Origin: Massilia sp. YIM B02443
GTDB lineage: Bacteria; Pseudomonadota; Gammaproteobacteria; Burkholderiales; Burkholderiaceae_D
Direction: 5' to 3'
Assembly (NCBI RefSeq): GCF_030411955.1
Contig: NZ_JASNRA010000015.1
Span: forward strand, 1-64,000
Length of the DNA: 64,000 nucleotides
A program made the position numbers and the translations under genes. The notes beneath the pieces are model-generated. The model made no database searches. It was not told the origin of the DNA and worked only from the letters and a program-made list of their open reading frames with translations. This document shows, piece by piece, positions 1 through 64,000 of this stretch (positions within the stretch are counted from its first letter, which is position 1; each line of letters starts with the position of its first letter).

Positions 1-566
1 GTGATACCCAGATCGACTCCCACCGCGCCTTGGTTTTCGGCCGGCGGCAGGTGCAAGTGTGCAGCGTCGACGGTGATACTGACGTACCAGCGATCCGCTA
101 TACGCGACACCACTGCGGAGACAATACGGCCTGCAAAGCGCAGCGTTTCGCGCATGCGTATCCATCCCAGCTTGGGAATGCGGATGCGCCTGCCGTCAAC
201 GCGGAACTGGTCATTGGTCAGCGTAAAACGATCATCGCGCCCCTTGCGCCGGAATGTCGGGTAGCGGGCGCGTCCTGCAAAGAAATTCTGGAACGCGCGG
301 CCCAACTGCATGATGGCCATCTGCGGCGCGTTCTTGCTCACTGCCAGCATCCAGGGGAACTGCTCGCGCTTGATGGCATTGAGTTGACGCCGCAATGCCG
401 CCTCGTTCGGCCTGGGCAGCGTGGGCATGGTCTTGCACGCCTCGTACTGGCGTTGCCACTCGGCCAATGCCCAGTTGTAGGCGAAGCGCGCCGTGCCGGC
501 GGCGCGCGCAAGGCTGGTGGCCTGCACGTTGTTCGGGTCAAGCGCGATGCGATGGGCTAGAAGCAT
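1..566 (-). CDS. tnpB: TnpB/OrfB RNA-guided nuclease of an IS607/IS605-type element (C-terminus outside window)
   Basis: The reverse strand encodes an open frame from an ATG at 566 to the window edge (188 codons visible). It starts with the usual TnpB pattern: a Tyr-Asn-Trp segment (FAYNWALAEWQRQYEA), then LPRPNEAALRRQLNAIK, a conserved FQNFFAGRARYPTFRRKG block and a DRFTLTNDQFRVDGRRIRIP block. It ends at GVDLGI, the first RuvC motif; its Asp codon (14-12) is the first catalytic residue, so at least that residue is intact. An AAGGA ribosome site precedes the ATG by 4 bases. The start overlaps the stop of the HTH gene by 10 bases, implying translational coupling. TnpB proteins are about 370-420 aa, so roughly half is missing beyond the edge. 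The other RuvC residues, the zinc finger and the guide-RNA end cannot be judged here. Confidence 0.9.
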   Translation of the reverse strand, partial: MLLAHRIALDPNNVQATSLARAAGTARFAYNWALAEWQRQYEACKTMPTLPRPNEAALRRQLNAIKREQFPWMLAVSKNAPQMAIMQLGRAFQNFFAGRARYPTFRRKGRDDRFTLTNDQFRVDGRRIRIPKLGWIRMRETLRFAGRIVSAVVSRIADRWYVSITVDAAHLHLPPAENQGAVGVDLGI

Positions 567-748
567 TGCTTCCTTGGCGGATCAAGGTGAATACCCGAAA
601 GGAGCGCTGCGACATCGTAGCGGCGCGGGCCTCCCTCAGTTCTCGTCGGCGCGAGCCGCCCTGCCGCTTCCCAGCGACGCAACGTGCTGGTCGAGACACC
701 GAATGCCTTGGCAGCAGCTCCAATGGGAACAAGTTTACTCATATGCAT
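557..748 (-). CDS. Short MerR-like helix-turn-helix protein, IS607 TnpA N-terminus without recombinase domain
   Basis: This 63-aa protein is essentially one MerR/excisionase-type winged HTH: VPIGAAAKAFGVSTSTLRR, then WEAAGRLAPTRTEGGPRRYD. That is the N-terminal DNA-binding module of IS607 serine recombinases (TnpA). In complete TnpA the module is followed by about 130 residues of resolvase domain; here the frame ends about 15 residues after the HTH and runs straight into tnpB with a 10-base overlap. It is therefore either a deletion derivative or a separate small regulator carried with tnpB. The start at 748 was chosen for frame length; an ATG at 742 is equally possible and neither has a clear Shine-Dalgarno site. 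Three CATATG hexamers lie across and just upstream of the start. Confidence 0.8.
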   Translation of the reverse strand: MHMSKLVPIGAAAKAFGVSTSTLRRWEAAGRLAPTRTEGGPRRYDVAALLSGIHLDPPRKQCF

Positions 749-761
749 ATGACTACATATG
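740..761. promoter_or_regulatory. Cluster of three CATATG palindromes at the HTH gene start
   Basis: CATATG occurs at 740-745, 746-751 and 756-761, covering the start codon and the presumed promoter-proximal region of the short HTH gene. A symmetric hexamer repeated three times in 22 bases could be an operator for the HTH protein (autoregulation) or a subterminal binding site of the element. This is inference from repetition and position only. Confidence 0.35.
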
Positions 762-785
762 TTCGAATGAGTTCCTCGCTAACTG

Positions 786-2384
786 TTAGAACCCCAACGT
801 GTTCCAGCGCGGGCGAAAGAATTCGGGAATGCCGAGCGTCAGTGCCTGCCACGAGCCGAATACGCGCCGGGTGCGGTCGTCGAGTGGCGCCGGCAGCTGC
901 AGCGACAGGCGGCGCCAGAAGTCGCGCAGCGCCGGCGCGGCATTGCCCGGGTTGGACGCCACGATGGCGCCGTTGAAGGCGCCGATCGAGACCCCGGCCA
1001 CGATGTCGGGCCGCACGCCCCCCTCTTCCAGCGCTTCGACCACGCCGCACTCGAAGGCGCCGAGCGCGCCGCCACCCTGCAGGATCAGCGCGGTCTGGCT
1101 CGGGATGCGGGTCAGCGCGAAGCCCGGTTCCTGCAACCGTTCGCGCGCCCAGCCGATATTGGTGCGGTAGCGGATCAGGGATTCGATGGCGCGCACCTCG
1201 GCCGCCGGACGGCCGGTGGAAAACAGCGCGCGCGGCACGTCGCGCTCCAGGAACAGGCAGGCCCACGAATCGGGATGGCCGGCCGCGGCGCCGTCGCCGC
1301 CCTGGCCGATGCGGGCATGGCAGCGCGCGCCCTCGGGCATGCCCAGGAACTGGAAGCCGGTCTCGAACAGCTGGCACGAGAAATACGGCACCTCGTCGTA
1401 GCGCAGGCGCTGGCCCAGCATATTGCGCGCAGCCAGCCGCCCCTGCTTGAGCGCATTATCCCAGTGTTCGATGCGGTGCCGGCGCCGGAACACCGGGTCG
1501 GCGAAGTTGGCCACGTCGCCGGCGGCGAACACGCGCGGATCCGCGCTGAGCAGGTATTCGTCGACCACGACGCCGTCGTCCAGCGCGATGCCGCTCCCTT
1601 CCAGCCAGCCAAGTTCGGGACGCACGCCGATGCCGACCCCGACCAGCGCGCACGGCAGGCGCCGCCCGCCGCCGGTGCGCACCGCGCGCACCCGCCCCTC
1701 GCCCTCCAGCGCAGCGACTTCGTCGAACAGCACCTCGACCCCGCGCGCCTGGAAACCCGCGCGGAAGTAGTCGCTGATGCCGGGGTCGCCCAGCTTCTCG
1801 AACAGAGCGCTGCGGCGCGCCACCACCGTCACCTGCAGGCCGTGCTGCACGAAGGCGGCGGCCATCTCGAGGGCGATGAAGCCGCCGCCGACCACCACCG
1901 CCCGCCCCTCGCCGGCGCGGGCTGCGTCGATCGCGGCGCGCAGCGCCAGCGCGTCGGCCATCGTGCGCAGGTAGTGCACCCCGGCCAGGCCGGCGCCGGG
2001 CCCGTCCAGCCGCAGCGGACGGACACCGGTGGCGATCAGGAGCTGCTCGTAACGCAAGGCGCCGCCGCCGTCGGTCTCGACGCGGCGCGCGGCGCAGTCC
2101 AGCGCCAGCGCGCGCACGCCCTTGAGCAGGGTGACGCCGTTGTCGCGATAGAAGGCGGCATCGAGCACGCCGGGAAACGGCGGCCGGGCGCCGGCCTGCA
2201 GAAAACGGGTGGACAGCGGCGGCCGGTGGTACGGCGGCTCGGGTTCGTCGCAGACGATCACGATGCTGCCCTGCGCGCCCTCCTGGCGCAGCGTCTCGGC
2301 CGCCGTGGCCGCCGCCAGGCCGCCCCCGATCAGCAGATAGTCGGCATGCCGCACCGCGGCCGGCGCCTGGCCAATGGCCGGCAT
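786..2384 (-). CDS. FAD-dependent pyridine-nucleotide oxidoreductase fused to a truncated patatin-like phospholipase
   Basis: Residues 1 to about 400 form a rubredoxin/ferredoxin-reductase-type flavoprotein: FAD motif LLIGGGLAAATAAE, NAD(P)H motif VVVGGGFIALEMAAAF, and the second FAD motif FAAGDVANF. From about residue 432 a patatin domain begins, with the oxyanion loop GGGALG and the nucleophile elbow GVSIGAFNG (Ser about 466). The frame stops about 65 residues after that Ser, at PRWNTLGF, before the Asp of the Ser-Asp dyad. About 40 bases downstream lies the tnpB element, so the 3' end was probably removed by its insertion or by a linked deletion. The reductase half may still fold; the lipase half should be inactive. 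The start at 2384 (MPAIGQ) precedes the FAD fold directly; the open frame extends to 2585 but upstream residues look non-coding. Confidence 0.8.
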   Translation of the reverse strand: MPAIGQAPAAVRHADYLLIGGGLAAATAAETLRQEGAQGSIVIVCDEPEPPYHRPPLSTRFLQAGARPPFPGVLDAAFYRDNGVTLLKGVRALALDCAARRVETDGGGALRYEQLLIATGVRPLRLDGPGAGLAGVHYLRTMADALALRAAIDAARAGEGRAVVVGGGFIALEMAAAFVQHGLQVTVVARRSALFEKLGDPGISDYFRAGFQARGVEVLFDEVAALEGEGRVRAVRTGGGRRLPCALVGVGIGVRPELGWLEGSGIALDDGVVVDEYLLSADPRVFAAGDVANFADPVFRRRHRIEHWDNALKQGRLAARNMLGQRLRYDEVPYFSCQLFETGFQFLGMPEGARCHARIGQGGDGAAAGHPDSWACLFLERDVPRALFSTGRPAAEVRAIESLIRYRTNIGWARERLQEPGFALTRIPSQTALILQGGGALGAFECGVVEALEEGGVRPDIVAGVSIGAFNGAIVASNPGNAAPALRDFWRRLSLQLPAPLDDRTRRVFGSWQALTLGIPEFFRPRWNTLGF

Positions 2385-2670
2385 GGAATGCGGCGGATGC
2401 TGGTCGGCCACGGCGTCGCCCCGTTTCGATGTGAAAGGCGGTTGGACCCGCCGCCGCGCACGGCGTTCATTCCCGCGCCCGCCTCGCGCGGCGCGCCATC
2501 CGTGACGTCTTTGCAACAGTAGGATGTGAATGAGATGAAAATGATCGCGCTCACATTTTGTTCTGCGCGCAGCCCCCGCGAGCACGGCGCCATAGGGAAA
2601 ACGCGGTCCGGGCTTGTGTTAACCGAATGGAATTCTCCCTCTGAGCGCGCATGTCGGGCGCACCGCCGGA

Positions 2671-2680
2671 AGTATTTACC
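2671..2680 (+). promoter_or_regulatory. Shared 10-mer upstream of an operator (copy 1)
   Basis: AGTATTTACC stands 28 bases upstream of the LacI-type site before the TonB receptor gene. The identical 10-mer occurs upstream of the LacI-type site before the semialdehyde dehydrogenase gene (24856-24865). It may be an accessory binding site; function unknown. Confidence 0.35.
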
Positions 2681-2698
2681 GAACACGCGCAGCAAATA

Positions 2699-2715
2699 AT
2701 GGTTGCGCATAACAT
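2699..2715 (+). promoter_or_regulatory. Putative LacI-family operator before the TonB receptor gene
   Basis: ATGGTTGCGCATAACAT reads on the other strand as ATGTTA-TGCGC-AACCAT. It belongs to a set of five related CG-centred sites in the window (also 24790, 24890, 37199 and 38644), all upstream of xyloglucan or xylose genes or of the lacI gene. A TATATT hexamer at 2723-2728 is a plausible -10 box just downstream, so binding here would block the promoter. The right half also forms an inverted repeat, ATAACA-N5-TGTTAT (2709-2725). Confidence 0.6.
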
Positions 2716-2725
2716 TTGGTGTTAT
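2709..2725. promoter_or_regulatory. Perfect inverted repeat ATAACA-N5-TGTTAT in the TonB receptor promoter
   Basis: ATAACA (2709-2714), TTTGG, TGTTAT (2720-2725). It overlaps the right half of the LacI-type site and the putative -10 box TATATT (2723-2728). It could be a second, offset operator. The rest of the divergent gap 2385-2847 shows no gene that I can support. Confidence 0.4.
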
Positions 2726-2847
2726 ATTATTTGACAGGTTGCACCATCGCTGCCACCGGGACTCCGGCAACCGGATGGTGGACAGCGGTAAAAAAGCAGA
2801 GATAGCCCCGGCAGATGGGCGCTGAACAACAACGACGGAGACAACAA

Positions 2848-5800
2848 ATGAGGCAATTCAACAGGACGGCGATCGCCGTGGGCGTCGCACAACTGTGCTG
2901 GATGTCGGCGGTATTCGCCCAGGATACCGCGCCCGCAGCGCCGGCCGCCAACTCCCAGGTAGTGACCATCACCGGCCAGCGCGCCGCGCTCAACAGCGCC
3001 CAGAACATCAAGCGCAATTCCGACGAAGTCGTCGACTCGATCGTCGCCGAAGACATCGGCAAGCTCCCCGATAAATCGATCACCGAAGTGCTGCAGCGCG
3101 TGCCGGGCGTGACCATCGACCGCACCATGTCGCGCAGCGACCCCGAGCACTTCTCGGTGGAAGGTTCGGGCGTCTCGATCCGCGGCCTGACCTGGGTACG
3201 CTCGGAACTCAACGGCCGCGACTCGTTCTCGTCGACCGGCGGCCGCGCCCTGAACTTCGAAGACGTGCCGCCGGAACTGATGGCAGGCGTCGACGTCTAC
3301 AAGAACCCGTCCGCCGAGCAGATCGAGGGCGGCATCTCGGGCCTGGTCAACCTGCGCACCGCGCTGCCGTTCGACATCAAGGGCCAGCGCATCTCGGGCA
3401 GCGTCGAAGCCACCTATAACGAACTCAAGAAGAAGACCGACCCGGCCGGATCGTTCCTGTATTCGAACCGCTGGAAGACCGGCATCGGCGAGATCGGCGC
3501 CCTGGTCAACTTTGCCAAGTCGCAAAGCGCGACCCGCACCGACGCGTTCCAGGTCGATCCTTACTTCCCGAACGCCAACGCCGAACCGGGCCGCACCGTC
3601 TGGCTGCCGCGCGGCGCCGGCTACCGCTCGGTGGAATACGACCGCGAGCGCACCGGCACTTATGGCGCGCTGCAGTGGAAGCTGGATAACACCCTGAAAA
3701 GCCACCTGACCTGGTTCCGCTCGAAGTACGACATGGAATGGACCGAGAACGCGTTGTTCTCGTCCGAAGGCACGCCGACCAACCTGCGCGTGAACAACGG
3801 CGTGTACGACGCCAACGGCGGTTTCCTGAGCGGCAGCATCATCAACCCGACCGACGGCTCGATCGAATACGGCAACAATGGCCGCCTGGCCACCCGCAAT
3901 TCGTCGACCACCGACATCGCCTGGAACATCGAGTGGAAACCGGCCAGCAACTGGACCCTGACCTCGGACTTCCAGCACGTCAAGGCGCGTTCGCAGGGCT
4001 TCGACTCGATCATCAGCCTCGGCACCCTGCTGCCGGCGCTGAACCTGGACGTCACCGGCAACGTGCCGAACCTCCAGTTCAGCCCACAGCAGGTGTCGGC
4101 CATGGCCGACCGCAGCAACTACTTCTGGGCCTTCACCCAGGAGCACATGGACCGCAGCGTGGCCGAACAGAAGGCCTGGAAAGGCGACGTCAAGTACGAC
4201 TTCGACCACCCGGTGCTGCGCGACCTGCGCGTCGGCGTGCGCCTGACCGACCGCGACGGCAAGACCATCAATTCGAACCCGAACTACCACTGGGTCGGCG
4301 TGTCGCAGCGCTGGATGATGCCGTGGCAGATCGCCAGCCTGGCCAACCTGAGCGATCCGCGCTTCCAGGCGCCGACCGTGGTCAACAACTTCCCGAACTT
4401 CTTCAACGGCGGCGCCAACGTGCCGGCGCTGGTGTTCCCGGCGCAGGGGCTGATGGCCGACTTCCCGAATTCGTACTCGCTGGTGCACAGCTTCCATGAC
4501 CAGTTGTGTGCCGACATCGGCAGCACCACCTGCACCCCATGGACCCCGGCCACCTTCGGCGAAGCCAATCCGTCGGGCGACAACGAGCAGGCCGAGAAGA
4601 CCAAGGCGCTGTACGGCCAGCTGCGCTTCGCCTTCGACGACCTGCGTTATCCGGTCGACGGCAACGTCGGCGTGCGCTACGTGAAGACCGATTCCAAGTC
4701 GTACGGCTACACCGTGTTCAATTCGACCTTCGTGGTCCCGCCGGGCGGCACCACCGGCCTGCCGGTGCCGGTCATCGCCTCCTACGCGGCGCGCCAGGAC
4801 TACGAGAACAGCTACGACAACTGGCTGCCGAGCCTGAACCTGCGCATGAAGGCCAGCGAGCAGCTGCAGTTCCGCTTCGCCATCGGCAAGGGCATGGCGC
4901 GTCCGGACTGGGACCGCCTGCAGGCCTACACCACGCTGGGCCAGGACGTGAAGACCGAGAACGTCGGCTCCGGCGCAACCCAATCGGCGATCGTCACCTC
5001 GGTCGGCCACACCGGCGAATCGGTCGGCAACCCGATGCTGCGCCCGACCACCTCGCGCAACATCGACCTGACCGCGGAATGGTACTTCGCCCAGGCCGGT
5101 TCGCTGACCGTGGCGCTGTTCGACAAGCGCCTGAAGGACATCATCGTCACCCAGAACTCGACCTACCAGCTCAATGACGTCAACGGTCGCGCGGTCGATT
5201 TCACCGTGGCGACGCCGGTGAACGGCGCACGCGGCACCGCGCGCGGGCTGGAACTGGCGTACCAGCAGTACTTCGACAAGCTGCCGGGCTGGATGTCGGG
5301 CTTCGGCGTGCAGCTGAACTACACCCACGTCAAGAGCAAGCGCGACCTGTACAACCCGGTGTTCTCGGAATACTGCAGCAGCTCGAGCGGCGGCGCGGCC
5401 AACCTGAACCTGAACCTGAACGGCTGCGACACCGACGGCCGCGTGTTCGGCGACCTGCCGCTGCAGTACCTGTCGCGCAACTCGTACAACTTCGCGGCCC
5501 TGTACGACAAGGGCCCGTGGTCGGCGCGCCTGGCCTGGAGCTGGCGTTCCAAGAGCCTGCTGGGCAACAACAACAACGGCACCAACGGCAGCAACGGCGT
5601 CGACAGCAATCCGGCCAGCCCGACCTTCGGCCAGAACGTGATCGCGTGGGGCTTGCCGGTGTGGGCCGACGACTACGGCCAGCTTGACGGCGGCGTCAGC
5701 TACAAGTTCAACGAGAACTTCCGCCTCGACTTCCAGGCCCAGAATCTGACCGACGCCAAGTACAAGCAGGTGACCACCCAGCACATCGGCGAAAAAGGCC

Positions 5801-5856
5801 GCGCCTGGTTCGTGACCGGCCCGCGCTACAGCGTCCGTCTGGGCATGACGTTCTAA
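2848..5856 (+). CDS. TonB-dependent receptor (Xanthomonas/Caulobacter type), probable xyloglucan-oligosaccharide importer
   Basis: This is a 1002-aa outer-membrane receptor. An N-terminal signal peptide (about residues 1-24, ending VFAQ) is followed by a short Ala/Pro-rich linker and a TonB-box-like QVVTITGQR. The plug domain comes next (VVDSIVAEDIGKLPDKSITE, LQRVPGVTIDR), then a long beta-barrel ending in an aromatic Phe (LGMTF), as expected for BamA targeting. Its length and plug sequence fit the family used by Xanthomonas and Caulobacter for plant carbohydrates. The start at 2848 has GGAG 8-9 bases upstream; an in-frame ATG at 2815 lacks one. It is the first gene of a plus-strand run with a symporter and GH3. 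Substrate is inferred from the neighbouring GH74/GH31/GH35/GH95 genes, not from the receptor itself. LacI-type and palindromic sites lie 130 bases upstream. Confidence 0.93.
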   Translation: MRQFNRTAIAVGVAQLCWMSAVFAQDTAPAAPAANSQVVTITGQRAALNSAQNIKRNSDEVVDSIVAEDIGKLPDKSITEVLQRVPGVTIDRTMSRSDPEHFSVEGSGVSIRGLTWVRSELNGRDSFSSTGGRALNFEDVPPELMAGVDVYKNPSAEQIEGGISGLVNLRTALPFDIKGQRISGSVEATYNELKKKTDPAGSFLYSNRWKTGIGEIGALVNFAKSQSATRTDAFQVDPYFPNANAEPGRTVWLPRGAGYRSVEYDRERTGTYGALQWKLDNTLKSHLTWFRSKYDMEWTENALFSSEGTPTNLRVNNGVYDANGGFLSGSIINPTDGSIEYGNNGRLATRNSSTTDIAWNIEWKPASNWTLTSDFQHVKARSQGFDSIISLGTLLPALNLDVTGNVPNLQFSPQQVSAMADRSNYFWAFTQEHMDRSVAEQKAWKGDVKYDFDHPVLRDLRVGVRLTDRDGKTINSNPNYHWVGVSQRWMMPWQIASLANLSDPRFQAPTVVNNFPNFFNGGANVPALVFPAQGLMADFPNSYSLVHSFHDQLCADIGSTTCTPWTPATFGEANPSGDNEQAEKTKALYGQLRFAFDDLRYPVDGNVGVRYVKTDSKSYGYTVFNSTFVVPPGGTTGLPVPVIASYAARQDYENSYDNWLPSLNLRMKASEQLQFRFAIGKGMARPDWDRLQAYTTLGQDVKTENVGSGATQSAIVTSVGHTGESVGNPMLRPTTSRNIDLTAEWYFAQAGSLTVALFDKRLKDIIVTQNSTYQLNDVNGRAVDFTVATPVNGARGTARGLELAYQQYFDKLPGWMSGFGVQLNYTHVKSKRDLYNPVFSEYCSSSSGGAANLNLNLNGCDTDGRVFGDLPLQYLSRNSYNFAALYDKGPWSARLAWSWRSKSLLGNNNNGTNGSNGVDSNPASPTFGQNVIAWGLPVWADDYGQLDGGVSYKFNENFRLDFQAQNLTDAKYKQVTTQHIGEKGRAWFVTGPRYSVRLGMTF

Positions 5857-5877
5857 GTTCGTCGTTACCGGCGCCGG

Positions 5878-5927
5878 CGACGCTTCCCGTTCGATACGGG
5901 CGGCGCCGCCGGCGCGTCGTCGTTTTT
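5878..5927 (+). terminator. GC-rich hairpin with T5 between receptor and symporter genes
   Basis: The 86-base gap contains CCCGT-TCGAT-ACGGG (5886-5900), flanked by CGACGC/GCGTCG arms and the self-complementary GGCGGCGCCGCC, then TTTTT (5923-5927). This could be a partial terminator that lowers expression of the symporter relative to the receptor. The pairing is imperfect, so this is tentative. Confidence 0.3.
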
Positions 5928-5942
5928 CCAGGATCGTCATTC

Positions 5943-7622
5943 ATGCAGAACACGGCTTTCTCGTCGCTCGACACCCTCGTCTTCTTCGTCTACTTCGTCA
6001 TCGTGGCCGGCTACGGCTTCTGGGTCTACAAGCGCAAGCAGCGCTCCACCTCCGCTTCCCACGACTACTTCCTGGCCGAAGGCTCGCTCACCTGGTGGGC
6101 GATCGGCGCCTCGATGATCGCGTCCAACATCTCGGCCGAGCAGTTCATCGGCATGAGCGGCTCCGGCTTCAAGATGGGCATGGCGATCGCCGTCTACGAG
6201 CTGATGGCCGCCTTCACCCTGATCCTGGTGGCGGTGTTCTTCATGCCGGTCTACCGCAAGAACCGCATCTACACGATGCCGCAGTTCCTCGAGCAGCGCT
6301 ATAGCGCCAGCGTCTCGACCATCATGGCGATCTTCTGGCTGTCGCTGTACGTGGTGGTCAACCTGACCGCGATCCTGTACCTGGGCGCGCTGGCGATTTC
6401 GTCGATCGCAGGCATCGACCTCTGGGCCTGCATGCTGTTCCTGGCCGTGTTCGCGGTGGCGATCACGCTGGGCGGCATGAAGGTGATCGGCTACACCGAC
6501 GTGATCCAGGTGTTCTGCCTGGTGGCCGGCGGCCTGGTGACCACCTGGCTGGCGCTCGACCTGGTCGCCGCGCACAACGGCGGCGGCGGCGTGCTGGGTG
6601 GCTTCAACCACCTGCTGGACGTGGCGCCGGGCCACTTCGACATGGTGTTCGCGCGCGACAATCCGAACTACCTCGACCTGCCCGGCCTGTCGATCCTGAT
6701 CGGCGGCATGCTGATCGTGAACCTGAACTACTGGGGCTGCAACCAGTACATCATCCAGCGCGCGCTCGGCGCCGACCTGCACACGGCACGCAAGGGCATC
6801 CTGTTCGCGGCCTTCCTCAAGATGCTGATGCCGGTGATCGTGGTGGTGCCGGGGATCGCGGCCTTCGTGCTGCACCAGCAGGGCGCGCTCGGCGCCGCCA
6901 TGGGGATGGGCGCCGACGTCAATCCCGACCGCGCCTATCCGGTGCTGCTGGCGCTGCTGCCGTCGGGACTGAAAGGGATCGCCTTCGCCGCCCTGACCGC
7001 GGCGGTGGTGGCGTCATTGGCCGGCAAGGCCAATTCGATCGCCACCATCTATACCTTCGACATTCACAAGAAGCACTTCAACAAGGACGTTTCGGAACAG
7101 CGCATGGTCTGGATCGGGCGCATCACGGTGGTGGTGGCGATGCTGCTGGCGGTGATCATCGCGCCCTACATGGGCATCGACAAGAAAGGCGGCTTCCAGT
7201 ACATCCAGGAATACACCGGCTTCGTCTCGCCCGGCATCCTCGCCATGTTCCTGATGGGCTTCTTCTGGAAGCCGACCACCGCCGCGGCGGCGATGTTCGC
7301 GACGGTCGGCGGCTTTGTCGGCTCGATCATCCTCAAGGTGCTGCCGACGATGATGGACCTGTCGTTCCTGGCGCCGATCGGCTTCGCGGTACCGAATGCC
7401 GCCGGCGTGTACGAGATCCCGTTCGTGGACCGGATGCTGATCGTGTTCGTGGCGGTCATCATCGGGATGGTCATCATCAGCAAGCTGTTCCCGAAATCGG
7501 TGGCGGAACAAGGCAAGCGTGTCGAAGTCGATGCCCGCATGTTCAAGGTGCAGCCGGGCTTCGCGCTCGGCTCGGCCATCATCTGCCTGGCGCTGGTGGC
7601 GATCTATGCGGTGTGGTGGTAG
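5943..7622 (+). CDS. Sodium:solute symporter (SSS family), SGLT-like sugar transporter
   Basis: This 559-aa inner-membrane protein has about 14 hydrophobic segments and no signal peptide. It shows the SSS pattern: DYFLAEGSLTWWAIGASMIA in the first helices (sodium-binding region), the NYWGCNQYIIQRALGA segment typical of vSGLT-like sugar transporters, and FAALTAAVVASLAGKANSIAT. It begins 86 bases after the TonB receptor gene, with GH3 following after 61 bases. It probably carries a monosaccharide released in the periplasm (glucose or galactose), because xylose already has a dedicated ABC system in this window. The family assignment is firm; the sugar is inference. Confidence 0.88.
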   Translation: MQNTAFSSLDTLVFFVYFVIVAGYGFWVYKRKQRSTSASHDYFLAEGSLTWWAIGASMIASNISAEQFIGMSGSGFKMGMAIAVYELMAAFTLILVAVFFMPVYRKNRIYTMPQFLEQRYSASVSTIMAIFWLSLYVVVNLTAILYLGALAISSIAGIDLWACMLFLAVFAVAITLGGMKVIGYTDVIQVFCLVAGGLVTTWLALDLVAAHNGGGGVLGGFNHLLDVAPGHFDMVFARDNPNYLDLPGLSILIGGMLIVNLNYWGCNQYIIQRALGADLHTARKGILFAAFLKMLMPVIVVVPGIAAFVLHQQGALGAAMGMGADVNPDRAYPVLLALLPSGLKGIAFAALTAAVVASLAGKANSIATIYTFDIHKKHFNKDVSEQRMVWIGRITVVVAMLLAVIIAPYMGIDKKGGFQYIQEYTGFVSPGILAMFLMGFFWKPTTAAAAMFATVGGFVGSIILKVLPTMMDLSFLAPIGFAVPNAAGVYEIPFVDRMLIVFVAVIIGMVIISKLFPKSVAEQGKRVEVDARMFKVQPGFALGSAIICLALVAIYAVWW

Positions 7623-7683
7623 GCTGCTGCGCAGTTAGTAAGACATCAATCACTAAAATAATTAACGTCAAGGAGACCGAAGT

Positions 7684-9891
7684 ATGAAGAAAAGCCTGCA
7701 GACCTCGCGTTGGGCCATCGCCCTTGCTGCCGCACTCGCGGTGCAATGCGCACAAGCGGCCACTCCCGCTGCCCCGCTTGACGCGGCCCAGCAACGCGCC
7801 GCCAAGCTGGTAAGCCAGATGACGATCGACGAGAAAATCAGCATGGTCTTCGGCTACTTCGGCACCGAGTTCCAGGGCAAGCAGCCGCCGAAAGGCGCCC
7901 TGCCCCAGTCGGCCGGCTACCTGAACGGCATCGAGCGCCTCGGCGTCACCCCGCAGTGGCTGACCGACGCCGGCATCGGCGTGGCCTCGCAGCCCGGCAA
8001 GAACACGCGCGAGCGCACCTCGCTGCCATCGGGGATCGCCACCGCCGCCACCTGGAACCCGCGCCTGGCCTTCGAAGGGGCGGCCATGATCGGCAAGGAA
8101 GCGCGCCTGTCGGGCTTTAACGTCATGCTCGGCGGCAGCGTCAACCTGGCGCGCGAGCCGCGCAACGGCCGCAACTTCGAATACACCGGCGAAGACCCGC
8201 TGCTGGCCGGGATCATGGCCGGCGAACAGATTCGCGGCGTGCAGTCGAACCACGTGATCTCGACCCTCAAGCACTATGCCTACAACGACCAGGAGACCGG
8301 CCGCAACCACGTCAACGTCAAGATCAAGGATCCGGCCGGGCGCATGTCCGACCTGCTCGCGTTCCAGATCGCGATTGAGCGCGGCAACCCGGGCTCGGTG
8401 ATGTGCTCGTACAACCGCGTCAACGGACCCTATGGCTGCGAACACGACCACCTGCTCAACAAGGTGCTGAAGGGCGACTGGGGCTTCAAGGGCTACGTGA
8501 TGTCCGACTGGGGCGCAACCCACTCCACCATCCCGGCCGCGCTGGCGGGCCTGGACCAGCAGTCCGGCTACCCGTTCGACAAGTCGCCCTACTTCGACGG
8601 CGCGCTGAAAGAGGCGGTACAGAACGGCCACGTGCCGGAAAGCCGCCTGGACGACATGGTCAAGCGCATCCTGTGGGCGATGGCCGCGCACGGCGTGCTG
8701 GATAACCCGGTCAAGGTGCAGGACAGCCAGATCGACTACACGGCGCACGGCAGGATCTCGCAGGCGGACGCCGAAGAGGCGATCGTGCTGCTGAAAAACC
8801 AGGGCAACGTACTGCCATTGTCCCCATCGCTGAAACGCATCGCCGTGATCGGCGGCCACGCCAACAAGGGCGTGCTGTCGGGCGGCGGCTCGGCCCAGGT
8901 CTATCCGCGCGGCGGCATGGCGGTGCCGAACGAAGGTCCGGAAAGCTGGCCCGGCCCGATGGTCTATTTGCCAGGCTCGCCGATGAAGGCGCTGGCCGCG
9001 CGCAACAAGGCCAGGTTCAGCTGGCACGACGGCAAGGACACTGCCGCCGCGGCGAAAGTGGCGGCGGACGCCGACGTGGTGCTGGTGTTCGCCACCCAGT
9101 GGACCTCGGAGGCGGCCGACGTGCGCACGCTGTCGCTGCCGAACAAGCAGGACGAACTGATCGCGGCCGTGGCCAAGGCCAATCCGCGCACCGTGGTCGT
9201 GCTGCAGACCGGCACCCCGGTCACCATGCCTTGGGTGAACGAGGTCGCCGGCGTAGTCGAAGCCTGGTACCCGGGCACCAACGGCGCCGAGGCGATCGCG
9301 CGCGTGCTCACCGGCGAAGTCGACGCGTCGGGCCGCCTGCCGCAGACCTTCCCCCTGTCCGAGAACCAGCTGCCGCGCCCGACCATCGACGGCATCGACC
9401 TGCCGAAGGACACCCGCTTCGACGTCGACTACGACATCGACGGCGCCGCGGTCGGCTACAAATGGTTCGACCTGAAGGGCCACAAGCCGCTGTTCGCCTT
9501 CGGCCACGGTCTGTCGTACACCAGCTTCACCTACACCAACCTGAAAGCGCAAGCGGTCGACGGCAGCATCCGCGTGACGTTCGACACCGCCAACAGTGGC
9601 GCGCGCGCCGGCAAGGCGGTGCCGCAGGTGTACGTGTCGAAGGTCGGCAGCGGCTGGGAAGCGCCGAAGCGCCTGGGCGGGTGGGACAAGCTGGCTTTGA
9701 ACGCGGGCGAACGTCGTGGCAGCACCGTGACGGTCGATCCGCGCACGCTGGCCGTATTCGACGGCGCGACCAACCGCTGGAAGATCGCGGCCGGCGAGTA
9801 CAAGGTGATCCTGGCCTCGGCCGCCGACGCGCCGGCACAGACGGTGACGGTGCGCCTGGCGGCGCGCGAGTTCGCCGCCGGAGCGCGCTAA
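7684..9891 (+). CDS. GH3 beta-glucosidase
   Basis: This 735-aa enzyme has a signal peptide (residues 1-25, ending CAQA) and probably works in the periplasm. The order is the GH3 N-terminal barrel, the nucleophile motif YVMSDWGATHS (Asp about 275), the GH3 C-terminal sandwich (AEEAIVLLKNQGNVLPL) and a fibronectin-III-like C-terminal domain (FGHGLSYTSFTYTNL). Length and order match BglX-type enzymes. AAGGAG lies upstream of the ATG. In this locus it would cleave the glucan backbone of trimmed xyloglucan oligosaccharides from the non-reducing end. Some GH3 members are beta-xylosidases, so the sugar specificity is inferred from context. The AraC-type regulator follows after 9 bases and is probably co-transcribed. 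Confidence 0.9.
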   Translation: MKKSLQTSRWAIALAAALAVQCAQAATPAAPLDAAQQRAAKLVSQMTIDEKISMVFGYFGTEFQGKQPPKGALPQSAGYLNGIERLGVTPQWLTDAGIGVASQPGKNTRERTSLPSGIATAATWNPRLAFEGAAMIGKEARLSGFNVMLGGSVNLAREPRNGRNFEYTGEDPLLAGIMAGEQIRGVQSNHVISTLKHYAYNDQETGRNHVNVKIKDPAGRMSDLLAFQIAIERGNPGSVMCSYNRVNGPYGCEHDHLLNKVLKGDWGFKGYVMSDWGATHSTIPAALAGLDQQSGYPFDKSPYFDGALKEAVQNGHVPESRLDDMVKRILWAMAAHGVLDNPVKVQDSQIDYTAHGRISQADAEEAIVLLKNQGNVLPLSPSLKRIAVIGGHANKGVLSGGGSAQVYPRGGMAVPNEGPESWPGPMVYLPGSPMKALAARNKARFSWHDGKDTAAAAKVAADADVVLVFATQWTSEAADVRTLSLPNKQDELIAAVAKANPRTVVVLQTGTPVTMPWVNEVAGVVEAWYPGTNGAEAIARVLTGEVDASGRLPQTFPLSENQLPRPTIDGIDLPKDTRFDVDYDIDGAAVGYKWFDLKGHKPLFAFGHGLSYTSFTYTNLKAQAVDGSIRVTFDTANSGARAGKAVPQVYVSKVGSGWEAPKRLGGWDKLALNAGERRGSTVTVDPRTLAVFDGATNRWKIAAGEYKVILASAADAPAQTVTVRLAAREFAAGAR

Positions 9892-9900
9892 GGCTCGGCG

Positions 9901-11127
9901 ATGGCGGCGTTCCGGCGCAAGGCGCTCGTCGCCTTCCTGATCCTGCTGGCGCTCAGCATCGTGCTGGGCGTGGCTGGCTACCGGCGCAGCTTCCTGGAAG
10001 CGGCGCTGGTGCCGACGTCGGATGCAGCGACGCCGTGGCGCATCCGCGCCGGCGCCGACGCCTCGCCGGGCGGGCGCTCAGAGACGCGCATGCTCGACGA
10101 CGGGCGCCGCCTGCGCGTGCTGCTGAACGTCGCCGGCACCGCTTCGATTGCCTACGCCGAAGCCAACCTGTTCTTCGTGGACCGCGCCGGCCGGCCGGTG
10201 CATGCCGACCTGTCGCGCTACGCCTCGGTCTCGTTCGTGGCCACCTGCGCGCCGGGCAATACGCTGTCGCTGGTGGCGCCGACGTTCGAACCCAAGCTGT
10301 CGCGCCGTGGCGACCTGCTCACCTACCGCGCGCCGACCGCGTTCTTTTCGTGCAGCGAGCACGGCACCCGGGTCGAACTCGACCTGACCCGGATGGAGAC
10401 GCCGCAGTGGTGGTTCGCGATGTTCGGACTCGACCTGTCGTGGCGCGAATACCGCCTGGACCAGGTGCCGAAACTCGCCATCGGCAGCACCTTCCAGAGT
10501 CCGCGCGACACCGACCTGCTGGTCGACATCAGCGGCTTGAGCCTGCACGGACGCGACCTGCGCTGGGTCTTCGTGCCGGGCGCGCTGATCCTGCTGGCCT
10601 GGGCCGCTTATGGATTCTGGTTCTTCCGGCGCCACGCCGCCGAACTCACACGTGACGTGCAGGACCGCCTGCAAAAGGATTTGCCGATCGTGGCCTATCA
10701 ACAGCTGTCATTACAACCCCACCGCGACCGCGAAAAGGCCGCCATCCTGCGCGTGATCGCCACCCGCTACGCCGACGCCGAACTCGATCTCGAGAGCGTG
10801 GTGAACGAAACGGGCGTCAACCGCAACAAGGTCAACGAGATCCTCAAGGCCGAACTGGGATTCACCTTCAGCGGCTACCTCAATAAACTGCGCCTGACCG
10901 AGGCGGCGCGCCTGCTGGCCGACAAGGACACCGCGACCGTTTCCGAGATCGCCTACTCGGTCGGCTACAACAACGTTTCCTACTTCAACAAGCTATTCAA
11001 GGAGGAGTACGGGTGCACGCCCAAGGCATTCCGTGGCGCGCTCGGGGCGCCCGAGTCCACGGTTGTGGCTAACACGGGCGCCACCAAAGCTTCAACTATC
11101 CGCATGGAGCAGCAGTTGCAGCCTTGA
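9901..11127 (+). CDS. Membrane-tethered AraC-family transcriptional regulator
   Basis: This 408-aa protein has one membrane helix near residues 8-24 (LVAFLILLALSIVLGVAGY) and a second near 224-241 (VFVPGALILLAWAAYGFWFF). The roughly 200 residues between them are presumably periplasmic. A cytoplasmic C-terminal AraC/XylS HTH occupies about residues 280-385 (ESVVNETGVNRNKVNEILK and EIAYSVGYNNVSYFNKLFKE). The layout is that of a one-component sensor that reads a periplasmic ligand and binds DNA from the membrane. It starts 9 bases after the GH3 stop, so it is probably co-transcribed, and the GH39 gene follows after 64 bases. It may sense a released oligosaccharide and act on this locus; ligand and targets are unknown. 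The periplasmic domain matches no family I can name. Confidence 0.85.
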   Translation: MAAFRRKALVAFLILLALSIVLGVAGYRRSFLEAALVPTSDAATPWRIRAGADASPGGRSETRMLDDGRRLRVLLNVAGTASIAYAEANLFFVDRAGRPVHADLSRYASVSFVATCAPGNTLSLVAPTFEPKLSRRGDLLTYRAPTAFFSCSEHGTRVELDLTRMETPQWWFAMFGLDLSWREYRLDQVPKLAIGSTFQSPRDTDLLVDISGLSLHGRDLRWVFVPGALILLAWAAYGFWFFRRHAAELTRDVQDRLQKDLPIVAYQQLSLQPHRDREKAAILRVIATRYADAELDLESVVNETGVNRNKVNEILKAELGFTFSGYLNKLRLTEAARLLADKDTATVSEIAYSVGYNNVSYFNKLFKEEYGCTPKAFRGALGAPESTVVANTGATKASTIRMEQQLQP

Positions 11128-11191
11128 GTTCTAGCCGCGCATGCGCGCTGGCCGTATCCTGAAGCTTCGCTTTCCATCACGAGAGAAGAAG

Positions 11192-12793
11192 ATGAACCAG
11201 GAGACAAAACAGGTATCACCACGCGCCGCCGGCGCCACGATCAAGGCCGCCGTGCTGGCTGCGCTGATCGCCCTCCCGCTCGGCGCCTTCGCCCAGAACC
11301 GCGCCATCGACGTCGACGTCAAGCAGGTGCAAGGCCCGCTCGACCGCATGTTCAACCTGTCGGTCGGCGCCGGCCGCGCCAACGAAGGCCTGCGCGCCGA
11401 CTGGCAGCAGCAGCTGGCCGAGATCAAGCGCGACGCCGGCTTTCGCTACATCCGCTTCCACGGTCTCCTGACCGACGACATGGGCGTGTTCAAGATCGAC
11501 GCCCAGGGCAAGGAACAGTACAACTTCCAGTACATCGACGCACTGTTCGACTATTTGCTGAGCATCGACGTCAAGCCGTTCGTGGAACTGGGCTTCATGC
11601 CGAGCGCGATCGCCAGCGGCGCCAAGACCATCTTCTGGTGGAAGGGTAACGTCACGCCGCCGAAGGACTACGCGCAGTGGAGCCGCCTGGTCACTGCGCT
11701 TGCCAGGCACTGGACCGAGCGTTACGGCCGTGAAGAAGTCGCCAAGTGGTACTTCGAAGTCTGGAACGAGCCGAACCTAGACGGGTTCTGGGCCGGCACC
11801 CAGGACGAGTACTTCAAGCTGTATGCCCACGCGGCGCGCGCGGTAAAAGGCGTGGATCCCTCGTACCGCGTGGGCGGTCCTGCCACCGCCGGCGCGGCCT
11901 GGATTCCCGAGATGATCGCGTTCGCCGACAAGAACAAGGTGCCGCTCGACTTCGTCAGTACCCACTCGTACGGCGTCGGCCAGGGCTTCCTGGACGAATT
12001 CGGTACTCATGGTACGGTGCTGAACAAGGACGACATGGCGGTGGCCAGCGATGTGTTCAAGAACCGCAGGGAAATCGGCGCCTCCGCTATGCCGAAGCTC
12101 GAACTGCACTACACCGAGTGGAGCTCGTCGTACACGCCGGCCGACCCGACCCACGACAGCTATCACCAGGCGGCCTACATTCTCAAGAAGCTCAAGCAAA
12201 GCAGCGGCGCGGTGCAGTCGATGTCCTACTGGGTGTTCACCGACATCTTCGAGGAACCGGGTCCGCGCTTCGAAGCCTTCCATGGCGGGTTCGGGTTGAT
12301 GAATACGCAGGGGATCAAGAAGCCGGGCTACTTTGCTTATCAGTTCATGAACCAGCTGGGCGCAACGGAGCTGAAGAATGTCGACAAGGATTCGTATGCC
12401 ACGCTCGACGAGCGTGGCGGGGCCCAGGTGCTGCTATGGGATTACACGCATACGCTGCCGGAGAAGACCAATAACCAGCAATTCTTCATCAAGGACCTGC
12501 CCCCGAAATCCAAGGGCACGGCTCAGGTGACGATGCGCGGCTTGAAACCGGGCGCGTACACCATGATCGTGTCGCAGGTCGGGTACAAGCAGAACGATGC
12601 GTTCACGGCGTATATCGGGATGGGGTCGCCCAAGCAGCTAACGCGCAACCAGGTCGCTACGCTGAAAGCGCAGGCCACCGGCAAACCGTCGCAGCAGAAG
12701 ACGGTGCAGGTCGGCACCGACGGCAAGTTCAGCACCGCGCTGCCGCTGCGTGAGAACGATGTCTATCTGCTGCAGCTGAACGCGTCAAAATAG
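11192..12793 (+). CDS. GH39 beta-xylosidase
   Basis: This 533-aa protein has an N-terminal hydrophobic signal (about residues 11-33, ending GAFAQ). The GH39 barrel carries the acid/base motif EVWNEPNLDGFW (Glu 193) and the nucleophile motif LHYTEWSSSY (Glu 309), followed by a beta-rich C-terminal domain (ALPLRENDVYLLQL near the end). The start at 11192 (MNQETK) has GAGAGAAGAAG just upstream; an ATG at 11141 lacks a site and would spoil the signal peptide. The family hydrolyses xylose from short beta-xylosides. Xyloglucan carries alpha-xylose, so this gene suggests that the locus also handles xylan fragments. The later part of the gene uses more mixed codons than its neighbours. Confidence 0.88.
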   Translation: MNQETKQVSPRAAGATIKAAVLAALIALPLGAFAQNRAIDVDVKQVQGPLDRMFNLSVGAGRANEGLRADWQQQLAEIKRDAGFRYIRFHGLLTDDMGVFKIDAQGKEQYNFQYIDALFDYLLSIDVKPFVELGFMPSAIASGAKTIFWWKGNVTPPKDYAQWSRLVTALARHWTERYGREEVAKWYFEVWNEPNLDGFWAGTQDEYFKLYAHAARAVKGVDPSYRVGGPATAGAAWIPEMIAFADKNKVPLDFVSTHSYGVGQGFLDEFGTHGTVLNKDDMAVASDVFKNRREIGASAMPKLELHYTEWSSSYTPADPTHDSYHQAAYILKKLKQSSGAVQSMSYWVFTDIFEEPGPRFEAFHGGFGLMNTQGIKKPGYFAYQFMNQLGATELKNVDKDSYATLDERGGAQVLLWDYTHTLPEKTNNQQFFIKDLPPKSKGTAQVTMRGLKPGAYTMIVSQVGYKQNDAFTAYIGMGSPKQLTRNQVATLKAQATGKPSQQKTVQVGTDGKFSTALPLRENDVYLLQLNASK

Positions 12794-12825
12794 TTACCAT
12801 TTTCGGTTGCTGCGATCTTCGAAAC

Positions 12826-12852
12826 CGTCATTCCCGCGAAGTCGCGAACCGA
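12826..12852. repeat. Degenerate copy of the REP-like TTCCCGCGAA palindrome
   Basis: CGTCATTCCCGCGAAGTCGCGAACC resembles the copy at 57506-57531 in its left half and loop, but the right arm is mutated (TCGCGAA instead of GCGGGAA). It is the most decayed of four copies in the window. Confidence 0.5.
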
Positions 12853-13181
12853 GGATTGTGCCGCAGCCACTGCGATGTGTGCTATTGAAAGTGCGGGCAA
12901 ACTTGGGTACGCGCCTGCGCGGGGAGTGACCGCAACCAGTGGGAATAATGACGGTCTTTGGGACAAGGCAGATATCTGCGTGATCGGCAGTTCGTGCAAG
13001 CTCCGGTCACCACCCCATCTTCTTGCGAGTAATACCGTCGGCATCTCCGCGTCTGCCGATGCTGCTTCACCCGCCAATGCTGCCCATGACCTGGTTCACA
13101 GCAAAACAGCGTTCTGATCCGCTTCTCTTCACCTTTCTCCAGGTTCGCAGCCATTTCCACATCGTTATACGCCATAGCGCT

Positions 13182-13209
13182 TTGTTTAATTTCTTCTTGG
13201 AAATATAAT
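13182..13209 (+). promoter_or_regulatory. Sigma-70-like promoter of the caspase-like cassette
   Basis: TTGTTT (13182-13187), 16-base spacer, TATAAT (13204-13209, perfect -10). Initiation near 13216 would leave a leader of about 23 bases before the ATG at 13239. This is one of the clearest promoters in the window and suggests constitutive expression of the two-gene unit. Confidence 0.6.
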
Positions 13210-13238
13210 AGCTGCTCTTCTCGACTACATCCCTAATA

Positions 13239-13961
13239 ATGCCAAGAAACCACGCCAACCGCGCCATCATCGTCCTGGAATGCCCCTGGGAGCTCGACGC
13301 GAGAGATGCGAATCGGAGCAGCGTGCTGCCGTTTCTCGAGGGTGTGGCCAAGCTTGCCGGAGACACTGATGTTTTGCATGCGAACTTCTACGATGAACTC
13401 AGCCTCATCCATGCGTACAATTTCCTGGCGAAATCGCGGCACAAGAATGCCATTATGTACATTGCCGCGCATGGCGCACATGGCCAAGTCGGCAACGTCG
13501 AATTGCTGAATATCTTTGCCGCGGCCCAAGTGATTGCAAAACAGTGCAATATTACGGGCGTATTGATTGGCTCTTGCTACGGCGGTGAATGCAGTACGAC
13601 ACTGGAGACAGGCATCCAGAGCAGCCAGCTGCGTTGGTGCGCAAGCTACGCGTCAAGCGCGAACTGGCTGCAAGGGACCCTGATCGACTGTGCGATCATC
13701 GAGTCGATGCTGGATTTGCCGTCGGCAGCGTACAAGAAAAGCGAGAAGATCATCGACCGACTCGCGTCTGCGCTCAGCCCGTTCTCCCCGAGCTATCCCA
13801 TTGGAGAAGACTACCAGGAGCAACCGGTATCGCTCCGAGACTCGCTTCAGTTCGTCATCCAGCCTGAGGGCAAAGGCCGGCGGGCGCGCAACGTCAGCCA
13901 GGAGATTTTCGACGTGCACGCGCAGTTCCAGCTCGGCAGCGATGAAGGGGACGACAGTTGA
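13239..13961 (+). CDS. Caspase-fold (clan CD peptidase-like) protein of unknown function
   Basis: This 240-aa protein has no signal peptide or membrane segment. The core shows alternating hydrophobic strands with a His-Gly dyad after one strand (AIMYIAAHGAHG, His 78) and a Cys after the next (ITGVLIGSCYGGE, Cys 113), then a strand and helix, RWCASYASSANWLQG. Strand-HG, strand-S/A-C, in this order and spacing, is the hallmark of clan CD peptidases (caspase-like and CHAT). The assignment rests on this pattern only; I recognise no specific family. Two tracts (residues 205-240) are charged and probably flexible. The gene has its own promoter, and its stop overlaps the TTG start of the next gene. 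Codon use and GC are lower than in the flanking glycosidase genes, suggesting transfer. Confidence 0.6.
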   Translation: MPRNHANRAIIVLECPWELDARDANRSSVLPFLEGVAKLAGDTDVLHANFYDELSLIHAYNFLAKSRHKNAIMYIAAHGAHGQVGNVELLNIFAAAQVIAKQCNITGVLIGSCYGGECSTTLETGIQSSQLRWCASYASSANWLQGTLIDCAIIESMLDLPSAAYKKSEKIIDRLASALSPFSPSYPIGEDYQEQPVSLRDSLQFVIQPEGKGRRARNVSQEIFDVHAQFQLGSDEGDDS

Positions 13962-14347
13962 CGCGGGTACTGATCGTAGCGCTTGGAGCGGCGTCAACAC
14001 CGCTGATGGAGGCATGTCAGGTCGCTGGCGAACTCGCTGACCGGTCAATGATTGCGTTTCAAGAAATCGCCCTCGACACGCAAGCCGCGCTGAACGCGCC
14101 GATTCCACCATCATTCGCCCTTTCCTGGATTTTCGTCGAACGATCCGCGCTCGATGATCCGGCATTGCACGCATGCCAGCAGCGATTGAGCCGTTTTGCC
14201 CCAGTGACCATTGCCGTTCATGTATTGGAAAACGAACCTGCCCTGGTTCCAGACTTGCCGTTCAAGGGCAGCGCGATTCTACAGCCTTACAGCGACACGA
14301 CATTTCCCTTGGTCGCCAGCTTGATACGAAGCTTTGCAGCCAAGTAA
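13958..14347 (+). CDS. Small partner protein coupled to the caspase-like gene, function unknown
   Basis: This 129-aa protein starts at a TTG that overlaps the preceding TGA (TTGA), with AAGGGG about 8 bases upstream, so it is almost certainly translated by coupling. It has an alpha/beta look: strand VLIVALG, helix, strand SMIAFQEIALDTQAAL, strand FALSWIFVE, helix, strand APVTIAVHVLENEPAL. The order loosely recalls the N-terminal half of the FtsZ/tubulin fold, where IAVNTDAQAL and a TVAVVT strand occur. However, the glycine-rich nucleotide loop (GGGTG) is absent and the protein is far too short, so I treat this as a lead only. It ends 59 bases before the convergent CE2 gene. Its tight link with the caspase-like protein suggests a regulator, substrate or inhibitor. 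Confidence 0.6.
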   Translation: MTRVLIVALGAASTPLMEACQVAGELADRSMIAFQEIALDTQAALNAPIPPSFALSWIFVERSALDDPALHACQQRLSRFAPVTIAVHVLENEPALVPDLPFKGSAILQPYSDTTFPLVASLIRSFAAK

Positions 14348-14406
14348 GGAGGCGCGGCCGAGCCAAGCATCAGCCGGCCCGGAACAAGCAATCGCTCGCT
14401 TCAGGC

Positions 14407-15489
14407 TCACCAGCTCATCTTCTTCCGGATCATCGCGCTCAGGATTTCCGCATTCGCCTGATGATGCTTGACCCGGGGGTGCTGGCCATAACCGGTAAAC
14501 GGGAAGAACACGGTGTCGATCCGGGTGTCGCCCTTCTCCCACAGATTCTTCACAGCAGTTCGAATGTATCCCGGCCATGGCGAGCCTTCCTTGGTCGCTT
14601 CCATGCTGCCCAGCGCGCACACGATGTACGCCTTCGGATACAGGCTGCGGATCCGCGCCACGAACTTCTGGTACGCCGCAACGCGCTGCGCATCGTCCGG
14701 CTCCGGCTGCAGCTTGTGATCGCGCCCGATCAGCCACGAGTCGTTCTGCATCAGGTTGATCACCACCACGTCCGGCGTCCACTTCGAGAATTCCCACTTG
14801 CTGTCGTTGTCGCCGACCGCATTCGACTGGTCATAAAAATCCGGCATGGTGAACGGGAACCAGCTGATCATCACCCCGATCCCGCTCTGCGAGGTGATGT
14901 GCGCCTCGGCCTTCAGTGCGCGCGCCGTGATCGACGCATACGACATGTACGCGTTCTTGTCCTTGGCCAGGTCGTCGCGGCCATCGTCGGGCGCCTCGTT
15001 GCCCATGCCGCTGGTGATCGAGTCGCCGAAGAATTCAATGCGGCGTGACGGCCGCGCCGGCGGCGGCAGCAGTTCGGCCTTGTCGTCCAGCTCCAGGCCT
15101 TTGAAGACCGTTGGCCCTTCCGCGCCTTCGGTGCGCTTGAAGATCCGGAAGCTGTGCTCACCCGGCGCCAGGCCGTTGGCGACCACGTACGTCTTTGTGC
15201 CCTTGTCGGCCTGCAGGATGATCGGCCGCTCGGTCTCGCCGTCCAGGAACACGTTAAAGAAATTTTGCCCGCGCTCGTCGTCCAGCACGATCGCCAGCGA
15301 GGTGCCGCTGAAGCGGCCGCTGATCTCGGTGCCGGCAAAGCTCAGGGTCGGTCCCCTGGCGTAGCTGCTGTCGATGCGGCCCGTGTACTGCAGGTGCTTG
15401 TGATCCGGCGCGATGGTGGTGGCCGCCGGCGCCGGCGCCAGATGTAGCAGGCCGGCCAGCGCCAGGCCGAATGCGAATGAAGTTTTCAT
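14407..15489 (-). CDS. CE2-like SGNH acetyl esterase (probable xyloglucan/xylan deacetylase)
   Basis: This 360-aa secreted protein has a signal peptide (residues 1-23, ending APA). An N-terminal beta-sandwich (about 30-140) is followed by an SGNH hydrolase domain with block I IEFFGDSITSGMG (nucleophile Ser), a conserved Asn in VVVINLMQND, and a C-terminal His in YGQHPRVKHH. Jelly roll plus SGNH is the CE2 acetyl-xylan-esterase layout. GAGGG precedes the ATG. The gene lies downstream of GH31 on the same strand, separated by a terminator-like hairpin, so expression may depend on read-through or a local promoter. Removing O-acetyl groups from galactosyl or xylosyl side chains would open xyloglucan to GH35 and GH31. 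The substrate is inferred from context. Confidence 0.82.
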   Translation of the reverse strand: MKTSFAFGLALAGLLHLAPAPAATTIAPDHKHLQYTGRIDSSYARGPTLSFAGTEISGRFSGTSLAIVLDDERGQNFFNVFLDGETERPIILQADKGTKTYVVANGLAPGEHSFRIFKRTEGAEGPTVFKGLELDDKAELLPPPARPSRRIEFFGDSITSGMGNEAPDDGRDDLAKDKNAYMSYASITARALKAEAHITSQSGIGVMISWFPFTMPDFYDQSNAVGDNDSKWEFSKWTPDVVVINLMQNDSWLIGRDHKLQPEPDDAQRVAAYQKFVARIRSLYPKAYIVCALGSMEATKEGSPWPGYIRTAVKNLWEKGDTRIDTVFFPFTGYGQHPRVKHHQANAEILSAMIRKKMSW

Positions 15490-15506
15490 AAGTTGCCCTC
15501 AAATGG

Positions 15507-15536
15507 AAAAAGCCGGACGCACGAAGCGCCCGGCTT
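15507..15536 (-). terminator. Rho-independent terminator after the GH31 gene
   Basis: On the minus strand AAGCCGG (15536-15530) pairs with CCGGCTT (15516-15510), loop of 13 bases, followed by a run of T. It lies 21 bases after the GH31 stop and 18 bases before the CE2 start, so it would reduce transcription into CE2. Confidence 0.6.
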
Positions 15537-15556
15537 GCAGCTGACAACGGCGACGA

Positions 15557-18430
15557 TTACAGCTTGATCGTCACCGGCTTGCCTTCATAGGTGACCGACT
15601 TGTCCGACTTGTCCAGGTCATTCGCGGTCGACATGCCCGGCTTGATCAGGCGCACCTTGAACTCGCGCTTGGCGACCATGCCCTTGTACTGGCCGGCGCG
15701 GGCGCCGATCTGCACGGTGCCGGTCTTGTCGTCGTAGGCGATCGGGATGCGGCTGGCTTCACCGCGGGTGTAGGCGTTGGTGACGCCGTCATCCTCGTAC
15801 AGGCTGGTCAAGCCATTAGCGCCTGCATACACCAGGATCGTGATCGGCGCGTCCGGCTTCTCGTCGACGTACTGGGTCACCGGGCCGGTGGTGACGACCG
15901 AACCGGCCTTCACGAACAGCGGCATGCGATCACGCGGCGCATCGACCTTGCGCGTCGCGCCACCTTTCACGCGTTCGCCGGTGTAGAAGTCGTACCAGTC
16001 GGCGCCGGCCGGCAGATAGACCTGGCGCGAACGGGCCTTGTACTCGTGCACCGGCGCCACCAGGAACGACGGGCCGAACATGTACTGGTCCTTGACGTTC
16101 TTGGCCTTCTCGTCGTCCGGGAAGTCCATCACCAGGCCGCGCATCATGGTGCCCGAGTGGTAGTGGGTGTCCGACGCCATCGTGTAAATATACGGCATCA
16201 GGCGGTAGCGCAGCTTCAGGTACCAGACCATGTTGTCGCGCATGGCGTCGTCGCCGGCCGAGATGTTGTACAGCTCGCGCTTCACCACCTCGCCGTGCGA
16301 ACGGAACAGCGGCGTGAAGGCGCCGAACTGCCACCAGCGGTGGTTCAGCTCACGCCATTCTTCCATGTCTTCCGGCTTGGCGGCGGCATTGCCGACGGTG
16401 CGGTTTTCCTGGGCCGAGCCGACGTCGCCGCTCTGGAAGCGCACTTCCTGGGCATAGCCGCCGATGTCGTGGGTCCAGTTCGGGACGCCCGACATCGACA
16501 TATTGGTGCCCGACGCGATCTGGTCGTACAGATTGTTCCAGCGGCCGACCGTGTCGCCGCTCCACACCGCCACGGCGTTGCGCTGGATGCCGGCGAAGCC
16601 CGAGCGCGACAGGATGAACTGGCGCGTGTCCGGCTGGTCGCGCTTGAGGCCATCGTACATCGCGCCGGTGCTCACCAGGCTGTAGGGATTGAAGGTGATC
16701 TCGCCGGCGCCGTAGACGGTCGGTCCGATCAGTTCCTTGAAGTCTTCCAGGCGGCTGTTGGACAGCACGTCGGGTTCGGTATTGTCCATCCACCAGGCGT
16801 CGAAGCCCAGGTCGACCAGTTTGGTCTTCAGCTGGCGATAGTAGATGTCGCGCGCTTCCTTGGTGTACGGGTCGTAGTGGCTGTTCAGGTACCCCTTGCC
16901 GACCCAGTCGCGCGAGCCATTCTCGACGTTCTTGGTCCACATGTAGCCGCGCTTCTCGAACTCCTTGTAGTTGTCGGTATTGGCGTAGAACTTGCCCCAC
17001 ACCGACAGCATGATGCGCGCGTTCATCTTGTGGACTTCGTCGACCATGCCCTTGGGATCCGGGAAGCGGGTCTTGTCGAAGTCGTGCGAACCCCAGCCGT
17101 CTTCCGGCCAGTAGAACCAGTCCTGCACGATGTTATCCAGCGGCCAGCCGCGCTTGCGGTATTCCTTCACCGTGTCGAGCAGCTGGTTCTGGTCCACGTA
17201 GCGCTGGCGCGACTGCCAGAAACCGTAGGCCCACTTCGGCATCATCGGCTGCTGGCCGGTCAGGTGGCGGTAGCCGCCAATGACGTTGTCCATGCTGTCG
17301 GCGCTGATGACGTAGTAGTTGATCGCTTCGGCGATCTCGGACGACATGGTCAGCGAGTGGCGCTCGGCCGCGGGCAGCGGATTGTTGTGGGTGATCGCCA
17401 CCATGCCGCCGGTCGGCTTCCAGTCCAGGTGAATCTTGACCGGCTTGTTCCTGGCGAAGGTGACTTCGAAGTTGTGGTACCACGGGTTCCAGCCCATGCG
17501 CCACACGTCCATCACTTCCTTGCCGTCCACCGTCAGCTTGGCGTAGTCCGACGAGTACAGCTGCATCTTGTGCACGCCCGGCTGGTCGCTGGTCATCGTG
17601 CCTTCCCAGACCACGCGCACGTCCTTCAGGTCCTTGAGCGGCTTGATTTCCTTCGGCCAGTTCTGGTCGATGTCCTTCAGGTATTGGTAGTCGATGTCCT
17701 TTTCCTGGCGCGTGAGCAGCAGCTTGCCTTCGGCGTAGTACCTGGCGGTCAGGCCGGCGCTCTTGCCGTCGACGCCGCGCAGGATGAGGTCGCGCGACAT
17801 GTGATCGTACGGTTTGGCGTCGCCGAAGCGCGAGATCGAGTTGTTGTCCCACAGGACGCCGTAGTTCTTGTCCGAGACCACGAACGGCACCGCGGCGATC
17901 ATATTGTGCTGCTGGAGCAGCACGTCTTCGCCGTTGTAGTTCATCTGGTTGTTCTGGTGCTGGCCCAGGCCGTAGTACGCATCCCTGGTGCCGTGGTTGA
18001 AGCCCTGCTTGATCGCAAAGAACGGCTTGCCGCCAACCGTCACGGGCGTCATCGACTCGGATGCCTGCTGCAGGAAGCGCTTGCCGGCGGCGTCAAAAAA
18101 CGCGACCTGGCCGTCCTTCAGCGACACGGTGGCGGCGATCTTGCCGGCCTTGAGCTGGACGCTGTCGGCGCTCGGGCTGACGGTGAAGGTGCACTTGCTG
18201 CCACACGGCGTGGCCACCGTCATCAGGGACGGCGTCAGGTTCTTGCCTTCGGCATTGAGCTTGACCACCTGGATGATGTTATCGCTCATCAGGTTCAGGC
18301 GCACCACCTTGGCGGCGCCCGTGTCGGGCTTGACCTCGATGCCGGTGCCGGTCTGTTGGAAGGTGCCGGCATAAGCTGCATTGCCTGCGGCGAGGAACAG
18401 CACTGCGGCTGCTACCTGGGTCATTCGCAT
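15557..18430 (-). CDS. GH31 alpha-xylosidase with PA14 insert
   Basis: This 957-aa protein has a signal peptide (1-21, ending AYA). An N-terminal beta-sandwich (about 25-220) is interrupted by a PA14-like module (about 226-350, YYAEGKLL to WKPTGGMVAI). The catalytic barrel carries the nucleophile motif DAWWMDNTEPD (Asp about 549) and the acid/base in AVWSGDTVGRW (Asp about 626); beta domains follow. PA14 inside GH31, the WWMDNTEP motif and the length are the features of xyloglucan alpha-xylosidases such as Cellvibrio Xyl31A. It removes non-reducing-end alpha-1,6-xylose from xyloglucan oligosaccharides. A CAGGAG site precedes the start. The gene is last of the GH74-GH95-GH35-GH31 run, 63 bases after GH35 and followed by a terminator. 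Confidence 0.92.
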   Translation of the reverse strand: MRMTQVAAAVLFLAAGNAAYAGTFQQTGTGIEVKPDTGAAKVVRLNLMSDNIIQVVKLNAEGKNLTPSLMTVATPCGSKCTFTVSPSADSVQLKAGKIAATVSLKDGQVAFFDAAGKRFLQQASESMTPVTVGGKPFFAIKQGFNHGTRDAYYGLGQHQNNQMNYNGEDVLLQQHNMIAAVPFVVSDKNYGVLWDNNSISRFGDAKPYDHMSRDLILRGVDGKSAGLTARYYAEGKLLLTRQEKDIDYQYLKDIDQNWPKEIKPLKDLKDVRVVWEGTMTSDQPGVHKMQLYSSDYAKLTVDGKEVMDVWRMGWNPWYHNFEVTFARNKPVKIHLDWKPTGGMVAITHNNPLPAAERHSLTMSSEIAEAINYYVISADSMDNVIGGYRHLTGQQPMMPKWAYGFWQSRQRYVDQNQLLDTVKEYRKRGWPLDNIVQDWFYWPEDGWGSHDFDKTRFPDPKGMVDEVHKMNARIMLSVWGKFYANTDNYKEFEKRGYMWTKNVENGSRDWVGKGYLNSHYDPYTKEARDIYYRQLKTKLVDLGFDAWWMDNTEPDVLSNSRLEDFKELIGPTVYGAGEITFNPYSLVSTGAMYDGLKRDQPDTRQFILSRSGFAGIQRNAVAVWSGDTVGRWNNLYDQIASGTNMSMSGVPNWTHDIGGYAQEVRFQSGDVGSAQENRTVGNAAAKPEDMEEWRELNHRWWQFGAFTPLFRSHGEVVKRELYNISAGDDAMRDNMVWYLKLRYRLMPYIYTMASDTHYHSGTMMRGLVMDFPDDEKAKNVKDQYMFGPSFLVAPVHEYKARSRQVYLPAGADWYDFYTGERVKGGATRKVDAPRDRMPLFVKAGSVVTTGPVTQYVDEKPDAPITILVYAGANGLTSLYEDDGVTNAYTRGEASRIPIAYDDKTGTVQIGARAGQYKGMVAKREFKVRLIKPGMSTANDLDKSDKSVTYEGKPVTIKL

Positions 18431-18493
18431 TTGTCGATCTCCTGTTGTCGTATCCGCGCTGTGGTGCGGACTTTGTCGTTACCTGCTTGTTTT

Positions 18494-20167
18494 TCAATCC
18501 TTGTACGTTCCCAGCTTCACCTTCAGCACCGTCGGCGTGGCCGGCAGGTTCAGGCCATAGTCGGTCTGGTCGCCATTCCAGTTGCGCTCCATGATCCACT
18601 TGCCACTCGCGTCGAAGCGCCCTTCTTCCACCCGCGCCAGCATCGACGGCTTGCCGTCGTTGGCCCCGATGCCCGAGAGTTTGATGCGCGCCTGCTGGCC
18701 GACGATCACGAATTCATTGGCGCCGATCTGGGCGAAGGCCACGCCGCCGCTTGGCTGCTCGGTGCCGGACTGGTATTCGTTCTTGTCCTTCAGGTACTGG
18801 CGCTCGCCGAACTGGAATTCGCGGAACGAGACGGTCGCCTTCCAGCCTTGCATGTCGACGGTCTGCGCCGCGCGGTCGTCGCCTTCGGCCACGCCGTAGG
18901 TGCGGCCCTCGAACGCCCACTGCGCCCATTGGCGCCCGATCGGCGCGAATACGCCAAACACCTTGGCGAACGGTTCGACCATGCGCTTGTCGGTGAACCT
19001 GGAGCCGAGCGGATAGTTGCTGTACTCGGCGTAGTCCAGCCCGAACGGCGCCACACCCAGCGCGCCCATGCCGAAGGCCTGGTACACGTAGCGCGCGTAG
19101 CCGGCTGCATTGCCCATCTCGGGAATCATCAGCGGATTGTCGGCGCGCTTGAACGACTTCAGGATGGCGGTGACCTTGTTCGATTCCGGCATGTAGATGT
19201 CCGGCGCGGCGAAGTCGATGTGCGGTGCGGCCGCTTTATAGATATCGAGCACGTCGTAGGTCGGGCCACCGCTGGCGAAGTTGCCCTTCCACGGTTCGGC
19301 CGGTTTGCCGTCGAGCGACGGTTCGCGCAGCGCGTTGTTGACGAACATCGGCAGGTCGTACACGGCGCGGCCGGCCTTGGCGATCGACTCGATGTAGCTG
19401 GCGATCGCCCACGAATGGAAGTACTGCTCGGCGTAGTCGCCGTAGACCTGGGTCCAGGTGCCGCTGCTCGCCTTTTTCGGCTTCTGGCGCGCGGTCACGG
19501 CGCTCGGCACCGGCGCATTGAACGCGGCCTGGGCGCGGGCGCCGTAGTCGCGCGCGAAGCCGTAGGTGCCGACCTCGTTCTCGACCTGCACCAGGATTAC
19601 GGTGCGGTGATTCACGTCGATCTGCCTGATCCGCTCCATCATCTTCACGAAAGCGTTGCGGTCGGCGGCCAGCGTCTGCTCGCCAAATGGCGAATGGCTG
19701 TAGACGTTCTTGCCGTCCTTGTCCTTCATGCGCGGGAAGCGCCCGTTGTCGAACTTGACCCATTCCGGCAGGTAGCCGGGGCCGGTGTTCTTCCAGGTGC
19801 CGAACCAGACGATTACCAGGCGGATGTCGTTCTCGCGCGCTTCCTTGACCAAAGTATCGAGGAAGGAGAAGTCGAACTTGCCTTCCTGCGGTTCGATCTG
19901 TTCCCAGGCGATCGGCATCTCGAGCGTGTTGGCCTTGGCGTCTTTCAGCGCCTGCCACACCTTGGGCAGCGCGGCCGGGTAGTTGCTCGAATTGTGGGCC
20001 TGGCCGGCCAGCATCAGGAACGGTTTGCCGTCCACCATCAGCGCGTGGCGGCCGTCCTTGGTGACGAGCTTGGGCAGTTCGGGTGCAGCCAGCGCACTGC
20101 CCGCCGTCAAGGCGAGATACAGCGGGACGGCCAATCTGAGGCGGCGGGCGATCTGGTTCAGTGTCAT
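18494..20167 (-). CDS. GH35 beta-galactosidase (DUF5597-type)
   Basis: This 557-aa protein has a signal peptide (1-28, ending ALAA). The GH35 barrel carries acid/base [11 protein letters not shown] (Glu about 198) and nucleophile LMIPEMGN (Glu about 350). The C-terminal part (about 390-550) is a beta domain of the type found in proteobacterial GH35 enzymes such as Cellvibrio Bgl35A. AAGGAGACGACCCGC precedes the ATG. It would remove beta-1,2-galactose from xyloglucan L side chains, exposing alpha-xylose for the neighbouring GH31. The gaps are 26 bases to GH95 upstream and 63 bases to GH31 downstream, so this is one transcription unit. The family is firm; the xyloglucan role follows from the gene set. 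Confidence 0.9.
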
Positions 20168-20193
20168 GCGGGTCGTCTCCTTGGTGTTGTCTT

Positions 20194-22482
20194 TTATTGG
20201 AACTGCGCGGCGCCGATGCTGCGGTTCTGGCCCTGCTGGATAGCGACGTCGATCACCTTGGCGCCGTAGCGCACCTTGACGCGACCGGCGCCAGACAAGC
20301 CGCGCACGCTGGCGTCTACCAGCTGCCCGTCACGCCAGGCGATATCGACCACGTAGCCGCCGCGGGCGCGCAGCCCCTTTACCGAACCAGTCGGCCAGGA
20401 CTTCGGCAGCGCCGGCAGCAGGTGGATCTCGCCCGCCTGCGACTGCAGCAGCATCTCGGCGATCGCGGCGGTGGCGCCGAAGTTGCCGTCGATCTGGAAC
20501 GGCGGATGGGCGTCGAGCATGTTCGGGTAGGTGCCGCCGGCGTTGTTATGCTCCGAGAAGATGCCGGCCTGCTCGGACGCGCGCGCGCCCGGCGCGGCCA
20601 GCACGCCGCGCAGCATGCGGTAGGCGCGCTCGCCGTCGTGCAGGCGCGCCCAGAACGCCATCTTCCACGCCATCGACCAGCCGGTGCCGGCGTCGCCGCG
20701 CGCTTCCAGCGTGCGCCGTGCGGCGCGCGCCAGTTCAGGCGTCTGCACTGGGCCGATCTGGCGGCCCGGGAACAGCGCGAACAGGTGCGACACGTGGCGG
20801 TGCGTGTCCTGCGGCGTGTCCAGCACCGGATCCTTTTTCTCTTCGAGCCATTCGAGCAGCTGGCCCCAGCTGCCGATGCGCGGACCGGCCAGGCGGTCGC
20901 GCATGCGCGTCAGGGTGGCGCGCAGCTCGGGATCGACCTTCAGGATGCCGGCCGCTTCCACCGTGTTGTTGAACAGGTCCCACACGATCTGCTGGTCATA
21001 GGCGACGCCGTCCTCGACCGGGCCGTGCTCGGGCGACCAGCCCTGTGGCGCCACCAGGCGTCCGTCCGGCAGCTCCTTCAGATAGTCCTGCCAGAAGGCG
21101 CTGGTCTCCTTCATCATCGGATACGCCACCTCGCGCAGGAATCGCTCGTCGCGCGTGAAGGCGTAGTGTTCCCAGAAGTGCTGGGCGTACCAGGCGTTGC
21201 CGGTCTTGTTCCACAGGTAGCCCATGGCGCCGAACGGGTTCGACTCGGTGCGCAGGGTCCAGCCGCGCACCGGCTTGCCATCCTTGCGCTTGAACTCGAG
21301 GGCCGTGTCGCGCCGCCATACCGGCGCCACGCCGTTCACGAAATCGAAGAATGGCACGGCCAGCTCGCTCAGGTTCGTGACCTCGGCCGGCCAGTAATTC
21401 ATCTGGATGTTGATGTTGGTGTGGTAGTCCGAATTCCACGGCGGCGAATAGCTGTTGTTCCACAGGCCCTGCAGATTGGCCGGCAGCGAACCGCGCGAGC
21501 TGGAGACCAGCAGGTAGCGGCCGTACTGGAAGTACTGCGCTTCGAGTTCGGGGTCGCCGCCTTGCTTCGTATATGCCAGCAAGCGCGCATCGGTCGGCAG
21601 CGCGCGCCGTGCGGCCGGGGTGGCGCCCAGGTCCAGGTCGACGCGGCCGACCAGGCTGGCGAAATCCTTTTCGTGCTCGGTGCGCAGCTCGGCAAGTGGA
21701 CGTGCGGCCGCCCTGTTCACCTGTTCGGTCACGCGCGCCAGCGGATGCTCGCCGTTGAAGCGGCGCGCCGCGTCCATCACGAAGCTGGTGCCGGCGCCCA
21801 GCACCAGGGTAATGCTGTCGGCGCCTTCGACCTTGATGCGCTTGCCGTCGGCAACCACCTTGCCGCCTTCGTTCAGCACCTGCACCTGGCTGGCGTAGGT
21901 CATCACATTGCTGCTTGGCGCCTGGTCCGGCAGCACGAACCCCGCCAGCGTGCCGGCGGCGTGGATGCGGTTGTTGGCCACGGCCAGGTGTGCGCCGTGG
22001 CGGTCGGTCAACGCCACGCTGCCGCTGTACTGGCCGGGACGGCTGGCGGAGAGGCGCAGCACGATCACCTGCGCCGGGTAGCTGGCCCAGGCTTCGCGTT
22101 TGTAGGTCACGCCTTTGTGCACATAGGTCACCGTGTGCACGCCGCGCGCCAGGTCGAGTGTGCGGCGGTAGTCCGTTGCGCCGCGTTCGTGGCCCGGCAG
22201 TTCTACAGCCAAGTCACCGAAGGGCTGGAACGCGCCCATGGTCTTGTCGTCGCCGGTCCAGAGCGTGATGTCGTTGAACTGCAGGTGCTCGCGGCCGGGC
22301 TGGCCGAACACCATGGCGCCGATGCGGCCGTTGCCGATCGGGAGCGCCTCCTTTTCCCAGCCCTGGTCGTTGTCCTGAGCCGGACGGTCGTAGCGCAGCA
22401 CCAGCTCGGGTGCGGCGCAGGCGACGCCGGCTGCCAGCAGACCGGCAAGGAGCACGATGCGGTGGATCGATTTCACGTTCAT
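20194..22482 (-). CDS. GH95 alpha-L-fucosidase (or alpha-L-galactosidase)
   Basis: This 762-aa protein has a signal peptide (1-23, ending GVACA). It shows the GH95 N-terminal beta domain ([29 protein letters not shown]) and an alpha/alpha barrel with [14 protein letters not shown], which holds the paired Asn of the family. Further on are [11 protein letters not shown] (catalytic Glu) and [13 protein letters not shown] (Asp); all the expected active-site positions appear present. The ATG at 22482 overlaps the GH74 stop as ATGA, so the two are translationally coupled; the open frame upstream to 22821 is shadow of GH74. In xyloglucan loci this enzyme removes terminal alpha-1,2-fucose from the galactose branch. 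It is the analogue of Cellvibrio Afc95A. Confidence 0.92.
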
Positions 22483-24689
22483 TGGGTGACGGGCCTTCCA
22501 TAGACGATGCCGCGGCCGGCGGTGCTCATGTAGACGAAGCCGAAGCGGTTCATGTCGCCGACGATGAAGTGACCGTCGCCCGGGCCGCCGTACTGGTGGG
22601 CGTCGTCGTTGATGCGGGCCCAGGTCGCGCCCCCGTCGAGCGAGCGGTAGATGCCGCGCACGCCGTCCACGCTGCCCCAGATGTACACGGTCGGGTAATC
22701 CTTGCCCGGCGCCGCCTTGCCGAAACCGACCGCGCCGCAGTAGCCGATGCCGGCCACCGGCGTGAAACTGGCGCCGCCGTTCGTCGAGCGTTGCAGGCCG
22801 CCGTTCTTGAGCGGCGCCCACAGGTCGCCTTCGCGGCCAGGCGCCGGACGGATCAGGCGCGAACCGCCGGCCGGCAGGCTGGCGCGCGCAGTGAAGCTCG
22901 CGCCGGCATCAAGGCTGACCATCAACGCCTTGTCGTCGTAGGCATAGAACACGTTCGGCTTGACCGGATCGGCCACCGCGCGCAGGTCGCGCCCCGCCAA
23001 TCCCTTCACCTCAAGCCAGCTCTTGCCGCCGTCCGCCGAGCGGTACAGCGTGGAGGAGCCTTGCGGCGTATGCACCAGCGTGGCGCCGTCCGCCGACATG
23101 GCGACGCGTCCGCGCTTGCCCTGCAGTGAAGGCGTCCTGGTCCAGCTCTTGCCGCCGTCCGTCGTCAGCAACATGGTGTCGCCAACGCGCACCATGGTCT
23201 GGGGGCGCAGCGCCGCCGCATCGAGTCCGGTGGTGGTGCCGATTTCAGGCTGATGGATGCGCCCATGGCGCGCCGGATCGTCGTGGATGAAACCATCGTA
23301 GTCGCCGATTGCCGACACCGGCGGCTGCCCAGCCAAGCTCACAAAACCCAGCGGCACGGTTTCTTCGAGTCCGGCCACGGTAAAGGTCCAGGTGGCCGGC
23401 GTAGCGTCGATGTCCGCCGTGCGGAATACGCCGTTGCCCGAGGTGACCCAGACCGCGCGCGGGTCGCTCGGATCGAATTCGACCGAGCCTGCCCAGTGGA
23501 TCGCATGTCCTTTCAGCCAGGGCACGCCGGCGGCGTCACGCCGGTAGCCGCGCGCGATCACGTCGGTCCAGGTCGCGCCGGCGTCGTTGGACAGGAAGAT
23601 GCGATCGCCCTTGGCGTCGCCCTGCGGGATGAAGGTGTTGATGGTGGAGACCACGATCCGCTGCGGATTGCGCGGGTCGACGCTAACGCCGGCAAATGGC
23701 CGGGTCCAGCCTTTCGGCGTAACGTCGCTCCAGGCGCCGCTGGCCACGTGGTACTTCCACACCTGGCCGCGCTCGACCGGCTCGCTGCCGCTCTTGTTCG
23801 GATGCGGACCGGCGCCGCCGGCATAGGTCACGTACAGGTTACCGGCGCCATCGAAGGAGGCGCGCTGCGGCATCAGGTCCACCGGTGCGTTCGGCACCGG
23901 AGCGAAGCTGGCGCCGGCATCGTCGCTGCGGTACAAGTTCGGGCCGACGCTGCCGAAGCGCGAGACGCCGACGAACAGGCGGCGCGCCCGCCCCTGCTCG
24001 ACGCTGGATGGATCCGGCAGCACGATGTTCAGGCCGACGTCGTTGGGCGTGGTGGTCACCGGCAGCGCCGTGTTGCGCCGCCAGGTCTGACCGCTGTTGT
24101 CACTGGTGAACAGGCCGTCGCGGCGCGAGCCGAGATACAGCAGCTTGTTGGAACCCGGATCGACGGAGAGGCGCTCACCGTTCTGGCGTCCGAAGCCGTT
24201 GCCATGGGTTTTGAATTGGGCGGTGACATCGACCACGCTAAAGCTCTTGCCGTAGTCGCTCGAGCGCAGGATTGCGGTGCGGCCGCCGTTGAGGTAAGCG
24301 ATGCCGGCCAGCAGCCAGACATTGGCGGCGTTGTGCGGATCGATCGCCAGCGCGTCGATGCCGAGCAAGCCCGTCTGGTCTTCCGCGACCCAGTCCAGCA
24401 GCGGCGTCCAGCGCCGCGCCGTGCCGTCCCAGCGATAGGCGCCGCCAACGTCGGTGCGCGCGTAGGCCACGTTCGGTTCGCTGCGGCTGGGGATCACTGC
24501 GGTGACGAAGCCGCCGCCGCCGATGGCGACGCTGTCCCAGACGTACGGGACGCGCGCTGCCGCGGAAGCCGGCCCCGGCGCCTGCCGGGCGGTGGCCGGG
24601 GTGGCCGTGGCGGCGACGCCGGCGACGGTCAGGGCCAGGACGGCCGTAACCGCGCCCACGCCCGCCAGGCGGGTGATCGTGGTACGCAT
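22479..24689 (-). CDS. GH74 endo-xyloglucanase
   Basis: This 736-aa secreted protein has an Ala-rich signal peptide (about 1-35). Two seven-bladed propellers follow, made of BNR-like repeats (VNARTD-type blades: VAYARTDVGGAYRWD, AILRSSDYGKSF, LFTSDNSGQTWRR, IFLSNDAGATW, LYRSADGGKSW, IYRSLDGGATW). Catalytic-region motifs YARTDVGGAYRWD and IGDYDGFIHDD supply the two Asp expected for GH74. No carbohydrate-binding module or dockerin is seen. It cleaves the beta-1,4-glucan backbone of xyloglucan outside the cell. GCAGGAGACAC precedes the ATG. It is the first gene of the GH74-GH95-GH35-GH31 operon; a LacI-type site (24790-24805) lies about 100 bases upstream in the divergent region shared with the semialdehyde dehydrogenase gene. 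Confidence 0.93.
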   Translation of the reverse strand: MRTTITRLAGVGAVTAVLALTVAGVAATATPATARQAPGPASAAARVPYVWDSVAIGGGGFVTAVIPSRSEPNVAYARTDVGGAYRWDGTARRWTPLLDWVAEDQTGLLGIDALAIDPHNAANVWLLAGIAYLNGGRTAILRSSDYGKSFSVVDVTAQFKTHGNGFGRQNGERLSVDPGSNKLLYLGSRRDGLFTSDNSGQTWRRNTALPVTTTPNDVGLNIVLPDPSSVEQGRARRLFVGVSRFGSVGPNLYRSDDAGASFAPVPNAPVDLMPQRASFDGAGNLYVTYAGGAGPHPNKSGSEPVERGQVWKYHVASGAWSDVTPKGWTRPFAGVSVDPRNPQRIVVSTINTFIPQGDAKGDRIFLSNDAGATWTDVIARGYRRDAAGVPWLKGHAIHWAGSVEFDPSDPRAVWVTSGNGVFRTADIDATPATWTFTVAGLEETVPLGFVSLAGQPPVSAIGDYDGFIHDDPARHGRIHQPEIGTTTGLDAAALRPQTMVRVGDTMLLTTDGGKSWTRTPSLQGKRGRVAMSADGATLVHTPQGSSTLYRSADGGKSWLEVKGLAGRDLRAVADPVKPNVFYAYDDKALMVSLDAGASFTARASLPAGGSRLIRPAPGREGDLWAPLKNGGLQRSTNGGASFTPVAGIGYCGAVGFGKAAPGKDYPTVYIWGSVDGVRGIYRSLDGGATWARINDDAHQYGGPGDGHFIVGDMNRFGFVYMSTAGRGIVYGRPVTQ

Positions 24690-24789
24690 GTGTCTCCTGC
24701 TTTTTTGTGCTTGTTATGTGCCACCTGTTTGGAAAATAGTGGCTTACTGCAAACCATGCTAAACAATACAGACGTGACTGGCAAGCAAA

Positions 24790-24805
24790 ATGTTCGCGCT
24801 AACAG
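24790..24805 (-). promoter_or_regulatory. Putative LacI-family operator before the GH74 operon
   Basis: ATGTTCGCGCTAACAG is the most symmetric of the five related sites: ATGTT and TAACA flank a CGCG core. It lies 101 bases upstream of the GH74 start in the 290-base divergent gap 24690-24979, which also holds the second site (24890) for the opposite gene. Confidence 0.6.
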
Positions 24806-24855
24806 AAAAAGTTAGAGGCCACATTTCACGTCCAGCAAGGACGGCCGCGCGCCAG

Positions 24856-24865
24856 AGTATTTACC
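24856..24865 (+). promoter_or_regulatory. Shared 10-mer upstream of an operator (copy 2)
   Basis: AGTATTTACC is identical to 2671-2680 and likewise sits a few tens of bases upstream of a TTGCGYATAACAT-type site (34 bases to 24890, against 28 at the other locus). It is a candidate co-regulatory site. Confidence 0.35.
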
Positions 24866-24889
24866 CTGCCGCTGCGCGTGCGTTTTTTC

Positions 24890-24906
24890 ATGATTGCGTA
24901 TAACAT
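24890..24906 (+). promoter_or_regulatory. Putative LacI-family operator before the semialdehyde dehydrogenase gene
   Basis: ATGATTGCGTATAACAT differs from the site at 2699-2715 at only two positions and has the same 17-base length. It lies 73 bases before the ATG at 24980. Confidence 0.6.
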
Positions 24907-24979
24907 CCATGGTCTCGGCTGGCGGACAAGTAAGCGTTCAGCCAGCAGCCATACCAAACACAACAAGCAAGGAGATCCA

Positions 24980-26563
24980 ATGAACATCAGCGGCGAAATG
25001 ATCATCGGCCAGCGCATCGTGCGCGGCAGCGGCAAGGCCATCCACGCCTTCGATCCGGCACGCAAGCTTGACCTGGAGCCGGCCTTCGGCACCGCCACGC
25101 CGGAAGACCTGGCGCATGCCTGCCAGCTGGCCGATGCCGCCGTCGAGCCGTACCGCGCCCTGCCGCTGGAGCAGCGCGCGACCTTCCTGGAGACGATCGC
25201 CCAGCGCATCCTCGACCTGGGTCCGGCGCTGATCGAACGCGCGGCCCAGGAAAGCGGCCTGCCGGTTGCGCGCCTGGAAGGCGAACGCGGCCGCACCGTG
25301 AACCAGCTGCGCCTGTTCGCCAAGGTGGTGCGGGACGGTCACTTCCTGGAAGCGACGCTGGATTCGGCCCTGCCCGAGCGCACTCCTCCGCGTCCGGACC
25401 TGCGCATGCGCAAGATCCCGGTTGGCCCGGTTGCCGTGTTCGGCGCCAGCAACTTCCCGCTGGCGTTCTCGGTGGCGGGCGGCGATACCGCCTCGGCGCT
25501 GGCGGCCGGCTGCCCGGTGGTGGTCAAGGCCCATAACGCCCACCTCGGCACTTCGGAACTGGTGGGCAAGGCGATCCTGAAGGCAGCGCTCGATTGCGGC
25601 ATGCCGGAAGGCGTGTTCTCGCTGATCATCGGCGAAGGCAATCAGATTGGCGGCGACCTGGTCAGCCACCCGGCGATCCAGGCGGTCGGCTTTACCGGCT
25701 CGCGCGCCGGCGGCATCGCGCTGACCCAGATCGCGAACCGCCGCAAGCAGCCGATCCCCGTGTTCGCCGAGATGAGCAGCATCAATCCGGTCTACCTGCT
25801 GCCGGGCGCGCTGGCGCAAGGCGGCAGCAAGCTGGCCGGCGCCTTCGTCGATTCGCTGACGCTGGGCGTGGGCCAGTTCTGCACTAACCCGGGCCTCATG
25901 ATCGGCCTGGCCGGCGCGGAATTCGACGCCTTCCGCGACGCCGCCGCCACGGCGCTCGGCCTGAAAACCGCCGGCACCATGCTCACCGCCGGCATCCACC
26001 AGGCCTACACCGGCGCCATCGGCAAGCGCGCCGGCATCGAGGGCTTGACGCTGGTGGCGCGCGGCAGCGCCGAAGGTGCGGGTTGCGCGGCGCAGGCGGC
26101 GCTGTACCGGTGCGACGCGGCCACCTTCCTGGCCAATCCGGCGCTGGAAGAAGAGATCTTCGGGCCGGTGTCCTTGATGATCGCCTGCCGCGACCAGGAC
26201 GAGATCCTGGCCGTGACCCGTCACCTGGAAGGCCAGCTGACCGCCACCGTGCACGCGGTCGAGAGCGACCACGCGCTGGCCGGGGCCCTGCTGCCGCTGC
26301 TCGAACGCAAGGTCGGCCGCATCCTGTTCAACGGCTTCCCGACCGGCGTCGAAGTGTCGTACGCAATGGTGCACGGCGGCCCGTTCCCGGCCACCTCCGA
26401 CCCGCGCAGCACCTCGGTCGGCGCTACCGCGATCGAACGCTTCCTGCGTCCGGTGTGCTACCAGGACGTGCCGGCCGGCCTGCTGCCGGAGGCGCTCAAG
26501 GACGACAACCCGCTCGGCATCGTGCGCCTGATAGACGGCGAACTGAAGCTCGCGTCGAAGTAA
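24980..26563 (+). CDS. xylA: Alpha-ketoglutaric semialdehyde (2,5-dioxovalerate) dehydrogenase
   Basis: This 527-aa cytoplasmic aldehyde dehydrogenase catalyses the last step of oxidative pentose degradation: 2,5-dioxopentanoate to alpha-ketoglutarate with NAD(P)+. Motifs seen are the cofactor strand VAVFGASNFPLAFSVAGGD, the Glu segment VFAEMSSINPV and the catalytic Cys in GVGQFCTNPG. The N-terminal MIIGQRIVRGSGKAIHAFDP and the length of about 525 aa are typical of KGSADH rather than general ALDHs. The start at 24980 has AAGGAG 5 bases upstream; the open frame back to 24878 would run through the operator. It diverges from the GH74 operon and converges with the tyrosinase gene. It completes the Weimberg set with xylX-B-C-D on the other strand. 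The symbol follows Caulobacter usage and does not mean xylose isomerase, which is absent. Confidence 0.9.
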   Translation: MNISGEMIIGQRIVRGSGKAIHAFDPARKLDLEPAFGTATPEDLAHACQLADAAVEPYRALPLEQRATFLETIAQRILDLGPALIERAAQESGLPVARLEGERGRTVNQLRLFAKVVRDGHFLEATLDSALPERTPPRPDLRMRKIPVGPVAVFGASNFPLAFSVAGGDTASALAAGCPVVVKAHNAHLGTSELVGKAILKAALDCGMPEGVFSLIIGEGNQIGGDLVSHPAIQAVGFTGSRAGGIALTQIANRRKQPIPVFAEMSSINPVYLLPGALAQGGSKLAGAFVDSLTLGVGQFCTNPGLMIGLAGAEFDAFRDAAATALGLKTAGTMLTAGIHQAYTGAIGKRAGIEGLTLVARGSAEGAGCAAQAALYRCDAATFLANPALEEEIFGPVSLMIACRDQDEILAVTRHLEGQLTATVHAVESDHALAGALLPLLERKVGRILFNGFPTGVEVSYAMVHGGPFPATSDPRSTSVGATAIERFLRPVCYQDVPAGLLPEALKDDNPLGIVRLIDGELKLASK

Positions 26564-26570
26564 GCCAGCA

Positions 26571-28076
26571 TCACCGGCCGGCGCTTGACAATGCCGGCCC
26601 GGCGCCGCGCTGCCCATACCAGCCCTGCGGCTTCGACAGCTGCAGCGGCTGCACGGGTTGCGCATCGGCCGCAAGGTCGATGCGTAACTCGTCGACCCCG
26701 ATCGTCTGGCCGGCCGGCGGCCTGTCGCCGTCGACCCGCAGCCAGGACAGGGTCAGCTCGGAGAAATCCGTGGTCCCCTGGCGCGCCAGCAGGCCGGTGA
26801 TGTCGAACTCGACCTTGGCCGCGCCGTGGTGCGACGCCGCGGCGATCTGGAACGCGCCCACCGTGCCGACGAACCAGCGCTCGCGCGCGGCCTGGGCATC
26901 GACTGTGTCGGGCATGTTCACGTACAACGCATAGAAGAATCCCCCTCGTGCGGCGGCGGCGCTCTTGAGCACCGCCCTGTCGATCACTACCTTGATCGCG
27001 CCCCGGCTGTCTTTGCCCGTTTCCTTCCCGGATTCTTCGGCGGCGCGCGCCGCAACGACACGCGCCACCTGGGCCGCATCTTTCTTTTCCAGCTGTAGCC
27101 GGATCGACACCGATTGCTCGTCGAACAGCGGCTGCAGCACGCCGCCCAGCGAGCGCCGGCTTGCGCTGATGTGGCGTTTGGGCGCCGGCGGGAACGCCTT
27201 GAACGGCGGACGCTGCAAGGGCGCGATCCGCCTGGCGGAAGGCGCCGGCGGCAGGCTGGTCGGCACCGCGACATTGGCATAGTCGACGCCCATCCAGTTC
27301 GGGTCGAGCGTCTGGTAGCGCGGCATGCTCAGATCGGCGGAATAGACATTGTCGCCCGCCCAGTAGGGATCGCTGTTGGTGGGCGAATACGGCCAGGCGG
27401 AAAATGGAATCCCTTTGCCATCGGGATACGCCCAGGCATGCGTCAGGCGGTCGATGTTGCCGTGGTGCAGATAGAAGATCGGGTCCAGCGGCGACAGCAT
27501 GGTGCTCATCACGCCGCCAATCAGGTCGTGGATCGGATTGTGGACGTCCTCGAGCTTGGGCTCGAAGGCATTGACCGTGCCGTGCTGGAAATTGAAGACG
27601 CCGGGAGCGAACGGCGCCAGGTCGAGCGCGCTGTGCACGTTGGCGCTCATGCGCGGTACGTACAGGGGATTGGAGGACGCCGGATTGGTGAATTCGGCCG
27701 GCAGCGTGGCGTAGGAATAATAATCCCAGTACGGCACGTTCAGCTTGGGGTCGCCCGAGATCAGGCGCAGCTGCTGCTCGAAATAGAACAGGTAGCCGCG
27801 GTGCCAGGAGATGAAATACGGCGCGCCGTGCGGACACTGATGCAGGTGCACGTCGGCCCAGAACTGCAGCGACGAGCGGTCATTGGCGTTGGTGTTGGCG
27901 CGCATCGCCGCGATCGCGCTCAGGAACGGCCCGTACTGGGGCGTCAGCTTGAACTGCTGCCATTCGAGGCGCACCGGGAGGCCCGCCGCCTGCGCCAGGT
28001 TGGGCAAGCAAGCGGCAGCGGCTGCGCCCATGGCGGACTTGAGCAGCAAGCGCCGGTACTCGTTCTTGGTCGTCAT
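26571..28076 (-). CDS. Tyrosinase-type copper oxidase with Tat signal
   Basis: This 501-aa protein begins with a twin-arginine-like leader (RRLLLKSAMGAAAAAC to LAQA, about 8-30). The CuA ligands sit in DVHLHQCPHGAPYFISWHRG and the CuB ligands in HNPIHDLIGG and DPIFYLHHGNIDRL. A long C-terminal extension (about 300-500) contains a beta-rich region (FFYALYVNMPD, FDITGLLARQG) resembling the polyphenol-oxidase C-terminal domain. The enzyme should oxidise phenols to quinones outside the cytoplasm. AGAGGAC precedes the ATG. It follows xylH on the same strand after 156 bases and converges with the dehydrogenase gene 7 bases away. Its role in a sugar locus is unclear; phenolics bound to plant cell walls are a possible substrate. 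Confidence 0.88.
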   Translation of the reverse strand: MTTKNEYRRLLLKSAMGAAAAACLPNLAQAAGLPVRLEWQQFKLTPQYGPFLSAIAAMRANTNANDRSSLQFWADVHLHQCPHGAPYFISWHRGYLFYFEQQLRLISGDPKLNVPYWDYYSYATLPAEFTNPASSNPLYVPRMSANVHSALDLAPFAPGVFNFQHGTVNAFEPKLEDVHNPIHDLIGGVMSTMLSPLDPIFYLHHGNIDRLTHAWAYPDGKGIPFSAWPYSPTNSDPYWAGDNVYSADLSMPRYQTLDPNWMGVDYANVAVPTSLPPAPSARRIAPLQRPPFKAFPPAPKRHISASRRSLGGVLQPLFDEQSVSIRLQLEKKDAAQVARVVAARAAEESGKETGKDSRGAIKVVIDRAVLKSAAAARGGFFYALYVNMPDTVDAQAARERWFVGTVGAFQIAAASHHGAAKVEFDITGLLARQGTTDFSELTLSWLRVDGDRPPAGQTIGVDELRIDLAADAQPVQPLQLSKPQGWYGQRGAGPALSSAGR

Positions 28077-28086
28077 CTTGTCCTCT

Positions 28087-28117
28087 GAAAGAACACCGCC
28101 CCCGCAGGCGTTCTTTC
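28087..28117 (-). promoter_or_regulatory. Inverted repeat in the tyrosinase leader
   Basis: GAAAGAAC (28087-28094) and GTTCTTTC (28110-28117) are perfect 8-base arms around 15 GC-rich bases. They lie directly upstream of the AGAGGAC ribosome site. It could be an operator or an mRNA hairpin affecting translation of the tyrosinase gene. Confidence 0.4.
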
Positions 28118-28232
28118 GATTTTAAGAAGCCCTTGCGCATCGCGCGCAAGGATGAGTACCGGGTTTGCTAAAGATCAAACTAATGCAGAGACCGCCCTCA
28201 GCTGGCGTTGTGTGAAGCTGACGGATTGGCAA

Positions 28233-29375
28233 TCAGCGTGTGCTGCTGCGCGTCGCCACGTCGAGCCACACCGCCAGCGTCAGGATCAGGCCCTTGACGA
28301 TCATCTGCCAGTAGGCGTCGACGTCGAGCATCGACATGCCGTTGTCCAGGCTCGCCATCACCAGCGCCCCGACCAGCGCGCCGTGCACGGTGCCGGCGCC
28401 GCCGCGCATCGAGGTGCCGCCGATGAAGCAGGCCGCGATCACGTCCAGTTCGGCCGATACGCCGGCCGACGGCGAACCGGCCGCCAGGCGCGCGGTGTTG
28501 ATCAGGCCCGCCAATGCGCACATCAAGCCCATCAGGCCGAAGATCCACAACTTGACCGCCTTGACGTTGATGCCGGAAAGGCGGGTCGCTTCCATATTGC
28601 TGCCCACCGCGTAGATGCGGCGGCCGAACACGGTCTGGCGCGCGATGTAGCTGAACACGCCCAGCAGCACCAGCAACACCAGCACCGGCAGCGGAATGCC
28701 TTCGTAGCTGTTGAAGGTGGTGATCAAGCCATACAGCACGATGCCGGCCACGGCGACGCGCAACAGCGAGCGCCACACCGGCAGCACCGGCAGGTTGTGG
28801 CGCGCCTGGCTTACGCGCTGGCGCCAGGCCAGCACGCCGGCCAGCACGAACAGCGCGATGCCCAGCGCCGCGCCGAAGCTTGGTGGCAGGTAGGCCTGGC
28901 CCAGCTGCTCCATCTGCGGCGACACCGGGGCGATGGTGGCGCCATCCGTCAAGCCCAGCACCACGCCGCGGTAGGCCAGCATGCCCCCGAGGCCGACGAT
29001 GAACGAGGGGATGCCCGCGTACGCCGTCAGGAAGCCGTTGATAAAGCCGAGCATCAGGCCGGCGCCCAGCACCACCAGGATCGACAAGGGCAGCGGCATG
29101 CCGTGGGTGACGTCGAGCACCGCCGCCAGCCCGCCCAGCAGGCCAAGCAGCGATCCGATCGACAGGTCGATCTCGCCCGAGATGATGACGAACACCATGC
29201 CGCAGGCCAGGATGCCGGTGATCGACATCTGGCGCATCAGGTTCGAGAGGTTGCGCGCCGAGGTGAAGCCGCCGTCGGTCTTGATGTTAAAGAACAGCCA
29301 GATCAGGGCCACGGCGATCAGCAGCGCCAGGATCTTGTAATCGGTGAAGAGGCGTTTGAGAGTAGTCGTATTCAT
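28233..29375 (-). CDS. xylH: Xylose ABC transporter permease
   Basis: This 380-aa inner-membrane permease of the ribose/xylose (BPD_transp_2) family has about 10 hydrophobic segments, starting ILALLIAVALIWLFFNI. It carries the family segments SGEIDLSIGSLLGLLGGLAA and GAGTVHGALVGALVMASLDN. Length matches E. coli XylH (about 393 aa). It starts 12 bases after the xylG stop, so the two are co-translated from one mRNA. It forms the channel of the XylFGH importer for D-xylose released from xyloglucan or xylan. The assignment to xylose rather than ribose or arabinose rests on the XylF/XylG partners and the downstream pathway genes. Confidence 0.9.
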   Translation of the reverse strand: MNTTTLKRLFTDYKILALLIAVALIWLFFNIKTDGGFTSARNLSNLMRQMSITGILACGMVFVIISGEIDLSIGSLLGLLGGLAAVLDVTHGMPLPLSILVVLGAGLMLGFINGFLTAYAGIPSFIVGLGGMLAYRGVVLGLTDGATIAPVSPQMEQLGQAYLPPSFGAALGIALFVLAGVLAWRQRVSQARHNLPVLPVWRSLLRVAVAGIVLYGLITTFNSYEGIPLPVLVLLVLLGVFSYIARQTVFGRRIYAVGSNMEATRLSGINVKAVKLWIFGLMGLMCALAGLINTARLAAGSPSAGVSAELDVIAACFIGGTSMRGGAGTVHGALVGALVMASLDNGMSMLDVDAYWQMIVKGLILTLAVWLDVATRSSTR

Positions 29376-29387
29376 TGTCGTTCTTGG

Positions 29388-30926
29388 TTAGCCTGCGTTG
29401 GTGCGGTGTTGTCCGAGCGCCGCTGCCAGCACGGTCTCCTGGGTCAGTCCCTGGTTCTGGAATTCGCCGCGCAGCCTGCCCTCGCCCATCACCAGCACGC
29501 GGTCCGATACGCCCAGCACTTCCGAGAGTTCGGATGAGACCATGATGATGGCGATGCCCTGCGCCGCCAGTTCCAGCATCAATTTATAGATCTCGAACTT
29601 GGCGCCGACGTCGACGCCGCGGGTCGGTTCGTCCAGGATCAGGACTTTCGGTTGGGTGAGCAGCATCTTGGCCAGCACGGCTTTTTGCTGGTTGCCGCCC
29701 GAGAGCGCGGTGATCGGCAGTGCCGGCGTGGCGGTCTTCAGCGCCAGGCGGCGGATCTGCTCCTGGACGTCGCGTCCCTCTTCGCCGTCGTCGATGCGGG
29801 TCAGGTGCGCATAGCGGCCCAGCACCGACAGCGTGATGTTCTCGCCCACCGACAGGTCGCGCACGATGCCGTGGTGCTTGCGGTCTTCCGGCACCAGCGC
29901 GAAGCCGTTGCGGATCGCCTTCAGCGGTTCGCCGTTGTCGACCCGCCGGCCGTCGAGCCAGACTTCGCCCGTGTGCCTGCCGGGGTAGGAGCCGAAGATC
30001 GCCGTCACCAGCTCGGTGCGGCCGGCGCCGACGATGCCGGCGACGCCGAGGATCTCGCCGCGCCGCAGCTGGAACGAGACGTCGTCGACTTTCTTGCGCT
30101 GCGGCTGGTCCGGGTCGTAGCAGGTGATGTGGCGCGCTTCCATCACCACCTCGCCTACTTCGTGCGGCAGCGACGGATACAGCTGATTGAGTTCGCGCCC
30201 GCACATCTGGGCGATGATGCGGTCGACGCTCATCTCGGGCATCGGCGTGGTGGCGATGTGCTTGCCGTCGCGGATCACGACGATGGTGTCGCAGATGGCG
30301 GCGACTTCTTCCAGCTTGTGCGAGATGTAGACGCAGGCCACGCCCCTGGCTTTCAGGTCGCGGATGATCTCGAGCAGCACGGCGATCTCGGACGCCGTGA
30401 GCGAGGCCGACGGCTCGTCCAGGATCAGCAGGCGCGCATTCTTGTTCAGCGCCTTGCCGATCTCGATCAGCTGCTGGTGGCCGCCGCCGTAATTCTTGAC
30501 CGGCAGCACCACGTTCACGTCCGGCAGCTTCAGTTCGCGCAGGATCTCTTCGGCGCGCCGGTTCATGGCGTGGTAGTCGAGGCGCCCTCCGGGCAGCGTG
30601 ATCTCGTTCCCGAGGAAGATGTTCTCGGCCACGGTCAGCTCGGGCACCAGCATCAGTTCCTGGTGGATGATGATGATGCCGGCGTCCTCGGTCTCGCGCA
30701 CCGAGCGTGCGCGGAGCAGCCGGCCGTCGAACACGATCTCGCCATCCCAGCTGCCGTGCGGGTAGACCGCCGACAGCACTTTCATCAGGGTCGACTTGCC
30801 GGCGCCGTTCTCGCCGCACAGGCCGATGCACTCACCCGGGCGGATCGCCAGGTCGATGCCGTCCAGCGCGGGCACCCCGTTGAATCGCTTGGCGATTCCT
30901 TTCATTTCAAGCAGATAGCCGGACAT
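29388..30926 (-). CDS. xylG: Xylose ABC transporter ATP-binding protein
   Basis: This 512-aa protein has two tandem ABC domains, as in all sugar CUT2 systems. The first has Walker [11 protein letters not shown], signature-like [15 protein letters not shown] and Walker [12 protein letters not shown]. The second has the degenerate Walker [11 protein letters not shown] usual for CUT2 proteins, signature [13 protein letters not shown] and Walker [13 protein letters not shown]. It powers XylH and takes xylose from XylF. It begins 151 bases after the xylF stop; that gap carries hairpins and short repeats, and xylH follows after 12 bases. The start at 30926 gives the expected [16 protein letters not shown]-terminus. 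Confidence 0.92.
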
Positions 30927-31077
30927 TCAGGTACTCGCTACACGTGTTGAAAACTGCGTGTTGAAAAACTGCGTTGGAAACTGCGGACATGGCACTGGCC
31001 GCCGGAGGCGTTCGACGCCTCCGGTACCCGGTCGCATGTATTGTCCGCGGCCTGCTCGCGCAGGCCTCAACAGGAGC
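30927..31077 (-). promoter_or_regulatory. Intercistronic hairpins and short tandem repeats between xylF and xylG
   Basis: Reading along the plus strand, three imperfect copies of TTGAAAACTGCG lie at about 30947-30985. A perfect 9-base stem CCGGAGGCG/CGCCTCCGG with loop TTCGA is at 31002-31024. A 7-base stem GGCCTGC/GCAGGCC is at 31049-31066. No T run follows on the minus strand. Such hairpins after a binding-protein gene commonly stabilise its mRNA and lower expression of the ATPase and permease; that role is inferred here. Confidence 0.5.
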
Positions 31078-32082
31078 TTACTTGCCAGCCAGCTGGGACT
31101 GGGTGTAGAACCCGTCCTTGACCAGCATGTCGACGTTCTGCTTGTTCAGCAGGATCGGTTTGAGCAGCATGGTGTTGACTTGCTTGAAGCCGTTGTTCAG
31201 CTGCGCGTTGAAGGCCGGCTTCTCGTTGCGGACCAGCTGCACCGACAGTTGCGCGGCGCTGGTGGCGATCTGCTTGAGCGGCTTGTAGACCGTCATGGCC
31301 TGGGTGCCGGCGATCACGCGGCGCACGGCGGCAAGATCCGCATCCTGGCCCGAGACCGGCACCTTGCCGGCCAGCTTCTGCGAAGCCAGCGCCTGGATCG
31401 CGCCGCCGGCGGTGGCGTCGTTCGACGCGACCACGGCGTCGATCCTGTTGCCGTTGGCGGTCAGCGCGTTCTCGACGATCGACATCGCTTCCGACGCGCT
31501 CCAGTCCTTCACCCACTGCTGGCCGACCACCTTGATGTCGCCCTTGTCGACCAGGGGCTTGAGCACCTTGAGCTGGCCTTCGCGCAGCATCTTGGCGTTG
31601 TTGTCGGTCGGCGCGCCGCCCAGCAGGTAGTAGTTGCCCTTCGGTTTGAGGGCGACGATCGACTGCGCCTGCAGCTCGCCCACGGCCTTGTTGTCGAACG
31701 AGATGTAGGCGTCGACGTCGGCGTTCAGGATCAGGCGGTCGTACGAGACCACCTTGATCTTGGCCTTCTTCGCTTCGCGCACCGCGTTGTTCAGCACCGT
31801 GGCGTTGTAGGGCACGATCACCAGCACGTCGACGCCGCGCGAGATCAGGTTCTCGATCTGGGCGATCTGGCGCTGCTCGCTGGCGTCGGCGGACTGCACG
31901 AAGACCTTGGCGCCGAGTTTTTCGGCAGCCTGGGTGAAGTAGTCGCGGTCGCGGGTCCAGCGCTCCAGGCGCAGGTCGTCGATCGAAAAGCCGATCTTGG
32001 GATTCTTGGCGTCGGCAATCGCGGCGCCGCTGCCGAACAGCATGGCGCAACCGAGGCCGATGGCGGTGATGATCTTTTTCAT
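31078..32082 (-). CDS. xylF: D-xylose-binding periplasmic protein
   Basis: This 334-aa protein has a signal peptide (1-23, MKKIITAIGLG to AAIA). The mature protein is a type-I periplasmic sugar-binding fold beginning KIGFSIDDLRLERW, with DYFTQAAEKLGAKVFVQSAD, VDVLVIVPYN and VSYDRLI. Aromatic and Asp contacts of XylF (ERWxRDRD, SYDRL, GQDAD) are present. GGAGACACGTAGC precedes the ATG at 32082; the open frame starting at 32151 has no ribosome site. The gene is followed by xylG and xylH. A palindrome ACTGTT-N7-AACAGT lies about 90 bases upstream, just after the xylD stop, suggesting a separate promoter in addition to any read-through from the xylX operon. Confidence 0.93.
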   Translation of the reverse strand: MKKIITAIGLGCAMLFGSGAAIADAKNPKIGFSIDDLRLERWTRDRDYFTQAAEKLGAKVFVQSADASEQRQIAQIENLISRGVDVLVIVPYNATVLNNAVREAKKAKIKVVSYDRLILNADVDAYISFDNKAVGELQAQSIVALKPKGNYYLLGGAPTDNNAKMLREGQLKVLKPLVDKGDIKVVGQQWVKDWSASEAMSIVENALTANGNRIDAVVASNDATAGGAIQALASQKLAGKVPVSGQDADLAAVRRVIAGTQAMTVYKPLKQIATSAAQLSVQLVRNEKPAFNAQLNNGFKQVNTMLLKPILLNKQNVDMLVKDGFYTQSQLAGK

Positions 32083-32168
32083 GCTACGTGTCTCCTTTAT
32101 TGTCGGCTGCGCGGCTTCGCGCCATGCAGCCTGTATTGCTATTTTGCTCAAAAAACCGTGGCAGCGCT

Positions 32169-32187
32169 ACTGTTCAGTAGTAACAGT
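32169..32187 (-). promoter_or_regulatory. Inverted repeat upstream of xylF
   Basis: ACTGTTCAGTAGTAACAGT has perfect 6-base arms and sits between the xylD stop (32196) and the xylF start (32082). It is not CG-centred like the other LacI-type sites and lacks the T run of a terminator. It may be an operator for a separate xylF promoter. Confidence 0.4.
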
Positions 32188-32195
32188 CGATCCGT

Positions 32196-33977
32196 TTAGT
32201 GGTTATGGCGTGGCACGACGTCGCGCACGCCGCGGTACGGCAAGGCCAGTTCCATGCAGGCGCCGGTGTGCAGCTGGCCGACGGTGGCGCGATAGATCTC
32301 CTGCCACGGCGTCTGGCTGGCCGGGATCTCGGGCGGGCCGTCCTTCTTGCGCGCTTCCAGTTCACCGTCCGCCAGCAGCACGTTGCAGCTGCCGGTGTTG
32401 AGGTCGACCCGCACCACGTCGCCGGTGCGCAGGTACGCCAGGTTGCCGCCGGCCGCGCTTTCGGGCGAGGCGTTCAGGATCGACGGGCTGTCCGAGGTGC
32501 CGGACTGGCGGCCGTCGCCCAGCGTCGGCAGTGCGTTCACGCCGGCCTTGATCAGGTGATCGGGCGGCTGCATGTTGACCACTTCGGCCGACCCGGGCCA
32601 GCCGATCGGGCCCGAACCGCGGATCACCAGCATGGTGCGCTCGTCGATGTTCAGCGACGGGTCGTTGATGCGGTGGTGGTAATCGTCCGAGCCGTCGAAC
32701 ACGACGACTTTGCACTCGAAGCAGTTTTCGGCCCCGGGCGTGGACAGGTAGCGTTCGCGGAAGGCCTGCGAAATGACGCTGGTCTTCATGATCGCGAAAT
32801 CGAACAGGTTACCCTTCAGGACCAGGAAACCGCCGTATTCCTTGAGCGGTTCGGCGAACGGGCGGATCATCTCGCGATCCGTGCTTTCGCGGCCGGTCAG
32901 GTTCTCGTTCATCCAGCGCCCGGTGACCGTGGGACGCTGGGAACGCAGCAGGCCGGCCTGCTCCAGCTCCCACATCACGGCCGGCACGCCGCCGGCGCGG
33001 TGGAAGCGCTCGCCCAGGTATTTGCCGGCCGGCTGCATGTTCAGCAGCAGCGGCACCTTGAAGCCGTATTTCATCCAGTCGTCCGGCGTGATCTCGACGC
33101 CGGCGTGGCGCGCCATGGCGACGATGTGCGGCTGCGCGTTGCTCGAGCCGCCGATCGCGGCGTTGACCACGATCGCGTCCAGGAAGGCCTCGCGCGTGAG
33201 GATGGTCGAGGGGCGCAGGTCCTCGAACGCCATCTCGACGATGCGCCGGCCGGTGTCATACGCCATCTGGCCGCGTTCGCGGTATGGCGCGGGGATTGCC
33301 GAGCAGCCGGTGAGCGACATGCCCAGCGCTTCGGCGACGGCGTTCATGGTGGACGCGGTGCCCATCGTGTTGCAGTGGCCGGCCGACGGCGCCGAGGCGG
33401 TGGCGATGTCGAGGAATTTCTGTTCGTCGATGGTGCCGGCGGCGAGCTTGCGGCGCGCGCGCCAGATCGCGGTGCCGGAGCCGACCAGTTCACCTTCGAA
33501 CCAGCCGTCCAGCATCGGGCCGCCGGACAGCACGATCGCCGGGATGTCGACCGTGGCGGCGGCCATCAGCTGGGCCGGGGTGGTCTTGTCGCAGCCGGTG
33601 GTCATCACCACCGCGTCGATCGGGTAGCCGTGCAGGATCTCGACCAGGCCCAGATACGCCAGGTTGCGGTCGAGCGCCGCGGTCGGGCGGCGGCAGTTCT
33701 CGAAGATCGGGTGCAGCGGGAATTCCATCGGGATGCCGCCGGCGTCGCGGATGCCGTCGCGCACGCGCTTGGCCAGCTCCAGGTGGATGCGGTTGCACGG
33801 CGCGATGTCGCTGCCGCTCTGGGCGATGCCGATGATCGGTTTGCCGGACTGCAGTTCGCTTGGTGTGATCCCGTAGTTCATGAAGCGCTCGAGGTACAGC
33901 GCGGTCATGTCGATCCGGTCCGGGTTGTCGAACCACTCCTGCGAGCGGAAGCGGCGCTTGACGATGGGGTTGCTCAT
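32196..33977 (-). CDS. xylD: D-xylonate dehydratase (IlvD/Edd family)
   Basis: This 593-aa cytoplasmic Fe-S dehydratase converts D-xylonate to 2-keto-3-deoxy-D-xylonate, the third step of the Weimberg pathway. Cluster-ligand Cys are visible in SDIAPCNRIHLE, MTTGCDKTTPAQLM and PSAGHCNTMGTASTMN. The last motif and the length match Caulobacter XylD (about 591 aa) rather than IlvD. The start at 33977 (MSNPIVKRRFRSQEWF) was chosen because upstream frame is the shadow of xylC. It lies 20 bases after the xylC stop. The Pro-Cys in the first motif and the SxxGGxxNA region (AIGGSSNAQPH) support an active enzyme. L-arabonate dehydratase is a close relative; context favours xylonate. Confidence 0.92.
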   Translation of the reverse strand: MSNPIVKRRFRSQEWFDNPDRIDMTALYLERFMNYGITPSELQSGKPIIGIAQSGSDIAPCNRIHLELAKRVRDGIRDAGGIPMEFPLHPIFENCRRPTAALDRNLAYLGLVEILHGYPIDAVVMTTGCDKTTPAQLMAAATVDIPAIVLSGGPMLDGWFEGELVGSGTAIWRARRKLAAGTIDEQKFLDIATASAPSAGHCNTMGTASTMNAVAEALGMSLTGCSAIPAPYRERGQMAYDTGRRIVEMAFEDLRPSTILTREAFLDAIVVNAAIGGSSNAQPHIVAMARHAGVEITPDDWMKYGFKVPLLLNMQPAGKYLGERFHRAGGVPAVMWELEQAGLLRSQRPTVTGRWMNENLTGRESTDREMIRPFAEPLKEYGGFLVLKGNLFDFAIMKTSVISQAFRERYLSTPGAENCFECKVVVFDGSDDYHHRINDPSLNIDERTMLVIRGSGPIGWPGSAEVVNMQPPDHLIKAGVNALPTLGDGRQSGTSDSPSILNASPESAAGGNLAYLRTGDVVRVDLNTGSCNVLLADGELEARKKDGPPEIPASQTPWQEIYRATVGQLHTGACMELALPYRGVRDVVPRHNH

Positions 33978-33997
33978 GCTGGTTCTCTTGGTGATGT

Positions 33998-34876
33998 CTA
34001 GATGCGCAGCAGGTGCTGCGCCAGGCCGGGCGTCCTGCTCTGGAAGGTGAACAGGCCGCCGGCCAGCGGCTGCTCGCGCAGCTGGTCTTCGCTCAGGCCC
34101 TTGCGCGCGGTGGTCACGTAGACGGTGCGCAGGTCTTCGCCGCCGAAGGCCAGCTTGGTGATGTTCGAGCACGGGAAGCGCACTTCGCCGACCTTGACGC
34201 CTTGCGGGTCGAAACGGTCGATGCGCCAGCCGCCGAAGGTGGCGACCCACAGGTGCCCTTCCGCGTCGACCGCCATGCCGTCCGGGTGGCCGGGAGCTTC
34301 GAGTTCGATGAAGGTACGCTTGCTTTCCAGCGCGCCATTGGGCGTCAGGTGGAAGGCGTAGATGCGCTTGGCCAGGGTGTCGGTGTGGTACAGCGTGCGG
34401 CCGTCCGGGCTCACGGCCGGGCCGTTGGTGATGATGTAGCCGCTGTCCATGCCGGCCACCAGCGCGCCGTCGAAGCGGTACAGGGCGCCGGTCGGCGCGG
34501 TTTCGCCGTTGTCCATCGAGCCGAACCAGAGACGGCCCTTGGCGTCGACGTGGCCGTCGTTGAAGCGGTTGCCCGGCAGGTCGGCTTCGACTTTTACCAG
34601 CGGTGCAAACTCGCCGGTCTGTTCGACGAAGCGGTAGAGCCCGTCTTCCAGGCCGCACACCATGCCGCCGCCTTCGAGCGGGGCGACGAAGCCGACCTGG
34701 CTCGGCGCATCCCAGCTGCGCCGCGCGCCGCCGATTTCATCGCAGCGATGGATGCGGCGGCCCTTGATGTCGACGAACCAGACCTGGCCCCTGGCCGCGT
34801 CCCACAGGGCGCCCTCGCCCAGCGTGGCCTTGACGTCCCACATGCAGCTTGGCGCGGTGGCGATGGATGAACTCAT
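33998..34876 (-). CDS. xylC: Xylono-1,4-lactonase (SMP-30/gluconolactonase family)
   Basis: This 292-aa six-bladed propeller has the family's metal-site motifs: TLGEGALWDAARGQVWFVD at the start (Glu ligand), NRFNDGHVDAKGRLWFGSMD (Asn ligand) and PDGMAVDAEGHLWVATF (Asp). Length matches Caulobacter XylC (289 aa). It hydrolyses xylonolactone made by XylB to xylonate in the cytoplasm; no signal peptide is seen. The ATG overlaps the xylB stop as ATGA, so translation is coupled. Family members also act on gluconolactone or arabinonolactone; the neighbours point to xylonolactone. Confidence 0.9.
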   Translation of the reverse strand: MSSSIATAPSCMWDVKATLGEGALWDAARGQVWFVDIKGRRIHRCDEIGGARRSWDAPSQVGFVAPLEGGGMVCGLEDGLYRFVEQTGEFAPLVKVEADLPGNRFNDGHVDAKGRLWFGSMDNGETAPTGALYRFDGALVAGMDSGYIITNGPAVSPDGRTLYHTDTLAKRIYAFHLTPNGALESKRTFIELEAPGHPDGMAVDAEGHLWVATFGGWRIDRFDPQGVKVGEVRFPCSNITKLAFGGEDLRTVYVTTARKGLSEDQLREQPLAGGLFTFQSRTPGLAQHLLRI

Positions 34877-35661
34877 GCGCCGTACCAGCCCGCGTCGACG
34901 AAGTATTCGCGGCCGCTGCAGCGGCGCGCATTATCCGACGCCAGGAACAGCGTCAATGCCGCCACATCCTGCATCTCGACCCGCTCGCGCAGGCACTGGC
35001 CGGACAGGATGCGCGCTTCTTCTTCCGGCGTATGCCACAGCGCCTGTTGGCGCGGGGTGCGCACCGCGCCCGGGATCACGGCGTTGACGCGGATATTGTC
35101 GGCGCCCAGGTCGCGCGCCATGCCGCGGCTCAGGCCTTCGATTGCGGCTTTCGCCGTCATGTACAGCGACAGCTGGCTCGAGGCCAGGTGCCAGGAAATC
35201 GAACCGAAGTTCAGGATCACGCCGCCACCTTGCTTCCTCATCATGCGCACCGCCGCTTGGGCGCAGAAGAACTGGTGGCGCAGATTGACCGCCATCCGGT
35301 TCTCGTAATACGCCGGGGTGACGTCGTCGATCTCGTGGCGGTCGTCGTTGGCGGCGTTATTCAGCAGGACGTCGATGCCGCCGGCCTCCTGCTCGATGGC
35401 GGCGAAGGTCGCGGCCAGCGCATCGAGGTCGGTCAGGTCGCAGCGCTTGAAGATTGGCGCGTGCGCCGAGCCGCTGAGCGATTCGGCCAGTGCGCGCGAA
35501 GCATGTTCGGCGATGTCGAGGAACCAGACCCGCGCGCCCTGGCCCGCGAAGGCCGTTACCAGCTCGCTGCCGATGCCGGTGCCGCCGCCGGTGATGACGA
35601 CGCGCTTGCCGCGCAGGTCGGGATAGGTCGCGTAAACCAAGGATGCTGCGTGTTCTGCCAT
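34873..35661 (-). CDS. xylB: NAD-dependent D-xylose dehydrogenase (SDR)
   Basis: This 262-aa short-chain dehydrogenase has cofactor loop ITGGGTGIGSELVTAF, NNAAND, catalytic Ser in LNFGSISWH and the Tyr-x-x-x-Lys in YMTAKAAIEG. An acidic residue after strand 2 (VWFLDIAEHA) predicts NAD+ preference. The C-terminus (REYFVDAGWYGA) resembles Caulobacter XylB. It oxidises D-xylose to xylonolactone, the entry reaction of the pathway. It lies 33 bases after xylX and overlaps xylC. L-arabinose or other pentose use cannot be excluded, but the presence of XylFGH and XylD makes xylose the best choice. The XylB symbol follows Caulobacter and should not be read as xylulokinase. Confidence 0.88.
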   Translation of the reverse strand: MAEHAASLVYATYPDLRGKRVVITGGGTGIGSELVTAFAGQGARVWFLDIAEHASRALAESLSGSAHAPIFKRCDLTDLDALAATFAAIEQEAGGIDVLLNNAANDDRHEIDDVTPAYYENRMAVNLRHQFFCAQAAVRMMRKQGGGVILNFGSISWHLASSQLSLYMTAKAAIEGLSRGMARDLGADNIRVNAVIPGAVRTPRQQALWHTPEEEARILSGQCLRERVEMQDVAALTLFLASDNARRCSGREYFVDAGWYGA

Positions 35662-35694
35662 TGTGTGCTCGCTAGTATTGGATGCAGTGCCGCG

Positions 35695-36915
35695 TCAGGC
35701 GGCGTTGTTATCGGTGTTGGTATTGGACGTGGCGGCCAGCAGGCCGCGTCGCGCCAGGTTGGCGTACAGGGCGCGCACACCGAAGGTCCACGGTGCGAGC
35801 TTGTCGCTGCGGCCGACCGTGTTGACCAGGGTGCCCAGCGTCGGGGTCGAGATCGCCACCCGGTCGCCCTCGTGATGGGTGAAGCCGCCGCCGGCCGTGT
35901 CGCGGTCCTTGATCGGCGAGAACATGGTGCCCAAAAAGAGCATGAAGCCGTCCGGGTACTGGTGATGCGGGCCGCAGGTCTGGGCCACCAGGTCGAGCGG
36001 GTCGCGGCTGATCTCGCGCATGCGGCTCGATCCCGACAGCTCGAAGCCGTCGTCGACGCCTTCGATCAGCATGCCCAGCTCGCACTGGCGCAGCGTATCG
36101 ATGGTGTAGCCGTCGTCGAACAGGCGGATGAAGGGGCCGATGGCGCACGAGGCGTTGTTGTCCTTGGCTTTGCCGAGCAGCAGCGCGCTGCGGCCCTCGA
36201 TGTCGCGCAGGTTGACGTCGTTGCCGAGGGTGGCGCCGACCACTTCGGCGCGGCTGTTGACGGCCAGGACGACTTCCGGCTCGGGGTTGTTCCAGTGCGA
36301 AGTCGGGTGCAGGCCGATCGGCACGCCATGGCCGACCGACGACATCGGCTGCGACTTGGTGAACACCTCGGCGTCCGGTCCGATGCCCACTTCCATGTAC
36401 TGCGACCACAGGCCGCGCTCGATCAATTCGGCTTTGAGGCGCATGGCGGCGTCGGAGCCGGGCACGATCTCGGCCAGGTTGCCGCCGATCGAGGCTTGCA
36501 GTTCGCCGCGCAGTTCGACCGCGCGCGCCGGGTCGCCCTTGGCCTGCTCTTCGAGCACGCGCTCGAGCAGGCTGACCGCGAAGGTCACGCCGCAGGCCTT
36601 GATCGCCTGCAGGTCGCACGGCGCCAGCAGGCGCAGGCCGCCCTCGCCCGGTTGGCCGTCCAGCGTCGCTTGCGCCAGCGCAGCGGCGTCGCCCAGGTCT
36701 TCGCCGTCGGCGTCGCGCACGATGGCCAGCAGGCTGGCGCTGTCGCGCTCGAACAGGTCGGCGACGGTGGCCGCGTGGCGGGTGATGTCGACCAGGCGGC
36801 CGGCGCGCACCGCGACCACTGCCGGGCCGTCCACCGGGGCCGGACGCCAGACGCGGCCGACGAGCAGGGCTCGGGCGGCGTCCTCGGGCAGCGCATTGAT
36901 ATGATTGGCTGTCAT
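35695..36915 (-). CDS. xylX: 2-keto-3-deoxy-D-xylonate dehydratase (fumarylacetoacetase family)
   Basis: This 406-aa protein has a C-terminal FAH fold (about 160-400) with EPEVVLAVNSRAEVVGATLG, a metal-site region and GDRVAISTPTLGTLVN. Long FAH proteins with this N-terminal extension are the XylX dehydratases of the Weimberg pathway (about 390 aa in Caulobacter). They convert 2-keto-3-deoxyxylonate to alpha-ketoglutaric semialdehyde. The start at 36915 (MTANHINALPED) has GAGAGACAAC upstream; the longer frame to 37116 would overlap a separate small frame. It heads the xylX-B-C-D run. A LacI-type operator lies 284 bases upstream. Identification combines family and context, as FAH members have varied substrates. 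Confidence 0.85.
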   Translation of the reverse strand: MTANHINALPEDAARALLVGRVWRPAPVDGPAVVAVRAGRLVDITRHAATVADLFERDSASLLAIVRDADGEDLGDAAALAQATLDGQPGEGGLRLLAPCDLQAIKACGVTFAVSLLERVLEEQAKGDPARAVELRGELQASIGGNLAEIVPGSDAAMRLKAELIERGLWSQYMEVGIGPDAEVFTKSQPMSSVGHGVPIGLHPTSHWNNPEPEVVLAVNSRAEVVGATLGNDVNLRDIEGRSALLLGKAKDNNASCAIGPFIRLFDDGYTIDTLRQCELGMLIEGVDDGFELSGSSRMREISRDPLDLVAQTCGPHHQYPDGFMLFLGTMFSPIKDRDTAGGGFTHHEGDRVAISTPTLGTLVNTVGRSDKLAPWTFGVRALYANLARRGLLAATSNTNTDNNAA

Positions 36916-36989
36916 GTTGTCTCTCGTATTGTTATGGGACGGCGCGCCGTGTCGGCGTGCGCGGCCGGGTTGCGGTCGAACGGCGGTCG

Positions 36990-37142
36990 TTAGTCGGCAA
37001 CGGGAGAGGCGTCGGCTGCCACGCGGGTAGCGCGCGGCTGCGCCATCGCATCGGCACGGCCGCGCGAACCGTCTTGCGCTGCCTCGGGCATGCGCAGATC
37101 GGTCGGGCCATGGCACCGGGAACGGATGTCCTGGTCAGGCAT
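36990..37142 (-). CDS. Possible 50-aa leader protein upstream of xylX
   Basis: The frame starts at 37142 with GAAGGAG 5 bases upstream, one of the better ribosome sites in the operon, and lies between the operator (37199-37214) and xylX. The product is Arg/Ala/Asp-rich and polar (MPDQDIRSRCHGPTDLRMPE at the N-terminus) with no recognised domain. The last 11 bases before both this ATG and the xylX ATG are nearly the same (GAGACAAC-ATG), so it may be a remnant of a duplicated gene start or a true leader peptide. Coding status is uncertain. Confidence 0.35.
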   Translation of the reverse strand: MPDQDIRSRCHGPTDLRMPEAAQDGSRGRADAMAQPRATRVAADASPVAD

Positions 37143-37198
37143 GTTGTCTCCTTCGTTGTCGTTATATGCTGTCGGCTTAGAACATTCTTTTAACAGTA

Positions 37199-37214
37199 AT
37201 GTTACCGCAACCAT
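37199..37214 (-). promoter_or_regulatory. Putative LacI-family operator before the xylX operon
   Basis: ATGTTACCGCAACCAT shares ATGTTA-nCGC-AACCAT with the site before the TonB receptor (read on the opposite strand), differing by one base of spacing. It lies 57 bases upstream of the small leader frame and 284 bases upstream of xylX. Confidence 0.6.
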
Positions 37215-37342
37215 TCCAGTCTATACGTCGAGCGGAAGGGTTGTCAACGAATTATTCAAGCGAAACAGGCTGCGGAGAACAGGCTGCGTTGACCCGGCTT
37301 TTACGCCTGCCGCGTGCAGTGCTGTGATGCGGGCCGAGGGAC

Positions 37343-37366
37343 AAAAAAAAGCCGCCCAAAGGCGGC
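37343..37366 (-). terminator. Rho-independent terminator after the lacI-family gene
   Basis: On the minus strand GCCGCC pairs with GGCGGC around a 4-base loop (37351-37366), followed by eight T (37350-37343). It is 23 bases downstream of the regulator stop and separates it from the xylX operon. The stretch 37215-37342 holds no supported gene. Confidence 0.85.
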
Positions 37367-37388
37367 CTGTCGCTGTCTCGAGACGTAT

Positions 37389-38513
37389 TTAGCCGGCGTA
37401 AGTGGCCTTGGCCTTGGGTTTGGCCGCAGCCGGCAACCGTGCCGGCGGACGGATACGCGGCGCGGCATCGGACTGGCGCCGCACCAGCTCGAAGTCCATG
37501 CGGGTCAGCTCGGGCGCGGCCGGCTCGCCTTCGCGCTGGGCGCGCACGCGGCGCACCAGCGACTGCACCGCTTCGCGCGCCATGCCGGCGATCGGCTGGC
37601 GCACGGTGGTCAGTTCAGGCCAGATGGTGGTGGCCAGGGCGGTATCGTCGAAACCGGTCACGGTCAGGTCGCCCGGCACATCCAGCCCCAGACGGTGCGC
37701 GACGGCCACCGCGGCGGCGGCCATGTCGTCGTTGCTGGCGAAGATCGCGGTCGGACGCTCTTCCAGCGCCAGCAGTTGCTCGGCCGCGTCCAGGCCCGAG
37801 CGGTAGGTGAACATGCCCTGCACCACCAGTTCGTCGGACGCATCGGCGCCCTTCTCCGCGATCGCCTTCCGGTAGCCGGCCAGGCGGCGGCTGCTGGCGG
37901 TCTGGTTCGGGTGGCCCACCACGAAGCCGATGCGCTGGTGGCCGAGCGTGATCAGGTGGCGGGTCATGAAATGGGCCGCCTCGTAGTCGTCGATGCTGAC
38001 CGCGCCGACGTTCTCGGCCGGCGAGCCGCAGGCCACCACCACCGCCGGGATACCGGCGTTCGCGATGCACTCGAGCACGGCCTCGCTGTCGCACAGCGGC
38101 GGCGGCAGGATCACGCCGTCCAGGCCGTTTTCGATCAGGCGCTGGGTGTGCTCGGCCTCGTGGTTGCCGGCCTCACACTTTTCGACGAACAGCTGCACGT
38201 TGTTCAGGCCCGACTGGTTCAGCAGGCCGACCAGGAACTCGCTCAGGTAGGCCGCGCTCGGGTTGCTGTACAAGAAGCCGACCCGGATCGGCTTGGAGCC
38301 GGCCAGGTTGCGCGCTTCCTGGTTCGGGGTGTAGTTCAGCGCGGCGACGGCCTCCGCCACCTTGCGCCGCGTGCTTTCGCGCACCAGTCCCTTGCCATTC
38401 ATGACGCGCGAGACCGTCATCGCGGACACGCCCGCGAGCCGGGCAACGTCCACCATCGTGGGTTTGCCGTTCTCCATCGTCTCGCGGATGGACTCGATCG
38501 TGGGTTTGCTCAT
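37389..38513 (-). CDS. LacI-family repressor, probable xylose/xyloglucan regulator (XylR-like)
   Basis: This 374-aa protein has an N-terminal LacI HTH (TMVDVARLAGVSAMTVSRVM, about 19-38) and hinge-region residues through NYTPNQEARNLAG. A periplasmic-binding-like ligand domain follows (VGFLYSNPSAAYLSEFLVGL, AIFASNDDMAAAAVAVAHRLG, VTGFDDTALATTIWPELTTVRQP). The C-terminal 35 residues are Pro/Ala/Arg-rich and extra to the usual family length. The gene is monocistronic between an upstream operator-like site (38644-38659) and a strong terminator. Five related CG-centred palindromes before the receptor, GH74, dehydrogenase, xylX and this gene suggest that it represses the whole locus and itself. The inducer is probably xylose or a pathway intermediate (inference). 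Confidence 0.85.
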   Translation of the reverse strand: MSKPTIESIRETMENGKPTMVDVARLAGVSAMTVSRVMNGKGLVRESTRRKVAEAVAALNYTPNQEARNLAGSKPIRVGFLYSNPSAAYLSEFLVGLLNQSGLNNVQLFVEKCEAGNHEAEHTQRLIENGLDGVILPPPLCDSEAVLECIANAGIPAVVVACGSPAENVGAVSIDDYEAAHFMTRHLITLGHQRIGFVVGHPNQTASSRRLAGYRKAIAEKGADASDELVVQGMFTYRSGLDAAEQLLALEERPTAIFASNDDMAAAAVAVAHRLGLDVPGDLTVTGFDDTALATTIWPELTTVRQPIAGMAREAVQSLVRRVRAQREGEPAAPELTRMDFELVRRQSDAAPRIRPPARLPAAAKPKAKATYAG

Positions 38514-38643
38514 GAGGGGGAGGATTCCTATCGGGCTGCGGGTGCTTGCGCAATGTTAGCACAGTTAGGCACGCACCTGCGGCCACTGGCACCTCCCCCT
38601 TACCGACCCGGTTACAGCAGAGAAAGCCTCGGCTGATTGCATG

Positions 38644-38659
38644 CGGTTTGCGCTAACAT
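38644..38659 (-). promoter_or_regulatory. Putative autoregulatory LacI-family operator
   Basis: On the minus strand ATGTTAGCGCAAACCG keeps the ATGTTA half and the nCGC-AA core; the far half is weaker. It lies 131 bases upstream of the LacI-family start (38513). A second ATGTTA half-site occurs at 38553-38558. The rest of 38514-38694 shows nothing else. Confidence 0.45.
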
Positions 38660-38694
38660 CGGCCAGTCCGCCCTCGCCCTGCCGGTTCCGCGTG

Positions 38695-39894
38695 TCATTC
38701 GTAGCGGCAGGGCCGGGGCGTGAGCAGCAAAGGCTCGATCGTGACGACGTCGATATTGCGTTGCGCCGCGATCTGCCCGCGGTCGTTGATCGCTTCGGCG
38801 CGGCTGATTTGCAGGCCCTGGCTTTCGTCGTCAAGCAGCGTGTCGAGTTGCACCGGTGTCTTGCCAAACCAGATGATCCCGCGGTCGACCTCATCGGCGG
38901 TGGTCGCGAAGCCGACCGCCTGGTCGCGGTTGTTGATGTCGTTCGCCACGCTGGTGCGGCCGCCCAGGCCGGGCAATTCGGAAGCGGCGCCTTGTTCCCA
39001 GAGCGCGGCCGTCAGCCGCGTCTCGCCCAGGCGGTAAGCGTAGCCGACCGCCTTGCCCTTGTTGTTGATGCTGTAGGCAATGCTGAGCCTGCCGCCCAGG
39101 GTGCCGAGGTCCTGGACGCTGCCGTCGGGCCGCCACAGCGCGGCATGTTCCTGGCTGTCAGGGCCGGCGGTCCGGCTGGATCCGACGCTGTAGCCGAAAT
39201 CGTTGACGCCGTAGGCCGTGCTTGAGCCACCAAGCGTGGCCTGGCGCGGCGCGCCGCCACGCCAGGCCACGGCGCGGGATGCGCTTCTGTCCGGCAGCAT
39301 GCCAATGCCAACGATCTTGCCGAGGTTGTTGACGCCGTAGGCATGCGAAGCCGTGTCGGCGCCGTCCAGCGTGCCGAGGTTGCGGCGCGCGCCCAGAAAC
39401 CAGCTCATGCCGCGGCTAGCGGAGTCCGCCGTGGTGCCGATGCCGACGATCACGCCGGCATCGTTGATATCCTCAGCCACGCCATAGCGACCGCCGAGGG
39501 TGGCGAGCTCGAATCCGCGCCGGCCGATCCACACCGTCGGACGCCCGAGGCCGCCGACTGAGCTGTAGCCGACCACGATGCCCAGGTTGTTGACCGCACG
39601 CGGAAAGGACGACCTGGCGCCTTCGAAGGCTTGCAGCCGCTGCACGTGGTAGCGCACGCCGTGTGGGTGGCGGCCGTCGCAAGCGACCGGCCTAGACGCC
39701 AGGGCGTCCGCCTGCCGCGCTTCGCTCCACGCCTGCGCGACGGCGCCGCGCGCGGCGGGCGCGACGGCGGCAAGCAGCGCCGCGGGTGGCGCGCCCGGCT
39801 TCGTCACTTCCAACGTTGGCGCAGCAGCCACGCTTGCGCTGAGCAACAAGGCGGCGCCGGCGCACCGGATATGCACGGATCGGACGATGTTCAT
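38695..39894 (-). CDS. Secreted HAF-repeat protein
   Basis: This 399-aa protein has a signal peptide (about 1-25, ending VAAAP). From about residue 95 it is built of imperfect 45-50-residue HAF repeats, each carrying an N-N/D-x-G-x-x-V-G core: AVNNLGIVVGYSS, DINDAGVIVGIG, GVNNLGKIVGIG, GVNDFGYSVGSS, SINNKGKAVGYA, DINNRDQAVGFA, AINDRGQIAAQ. The repeats probably form an extracellular beta-propeller-like structure. HAF proteins are common in soil betaproteobacteria, with no established activity. The start at 39894 has AGAGAAGACC upstream. The 181-base gap to the lacI-family gene and the loss of repeat symmetry at the C-terminus suggest an independent unit. Confidence 0.8.
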   Translation of the reverse strand: MNIVRSVHIRCAGAALLLSASVAAAPTLEVTKPGAPPAALLAAVAPAARGAVAQAWSEARQADALASRPVACDGRHPHGVRYHVQRLQAFEGARSSFPRAVNNLGIVVGYSSVGGLGRPTVWIGRRGFELATLGGRYGVAEDINDAGVIVGIGTTADSASRGMSWFLGARRNLGTLDGADTASHAYGVNNLGKIVGIGMLPDRSASRAVAWRGGAPRQATLGGSSTAYGVNDFGYSVGSSRTAGPDSQEHAALWRPDGSVQDLGTLGGRLSIAYSINNKGKAVGYAYRLGETRLTAALWEQGAASELPGLGGRTSVANDINNRDQAVGFATTADEVDRGIIWFGKTPVQLDTLLDDESQGLQISRAEAINDRGQIAAQRNIDVVTIEPLLLTPRPCRYE

Positions 39895-40125
39895 GGTCTT
39901 CTCTTATGAAAAGTGAAAGTGCGAATGAAAGGACGCATGAGCGCTCGAACTCATGCATGTCGCAACGAGGCGCCGGCTGGCCGGTCGCTGTTACCCGTCC
40001 ATGGTAGGAAGGCCCTGCCCCAGGTGCCAGCACTGCGGCGCTGCCGATTGCGCCGGCTCAGTGCTCATCCGCGGATCTTCTCTTGCATAAATGGGTTTTC
40101 CGAACCACATCGCCATGCACCGCAC

Positions 40126-40154
40126 ATGACGGCAGGCCGCCACCCCGCTATAAT
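40126..40154 (+). promoter_or_regulatory. Promoter of the rlhA-like gene
   Basis: ATGACG (40126-40131), 17-base spacer, TATAAT (40149-40154), with AAAGGA about 10 bases before the ATG at 40185. The -10 box is perfect and the -35 box is weak. The 290-base gap 39895-40184 contains no other supported feature. Confidence 0.5.
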
Positions 40155-40184
40155 TTCGTCCTTCGCCCCAAAGGAAATCCCCCC

Positions 40185-42155
40185 ATGTCCCTGCTAGCCC
40201 ACGAGCTCGAATTGCTTTCGCCCGCCAAGACCGCCGAGATCGGCCGCGAAGCGATCCTCCACGGCGCCGACGCCGTGTATATCGGCGGCCCGGCATTCGG
40301 GGCGCGCCACAACGCCAGCAACCCGCTGGAAGACATCGCCGCGCTGGTGAAATTTGCGCACGGCTACCGCGCGCGCATCTTCGTGACCATGAACACGATC
40401 ATGCACGACAGCGAACTGGAGCTCGCGCGCAAGCAGATCTGGCAACTGTACGAGGCCGGCGTCGACGCCCTGATCATCCAGGACATGGGCTTGCTGGAAA
40501 TGGACTTGCCGCCGATCCAGCTGCACGCCAGCACCCAGTGCGACATCCGCGGCGCCGAGAAGGCCAAGTTCCTGGGCGACGCCGGCTTCTCGCAGCTGGT
40601 GCTGGCGCGCGAACTCACCGTCGAGCAAATCCGCAAGATCCACGCCGCCACCGACACCCCGCTCGAATACTTCGTGCACGGCGCCTTGTGCGTGGCGTTC
40701 TCGGGCCAGTGCTACATCTCGCACGCCGACACCGGCCGTTCGGCCAACCGCGGCGACTGCTCGCAGGCCTGCCGCCTGCCGTACACGCTGAGCGACGGCA
40801 AGGGCGGCGTGGTGGCCTACGAAAAGCACCTGCTGTCGATGAAGGACAACGACCAGAGCGCCAACCTGGAAGCGCTGGTCGACGCCGGCATCCGCTCGTT
40901 CAAGATCGAGGGCCGCTACAAGGACATGGGTTATGTGAAAAACATCACCGCCCACTACCGCCTGCTGCTCGACGAACTGCTCGACAAGCGCCCGGAATTC
41001 GTGCGCGCCGCGAGCGGGCGCACGCGCGTGATGTTCACCCCGGACGTCGACAAGAACTTCCACCGCGGCCACACCGACTACTTCGCCACCGGCCGCCAGC
41101 CGGACATCGGCGCCTTCGATTCGCCCAAGTACGTGGGCGTCGAGCTGGGCATCGTGGCGCGTTTGGGCAGCGATTCGTTCGACCTGGTCACCAATGCGCC
41201 GATGGCCAATGGCGACGGCCTGAACTTCATGCACAAGCGCGCCACTGTCGGCATCCAAGCCAACCGCGCCGAGAAGCTGGGCGACGAGGAAGACGGCCAG
41301 CGCTGGCGCGTGTTCCCGAACGAGACCATGGCGGCACTGAGCGGGCTGAAGGTCGGCACCGTCATCCACCGCAACCGCGATCACCAGTGGGAAGCCACGC
41401 TCAACAAGAAGTCGTCCGAGCGCAAGGTGTCGCTGGATCTGAAGTTGAGTGAACATCCGGCCGGCCTGGTGCTGTCGATCGTGGACGAAGACGGCATCGC
41501 CTCGTCGGCCACGGCCGAGATCGCGCTGCAGCCGGCCCAGCAGGCGGCGCAGGCTGACGCCGCGCTGCGTTCGGCGGTGGCCAAGCTGGGCAATACCATG
41601 TTCGAGGCCGGCCACGTGGAACTGGCGCTGAGCCAGCCATGGTTCGTGCCGTCGGCGGCGATCAATGCGCTGCGACGCGACGCGATCGCCGCGCATGAGG
41701 CGGCGCGACTGGCGGCGTGGGAACGTCCGCAGCGCAAGGCGCCGGTCGAGCCGCGCCCGACCTATCCGGACACCCAGCTGAGCTACCTGGCCAACGTGTA
41801 CAACGAAAAGGCGCGCGCCTTCTATCACAAGCATGGTGTGCAGCTGATCGACGCGGCCTATGAGGCGCACGAGGAAGCGGGAGAAGTCTCGCTGATGATC
41901 ACCAAGCATTGCCTGCGCTTCTCGTTCAACCTGTGCCCAAAGCAAGCCAAGGGCGTGCAGGGTGTGCAGGGCCAGGTCAAGGCCGAGCCGATGACGCTGG
42001 TGAGCGGCGAAGAGAAGTACACGCTGCGTTTCGATTGCAAGCCGTGCGAGATGCACGTGGTGGGCGCGATGAAGACCAACATCCTGAAGTCGCCGCCACC
42101 GTCGGCCGTACAGTACAGCCCGCTGACCTTCCACCGCCAGCGTCCACGCGCCTGA
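40185..42155 (+). CDS. rlhA: U32-family protein, 23S rRNA C2501 hydroxylation factor
   Basis: This 656-aa protein starts ELELLSPAKTAEIGREAI, the U32 N-terminus with the GADAVYIGG strand. It carries the U32 signature EYFVHGALCVAFSGQC and a Cys set (SGQCYIS, NRGDCSQACR) expected to hold an iron-sulfur cluster. A C-terminal half with further Cys (NLCPKQAKGVQG, FDCKPCEMH) matches the long YdcP/RlhA type (about 650 aa), not the short YhbU/V or TrhP. RlhA is needed for 5-hydroxycytidine at position 2501 of 23S rRNA. The start at 40185 has AAAGGA upstream, and the promoter overlaps the longer open frame. It stands alone between the HAF gene and the Fur-controlled esterase. Confidence 0.88.
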   Translation: MSLLAHELELLSPAKTAEIGREAILHGADAVYIGGPAFGARHNASNPLEDIAALVKFAHGYRARIFVTMNTIMHDSELELARKQIWQLYEAGVDALIIQDMGLLEMDLPPIQLHASTQCDIRGAEKAKFLGDAGFSQLVLARELTVEQIRKIHAATDTPLEYFVHGALCVAFSGQCYISHADTGRSANRGDCSQACRLPYTLSDGKGGVVAYEKHLLSMKDNDQSANLEALVDAGIRSFKIEGRYKDMGYVKNITAHYRLLLDELLDKRPEFVRAASGRTRVMFTPDVDKNFHRGHTDYFATGRQPDIGAFDSPKYVGVELGIVARLGSDSFDLVTNAPMANGDGLNFMHKRATVGIQANRAEKLGDEEDGQRWRVFPNETMAALSGLKVGTVIHRNRDHQWEATLNKKSSERKVSLDLKLSEHPAGLVLSIVDEDGIASSATAEIALQPAQQAAQADAALRSAVAKLGNTMFEAGHVELALSQPWFVPSAAINALRRDAIAAHEAARLAAWERPQRKAPVEPRPTYPDTQLSYLANVYNEKARAFYHKHGVQLIDAAYEAHEEAGEVSLMITKHCLRFSFNLCPKQAKGVQGVQGQVKAEPMTLVSGEEKYTLRFDCKPCEMHVVGAMKTNILKSPPPSAVQYSPLTFHRQRPRA

Positions 42156-42193
42156 TCCCGCTCGGTTGTCTTGTCCGCGGCCAACCGGCCGCC

Positions 42194-42239
42194 TTGGCCG
42201 AAAGGCGGCGCCAGCGTTTATAATGAGAATCATTCTCAT
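42194..42239 (+). promoter_or_regulatory. Fur-box-overlapped promoter of the esterase gene
   Basis: TTGGCC (42194-42199), 18-base spacer, TATAAT (42218-42223). Overlapping the -10 end is a perfect 17-base palindrome, ATGAGAATCATTCTCAT (42223-42239), which matches the Fur consensus core (GATAATGATAATCATTATC) with G/C changes at one position per half. Iron-replete Fur would block this promoter. Confidence 0.8.
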
Positions 42240-42260
42240 CAATTCGCTGGAGCCGCCTCC

Positions 42261-43178
42261 TTGTCTTCCATCTCCCTGCCCCGCCGTTCCCTGCTCGGCG
42301 CTGCCGGCGCCCTTGCCGCCGGTAGCCTGATCGCGCCATTGGCGCACGCCGCCGATGAGTGGACCAGCGTCACGCTGCCGCACACCCGGCAACGCGACGT
42401 CACCTCGCGCATCACCGGACAGCAATACCGGATCTTCATCAGCGTGCCCTCGCAGCCGGCCCCGGCGGGCGGTCATCCGGTCCTGTTCGCGCTCGACGGC
42501 AATGCAAGCTTTCCGACGCTGGCGCTGATGGCGCGCATGGCCGGCTGGCGCCACGCCAGCGGCGTCAACCCGCCGGTCGTGGTCGCCATCGGCTACCCGG
42601 GCGAGCACGATTACGGCATCCCGCGCGGCCGCGATTACACCCCGCCGTCCGGCGTCCCCGGTGACAAGGCCGGGACCAGCGGCGGCGCCGCGCTGTTCCT
42701 CGACTTCATCGAACGCGAACTCAAGCCCCTGGTGGCGACGCTGGCGCCGATCGATCCATCGCGCCAGGCGCTGTTCGGGCATTCGTACGGCGGCTTGTGC
42801 ACGCTGTATGCTTTGTTCAACCGTCCGGCGATGTTCCAAACGTACCTGGCGGCCAGTCCGTCGATCTGGTACGGCGAGCGCGCGGTGTTGTCCGGCCTGC
42901 AGGGCTTTGAGGGACGCGTCGCGCGCTTGCCGGCGCGGCCGTCGCTGATGCTGAGCGTGGGCGAGCTGGAGCAGCCGGCGCCGGGTGGCAAGCCGGCGCA
43001 GGGACGTGATGCGATCGCGGCCGCGCGCCGCATGGTGGACGAGGCGCGCGAGTTGGACGAGCGGCTACGCAAGCTGGACGTCTTGTCGCGCGTACGGTTC
43101 CACTTGCTGGCGCATGAAAACCATGGGTCGGCGACCTTCCCGGCAATGGCGCGCGGGATGGAATTTTTCCTTGGATAG
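42261..43178 (+). CDS. Iron-regulated alpha/beta hydrolase, probable siderophore esterase
   Basis: This 305-aa protein has a twin-arginine-like leader (SLPRRSLLGAAGALAAGSLI to AHAA, 5-33). An esterase-D-like domain follows, with nucleophile elbow FGHSYGG, late His in HENHGS, and the strand HPVLFALDGNASFP. The fold and placement match IroE/Fes/BesA hydrolases of trilactone or similar siderophores. A TTG start at 42261 was chosen: the Fur palindrome and -10 box end 22 bases upstream, and GGAG lies 9 bases before it. The longer ATG frame at 42171 would run through the promoter. Substrate is inferred from Fur control and the family; no siderophore receptor is nearby. Confidence 0.82.
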   Translation: MSSISLPRRSLLGAAGALAAGSLIAPLAHAADEWTSVTLPHTRQRDVTSRITGQQYRIFISVPSQPAPAGGHPVLFALDGNASFPTLALMARMAGWRHASGVNPPVVVAIGYPGEHDYGIPRGRDYTPPSGVPGDKAGTSGGAALFLDFIERELKPLVATLAPIDPSRQALFGHSYGGLCTLYALFNRPAMFQTYLAASPSIWYGERAVLSGLQGFEGRVARLPARPSLMLSVGELEQPAPGGKPAQGRDAIAAARRMVDEARELDERLRKLDVLSRVRFHLLAHENHGSATFPAMARGMEFFLG

Positions 43179-43403
43179 CGATGCCTGATACAACGCGGCA
43201 ATCGATGCGATATTTGTTACACTGAATAGTTGCTGAATATGCGATTGGGAGAGGCGAGCGCAGCGCGAAGGGCGCGGGCTGAAGCAGGTCGCCATCAATA
43301 TCTTGCGTACGATTCGTCCTGGCTGGTAACTCGGCTCTCTGGCGATGCGCATAGATTTCGTAGCGAACATTGAAAGACGCCATGTAATTTCTGAGGGAGC
43401 AAC

Positions 43404-43700
43404 ATGCGATTTGCGACGCCAGATGAGAAAACGAGATATCGCCTGGGCTTGTACGGAAGTATCGTTTTGCTTTCAGTAGTTGTCTTGGTTTGGCGTGATC
43501 TTTTCATCTTTTCAAAAGTTTTTCGCCTTCCCGACTGGGCCGCTTCTCTTCCAACGCCTATGCATGCGCCGGCATACTTGGTGGGCTTGTCGTTACTTCC
43601 GGCGATATTGCTCCCGTCTGGATTGACCCACAGCGTGAAAGCTTCCTGCATCAGCGCAGCGCTAGGCCCCATACCCGGGCTAATCCCGTCAGGTATGTGA
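43404..43700 (+). CDS. Small hypothetical membrane protein
   Basis: This 98-aa frame has a good GAGGGAG site 6 bases before its ATG. The first hydrophobic helix is near 17-29 (YGSIVLLSVVVLVW) and a second weaker one near 57-70. The codon use and GC (many A/T third positions) differ from neighbours, which suggests acquired DNA. No family recognised. The upstream gap 43179-43403 is also AT-richer and carries no supported gene. Confidence 0.55.
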   Translation: MRFATPDEKTRYRLGLYGSIVLLSVVVLVWRDLFIFSKVFRLPDWAASLPTPMHAPAYLVGLSLLPAILLPSGLTHSVKASCISAALGPIPGLIPSGM

Positions 43701-43712
43701 ATTAACTTTGCA

Positions 43713-43820
43713 ATGAACTATCTTTGGATAGTTGTGTTCCATTTCGCAGTGCCCCTCGCGATACTGATCACCTTTCGTGCGATGGTCGCATTCTTCGGGA
43801 CGTTGTGTAAAAGAAGCTGA
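43713..43820 (+). CDS. Possible 35-aa single-span membrane peptide
   Basis: ATG at 43713 to TGA at 43820, 13 bases after the preceding gene. The product starts MNYLWIVVFHFAVPLAILIT, one clear membrane helix, and ends with basic residues (CKRS). No good ribosome site is seen, so expression would rely on coupling. It shares the low-GC composition of the preceding frame. Confidence 0.3.
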   Translation: MNYLWIVVFHFAVPLAILITFRAMVAFFGTLCKRS

Positions 43821-44004
43821 ACCTCACAAACTCTAGGATGCATGGCGTTGACGCTTCTGCGTCGCAGATTCCAGTACGCATTGCCCGTCGCTTGGCCAGC
43901 CCATTTCCGGAGAATCGTGCAATCGACGCCGACTTCCCGGCATGTTCAGCCGCGCTTCACGGCCGCATACTGACTCCAATGATCAACACAACAGGGAGTC
44001 AACC

Positions 44005-44742
44005 ATGCAAGCCACTGACAGCAAAGTCATCCTCATCACCGGCGCCAGCAGCGGCATCGGCGAAGCCAGCGCGCGCCACTTGGCGGCGAGCGGCCACCGC
44101 GTCGTGCTCGGGGCGCGGCGCACCGAGCGGCTGGTGCAACTGGCCGCCGAGATCCGCGAAGCGGGCGGGCGCGCCGACGTCGCCCAGCTCGACGTCACCA
44201 GCCTCGACAGCATGAAGACATTCGTCGCCTTCGCCCTCGACTGCCACGGTCAGATCGACGTGCTGGTCAACAACGCCGGCGTGATGCCCTTGTCGAAACT
44301 GGAAGCGCTCAAGATCGACGAATGGAACCGGATGATCGACGTCAACGTGCGCGGCGTGCTGCACGGCATCGCCGCCACCCTGCCCCACATGCAGGCGCGC
44401 CGCAGCGGGCAGGTCATCAATATCGCCTCGATCGGCGCCTATACGGTGAGCCCGACGGCGGCGGTCTACTGCGCCACCAAGTTCGCGGTGGCGGCGATCA
44501 CCGAAGGGCTGCGCCAGGAAGTTGGCGGCGACATCCGGGTGACGCTGATCTCGCCCGGCGTGGTGGAATCCGAACTGGCCGAGTCGATCTCTGACCCGCT
44601 GGCGCGCGACACCATGCGCGACTTCCGCAAGGTCGCGATCAAGCCGGCTGCGATCGCACGCGCTATCGGTTTCGCGATCGAGCAGCCGGCCGACGTCGAC
44701 GTCAGCGAAATGATCGTGCGGCCGACCGCCAGCCCGTACTGA
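44005..44742 (+). CDS. Short-chain dehydrogenase (YdfG-like oxidoreductase)
   Basis: This 245-aa classical SDR has ILITGASSGIGEASARHLA (cofactor loop), VLGARRTERL (Arg after strand 2 suggests NADP), VLVNNAGVMPLSKLEAL, NIASIGAYT (Ser) and VYCATKFAVAAITEG (Tyr and Lys). The MPLSxLEAL segment is typical of the subgroup annotated as clavaldehyde or serine dehydrogenase-like oxidoreductases. GGGAG precedes the ATG at 44005. It converges on the GST gene 9 bases away. Substrate unknown. Confidence 0.85.
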   Translation: MQATDSKVILITGASSGIGEASARHLAASGHRVVLGARRTERLVQLAAEIREAGGRADVAQLDVTSLDSMKTFVAFALDCHGQIDVLVNNAGVMPLSKLEALKIDEWNRMIDVNVRGVLHGIAATLPHMQARRSGQVINIASIGAYTVSPTAAVYCATKFAVAAITEGLRQEVGGDIRVTLISPGVVESELAESISDPLARDTMRDFRKVAIKPAAIARAIGFAIEQPADVDVSEMIVRPTASPY

Positions 44743-44751
44743 AGCGCGGGT

Positions 44752-45450
44752 TCAGGCCGGGACTTTCAGCCCGGTCTGCACCGCGGGCCGCGTCAGGAAG
44801 CGCTCAAGCGCGGCAGTCACGTGCGGACACTCGGCCGCACCGACCAGCTCACCCGCCTGGTAAAAGTTCATCAAGCCATTCAGCCACGGGAATACGGCGA
44901 TGTCGGCGATGGAGTAATCCTCGCCCGCCACCCAGGCGTGGCGGCCGAGCTGATGCTCGAGCACACGCAGCAGGCGGCGCGATTCGTCCGCATAGCGGTC
45001 GCGCGGACGTTTATCTTCATAATCCTTGCCGGCGAACTTGTGGAAGAAGCCGAGCTGGCCGAACATCGGCCCGATGCCGCCGATCTGAAACATCACCCAC
45101 TGGATCACGTGGTAGCGTCCGGCGGCGTCTTGCGGGATCAGTTTCCCGCTCTTCTCCGCCAGGTAAAGCAGGATCGCGCCCGACTCGAACAGCGCCAGCG
45201 GCTGGCCGTCCGGACCATTCGGGTCGATGATGGCCGGGATCTTGTTGTTGGGGTTCAGCGACAGGAAGGCCGGCGAATTCTGGTCGTCGCTGGCGAAATC
45301 GACCTTGTGCGCCTCGTACGGCAGTCCGATCTCTTCCAGCATGATGGCCGCCTTGACGCCGTTGGGCGTGGGCATCGAATACAGCTGCAGCCGGTCCGGA
45401 TGTTGCGCCGGCCATTTCTCGGTAATGGGAAAGAACGAAAGGTCGCTCAT
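44752..45450 (-). CDS. Glutathione S-transferase family protein (YghU/YfcG type)
   Basis: This 232-aa protein has a thioredoxin-like N-terminal domain beginning LQLYSMPTPNGVKAAIMLEE, the cis-Pro motif NKIPAIIDPNG and ALFESGAILLYLAE. A helical C-terminal domain with YSIADIAVFPWL follows. The TPNG motif and length fit the Ure2-like bacterial group with disulfide reductase activity (YfcG, YghU). The start at 45450 (MSDLSFFPITEKWP) avoids an implausible upstream extension. It is transcribed convergently with the preceding SDR and in the same direction as wrbA, 102 bases downstream of it. Confidence 0.88.
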   Translation of the reverse strand: MSDLSFFPITEKWPAQHPDRLQLYSMPTPNGVKAAIMLEEIGLPYEAHKVDFASDDQNSPAFLSLNPNNKIPAIIDPNGPDGQPLALFESGAILLYLAEKSGKLIPQDAAGRYHVIQWVMFQIGGIGPMFGQLGFFHKFAGKDYEDKRPRDRYADESRRLLRVLEHQLGRHAWVAGEDYSIADIAVFPWLNGLMNFYQAGELVGAAECPHVTAALERFLTRPAVQTGLKVPA

Positions 45451-45552
45451 GGTGTGCACGCGAAGGTTGGCGGGCCGCCGGATGCGGCCCTGTCGTGCAG
45501 ACCTTACCAAAGTTCGCGCCGGCCCTCCGCCCAACACGGCGGTACGGGATGA

Positions 45553-46152
45553 TCAGCCGAACAGCTTGTTCGCCGTCTTGGCGATCAGCTCGCCCTGGTG
45601 GCGCGCGCCGCCCAGTTCCAGCGCGCTCGGCTGGCGTTCGCCCTTGCCGCCGGCGATGGTGCTGGCGCCATACGGACTATTGCCGGTGATCTCGTCCAGC
45701 GTCATCTGCGCCTGGTAGCTGTACGGCAGGCCGACCACGGTCATGCCGAAGTGCAGCAGGTTGGTAATGATCGAGAACAGCGTCGTCTCTTGGCCGCCGT
45801 GCTGGGTGGCGGTGGACGTGAATGCGCCGCCGACCTTGCCGTTCAGGGCGCCGCTGGCCCACAGGCTGCCGGTCTGGTCGAGGAAGGCCGCCATCTGGCC
45901 CGGCATGCGGCCATAGCGGGTCGGGGCGCCGATGATGATGGCGTCGTAGTCGGCCAGTTCCTGCGGCTTGGCGACCGGCGCGGATTGCTCCAGCTTGAAG
46001 TGGGCGCCTTTGGCAATCTCTTCAGGCACCGTTTCCGGCACCCGTTTCACGTCCACCGTCGCGCCTGCATTGCGGGCGCCCTCGGCGACGGCGTTCGCCA
46101 TGGTTTCAATATGTCCGTAGGTCGAGTAATACAGTACCAGTACCTTTGCCAT
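45553..46152 (-). CDS. wrbA: NAD(P)H:quinone oxidoreductase, WrbA type
   Basis: This 199-aa flavodoxin-like protein binds FMN through [18 protein letters not shown] and [30 protein letters not shown] is the WrbA-specific segment. It carries out two-electron reduction of quinones in the cytoplasm, protecting against redox cycling. GGAGGCAGGCA precedes the ATG at 46152. Length is that of the family (about 198 aa). It is divergent from the APH(3')-like gene with 90 bases between starts. Confidence 0.93.
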
Positions 46153-46242
46153 TGCCTGCCTCCATATGTGCAAATATCGGACAGCCATTCTAGCGAGAGT
46201 GCCGCAAAATGGGCGCTCATGAGCAAGCGTGGAGGCGCGGCA

Positions 46243-47049
46243 ATGAGTCGAGAGAAAAACTGTGGCGCGGTAGATGTGCCGGCCTGCCTGTCCGAGGCCG
46301 TGGCTGGATATGCATGGGCACGCAATACGATTGGCGAATCGGGCGGCGCGGTCTACCGGCTGCATGGCAAGCCGGGCGCGCCTGAGTTGTACCTGAAACA
46401 CGGCAAACACAGGGTTGCCGACGACATCGACGCGGAAGCGGCGCGGCTGCGCTGGCTGGCCGAATACCTGCGGGTGCCGCGTGTCGTTCAGTTCGAACGC
46501 GCGTCGCAGGAGGCCTGGCTACTGATGACGGCGATTCCCGGCTCGAGCGCGTATCAGGTGATGGAGGCGCACCCGGAATCACGTTTCGCCGTGGTCGATG
46601 CGCTTGCCGCCTTCCTTCACCGGCTGCACGCGATCCCGCCTGCAGCCTGCCCCTTCACGAGCGATCTCGGGCAACGGCTGCCGCTGGCACGGGCGCGCAT
46701 CGAGGCCGGCCTGGTCGATGCCGATGATTTCGATGAGGAACGGGAAGGCTGGAGCCCGGAGCAGGTATGGGACGCGATGCAGGCGCTGCTGCCGCTTGAC
46801 CCGGATCCGGTCGTCACCCATGGCGACTATTCGCTCGACAACCTGCTGCTGCGCGATGGTGAAGTGGTCGGCTGCATCGACGCCGGCCTGGTCGGCGTGG
46901 CCGACCGCTACCAGGATCTGGCGATCATCTGGAACTGCCTGGGGGAATTTGGTGCCCCATTACAGGAGCGCTTCATGCGAAGCTATGGCATCGCCGACAT
47001 CGACCAGGGCAAGCTGACCCTGCACCTGCTCCTGGACGAATTGTTTTGA
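46243..47049 (+). CDS. APH(3')-like aminoglycoside phosphotransferase
   Basis: This 268-aa kinase-like protein has the APH(3') signatures: the catalytic loop [14 protein letters not shown] (Asp base and Asn), the DFG-equivalent [19 protein letters not shown], and an N-terminal nucleotide lobe with ELYLKHGK and [12 protein letters not shown]. The C-terminal LHLLLDELF closes the protein as in known APH(3') enzymes. The start at 46243 has GGAGG 7 bases upstream; an earlier ATG at 46219 has none. It probably phosphorylates kanamycin/neomycin-type drugs. Composition matches the chromosome and no mobile element adjoins, so it looks intrinsic. A non-drug substrate is possible. Confidence 0.85.
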
Positions 47050-47074
47050 ATCGGCGCGAACACCGCGCCCGGCC

Positions 47075-47974
47075 TCAGATCCAGTAGATGAAGGCCGCCA
47101 GCGCCACCACCAGCGCCACGCGGGTGATGTTGTAGACGGTCTTGTTCCATGCCTTCAGGCGGCGGCGGTACTGGCCCATGGTGAACGAGATGCGGAACAG
47201 CTTGCTGACCAGGCCGACCTGGTCGCCGGATTCGTTGGGCGACGCGGCGGCGGTCATCACGGTGCGGCCGAACCAGCGGTTGAAGGCGCCCATCCAGCGG
47301 TAGCGCATCGGACGCTCGACGTCGCAGAACAGGATCACGCGGTCGCTTTCGCTGCCGTTGATGGCCCAGTGGATGAAGGTTTCGTCGAACACCACGCCCT
47401 GGCCGTCGCGCCAGCTGTGGCGCTCGCCGTCGACTTCGATGAAGCAGCGGTCGTCGTTCGGCGTGGCCAGGCCCAGGTGGTAGCGCATCGAACCGGCGAA
47501 CGGGTCGCGGTGCGGATTGAGCTTGCCGCCCGGCGGCAGCTCGGCGAACATCGCCGCCTTGACCGACGGAATCGACTGCAGCAGCGCGTAGGTCTGCGGG
47601 CACAGGCGTTCGGCCGACGGGTGGCTGGCGTCGTACCATTTCAGGTAAAAGCGCTTCCAGCCATTCTTGAAGAAGGAGTTGAAGCCGGCGTCGTCGTTCT
47701 GCTCGGCTGCCTTGATTTTCTTGAGCGCCAGCAGGTTTTCGGCTTCGGCGCGGATGATCGGCCAGTTCTCTTGCAGGCGCGCCAGTTCCGGGAATTCAGA
47801 GACCGGAATAAACGGCGTGCTCGGCACACGCGAGAACTTGTGCATGAAGATGTTGATCGGCGCCATGAACGACGAATGGTCGAAAATCTGGCGACGGAAA
47901 GGCAGGCGCACGCGCCCCCTGAAATGGATGTGCAGGATCGACAAAATATAAAAACCGACCACAACCCATTTCAT
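47075..47974 (-). CDS. lpxO: Lipid A hydroxylase LpxO (aspartyl/asparaginyl beta-hydroxylase family)
   Basis: This 299-aa protein has an N-terminal membrane anchor (VVVGFYILSILHIHF) and a second hydrophobic segment at the C-terminus (VALVVALAAFIYW). The dioxygenase core holds Fe(II) ligands in NPHRDPFAGSMRYHLGL and FDETFIHWAIN, with a 2-oxoglutarate Arg in SESDRVILFCDVERP. LpxO adds a 2-hydroxyl to a secondary acyl chain of lipid A at the inner membrane. The start at 47974 was chosen because the membrane anchor begins there. Length matches Salmonella LpxO (302 aa). Confidence 0.9.
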   Translation of the reverse strand: MKWVVVGFYILSILHIHFRGRVRLPFRRQIFDHSSFMAPINIFMHKFSRVPSTPFIPVSEFPELARLQENWPIIRAEAENLLALKKIKAAEQNDDAGFNSFFKNGWKRFYLKWYDASHPSAERLCPQTYALLQSIPSVKAAMFAELPPGGKLNPHRDPFAGSMRYHLGLATPNDDRCFIEVDGERHSWRDGQGVVFDETFIHWAINGSESDRVILFCDVERPMRYRWMGAFNRWFGRTVMTAAASPNESGDQVGLVSKLFRISFTMGQYRRRLKAWNKTVYNITRVALVVALAAFIYWI

Positions 47975-48177
47975 TGCATCCTCCGTCCCAGCCCGTTTTG
48001 ACGGCTGGCTTGCTTGATCAAGGACGCAGGATACCATAACGGCTACCGGGCCGTGAAAGGCCGGGCCGCTTTCTCGGCTGCTTGCCGGGCGAGGGCTGGC
48101 AGCGTGTGGCGCCGGCGCCGATGCGCCGGCTTGTACGCGATGGCGAGCAGGCGAAAGCCTGGCCCGCCGGGTCGGTG

Positions 48178-48411
48178 TCAGTGCTGAACCGAAGTGATGG
48201 CGTAACCTTTTTCGGCGATCTGGCCGCTCACATTCTCGATATCGTACTCGTCCAGCTGGCTGGCGTTGTCGTCGGCCTCGTAGGCGCGTGCTTCGATTTC
48301 CCAGTCGGTGTTGGTGGCTTCTTCGGGGATGTTCTTGGCTTCAGGAACGGCCAGGTAGGAGAGTTTGCCGTCTTCTTCGGCTCGGCGGTAAATATCCAGG
48401 CGCATAGTCAT
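48178..48411 (-). CDS. DUF6139-type small protein
   Basis: This 77-aa acidic cytoplasmic protein has a regular N-terminus (MRLDIYRRAEEDGKLSYLAV) and a C-terminal half rich in Asp/Glu. GAGGAAA lies just before the ATG at 48411; a second ATG at 48405 is possible. It resembles the DUF6139 proteins of Oxalobacteraceae, as far as I can recall; function unknown. It stands alone, with 200 bases to lpxO and 100 to the next small gene. Confidence 0.7.
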   Translation of the reverse strand: MTMRLDIYRRAEEDGKLSYLAVPEAKNIPEEATNTDWEIEARAYEADDNASQLDEYDIENVSGQIAEKGYAITSVQH

Positions 48412-48513
48412 TTTCCTCTATTCAATGCCCGCTTTCCGGATGAAAGCGGGAACTCCACAGTAGAAGAATGATTTGCTGTCGTCTGTTAATTGACCCACAC
48501 TCGAACGGGCTCA

Positions 48514-48714
48514 TCAGCGACCTGGACGGTGGCCAAGCACGCGGGCGGGCAGCATCACGATGGCATGCAGCAGGCTGAACACGGCATCAACGCCGATGCC
48601 GAGCATGCGGAAAGGCAGCAGGAGCAGCCAGAAAAGCGGGTACAGGATCAAGGCCAGGATGGCGATCGGCCAGCACAGGAACAGCAACAGCAGCCAGACC
48701 AGGAAGCTCAGCAT
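48514..48714 (-). CDS. Small hypothetical inner-membrane protein
   Basis: This 66-aa protein has a very hydrophobic first half (SFLVWLLLLFLCWPIAILAL) that forms one or two helices, then an amphipathic region and a basic tail (RVLGHRPGR). CGGAG precedes the ATG by 10 bases, supporting translation. No family recognised. Confidence 0.6.
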   Translation of the reverse strand: MLSFLVWLLLLFLCWPIAILALILYPLFWLLLLPFRMLGIGVDAVFSLLHAIVMLPARVLGHRPGR

Positions 48715-48836
48715 TGTGGGGTTCTCCGTCGTTGAGAGGATGACGGGCTGAGTTTACGGCGGCGCGGGGCGCGTCGCGAGGGGCGTGCGATGGATGGGAA
48801 TATTGACGGGGTGAACGGTTGCTGGCGGCGATGAGT

Positions 48837-48856
48837 GTTCCCGCGAAAGCGGGAAC
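48837..48856. repeat. REP-like palindrome
   Basis: GTTCCCGCGAAAGCGGGAAC is a perfect stem of 8 bases with a GAAA loop. It is one of four related copies in the window and lies just past the stop of the PRMT-like gene, where it can also act as an RNA hairpin. Confidence 0.7.
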
Positions 48857-48876
48857 CTCGAGCGCCACCCGCGGGA

Positions 48877-49791
48877 TCAGGCAAATTCCGCGACCCGCTC
48901 CACTTCAAGCTGGCTGACCACCTCGACCCGCACCGACGCCTGCAGCGATGGGATCGACCCGCCCGCGCGGTAGGCGAACGACAGGCGCAGCAGCTCGCCG
49001 GCCTTGACGTTCACCGGCTCGTACAGCGGCAGCGTCATGTAATGGTTGAGCCAATCGATCGTGGTCGCCTGCTCCTGCACCACGGCCAGCACGTTCTTGG
49101 TCACGAAGCGCAGCGCATTGAGCGTGCCGCTCTTTTCGACCACCATCGAGCCTTCCCATGCGATCAGGCTGTCGACCGGCTGGGTGAAGTCGAGCACGCT
49201 GTACACCGCAGGCTGGGTCAGTTCGACGGTTCCCGGATAAGCGACGCCGGTTTCCTGGAACTGCACGATCGGCGCATAGAAACCTTCGAAATCGTATTCC
49301 TGCTGCAGCGGCTGCACCGCCATGATCACGGCTTCCGGCAGGAACACCGGCAGCGGGCCGCCGAACTTGGCCAGGTAGCGGCGCTTGAACGATTCGATCA
49401 CTTCGACCTGCTTTTCGCGCAGCATGCCGACGTGGATCATCTCGCAGATGACGACGTCGACCGGTTCCGGCGGCAGGTATTCGAACGCATCGGCATGGAT
49501 CACTTCGACCCGGTCGCCGTGCTTGTTCATGCCCAGGAAGCGGCGCGCCTCGCGCACCATGTCCGGGTTGAACTCGACGCAATAGACTTTCGACGCCGCC
49601 TGGGCCGCGAAACACGAGAGCACGCCGGTGCCGCCGCCCAGTTCCAGCACCTTGGCGCCGGGACGCACCGCGTAGTGGATGGCGGACTTGAAACTGTGCA
49701 TCCGGTTCTGGTCCATCAGCATATTGTGATGGTAGTGCACCGGAATGAATTGTCCCAGGTAGCAGCTCTCGATTTCGCGTTCGTTCAGCAT
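48877..49791 (-). CDS. PRMT-like SAM-dependent methyltransferase
   Basis: This 304-aa protein has a Rossmann SAM fold with motif I VLELGGGTGVLSCFAA, acidic post-I residue VYCVEFNPDM and AFEYLPPEPVDVVICEM. The segment ICEMIHVGMLREKQ, two Glu separated by a hydrophobic stretch, resembles the double-E loop of protein arginine methyltransferases. A C-terminal beta domain (about 160-300) as in PRMTs follows. The start at 49791 gives MLNEREIESCYLGQFIP. It stands alone. Bacterial PRMT-type proteins are uncommon and mostly uncharacterised; the methylated substrate cannot be told. Confidence 0.75.
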   Translation of the reverse strand: MLNEREIESCYLGQFIPVHYHHNMLMDQNRMHSFKSAIHYAVRPGAKVLELGGGTGVLSCFAAQAASKVYCVEFNPDMVREARRFLGMNKHGDRVEVIHADAFEYLPPEPVDVVICEMIHVGMLREKQVEVIESFKRRYLAKFGGPLPVFLPEAVIMAVQPLQQEYDFEGFYAPIVQFQETGVAYPGTVELTQPAVYSVLDFTQPVDSLIAWEGSMVVEKSGTLNALRFVTKNVLAVVQEQATTIDWLNHYMTLPLYEPVNVKAGELLRLSFAYRAGGSIPSLQASVRVEVVSQLEVERVAEFA

Positions 49792-49923
49792 GGTTGTCCT
49801 TGTGTGTGCCCGTACTCTGTACGTGATCCGTATGCGTATTATGCGGACACTTGCCGTGACGCAATGCCTGAAGCTGAGGGGTGATTACGGCCTACTTCTC
49901 GCTCGAGCCGTGAAATCTGCAGT

Positions 49924-50592
49924 TCAGCGCGCGCCGCCGGACAAGGCTTGCACCACGTCGGCGCGGCCCGAACGCTCGGCGATCTGCAGCGCGGTCAAGC
50001 CTTCGGTATTCTTCAGCTCGCGATTGGCGCCCTTGGCCAGCAGCAATTGCGCCACCTCGGCCTGGCCTTCGCGCGCCGCCATCATCAGGGGCGTGAAGGC
50101 GCCGCTGGTGCGCGGCGACAACGCGTCGAGCCTGGCGCCGCGCGCGATCAGCATCTGGGCAATTGCCACGTCGCCGCTGGCGGCGGCGTAGTGCAGCGCG
50201 GTCCAGCCCGGCTGGTTGACCTTGGCGCCCTTCTCCAGCAGCGCGCGCGCCTTGTCTTCGTCGCGTTTATAGGCAGCCATCATCAGCGCCGTGTTGCCGT
50301 TGAGCGCCTTGCGCTCCAGGTCGGTGCCCGGATGGCGCAGCAGCGCCTCGAACACCCGGTTCGAACCCTCGCGCATCGCCACCACCAGGGCCGGCTCGCC
50401 GCCGAGCGGATTGAGTTCGTTGGCATTGACCACCCGGCCGACCATCTCGCGCACCGTGTTTTCGTCGTTCAGCTGCACGGCGCGGAAGAACGCCGTGATC
50501 TGTTGCTGGGTAGGCGGCTGCGGCTGCTGCGCAACCGCGGTGGCGCAAGCGAGGGACAGCATGCTGGCTACAAGAACACGGCGAATCGGCAT
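49924..50592 (-). CDS. Exported ankyrin-repeat protein
   Basis: This 222-aa protein has a signal peptide (1-20, MPIRRVLVASMLSLACATAV). About five ankyrin repeats follow (NELNPLGGEPALVVAMREGS, NGNTALMMAAYKRDEDKARA, GWTALHYAAASGDVAIAQML, GAFTPLMMAAREGQAEVAQL, EGLTALQIAERSGRADVVQA). It probably acts in protein binding in the periplasm. It begins 4 bases after the tatD stop, so it is in one operon with tatD. Partner unknown. Confidence 0.88.
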   Translation of the reverse strand: MPIRRVLVASMLSLACATAVAQQPQPPTQQQITAFFRAVQLNDENTVREMVGRVVNANELNPLGGEPALVVAMREGSNRVFEALLRHPGTDLERKALNGNTALMMAAYKRDEDKARALLEKGAKVNQPGWTALHYAAASGDVAIAQMLIARGARLDALSPRTSGAFTPLMMAAREGQAEVAQLLLAKGANRELKNTEGLTALQIAERSGRADVVQALSGGAR

Positions 50593-50596
50593 GGGG

Positions 50597-51379
50597 TCAG
50601 CTCCTGGCAGCCTGGAACAGGTTGAAGAAATTCTCGCTGGTCTGCGCCGCGACGTCGCGCAGCGACACGCCCTTGAGGTTGGCGATGTACTCGCCCACGT
50701 GGGCGACGTAGCCCGGCTCGTTCATCTTGCCGCGGAACGGCACCGGCGCCAGGTAGGGCGAGTCGGTCTCGATCAGCATGCGCTCGAGCGGCACCGCTTT
50801 CGCCACTTCCTGCAATTCCTTGGCGCTCTTGAACGTGACGATGCCGGAGAACGAAATGTAGAAACCCTGCTCCATGGCGGCCTGCGCCACCTCGAGCGAC
50901 TCGGTGAAGCAGTGCATCACGCCGGCCACGCCGCCCGCATCGGTACCCGCGCCCTCCTCCTTCATCAGGCGGATGGTATCGGCGCTGGCGGCGCGGGTAT
51001 GGATGATCAGCGGTTTGCGGGTCTCGCGCGAGGCGCGGATGTGGGTGCGGAAGCGTTCGCGCTGCCACTCCAGGTCGCCTTCCAGGCGGTAGTAGTCCAG
51101 GCCGGTCTCGCCGATGGCGACGATCTTCGGGTGGTCGGCCAGCTCGACCAGCTGCTGCACGGTCGGTTCCGGCGTGTCTTCGTAGTCGGGATGGACGCCG
51201 ACCGAGGCGAAGATGTGCGGATATTGCTCGGCCAGGGCGAGCACTTGCGGAAAGTCCGGCAGGTCGACCGAGACGCACAGGGCGTGGGTGACCTTGTTCT
51301 CGGCCATCTTGGCCAGGACTTCCGGCATGCGGGCTGCCAACTCCGGGAAATTGATATGGCAATGGGAATCGATAAACAT
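50597..51379 (-). CDS. tatD: TatD-family metal-dependent DNase
   Basis: This 260-aa amidohydrolase-type TIM barrel has metal ligands in MFIDSHCHINF, GETGLDYYR, LIIHTRAA, MHCFTES and IETDSPYLAP, the complete TatD set. The protein is a 3'-5' exonuclease/DNase acting in the cytoplasm. The start at 51379 is the canonical MFIDSH; the longer frame is the shadow of the GNAT gene. The ankyrin gene follows 4 bases later. In many betaproteobacteria this tatD sits near holB, tmk and mltG, as it does here. Confidence 0.93.
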   Translation of the reverse strand: MFIDSHCHINFPELAARMPEVLAKMAENKVTHALCVSVDLPDFPQVLALAEQYPHIFASVGVHPDYEDTPEPTVQQLVELADHPKIVAIGETGLDYYRLEGDLEWQRERFRTHIRASRETRKPLIIHTRAASADTIRLMKEEGAGTDAGGVAGVMHCFTESLEVAQAAMEQGFYISFSGIVTFKSAKELQEVAKAVPLERMLIETDSPYLAPVPFRGKMNEPGYVAHVGEYIANLKGVSLRDVAAQTSENFFNLFQAARS

Positions 51380-51441
51380 CCCATTATTGTACGCGAGGCC
51401 GGCCACGGATGCGCCGCGGCCGGCCTCGGGCGACGAGCATG

Positions 51442-51960
51442 TCAGGCGACACGCTTGCCCAGGATGATCAGGTCGCGCTCGACCCCGTCGAGGTTGGCCA
51501 CGCGCGGGAAATGCGCCCACTTCTCGAAACCGTACTTGCCGAACAGCGCCAGGCTTGGCGCGTTGTGGCCGAAGATGAAGCCGAGCAGCGTGTGCACGTT
51601 GACGTTGGGCGCGAAGGCGATCGCCAGGTCGAGGCAATAGCGGCCGAGACCTTGGCCGCGCGCCTGTTCCGCGATGTAGATCGACACCTCGGCCGTGCCG
51701 GAATAGGCCGGGCGACCGTAGAAATTCGAGTACGACAGCCATCCCAGCACTTCAGGGTTATCGGAAGTGTCCGCGGCGTCGTGGATCACCCACAGCGGAC
51801 GGCGCTCCGGCGTGTGGTCGTTGAACCAGGCTTCGCGCGACTGCACGGTGATCGGTTCGGTGTCGGCGGTGACTTCGCGCGAGGCGATGGTGGAGTTGTA
51901 GATGTCGACGATGACCGGCAGGTCGTCGCGGCGGGCCAGGCGATGGACGTAGGACGGCAT
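51442..51960 (-). CDS. GNAT acetyltransferase, phosphinothricin-acetyltransferase-like
   Basis: This 172-aa protein begins YVHRLARRDDLPVIVDIYN, with the PAT-type STIASREVTADTEPITVQSR segment. The acetyl-CoA loop is QARGQGLGRYCLDLAI. The C-terminal FGKYGFEKWAHFPRVANLDG is usual for the phosphinothricin/methionine sulfoximine N-acetyltransferase group. It acetylates amino-acid-like compounds in the cytoplasm; the exact substrate is not shown. It lies 62 bases upstream of tatD and 42 bases downstream of the PilZ gene on the same strand. Confidence 0.85.
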   Translation of the reverse strand: MPSYVHRLARRDDLPVIVDIYNSTIASREVTADTEPITVQSREAWFNDHTPERRPLWVIHDAADTSDNPEVLGWLSYSNFYGRPAYSGTAEVSIYIAEQARGQGLGRYCLDLAIAFAPNVNVHTLLGFIFGHNAPSLALFGKYGFEKWAHFPRVANLDGVERDLIILGKRVA

Positions 51961-52002
51961 AAAGCGCTAGGTTGGTTGAACGAAGGGTGGAATACGATAA
52001 GG

Positions 52003-52380
52003 TTACAGCGTATGGGTGGCGCGCGAGGAGCGCAGCGCCGCGCCCAGGATTTCCTCGATGCGCAGCTTGGCGCGCTCGCCCGACTCGTCGGACGGGAAAT
52101 GCACGCCGATACCCTGCGCCTTGTTGTTGGCGGCGCCGGCCGGCGTGATCCACACCACCTTGCCGGCGATCGGGTATTTATTGGGGTCGTCCATCAGCGA
52201 CAGGATCAGGTAGATCTCGTCGCCGATTTTATACGGCTTGGTGGTCGGCACGAAGATGCCGCCGTTCTTCAGGAAAGGCATGTAGGCGGCATACAGCGCC
52301 GCCTTTTCCTTGATCGCCAGCGACAGCACGGACGGCCGCGGCGCCTGCGGCGTGGAGGGGTCCGGCGGACTGGCGCTCAT
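52003..52380 (-). CDS. PilZ-domain protein (type IV pilus/c-di-GMP)
   Basis: This 125-aa protein has a Pro-rich N-terminus, then a PilZ beta barrel (SLAIKEKAALYAAYMPFLKN, GGIFVPTTKPYKIGDEIYL, GKVVWITPAGAANNKAQGIG, VHFPSDESGERAKLRIEEIL). The RxxxR half of the c-di-GMP motif is absent, as in the PilZ subfamily proper, which works in pilus assembly without binding c-di-GMP. It sits directly after holB in the common betaproteobacterial order mltG-tmk-holB-pilZ-tatD, with the GNAT gene intervening here. Confidence 0.88.
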   Translation of the reverse strand: MSASPPDPSTPQAPRPSVLSLAIKEKAALYAAYMPFLKNGGIFVPTTKPYKIGDEIYLILSLMDDPNKYPIAGKVVWITPAGAANNKAQGIGVHFPSDESGERAKLRIEEILGAALRSSRATHTL

Positions 52381-52457
52381 TGAGAACCTTTCACTGCGAT
52401 CCTTTCACTGCGAGCTTTCCAATAAAGCCACTCATTGAAGCTCACTTATTCACCTGA

Positions 52458-53480
52458 TTATGCGGTGCAAGCAGTGTACTCAAGGAGCATGTCCTCGACA
52501 AACAATTTTGCCGACAGCGGATGGTCCGCCACCGCGCGCCGCTCATTGACCGCCTTGATCGCCCGCAGCAGGCCGGCCGCCCCGGCCCGCCCCGCCAATG
52601 CCGCCACCTCTTTCTGGTAGCGCGGATAGTAGCGCAGCGTGCCCGACAGCTTGTACGAGAACACGTCATACAGCCAGCGCTGGGTCCAGGCCACCAGCGC
52701 CGGCAGCTCGGCCTTGGCCAGCTTCTCGGCGCTGCGCAGGGCGCCGTCCGGGCTTGGGCGCGCCAGGAAATGCAGCAGCGCGTCCATGTCTTCGCGGTTG
52801 CCGTCGTTCGAGGCATTCAAGGCCGCCAGCGGCGCCCCGCCCTGCTCGCGCAGCCAGCTGTCGGCGTCCGGCACGCCCTGTTCCTTGAGCCAGGCCAGCG
52901 CCGCGGCGTGGTCCGGCATCGGCAGCGCGAACTTGCGGCAGCGCGACAGGATGGTCGGCAGCAGCCGGTCCAGGCTGTTCGAGGCGAGCAGGAACACGGT
53001 GCCCGGCGGCGGTTCTTCCAGCGTCTTGAGCAATGCATTCGAGGCCGGCATGTTGAGCGCCTCGGCCGGGTACAGCACCACCACCCGCAAGCCCTGGCGG
53101 TGGGTCGAGATGTTCATGAAGTCGGCCAGCTGGCGGATCTGCTCGATCTTGATCTCTTTCGACGGCGCCTTGGCCGACTTCGATTTACGCTCGCCGTCGC
53201 CACCCTCTTCGCTCTCGCCTGGCTCGTCTTCCAGCGCTTCCGGACGCACGCGGCGGTAGTCCGGGTGGTTGTGCTGGGCGAACCAGCCGCACGAGGCGCA
53301 TTCGCCGCAGGCGTGGCCGTCGGGACGAACGTTCTCGCACAGGAGCGCCTGGGCGAAGGTTTCGAGGAAATCGGCCTTGCCGGTGCCGGCCGGGCCGTGG
53401 AACAGGATCGCGTGCGGCATGCGCTCGCGCATCTGCTGCAATTGGGTCCAGGCGGACGCTTGCCACGGATACATCGTCAC
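52458..53480 (-). CDS. holB: DNA polymerase III subunit delta'
   Basis: This 340-aa clamp-loader subunit has the degenerate P-loop [13 protein letters not shown], a zinc module with Cys in [28 protein letters not shown] and the SRC motif [11 protein letters not shown]. It is part of the complex that loads the beta clamp. It starts with GTG at 53480, overlapping the tmk stop as GTGA with GGAG 8 bases upstream; an ATG at 53474 is an alternative. It is transcribed from mltG through tmk into holB. An extra charged insert of about 25 residues ([20 protein letters not shown]) lies near residue 85. Confidence 0.92.
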
Positions 53481-54085
53481 AGCAACTTCTCCAGCACGGG
53501 TTGCAGCTGGGCCTGGATCGCGGCGATGGTCTGCGACGAGTCGATGATCACGATGCGTTCAGGGAACTGTTCGGCACGGCGCAGGTATTCGGCGCGACAC
53601 CTGGCGAAGAAGTCGGCCTGCTCGCGCTCGAATTTATCGAGGGTGCGGGTGGCGTCCAGGCGTTCGCGCGCCACTTCGAGCGGCACGTCGAACAGCAGCG
53701 TCAGGTCAGGCTGCAGATGCGGGTGGACCCAGGCTTCCAGCGCTTCCATCTTGGCACGGTCGAGGCCGCGGCCGCCGCTCTGGTAGGCGAAGCTGGCATC
53801 GGTGAAACGGTCCGACAGCACCCAGTGGCCCTGCGCCAGGTTCGGTGCGATCACCCGGGCGATGTGCTCGCGCCGGCTGGCGAACATCAAGAGTGCTTCG
53901 GTTTCCAGATCCATCGTTTCGTGCAACAACAAGTCGCGCAGCTTCTCGCCCAGCGCCGTGCCGCCCGGCTCGCGCGACGACACCACGGTCTTGCCCTGCG
54001 CTTCGATGAAGGCCTTGACGGAGCCGATGTGGGTCGATTTCCCGGCGCCGTCGATGCCTTCGAAGGTAATGAATTTGCCCTGCAT
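53477..54085 (-). CDS. tmk: Thymidylate kinase
   Basis: This 202-aa nucleotide kinase has P-loop [17 protein letters not shown], the DR(Y/F) motif [14 protein letters not shown] and [14 protein letters not shown]. It phosphorylates dTMP to dTDP. The start at 54085 ([10 protein letters not shown]) has AAGGCAGG upstream and gives the usual length. An ATG at 54103 overlapping the mltG stop (ATGA) would add six residues and is also possible. It overlaps holB downstream. Confidence 0.93.
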
Positions 54086-54099
54086 GGACCTGCCTTGCG

Positions 54100-55119
54100 T
54101 CATTGTGCTCGTCCCATGACGCCGCTCGGAATGCCGCGCTGGTAGCGGTTGACGGCGCGGTTATGGTCGAGCAGGTTATCCGAGAACTGGCTGGTGCCGT
54201 CGCCGCGCGAGACGAAATACAGCGCCGGCGTGTTGGCCGGTTCCAGCGCCGCGTGCAGCGACTGCAGGCCAGGCAGCGAGATCGGGGTCGGCGGCAGGCC
54301 GCTGCGCGTATAGGTATTGTACGGGGTGTCGGTCAGCAGGTCTTTCTTGCGGATCTGGCCGTCGAAGCGCTCGCCCATGCCGTAGATGACGGTCGGGTCG
54401 GTCTGCAGCAGCATGCCGGTGCGCAGGCGGTTGACGAACACGCCGGCGATCATGTTGCGCTCGCTTTTCTGGCCGGTTTCCTTTTCCACGATCGAAGCCA
54501 TGATCAGCGCTTCGTACGGCGATTTATAGGGCAGCTCCTTGTTGCGCCGTTCCCAGGCGTCGTTCAGGTGAGTCAGCATGGCCTGGTGGGCGCGCTTGTA
54601 GATCTCGAGCTCCGAGGTGCCGTTGAAGAACAGGTAGGTATCCGGGAAGAACAGACCTTCGGCATCCTTGTAGTCCGGGGAGATCTGCTTCATCAGCTCG
54701 GCGTCGGACATTTTGACGGTGTCGTGCTTCAGGCGCGTGTGGCCGGCGATCGCCGCGCGCATCTGCTTGAAGGTCCAGCCTTCGATGATGGTCACCGATT
54801 GCTGGGCGAACTCGCCCTTGACCAGTTGCGTCAGCAGGCGGCGCGGGCTGGTGCCGGGTTTCAGCTCGTAGCTGCCGGCCTTGATCCGCGACGCGTCGCC
54901 GGTCAGGCGCGCCAGCAGCACGAACAGGTGCTGGTTCATCGGCACGCCGGCTTCGACCATCTGCTGGGCGGCGGCGCCGACGCCGCTGCCCGGATTGACG
55001 TTGAATTCGACGCGTTTTTCGGGCGTCGGCAAGGGATTCTTGGACCACCAGGCGAAGCCGCCGGCTGCTGCGAACCCGGCGACGACGCCGGCAACCACGA
55101 GATTTTTTATCAGTGCCAT
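54100..55119 (-). CDS. mltG: Endolytic murein transglycosylase
   Basis: This 339-aa protein has a single N-terminal membrane anchor (about 7-26), then a LysM-like region ([21 protein letters not shown]) and the YceG catalytic domain. That domain carries the Glu in [15 protein letters not shown] and [26 protein letters not shown] near the C-terminus. It cuts nascent glycan strands in the periplasm and sets their length. It is first of the mltG-tmk-holB operon and divergent from ygfZ. The frame ends overlapping a possible tmk start (ATGA). Confidence 0.94.
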
Positions 55120-55187
55120 GTTTTAGTTTGGTTGGTACGGGCTGGCCGGAGATTGCAGCGCCTCCGGCGCGATTTTCCCGACAACTC

Positions 55188-55193
55188 TATAAT
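55188..55193 (+). promoter_or_regulatory. Candidate -10 box for ygfZ
   Basis: TATAAT 56 bases before the ATG at 55249 in the mltG/ygfZ divergent gap. No convincing -35 box is seen at the usual distance, so the call rests on the hexamer and position. Confidence 0.35.
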
Positions 55194-55248
55194 GAGCCCG
55201 TAATGATAAAGCCTAATTGCAAAACATTTCGGATTTTCATAAGTGACG

Positions 55249-56307
55249 ATGAGTAACTGGACAGAACACCTTGCCGCGCACGGCGCGCGTTTCCACGTCG
55301 ATGAGGCCACGGAGGTCGAAGACTTCGGCCGTCCGCTGAGCGTGGCCGACCTTGGCGCCGGCTTCGTGGCGCCGGTCACCGACCAGGGCTTGATCGCCGT
55401 CGCTGGCGAAGAAGCGGCCAAATTCCTGCATGGCCAGCTGACCAACGACGTCGAGCATCTCGGCGGCAACGAGGCGCGCTTCGCCGGTTTCTGCACCCCG
55501 AAAGGCCGGCTGCAAGCCAGCTTCCTGATGTGGCGCGATCCGGATGCGGTCTACCTGCAGCTGCCACGCGCGATCCAGGCGCCGCTGCAGAAGCGCCTGA
55601 CCATGTTCGTGCTGCGCTCCAAGGCCAAGCTGCGCGACGCCACCGCGGAAGCGCCGTTCGCGGCCGTGCTCGGCCTGGGCGGCGCCGCGGCGCAGGCCGC
55701 GCTGGCGCGCCACGTCGATGTGCTGCCGGCCGCGCCGATGAGCAAGACCGACGGCGCCTTCGGCACCGTGATCCGCCTGAACGACGCCTTCGGCGCCCCG
55801 CGCTACCTGTGGCTGGCCTCGGTCGAGGCCGCCGTCGCCGCCCTGCCGGCGCTGAAGGAAACCCTGGCCCTGGGCGGCAACCAGGCCTGGCGCCTGGCCG
55901 CGATCCACGCCGGCGAACCGCAGGTGGGCGCCGCGACCCAGGAACAGTTCGTGCCGCAGATGATCAACCTCGAGCTGCTGGGCGCCGTCAATTTCAAGAA
56001 AGGCTGCTATCCGGGCCAGGAAATCGTCGCCCGCACCAAGTACCTCGGCAAGATCAAGCGCCGCGCGGCCCTGGCCAGCATCGACAACGCCGCCGCCCGC
56101 CCTGGCGACGAGGTATTTTCCAGCGCCGACCCGGACCAGCCGTGCGGCATGGTGGTCAATGCCGCGCCGAACGGACTCGGTGGCGCCGACGCGCTGGTCG
56201 AGATCAAGCTGGCCGCGCTCGACGAATCGGTCCACCTCGGTTCGAGCGCCGGCGCCGGCGTGAAGTTCCTGCCGATGCCGTACAGCCTTGATCCGGTCGA
56301 CGACTGA
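55249..56307 (+). CDS. ygfZ: Folate-binding Fe-S cluster repair protein YgfZ/GcvT-like
   Basis: This 352-aa protein has a GcvT-like fold with the diagnostic YgfZ motif KGCYPGQEIVAR (Cys essential for function). Its early segments are LIAVAGEEAAKFLHGQLTND and RFAGFCTPKGRLQASFLMW. It uses tetrahydrofolate in maintenance of certain iron-sulfur proteins. The start is ATG 55249; a GTG at 55243 would add two residues. The next gene starts 2 bases after the stop. Divergence from mltG is the usual betaproteobacterial arrangement. Confidence 0.93.
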   Translation: MSNWTEHLAAHGARFHVDEATEVEDFGRPLSVADLGAGFVAPVTDQGLIAVAGEEAAKFLHGQLTNDVEHLGGNEARFAGFCTPKGRLQASFLMWRDPDAVYLQLPRAIQAPLQKRLTMFVLRSKAKLRDATAEAPFAAVLGLGGAAAQAALARHVDVLPAAPMSKTDGAFGTVIRLNDAFGAPRYLWLASVEAAVAALPALKETLALGGNQAWRLAAIHAGEPQVGAATQEQFVPQMINLELLGAVNFKKGCYPGQEIVARTKYLGKIKRRAALASIDNAAARPGDEVFSSADPDQPCGMVVNAAPNGLGGADALVEIKLAALDESVHLGSSAGAGVKFLPMPYSLDPVDD

Positions 56308-56309
56308 CG

Positions 56310-56600
56310 ATGATCGACCTGTACGTCTATTACAAGGTCCGCGGCGTCGACGCGGCGCGCCTGGCGCCGCTGGTGCGCGCGATGCAGGAGCGACTGGCCA
56401 CGCAGCAAGGCGTGCGCGGCCAGCTCAAGCGTCGTCCGGAAGAAAAGGACGGCCTGCAAACCTGGATGGAAATCTATCCCGGCGTCGCCGACGGTTTCGC
56501 CGAGGTGGTAGCGAGTGCCGCCGCCAACGCCGGCTTCGATGGCCTGATCGAGGGCCCGCGCCGCGCCGAAATCTTCACGGACCTGCCGCCATGTGCCTGA
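56310..56600 (+). CDS. DUF4936 family protein
   Basis: This 96-aa protein begins MIDLYVYYKVRGVDAARLAP and contains QLKRRPEEKDGLQTWMEIYP, the core of DUF4936, a small ferredoxin-like-fold family often found after ygfZ in betaproteobacteria. It starts 2 bases after the ygfZ stop and overlaps the next gene by 10 bases, so ygfZ, this gene and the NRDE gene form an operon. Function unknown. Confidence 0.85.
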   Translation: MIDLYVYYKVRGVDAARLAPLVRAMQERLATQQGVRGQLKRRPEEKDGLQTWMEIYPGVADGFAEVVASAAANAGFDGLIEGPRRAEIFTDLPPCA

Positions 56601-57352
56601 TCGTCTTCGCATGGCACGTCCTGCCGGGCGTGCCCGTCATCGCCGCGGCCAACCGCGACGAATTCTACGACCGCCCGGCCACCCCGGCCGGCCCCTGGCC
56701 GGAGGCCCCGCACGTGATCGCCGGGCGCGACCTGCAGGGCGGCGGCAGCTGGATGGGGGTGTCGCTGACCGGCGCCAACGGGCCGCGCTTCGCCGCCCTG
56801 ACCAATATCCGCGCGCCCGACGAACGGCGGCCGGACGCGCCCTCGCGCGGGGCGCTGGTGGCGGACTTCCTGCGCGAGGACGTGACGGCGCCCGACTATC
56901 TGCAACGTATCGTGGAGCGCGGCGACGTCTACAACGGCTACAACCTGGTGCTGGGCGACGGCGAAGCGCTGTACTGGTACTCGAACCGCGGCGGCGCCGA
57001 TCCACGCAATGGCCAGCCGCTGGAGCGCGGACGCATCTACGGCATCTCGAACGGCCTGCTCGATGCGCCGTGGCCGAAGGTGCTGCGCACCAAGGCGCAG
57101 TTCGCGAGCCTGCTGTGCCAGGGTGCGCCGGAGGACGCGTATTTCGAGATGCTGGCCGATACCACGCGCGCGCCGGACGTGCGGCTGCCGGAGACCGGGA
57201 TGCCGATCGAAGTGGAGCGGATGCTGTCGCCGGTGTGTATCGAGATGGAGGGGTATGGGACGCGCACGTCGACGGTGGTCAAGCTGTATCGCGGGATGGA
57301 GCCGGAACTGCATGAGCGCGTGGTGCAGCCGGGGGTGGTGGAAGCGCTTTAG
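56591..57352 (+). CDS. NRDE-family (TANGO2-like) protein
   Basis: This 253-aa protein begins MCLIVFAWHVLPGVPVIAAA, immediately followed by the family motif NRDEFYDRP. The Cys at position 2 suggests an N-terminal nucleophile fold if Met is removed. Other family segments are GGGSWMGVSLTGANGPRFAA, LTNIR, NGYNLVLGDGEALYWYSNRG and GISNGLLDAPWPKV. TANGO2 homologues are linked to haem handling, though the reaction is not settled. It overlaps DUF4936 by 10 bases and ends near a REP-like pair. Confidence 0.9.
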   Translation: MCLIVFAWHVLPGVPVIAAANRDEFYDRPATPAGPWPEAPHVIAGRDLQGGGSWMGVSLTGANGPRFAALTNIRAPDERRPDAPSRGALVADFLREDVTAPDYLQRIVERGDVYNGYNLVLGDGEALYWYSNRGGADPRNGQPLERGRIYGISNGLLDAPWPKVLRTKAQFASLLCQGAPEDAYFEMLADTTRAPDVRLPETGMPIEVERMLSPVCIEMEGYGTRTSTVVKLYRGMEPELHERVVQPGVVEAL

Positions 57353-57405
57353 TTCGTCGGCCAAGCGTTGATCGGCTGACGTTATTGGCTGACCGGCGGA
57401 CTTGG

Positions 57406-57425
57406 GTTCCCGCCTTCGCGGGAAC
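57406..57425. repeat. REP-like palindrome (pair, copy 1)
   Basis: GTTCCCGCCTTCGCGGGAAC: 8-base stem, loop CTTC. It is the inverted partner of the copy at 57510-57529. Both lie in the 231-base gap between two convergent genes and could act as bidirectional RNA hairpins. Confidence 0.75.
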
Positions 57426-57509
57426 GACGTTTTTAGTGAGGTGGCCGATGCTGAGTTACGTACTTGGCCGAAGTCGGAAAACCCGCGCACATCTTACTTA
57501 TCCAACGTC

Positions 57510-57529
57510 ATTCCCGCGAAGGCGGGAAT
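57510..57529. repeat. REP-like palindrome (pair, copy 2)
   Basis: ATTCCCGCGAAGGCGGGAAT: 8-base stem, loop GAAG, in the opposite orientation to 57406-57425. The flanks CGTC(A)-ATTCCC and GGGAAC-GACG are also shared in inverted order. Confidence 0.75.
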
Positions 57530-57583
57530 CCAAGCTTGCACGCGCACCGCATCAGCATCCATGCAACCACGGTCGACGTCCTC

Positions 57584-58492
57584 CTAGCGCCGCCCCTTCA
57601 TCCCCGCCTTCAGGATCTCCTTCAAATGCGGCGACGCCGCATACGGATCCGCCGGCGGCTTGCCCTGCACCAGCGCCTCCATGCGTTCCTTCACCGCCCC
57701 CAGCGCCTGCGGATGCGAGAACACGTAGAACCGCCCTTCGCGGATCGCGTCGAACGTCAGCCTGGCCACGTCCGCCGCCGACACCTTGCCCGACCCGACC
57801 GCCTTTTCGGTCAGCGCCTGCGCCGCCATCTGGCTCGCCGTCATGATCGCGTCGGTGCGCAATTCATCGGGCCGGTGCTTGTGCGAATGCGCGATCGCGG
57901 TCGGAATGAAATAGGGACACAGCACCGAGGTCCCGATCGGCGCGTCGACCAGTTTCAGGTCGTGGTACAAGGTTTCGCTCAGCGCCACCACCGCGCTCTT
58001 GGACACGTTGTAGATACCCAGCGCCGGGGCATTCAGCAGCCCCGCCATCGACGCCGTATTCACGATCCAGCCGCGATACCCCGGATCGGCCGCGGCGCAT
58101 TCGAGCATCACCTGGGTGAACACGCGCACGCCATTGACCACGCCGAGCACGTTCACGCCCAGCACCCATTCCCAGTCTTCGCAGCTGTTCTCCCACACCA
58201 GACCGCCCGAACCGACCCCGGCGTTGTTGAACACCAGGTGCACCGCGCCGAAGCGCGCCATGGCCGAATCGGCCAGTTCCTGCACGTGCGCGCCCTTGCG
58301 CACGTCGCACACCATCGCCAGCACCTCGGCGCCGGCGTGCTGCAGCTCGTCGGTGGCGCGTTCGAGCGCCTTTTTCTGCACGTCGCCCAGCACCAGCTTC
58401 ATGCCGAGGCTGGCCGCCAGGTTGGCGAACTCGCGGCCCATGCCGCTGGCGGCCCCGGTAATGACCGCCACCTTCCCGTGAAACTCGTCCAT
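57584..58492 (-). CDS. Short-chain dehydrogenase with C-terminal extension
   Basis: This 302-aa SDR has VAVITGAASGMGREFANLAA, an acidic residue in LVLGDVQKK (NAD preference), VFNNAGVGSGG, Ser in VNTASMAGLLNAP and Tyr/Lys in GIYNVSKSAVVALS. A C-terminal helical extension of about 50 residues (EGRFYVFSHPQALGAVKERM) is typical of SDRs in lipid or steroid-type pathways. The start at 58492 has GAAGAGAG just upstream. It follows the next SDR after 66 bases on the same strand; with the Dabb gene they may be one unit. Substrate unknown. Confidence 0.85.
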   Translation of the reverse strand: MDEFHGKVAVITGAASGMGREFANLAASLGMKLVLGDVQKKALERATDELQHAGAEVLAMVCDVRKGAHVQELADSAMARFGAVHLVFNNAGVGSGGLVWENSCEDWEWVLGVNVLGVVNGVRVFTQVMLECAAADPGYRGWIVNTASMAGLLNAPALGIYNVSKSAVVALSETLYHDLKLVDAPIGTSVLCPYFIPTAIAHSHKHRPDELRTDAIMTASQMAAQALTEKAVGSGKVSAADVARLTFDAIREGRFYVFSHPQALGAVKERMEALVQGKPPADPYAASPHLKEILKAGMKGRR

Positions 58493-58558
58493 CTCTCTTC
58501 GCCCCTCATGTGCTTGGTCGGCACCGGCCACGCCGGCATGGCGGACGGGCGGCGCGGC

Positions 58559-59341
58559 TTACACCGCCGTCACTCCGCCATCCACGGCCAGCGTCTGCCC
58601 GGTGATGTGCTTGCCGGCGTCGGAGGCGAACAGCACCACCGCGCCCTTCAGGTCCTCGTCGTCGCCGAGCCGGTTCAGCGGCGCGGCGTGCGCCAGGTTG
58701 TCGGCGCCATAGGTCGCCAGCACCGACCTGGTCATCTTCGACGGGAAGAAGCCGGGCGCGATCGAATTCACGGTGATCCCGTACCGGCCCCATTCACCAG
58801 CAAGTGTCCTGGTGAAATTTACCACTGCGCCCTTGGATGTGTTGTACGCCAGGGTCTGCATGGCGTCGGGCGGGTTGCCGGCCAGGCCGGCGATCGACGA
58901 GATATTGATGATGCGCCCGTAGCGGCGCGGGATCATCGAGCGTTTGCCGACCGCCTGCGACACCAGAAAGATCGAGCGCACGTTCAGGTCCATCACCTTG
59001 TCCCAGGCTTCCAGCGGGTAGTCCTCGGCCGGCGCGCCCCAGGTGGCGCCGGCGTTGTTGAGCAAAATGTCGACCCGGCCCAGGTGCGCCAGCGCGGCGT
59101 CGACGAAGGCGTGGGCCTGGTCGGCCTGCGCCAGATCGGCGGCGATGCCCTCGGCATCGAAGCCCTGTTCGCGCAGCCGCGCCACGGTCGCAGCCAGCTC
59201 GTCCTCCTTGCGCGAGGCCAGCACCAGGCGCGCGCCCTGCTCGCCCAGCGCCTGCGCCATCTGCAGGCCGAGCCCGCGTGAACCGCCGGTGACGATCGCC
59301 GTCTTGCCGGCCAGCGAAAACAGTTCCTGGGTAGTGCGCAT
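58559..59341 (-). CDS. Short-chain dehydrogenase (FabG/gluconate dehydrogenase-like)
   Basis: This 260-aa SDR has TAIVTGGSRGLGLQMAQALG, LVLASRKEDEL (Arg-Lys suggests NADP), ILLNNAGATWGAPAEDYPLE, Ser in INISSIAGLAGN and Tyr/Lys in AYNTSKGAVVNFTRTLA, ending ITGQTLAVDGGVTAV. The last block is typical of 3-oxoacyl-ACP reductase and gluconate 5-dehydrogenase-like SDRs. It is 46 bases downstream of the Dabb gene and upstream of another SDR, all on the minus strand. Neighbouring acyl-CoA ligase and SDR genes hint at fatty-acid or aromatic metabolism, but no pathway is proven. Confidence 0.85.
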   Translation of the reverse strand: MRTTQELFSLAGKTAIVTGGSRGLGLQMAQALGEQGARLVLASRKEDELAATVARLREQGFDAEGIAADLAQADQAHAFVDAALAHLGRVDILLNNAGATWGAPAEDYPLEAWDKVMDLNVRSIFLVSQAVGKRSMIPRRYGRIINISSIAGLAGNPPDAMQTLAYNTSKGAVVNFTRTLAGEWGRYGITVNSIAPGFFPSKMTRSVLATYGADNLAHAAPLNRLGDDEDLKGAVVLFASDAGKHITGQTLAVDGGVTAV

Positions 59342-59387
59342 GCGGTCTCCGTGTCGTTGCTTGATGGTCGTCAGCGAATCGTGATGG

Positions 59388-59690
59388 TCAGACTTCGTAG
59401 TCCATGCACTGGCGCGCTTCGCGGATGGCGCCGATGAAGGGCACCAGCGCCTGGTGGGTCGGGTGCTGCGCGTAAGCGGCCAACGCTGCGCGGTCGGCGA
59501 ATTCCGAATAGAGCACCACGTCGTAGGTCGCTTCCAGGTCGGGCTGGGCGATGGTGACCTCGAAGACGTGGATGCCGGGCACGATGTGGGCGCATTCGTC
59601 GAGCCGGCGCTTCATCTCGCGCGCATTGGCGGCGCGCTCACGGCCCTCGGCTTGCTCCTTGAGCTTCCACATCACGATGTGCTTGATCAT
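59388..59690 (-). CDS. Dabb (stress-responsive A/B barrel) domain protein
   Basis: This 100-aa protein begins MIKHIVMWKLKEQAEGRERA, the typical Dabb strand, with VPGIHVFEVTIAQ and YDVVLYSEFADRAALAAYAQ. It forms dimeric ferredoxin-like barrels. AGGAG precedes the ATG at 59690. Small Dabb proteins have varied roles, some enzymatic; the role here is unknown. It lies upstream of two SDRs and divergent from the MFS gene. Confidence 0.88.
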   Translation of the reverse strand: MIKHIVMWKLKEQAEGRERAANAREMKRRLDECAHIVPGIHVFEVTIAQPDLEATYDVVLYSEFADRAALAAYAQHPTHQALVPFIGAIREARQCMDYEV

Positions 59691-59992
59691 TGATTCTCCT
59701 GAAAATTGCGGTTGCTTGGATTTTGCCGGCGCGCCAGCGCCAGCGTAGCTCACAGCATACGCCCGCGCTCTCGTTCCGTGAAGATTCCGCAAGCCGTCAC
59801 GCAAGTCGCATAGGATGACGCTGCCAGACAGGCGCGGCATTCTCCGACGCGCACCCGGGAAGCCCGAGAAGTCATGCGTCAGGCATATGTAAGATTGGCG
59901 CAAGAATCGCGTAAGGTTCGCGGCGCAGAGTGGGTCTCGCCGACCGACAGTCGGCATTTCCGGTAACACAAAAAATCGACACGGAGACACCC
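59691..59992. other. Divergent gap without a supported gene
   Basis: These 302 bases lie between the Dabb and MFS genes. I see a CGGAGAC ribosome site for the MFS gene near the right end, and a few short inverted pieces (GTCGGC near 59950). There is no promoter I can defend, no tRNA-like fold and no open frame with coding character. Confidence 0.5.
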
Positions 59993-61693
59993 ATGGCTAT
60001 CACACCCGGCATGACCGCCGGAGGACAGGCAGCTCCCTCCTCCGCCGGACTCACCAAGGAAGAACGCAAGGTCATCGCAGCTTCTTCTCTCGGCACGGTT
60101 TTCGAGTGGTACGACTTTTATCTGTACGGCTCGCTCGCCACCATCATCGCCAAGCAGTTCTTCATCGGCGACCCCAGCACCACCTTCATCTTCGCCCTGA
60201 TGGCCTTCGCGGCCGGCTTCATCGTGCGTCCGTTCGGGGCACTGGTGTTCGGCCGCCTGGGCGACATGATCGGGCGAAAATACACCTTCCTGATCACGAT
60301 CCTGATCATGGGCGCCTCGACCTTCCTGGTCGGCGTGCTGCCCAGCCACGCCCAGATCGGCATCGCGGCGCCGATCATTCTGGTCACGCTGCGCATCCTG
60401 CAGGGCCTGGCGCTGGGCGGCGAATACGGTGGCGCCGCCACCTACGTGGCCGAACATGCGCCGCACGGCAAGCGCGGCCTGTTCACGGCCTTCATCCAGA
60501 CCACGGCCACGATCGGGCTGTTCCTGTCGATCCTGGTCATCCTCGGCACCCGCACGCTGGTCGGCGAAGACGAATTCCAGGCCTGGGGCTGGCGCATCCC
60601 GTTCCTGATCTCGGTGATCCTGCTCGGGATCTCGGTGTGGATCCGGATGTCGATGAGCGAGTCGCCGGCCTTTGCCAAGATGAAGGCCGAGGGCAAGACC
60701 TCGAAGGCGCCGCTGTCGGAAGCCTTCCTGAAACCGAAGAACGCGAAGATCGCGCTGCTGGCCCTGATCGGCCTGACCATGGGCCAGGCAGTGGTGTGGT
60801 ACACCGGCCAGTTCTACGCCCTGTTCTTCCTGACCAAGACGCTCAAGATCGACGAGCCGACCGCCAACGTGCTGATTGCCATCGCCCTGCTGCTGGCGAC
60901 GCCGTTCTTCATCGTGTTCGGCGCGCTGTCCGATAAAATCGGCCGCAAGTGGATCATCCTGGGCGGCTGCATGATCGCCGCCCTGACCTACTTCCCGATC
61001 TTCAAGGCGATCACCCACTACGGCAACCCGGCGCTGGAAGCGGCGATCCGCAGCGCGCCGGTGGTGGTGGTGGCCGATCCGGCGACCTGCTCGTTCCAGG
61101 TCGACGCCACCGGCACCAAGAAATTCCCGTCCTCGTGCGACATCGCCACGCGCATGCTGACCGCCGCCTCGGTCAGCTACAACCGGGTCGACGCGCCGAG
61201 CGGCACGGTGGCCACGATCAAGATCGGCGACGCCCAGTACCAGTCGTTCAACGCCGTCATGACGCCGGATAACCTGAACTTCGACGAAGCCTCGAAGGCG
61301 CGCGAAGCGGCGCTCAAGAAGGAAGTGACGGGCTCGCTGAAGGCGGCCGGCTATCCGGAGAAAGCCGATCCGGCGGCGATCAACAAGCCGATGCTGGTGC
61401 TGCTGCTGTTCATCCTGGTGCTGTACGTGACCATGGTCTACGGCCCGATCGCGGCGATGCTGGTCGAAATGTTCCCGACCCGGATCCGCTACACCTCGAT
61501 GTCGCTGCCGTATCACATCGGTAACGGCTGGTTCGGCGGCCTGCTGCCGACCACGGCCTTCGCGCTGGTGGCATTCAAGGGCGACATTTATTACGGGCTG
61601 TGGTATCCGATCGTGATCGCGGTGATCACCTTCATCATCGGCGCCCTGTTCGTGCGCGAGACCAAGGACAACAATATCTACGCGCATGACTGA
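59993..61693 (+). CDS. MFS transporter of the metabolite:H+ symporter (MHS/ProP-like) group with a large insert
   Basis: This 566-aa inner-membrane protein has MHS hallmarks: SSLGTVFEWYDFYLYGSLAT at helix 1, RPFGALVFGRLGDMIGRKYT (MFS loop 2-3) and LQGLALGGEYGGAATYVAEH. The family is typically about 430-500 aa. The extra length is a polar insert of roughly 110 residues (about 355-465) between two helices, with two Cys (PATCSFQVD, FPSSCDIATR) that could form a disulfide, so the loop is probably periplasmic. Substrates of this group include alpha-ketoglutarate, citrate, shikimate and proline/betaine. The start at 59993 has CGGAGAC upstream. A strong terminator follows. Confidence 0.88.
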   Translation: MAITPGMTAGGQAAPSSAGLTKEERKVIAASSLGTVFEWYDFYLYGSLATIIAKQFFIGDPSTTFIFALMAFAAGFIVRPFGALVFGRLGDMIGRKYTFLITILIMGASTFLVGVLPSHAQIGIAAPIILVTLRILQGLALGGEYGGAATYVAEHAPHGKRGLFTAFIQTTATIGLFLSILVILGTRTLVGEDEFQAWGWRIPFLISVILLGISVWIRMSMSESPAFAKMKAEGKTSKAPLSEAFLKPKNAKIALLALIGLTMGQAVVWYTGQFYALFFLTKTLKIDEPTANVLIAIALLLATPFFIVFGALSDKIGRKWIILGGCMIAALTYFPIFKAITHYGNPALEAAIRSAPVVVVADPATCSFQVDATGTKKFPSSCDIATRMLTAASVSYNRVDAPSGTVATIKIGDAQYQSFNAVMTPDNLNFDEASKAREAALKKEVTGSLKAAGYPEKADPAAINKPMLVLLLFILVLYVTMVYGPIAAMLVEMFPTRIRYTSMSLPYHIGNGWFGGLLPTTAFALVAFKGDIYYGLWYPIVIAVITFIIGALFVRETKDNNIYAHD

Positions 61694-61710
61694 CGCGCAG
61701 TACTGAATGA

Positions 61711-61742
61711 AAAATGCCGCTGGCGACAGCGGCATTTTTTTT
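61711..61742 (+). terminator. Rho-independent terminator after the MFS gene
   Basis: AAAATGCCGCT pairs with AGCGGCATTTT around loop GGCGAC (61711-61738), followed by further T to 61742. It lies 18 bases after the MFS stop. Confidence 0.9.
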
Positions 61743-61956
61743 GCCTCGCACCCCGGCGACGTCGGGCCGGCCCGCCTTCGCTGCCGCCGATGTGCCGCGC
61801 ATAGCGAAAACCTTGCAATTCGTCCAGCTGTCCAGGAACTGTCGCGCTCGCGCCACGCCGTAAATTGTGGCGCATAAGCATCCCTGCTACTGTGGAGACC
61901 GGTTGATTATCACCAATAATCACCATCACTCATCACCCCCTCTCACAGGAGTCAAC

Positions 61957-62595
61957 ATGCGCCTCAAACTCGTCTTCGCCGCCGCCTGCCTCGCCCTGTC
62001 CGCATCCAGCCACGCTACCCTGCTCAAGAACGGCGGCGCCGAACTCGGCACGCTCGAGGGCTGGACCGCGGGCGGTGTGTCCAGTCCCGGCATCGACGAT
62101 GGCAGTTTCGACGAGGGCATCAACCCGCGCACCGGCTCCTTCATGTTCTACGGCGGCCGCGGCTCCTTCGGCTCATTGACCCAGAGCGTGCTGCTGCCGA
62201 ACTACGGCCAATCGCGCCAGGTGCGCGTCTCGTTCTGGGAGCAAGGCCTGGACCAGGACATCCCGAGCGACCAGGGCTACGTCTCGCTGACCTGGCGCGA
62301 CATCGACGGCGGCGTCCTCGGCAGCGTGCAGACCCCGGGCATCGATTCGCACGATGGCATCTGGACCAACTGGAACGGCCTGTTCGCGGTGCCGGCCTCG
62401 GCGTTCACGGTCGACTACACGATGCATTTCGTGCGCAACGTCGGGCGCGACCTGGACGCCTTCTTCGACGAGAACGAGCTGACCATGGTGCCGGAGCCGG
62501 GTTCGATCGCCATGCTGGCGCTGGGCGCGCTCGCGCTGGCCGGCGTGCAGCGCCGTTCGCGCCGCCCGGCCCTGCGTCCGCTGACCGCAGCCTGA
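61957..62595 (+). CDS. PEP-CTERM sorting-domain protein
   Basis: This 212-aa protein has a signal peptide (1-23, ending SSHA), then a beta-rich domain starting LLKNGGAELGTLEGWTAGG, resembling the jelly-roll-like domains of many PEP-CTERM proteins. The C-terminal sorting signal is VPEPGSIAMLALGALALAG followed by a basic tail (RRSRR), so it would be cut and anchored by an exosortase. AGGAG precedes the ATG at 61957. The signal implies an exosortase and exopolysaccharide system elsewhere in the genome. Function of the mature domain is unknown. It converges on the acyl-CoA ligase gene, 31 bases away. Confidence 0.9.
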   Translation: MRLKLVFAAACLALSASSHATLLKNGGAELGTLEGWTAGGVSSPGIDDGSFDEGINPRTGSFMFYGGRGSFGSLTQSVLLPNYGQSRQVRVSFWEQGLDQDIPSDQGYVSLTWRDIDGGVLGSVQTPGIDSHDGIWTNWNGLFAVPASAFTVDYTMHFVRNVGRDLDAFFDENELTMVPEPGSIAMLALGALALAGVQRRSRRPALRPLTAA

Positions 62596-62626
62596 GGGCC
62601 GAACGGCGCGGGTCGACGGTCTTGCT

Positions 62627-64000
62627 TCAGGCCGTCGGTAGCCGGTGCTCGCGGTAGGCGTCGCGCAGCTTGTTCTTCTGAATCTTGCCGGTGCCGCCCA
62701 CCGGCAAGCCGTCGGTGAACACCACGTCGTCCGGAATCCACCACTTGGCGACCTTGCCGATGAAAAATTCCAGCATTTGGTCGCGCGTGACCTCGGCGCC
62801 CGGCCGCCGCACCACCACCAGCAAGGGCCGCTCGGCCCACTTCGGGTGCTGCACGCCGATGCAGGCCGCCTGCAGCACACCCGGGTGCGACATCGCCACG
62901 TTCTCCAGGTCGATCGACCCGATCCACTCCCCGCCCGACTTGATCACGTCCTTGCTGCGGTCGGTGATCTGCAGATAGCCGTCCGGGTCGATGGTGGCCA
63001 CGTCGCCGGTCGGGAACCAGCCGTCCTGCAAGACGGCGCCGCCTTCGTCTCGGAAATAGCCTGACACCACCCACGGCCCCTTGACCAGCAGGTGGCCATA
63101 CGTCGTGCCGTCCCAGGCCAGCTCGGCGCCGTCGTCGTCGACGATCTTCATGTCGACGCCATAGATCGCGTGGCCCTGCTTGCGCAGCACCGCGCGCCGT
63201 TCTTCCGGCGACATGGCGTCATGTTTGGCCATCAGGGTGCAGGTGGTGCCGAGCGGCGACATCTCGGTCATGCCCCAGGCGTGCACCACCTCCACGCCAA
63301 AGCGGTCGATCAGCGTGTCCATCATCGCCGGCGGGCATGCCGAGCCGCCGATCACGGTGCGGCGGAAAGTCGAGAAGCGCAGGTCGTTCTGCACCACGTG
63401 GTTGAGCAGCCCCAGCCACACGGTCGGCACCCCGGCCGAGAACGTCACGCCCTCCGCCTCGAACAGGTCGTACAGCGACTTGCCGTCCAGCGCCGGGCCC
63501 GGATACACCAGCTTGGCGCCCGACAGCGGCACCGAGTACGGCAAACCCCAGGCATTCACGTGGAACATCGGCACCACCGGCAGCACCACATCGCGTGCCG
63601 CCACGTTGAGCGCATTCGGCATGCTGGACGCATACGCATGCAATACCGTCGAGCGGTGCGAATACAGCGCGCCCTTCGGGTTGCCGGTGGTGCCCGAGGT
63701 GTAGCACAGCGCCGCCGCCGAGCGCTCGTCGAACTGCGGCCAGGCGTAGTCCGGCGCGCCGGACCCGACCAGTTCCTCGTAGCACAGCAGCGTCGGGATA
63801 CCGCTTTCGCGCGGCATCTGCTCGCGTCCGCACAGGGCGATATAGCCCTTCACGGTCTTGCAGTGGCGCGCCATGGCTTCGATCGCCGGCAGGAAAGTGA
63901 GATCGAAGAACAGATACTCGTCGTTGGCGTGGTTGACGATGTAGGCGATCTGGTCCGGATGCAGGCGCGGGTTGATCGTGTGCAACACGGCGCCCGAGCC
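62627..64000 (-). CDS. Acyl-CoA ligase, AMP-binding (AlkK-like), N-terminus outside window
   Basis: The visible 457 residues hold most of an ANL-superfamily enzyme: P-loop [18 protein letters not shown], core motif [16 protein letters not shown], hinge region [20 protein letters not shown], and the C-terminal catalytic Lys in [14 protein letters not shown]. The frame is still open at the window edge ([17 protein letters not shown]), so about 90 residues are missing; the GTG at 63988 is internal. The HTINPRL segment and the spacing fit medium/long-chain acyl-CoA synthetases of the AlkK type. It activates a fatty or aromatic acid as CoA ester in the cytoplasm. Acyl specificity is not visible. 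Confidence 0.9.

Follow-up and report, generated by a model that had tools for sequence, protein, structure and literature searches.

An unnamed family of caspase-like proteins with a stand-alone and apparently mobile lifestyle in Pseudomonadota

The first of two overlapping genes in a 64,000-nucleotide stretch of the Massilia sp. YIM B02443 genome (contig NZ_JASNRA010000015.1; hereafter, the window) encodes a member of a real family of caspase-like proteins, whose assignment to the caspase superfamily is well supported. The family is unnamed but of a known enzyme kind, and it has a stand-alone, mobile lifestyle for which other stand-alone caspase-like genes provide some precedent, whereas the second gene looks, from its distribution, like a chance companion of the first and not a conserved partner (Table 1). 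Our preferred reading, to which we assign a probability of roughly 0.55, is that gene 1 encodes a mobile stand-alone caspase-superfamily (clan CD) cysteine protease serving as an inducible effector of phage defense or cell death. We infer its protease activity, trigger, target, and defense role, which would be as follows. The gene 1 product would be a small single-domain cysteine protease acting inside the cell through a His78/Cys113 dyad; it would be kept low or inactive beforehand and be switched on by phage infection or DNA damage, and the activated protease would then cleave cellular or phage proteins, so that growth stops. Where a WYL-WCX regulator adjoins gene 1, this regulator probably sets its expression; the window copy would operate without such an adjacent regulator, sharing its 1.6-kb segment with gene 2 as an unrelated second cargo gene.

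Table 1. Positions of the two genes and of associated sequence features in the window.
Feature	Position	Strand	Remarks
Gene 1	13239..13961	+	240 aa, ATG start; caspase-fold (clan CD-like) cysteine protease candidate, unnamed family
Gene 1 putative catalytic codons	His78, 13470-13472; Cys113, 13575-13577	+	
Gene 2	13958..14347	+	129 aa, TTG start; low-confidence alpha/beta prediction
Putative promoter, TTGTTT-N16-TATAAT	13182..13209	+	Read from sequence; perfect -10, poor -35
REP-like repeat	12822..12959	unspecified	One of many in the own genome (G000)
Low-GC segment, 1613 bp	12794..14406	unspecified	Lies between two convergent enzyme genes

Inspection of the sequence confirmed the gene coordinates and the TTG/stop overlap reported in an earlier note on this locus: both reading frames are intact, and the TTG start of gene 2 overlaps the TGA stop of gene 1 as TTGA. 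Both frames also stand beyond chance, gene 1 having dozens of homologs with invariant residues and gene 2 having two homologs in other genomes. The lower GC content claimed for the pair was reproduced as well, at 57.4% for gene 1 and 56.4% for gene 2, whereas three enzyme genes on the flanks have 61.8%, 63.3%, and 62.8%, in a window of 65.4% GC; from their naming in the earlier note and their sequence appearance, we take the two enzyme genes flanking the pair to be a glycosidase-type and an esterase-type gene. The same note had credited the pair with a strong promoter of its own. The two hexamers do exist at the spacing described and the -10 element is perfect, but the -35 element agrees with the consensus at only 3/6 positions (manual count), and a sigma-70 scan of positions 12794-14450, which needs at least 4/6 per hexamer, reported zero sites, leaving the element in place without the strength ascribed to it. 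By eye, a clear ribosome-binding site is absent from gene 1 in the window, and many of its homologs differ in this regard. The REP-like repeat described beside the pair is real, with at least 46 further match rows for the 445-bp upstream region in the own genome, mostly through ~12822-12959 (40 of 95 candidates were scored, and some match rows overlap each other). A search of Rfam over 12700-14500 gave no match.

To characterize gene 1, we aligned its homologs with the window protein (30 rows, window included), to which they show identities down to 20%. Glu14, Tyr74, His78, Gly79, Cys113, Trp133, and Tyr137 are invariant in 30/30 rows, none of the homologs being without the two putative catalytic residues. 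An AlphaFold2 model, calculated from an alignment of 10 sequences, reached a pLDDT of 85.6 and a pTM of 0.86, and it places His78 just past strand 70-76 and Cys113 just past strand 105-110, in agreement with the alignment and with the earlier description of both residues as following strands (in YIAAHG and VLIGSC, respectively). Foldseek searches with this model returned SAVED-CHAT 8tl0 as the top match (E 3e-5), followed by CED-3 and caspase-3; in the first rows the TM-scores lie between 0.40 and 0.54 and the rmsd values between 5.3 and 9.1. With VIA-align, SAVED-CHAT 8tl0 gave a Z of 13.2 over 176 aligned residues, C11 proteases from Bacteroides and Parabacteroides gave Z values of 11.3 and 10.9 over 185-190 residues, and caspases, caspase-3 included, ranged from 10.2 to 11.0, with the caspase-8/c-FLIP complex and caspase-7 at 11.0. 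The caspase fold proposed for this protein is thus matched by its predicted structure in both programs.

Profile comparisons with hhalign, using 14 CHAT and 18 Peptidase_C14 domains, all from the same genus, aligned His78 with the conserved His of the HG motif and Cys113 with the conserved Cys of the AC motif in both families, with P 0.0025 and a probability of 12% for CHAT, and P 3.6e-4 and a probability of 37% over 73 columns for Peptidase_C14; control profiles gave P 0.22 (WYL) and 0.29 (gene 2). Because these hhalign probabilities are low, the case for a caspase-like protein rests on the fold, the invariant dyad, and the motif alignment jointly. As expected of clan CD, gene 1 is predicted to adopt a caspase-type alpha/beta fold and has a His-then-Cys order that is conserved in its homologs. 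We consider it highly improbable that the protein is a caspase fold now devoid of protease function, acting as a scaffold or in ligand binding, or that it is a secreted antibacterial effector. In an excerpt of PMC7159879, about 70% of the caspase domains that take the effector position in vWA-MoxR systems are described as inactive, and VIA-align also matched the gene 1 model to 9qpe, a complex of type VI secretion (Z 11.0), but a dyad kept in every aligned row is unexpected for an inactive family, and no recurring candidate immunity gene is present among the 25 neighbor groups listed.

The earlier note recognized no described family in this locus, and this holds against Pfam, NCBIfam, and PADLOC for the window proteins and 30 gene 1 members alike. 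Both window proteins matched 0 families in these three databases at E up to 10 and had no match in PHROGs. The 30 members gave no credible match to Pfam, NCBIfam, or PADLOC either, only scattered weak ones at E up to 1. The best of these strays, each from one member, had E values of 0.0028 (PADLOC), 0.0031 (NCBIfam), and 0.023 (Pfam, to Peptidase_C13, which is another clan CD family); the Pfam strays are spread over 11 families, and the best strays of the databases lie at E 0.003-0.05. Searching the PDB by sequence yielded a best E of 0.66, to an unrelated protein. Judging by titles and the openings of abstracts, the open-licence papers retrieved on WYL, Thoeris, CHAT, and caspase-like proteins of bacteria do not seem to describe the gene 1 family either.

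Comparison with known systems helps to place the family. Gene 1 resembles CHAT proteins (PF12770; SAVED-CHAT, TPR-CHAT) in its best structural match and in the alignment of the His-Gly and x-Cys motifs, but it carries no SAVED, TPR, or other sensor fused to it, and CHAT is matched by 0/30 members at E up to 1. Borvo, a one-gene CHAT system, is an earlier example of a caspase-like defense protein that stands alone. According to excerpts of PMC10952713, CHAT proteases occur in defense systems and Borvo is a CHAT-type protease in anti-phage defense. In Pfam terms Borvo is a CHAT member, and gene 1, which has no Pfam CHAT match, is set apart from it by description. TPR-CHAT, in turn, is reported together with a CRISPR complex in PMC9729208. 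With the bacterial caspase homologs of Peptidase_C14 (PF00656), gene 1 shares the caspase fold and the order of the dyad, but 0/30 members match this family at E up to 1, and the invariant Asp that C14 proteins carry two residues before the Cys is Gly or Ser in the gene 1 family. C11 proteases, which the titles of structure entries describe as secreted, also match in fold, but gene 1 is shorter and has no Pfam C11 match. Caspase-like peptidases are included in vWA-MoxR systems and may occasionally be stand-alone genes, as stated in an excerpt of PMC7159879. In the sources considered, bacterial caspase-like immune proteases are mostly tied to a sensor, as in SAVED-CHAT, TPR-CHAT, proteases responding to a TIR-made signal, and vWA-MoxR. 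The novelty lies in an unnamed family whose dyad is invariant and which travels with no recurring sensor or substrate gene among the 25 neighbor groups listed, some of its members lying next to a WYL regulator. This raises the testable question of how the activity of such an enzyme would be regulated and which substrates it would cut.

We then considered gene 2 and the proposal that the two genes form a conserved cassette. A gene 2 profile search of the larger loci found gene 2 adjoining gene 1 in 0/33 other gene 1 loci (one of them containing a gene 1 fragment; flanks examined ranged from 0.2 to 10 kb), the profile matching nothing beyond the window copy and the two relatives already known. 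Within the genus, gene 2 occurs in 2/62 genomes, those of the window and of G005 (contig C15), and a family sample of 245 genomes added one more relative (G115:C32). Each of these relatives lies in another island, with gene 1 not nearby. The G005 relative shares 8 nt with the gene of a WYL regulator and is 3 bp from a NERD-helicase gene; in G115 it is ~2.6 kb from a NERD-helicase gene, with no WYL gene within the 19 kb examined. Plasmids gave no gene 2 relative, and three weak matches (E 0.007-0.009) were dropped, as each has stops inside. The search for conserved gene pairs in other genomes therefore did not support the cassette as a conserved unit: among the loci examined, the pairing is confined to the window, and relatives of gene 2 occur without gene 1.

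Since gene 2 stands next to gene 1 only in the window and has its relatives in other islands, it is unlikely to be an obligate partner. A true two-component module, in which a protease is combined with an inhibitor, a substrate, or a sensor, would fit the TTGA overlap, suggestive of translational coupling, the location of both genes in the same low-GC segment, and the presence of relatives of both in the same Massilia NERD-WYL hotspot (see below), albeit in different genomes. We nonetheless hold such a module to be quite improbable, given the lack of gene 2 at the other gene 1 loci, the occurrence of its relatives without gene 1 in both other genomes, and the overlap of the G005 relative with a WYL gene instead. 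Close coupling of a gene pair in a single genome hence need not signal a conserved module. The gene 2 model had low confidence (pLDDT 65.3), and Foldseek gave it E values of 0.008 or worse, with scattered Rossmann-like, flavodoxin-like, and receiver folds. Because the model is poor and these matches are weak, we claim no function for gene 2, and identification with a known inhibitor was rejected on the same poor model and weak, scattered fold matches.

Some neighborhoods of gene 1 homologs contain WYL regulators. Using a WYL profile, we located a WYL-WCX regulator within 2.3 kb of gene 1 in 8/32 loci (window included in the 32), from Pseudoalteromonas, Halomonas (two), Halopseudomonas (two), Pseudomonas, and Massilia (two). 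In one of the genomes (G038) the stop of the WYL gene shares 4 nt (ATGA) with the start of gene 1, and in Massilia Root335 the two genes lie 61 bp apart on the same strand. The remaining 24/32 loci have no WYL gene in the DNA examined; the window is among the copies with no WYL gene nearby and therefore does not show the regulator-adjacent arrangement of the BrxR/CapW type. Massilia timonae and BSC265, with their WYL gene ~8.5 kb away, were counted as misses. Left out of the 32 were L041 (whose contig starts 239 bp upstream), L056, L057, and L058 (fragments or cut copies), and L107; leaving out L056 and L057 does not favor the WYL claim, because both have a WYL ORF nearby. If each 5-Mb genome is taken to contain 10 WYL genes and the loci to be independent, the chance of 8/32 is 1.3e-9, a value to be read with the two near-identical Halopseudomonas loci in mind, as these are not independent; the own genome, of 5.7 Mb, contains 3 WYL matches.

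Clustering of the neighboring ORFs, in a ranking that disregards gene 1 itself and ORFs antisense to it, singled out the WYL-WCX regulator as the family common to the most genus labels (four) among the 25 groups listed. Three other groups carried three labels each and are apparently of widespread types, namely a LysR-like and a short-chain dehydrogenase group (both by appearance) and an EAL group (by annotation), and no recurring sensor, substrate, or partner gene emerged among the 25 groups. The neighbor ORFs were the longest ORFs weighted by codon-position GC, with some wrong frames among them; 119 of the 142 listed were scanned, and repeat loci of the same place (L001, L002, and others) were not counted twice. 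Among the families listed for these 119 ORFs, as raw counts without a random-locus baseline, Pfam gave WYL (8), UvrD_C_2 (5), N6_Mtase (3), Dynamin_N (2), and NERD (2), and PADLOC gave WYL (9), MTase_I, GajB, NERD+UvrD, and mad2. Neighbors at some loci include type I methylases, dynamins, a TIR protein, NERD-UvrD proteins, and, by appearance, McrBC. With regard to gasdermins, gene 2 has no Pfam family, its fold search was made on the low-confidence model, and no gasdermin family is matched by at least 2 of the 119 neighbors among the families listed. Separately, related genes lie beside the gene 1 homologs of a Pseudomonas plasmid (L030:11462-12910) and of Halopseudomonas (L042:7802-9139), and two neighbor ORFs, probably these same genes, match ADP-ribosylglycohydrolase in Pfam.

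The WYL, methylase, dynamin, TIR, and NERD-UvrD neighbors make a role of gene 1 in a conflict system plausible. The regulators near gene 1 share WYL and WCX domains with the BrxR/CapW regulators of defense loci, and an excerpt of PMC9122601 states that about half of the BrxR-family WYL regulators adjoin defense systems. More tentatively, the regulator and gene 1 may constitute a minimal immune module, in which the WYL-WCX protein would sense damaged or single-stranded DNA and infection would derepress a sensor-free single-domain caspase that brings about death or arrest of the cell; copies standing alone, that of the window among them, would be the same effector under other promoters.

A different source of activation could be a TIR-signaling system like type IV Thoeris, with gene 1 as its effector and the TIR product made elsewhere. 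In excerpts of PMC12847820, the type IV Thoeris effector is a bacterial caspase-like immune protease activated by N7-cADPR, a likeness to gene 1 that is by description only, and one gene 1 homolog, from Candidatus Methylumidiphilus, has a TIR gene (Pfam TIR_2; L034:8971-10053) 1.26 kb downstream. We give this possibility quite little credence. The two Thoeris genes share one operon, whereas gene 1 has no recurring TIR gene and the coupled gene 2 has no Pfam match; among the Pfam families listed, none of the TIR type is matched by 2 or more of the 119 neighbor ORFs; and a single-sequence search with the L034 TIR protein found no relative in the other loci, a weak test in view of the diversity of TIR domains.

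The distribution of gene 1 is patchy. It occurs in 9/62 genus genomes (own included), with identities of 25-59% outside the own copy, and on 3 plasmids of Vibrio and Pseudomonas; a more distant relative, found with another member as query, is carried by a Rhizobium plasmid. A scan of 84,980 species genomes located 27 gene 1 loci, 24 of them near full length, including 5 already known Massilia copies, with carriers that include Halomonas, Halopseudomonas, Dickeya, Shewanella, Pseudoalteromonas, Leclercia, Silvania, and Marichromatium. Members range from 218 to 273 aa. In broader samples, for which only some first-look candidates were scored per genome and the counts are hence lower bounds, gene 1 proved rare, being found in at least 5/343 genomes of the family (profile A1), all five within the genus, 3/369 of the class (profile A3; the own genome, one other, and one 38-aa stretch), and at least 1/398 of the phylum, the own one. 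The 38-aa match was dropped, as it contains a stop, and other carriers in the genus were possibly not drawn into the 343-genome family sample. Phage records and viral contigs contained no gene 1 relatives.

In a midpoint-rooted tree, the Marichromatium copy is nested among the Halomonas copies on starred branches, and the positions of gene 1 differ mostly between genomes. These data suggest that gene 1 is a stand-alone accessory gene of Pseudomonadota that appears to move horizontally. Several copies do stand alone amid housekeeping-looking genes (Dickeya, Leclercia/Silvania; by appearance), and those of Leclercia and Silvania occupy a common position, as judged by appearance and shared neighbors. 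Together with the response of WYL regulators to DNA damage as well, described in excerpts of PMC10693628 and PMC11804915, this would suit an active protease that has no link to phage and works in the stress response or housekeeping of its host, its gene being a niche-adaptive accessory. We regard that alternative as unlikely but worth keeping in mind; it fits poorly with the patchy distribution, the mostly differing positions, the plasmid copies, and the defense-type genes near some copies. Short gene 1 fragments, perhaps decayed copies, were observed in Marinobacter (L057:6971-7144) and Pseudomonas (L058:7001-7090). The spacing of genes around the Vibrio parahaemolyticus plasmid copy had raised the suspicion that it stems from an integron cassette, an idea discarded when no clear attC was visible by eye.

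The presumed insertion in the window can be compared with one relative. The glycosidase-type and esterase-type genes, separated by 1613 bp in the window, are 99 bp apart in G044, a relative without a gene 1 match. The esterase-type gene is present in 34 other genomes of the genus; 29 of these were examined, with flanks of up to 1.5 kb, and only G044 has the glycosidase-type gene within that distance, so the empty-site comparison rests on this one genome. The low GC content and patchy distribution favor gain in the window over loss in G044. At the ends of the insert there are only short repeats and no convincing target duplication.

Relatives of both window genes are also cargo of a hotspot, a variable interval that in five Massilia genomes is bordered by a NERD-helicase gene on one side and a WYL gene on the other. 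In Root335 it contains gene 1 together with the gene of a 576-aa protein; in M. timonae and BSC265 it contains gene 1 among several genes over ~10 kb, some of them dynamin-type; and in G005:C15 it contains a gene 2 relative alone. In the own genome the hotspot is empty (G000:C11, L067:4538-7224), its NERD-helicase and WYL genes being convergent and 20 bp apart with nothing between, and the window genes are sited elsewhere. On another contig of the own genome (G000:C15, L066:6907-12104), a WYL gene is followed by a large ATPase gene, presumably of the BrxC/PglY type from its appearance, and the own genome may thus have another defense island.
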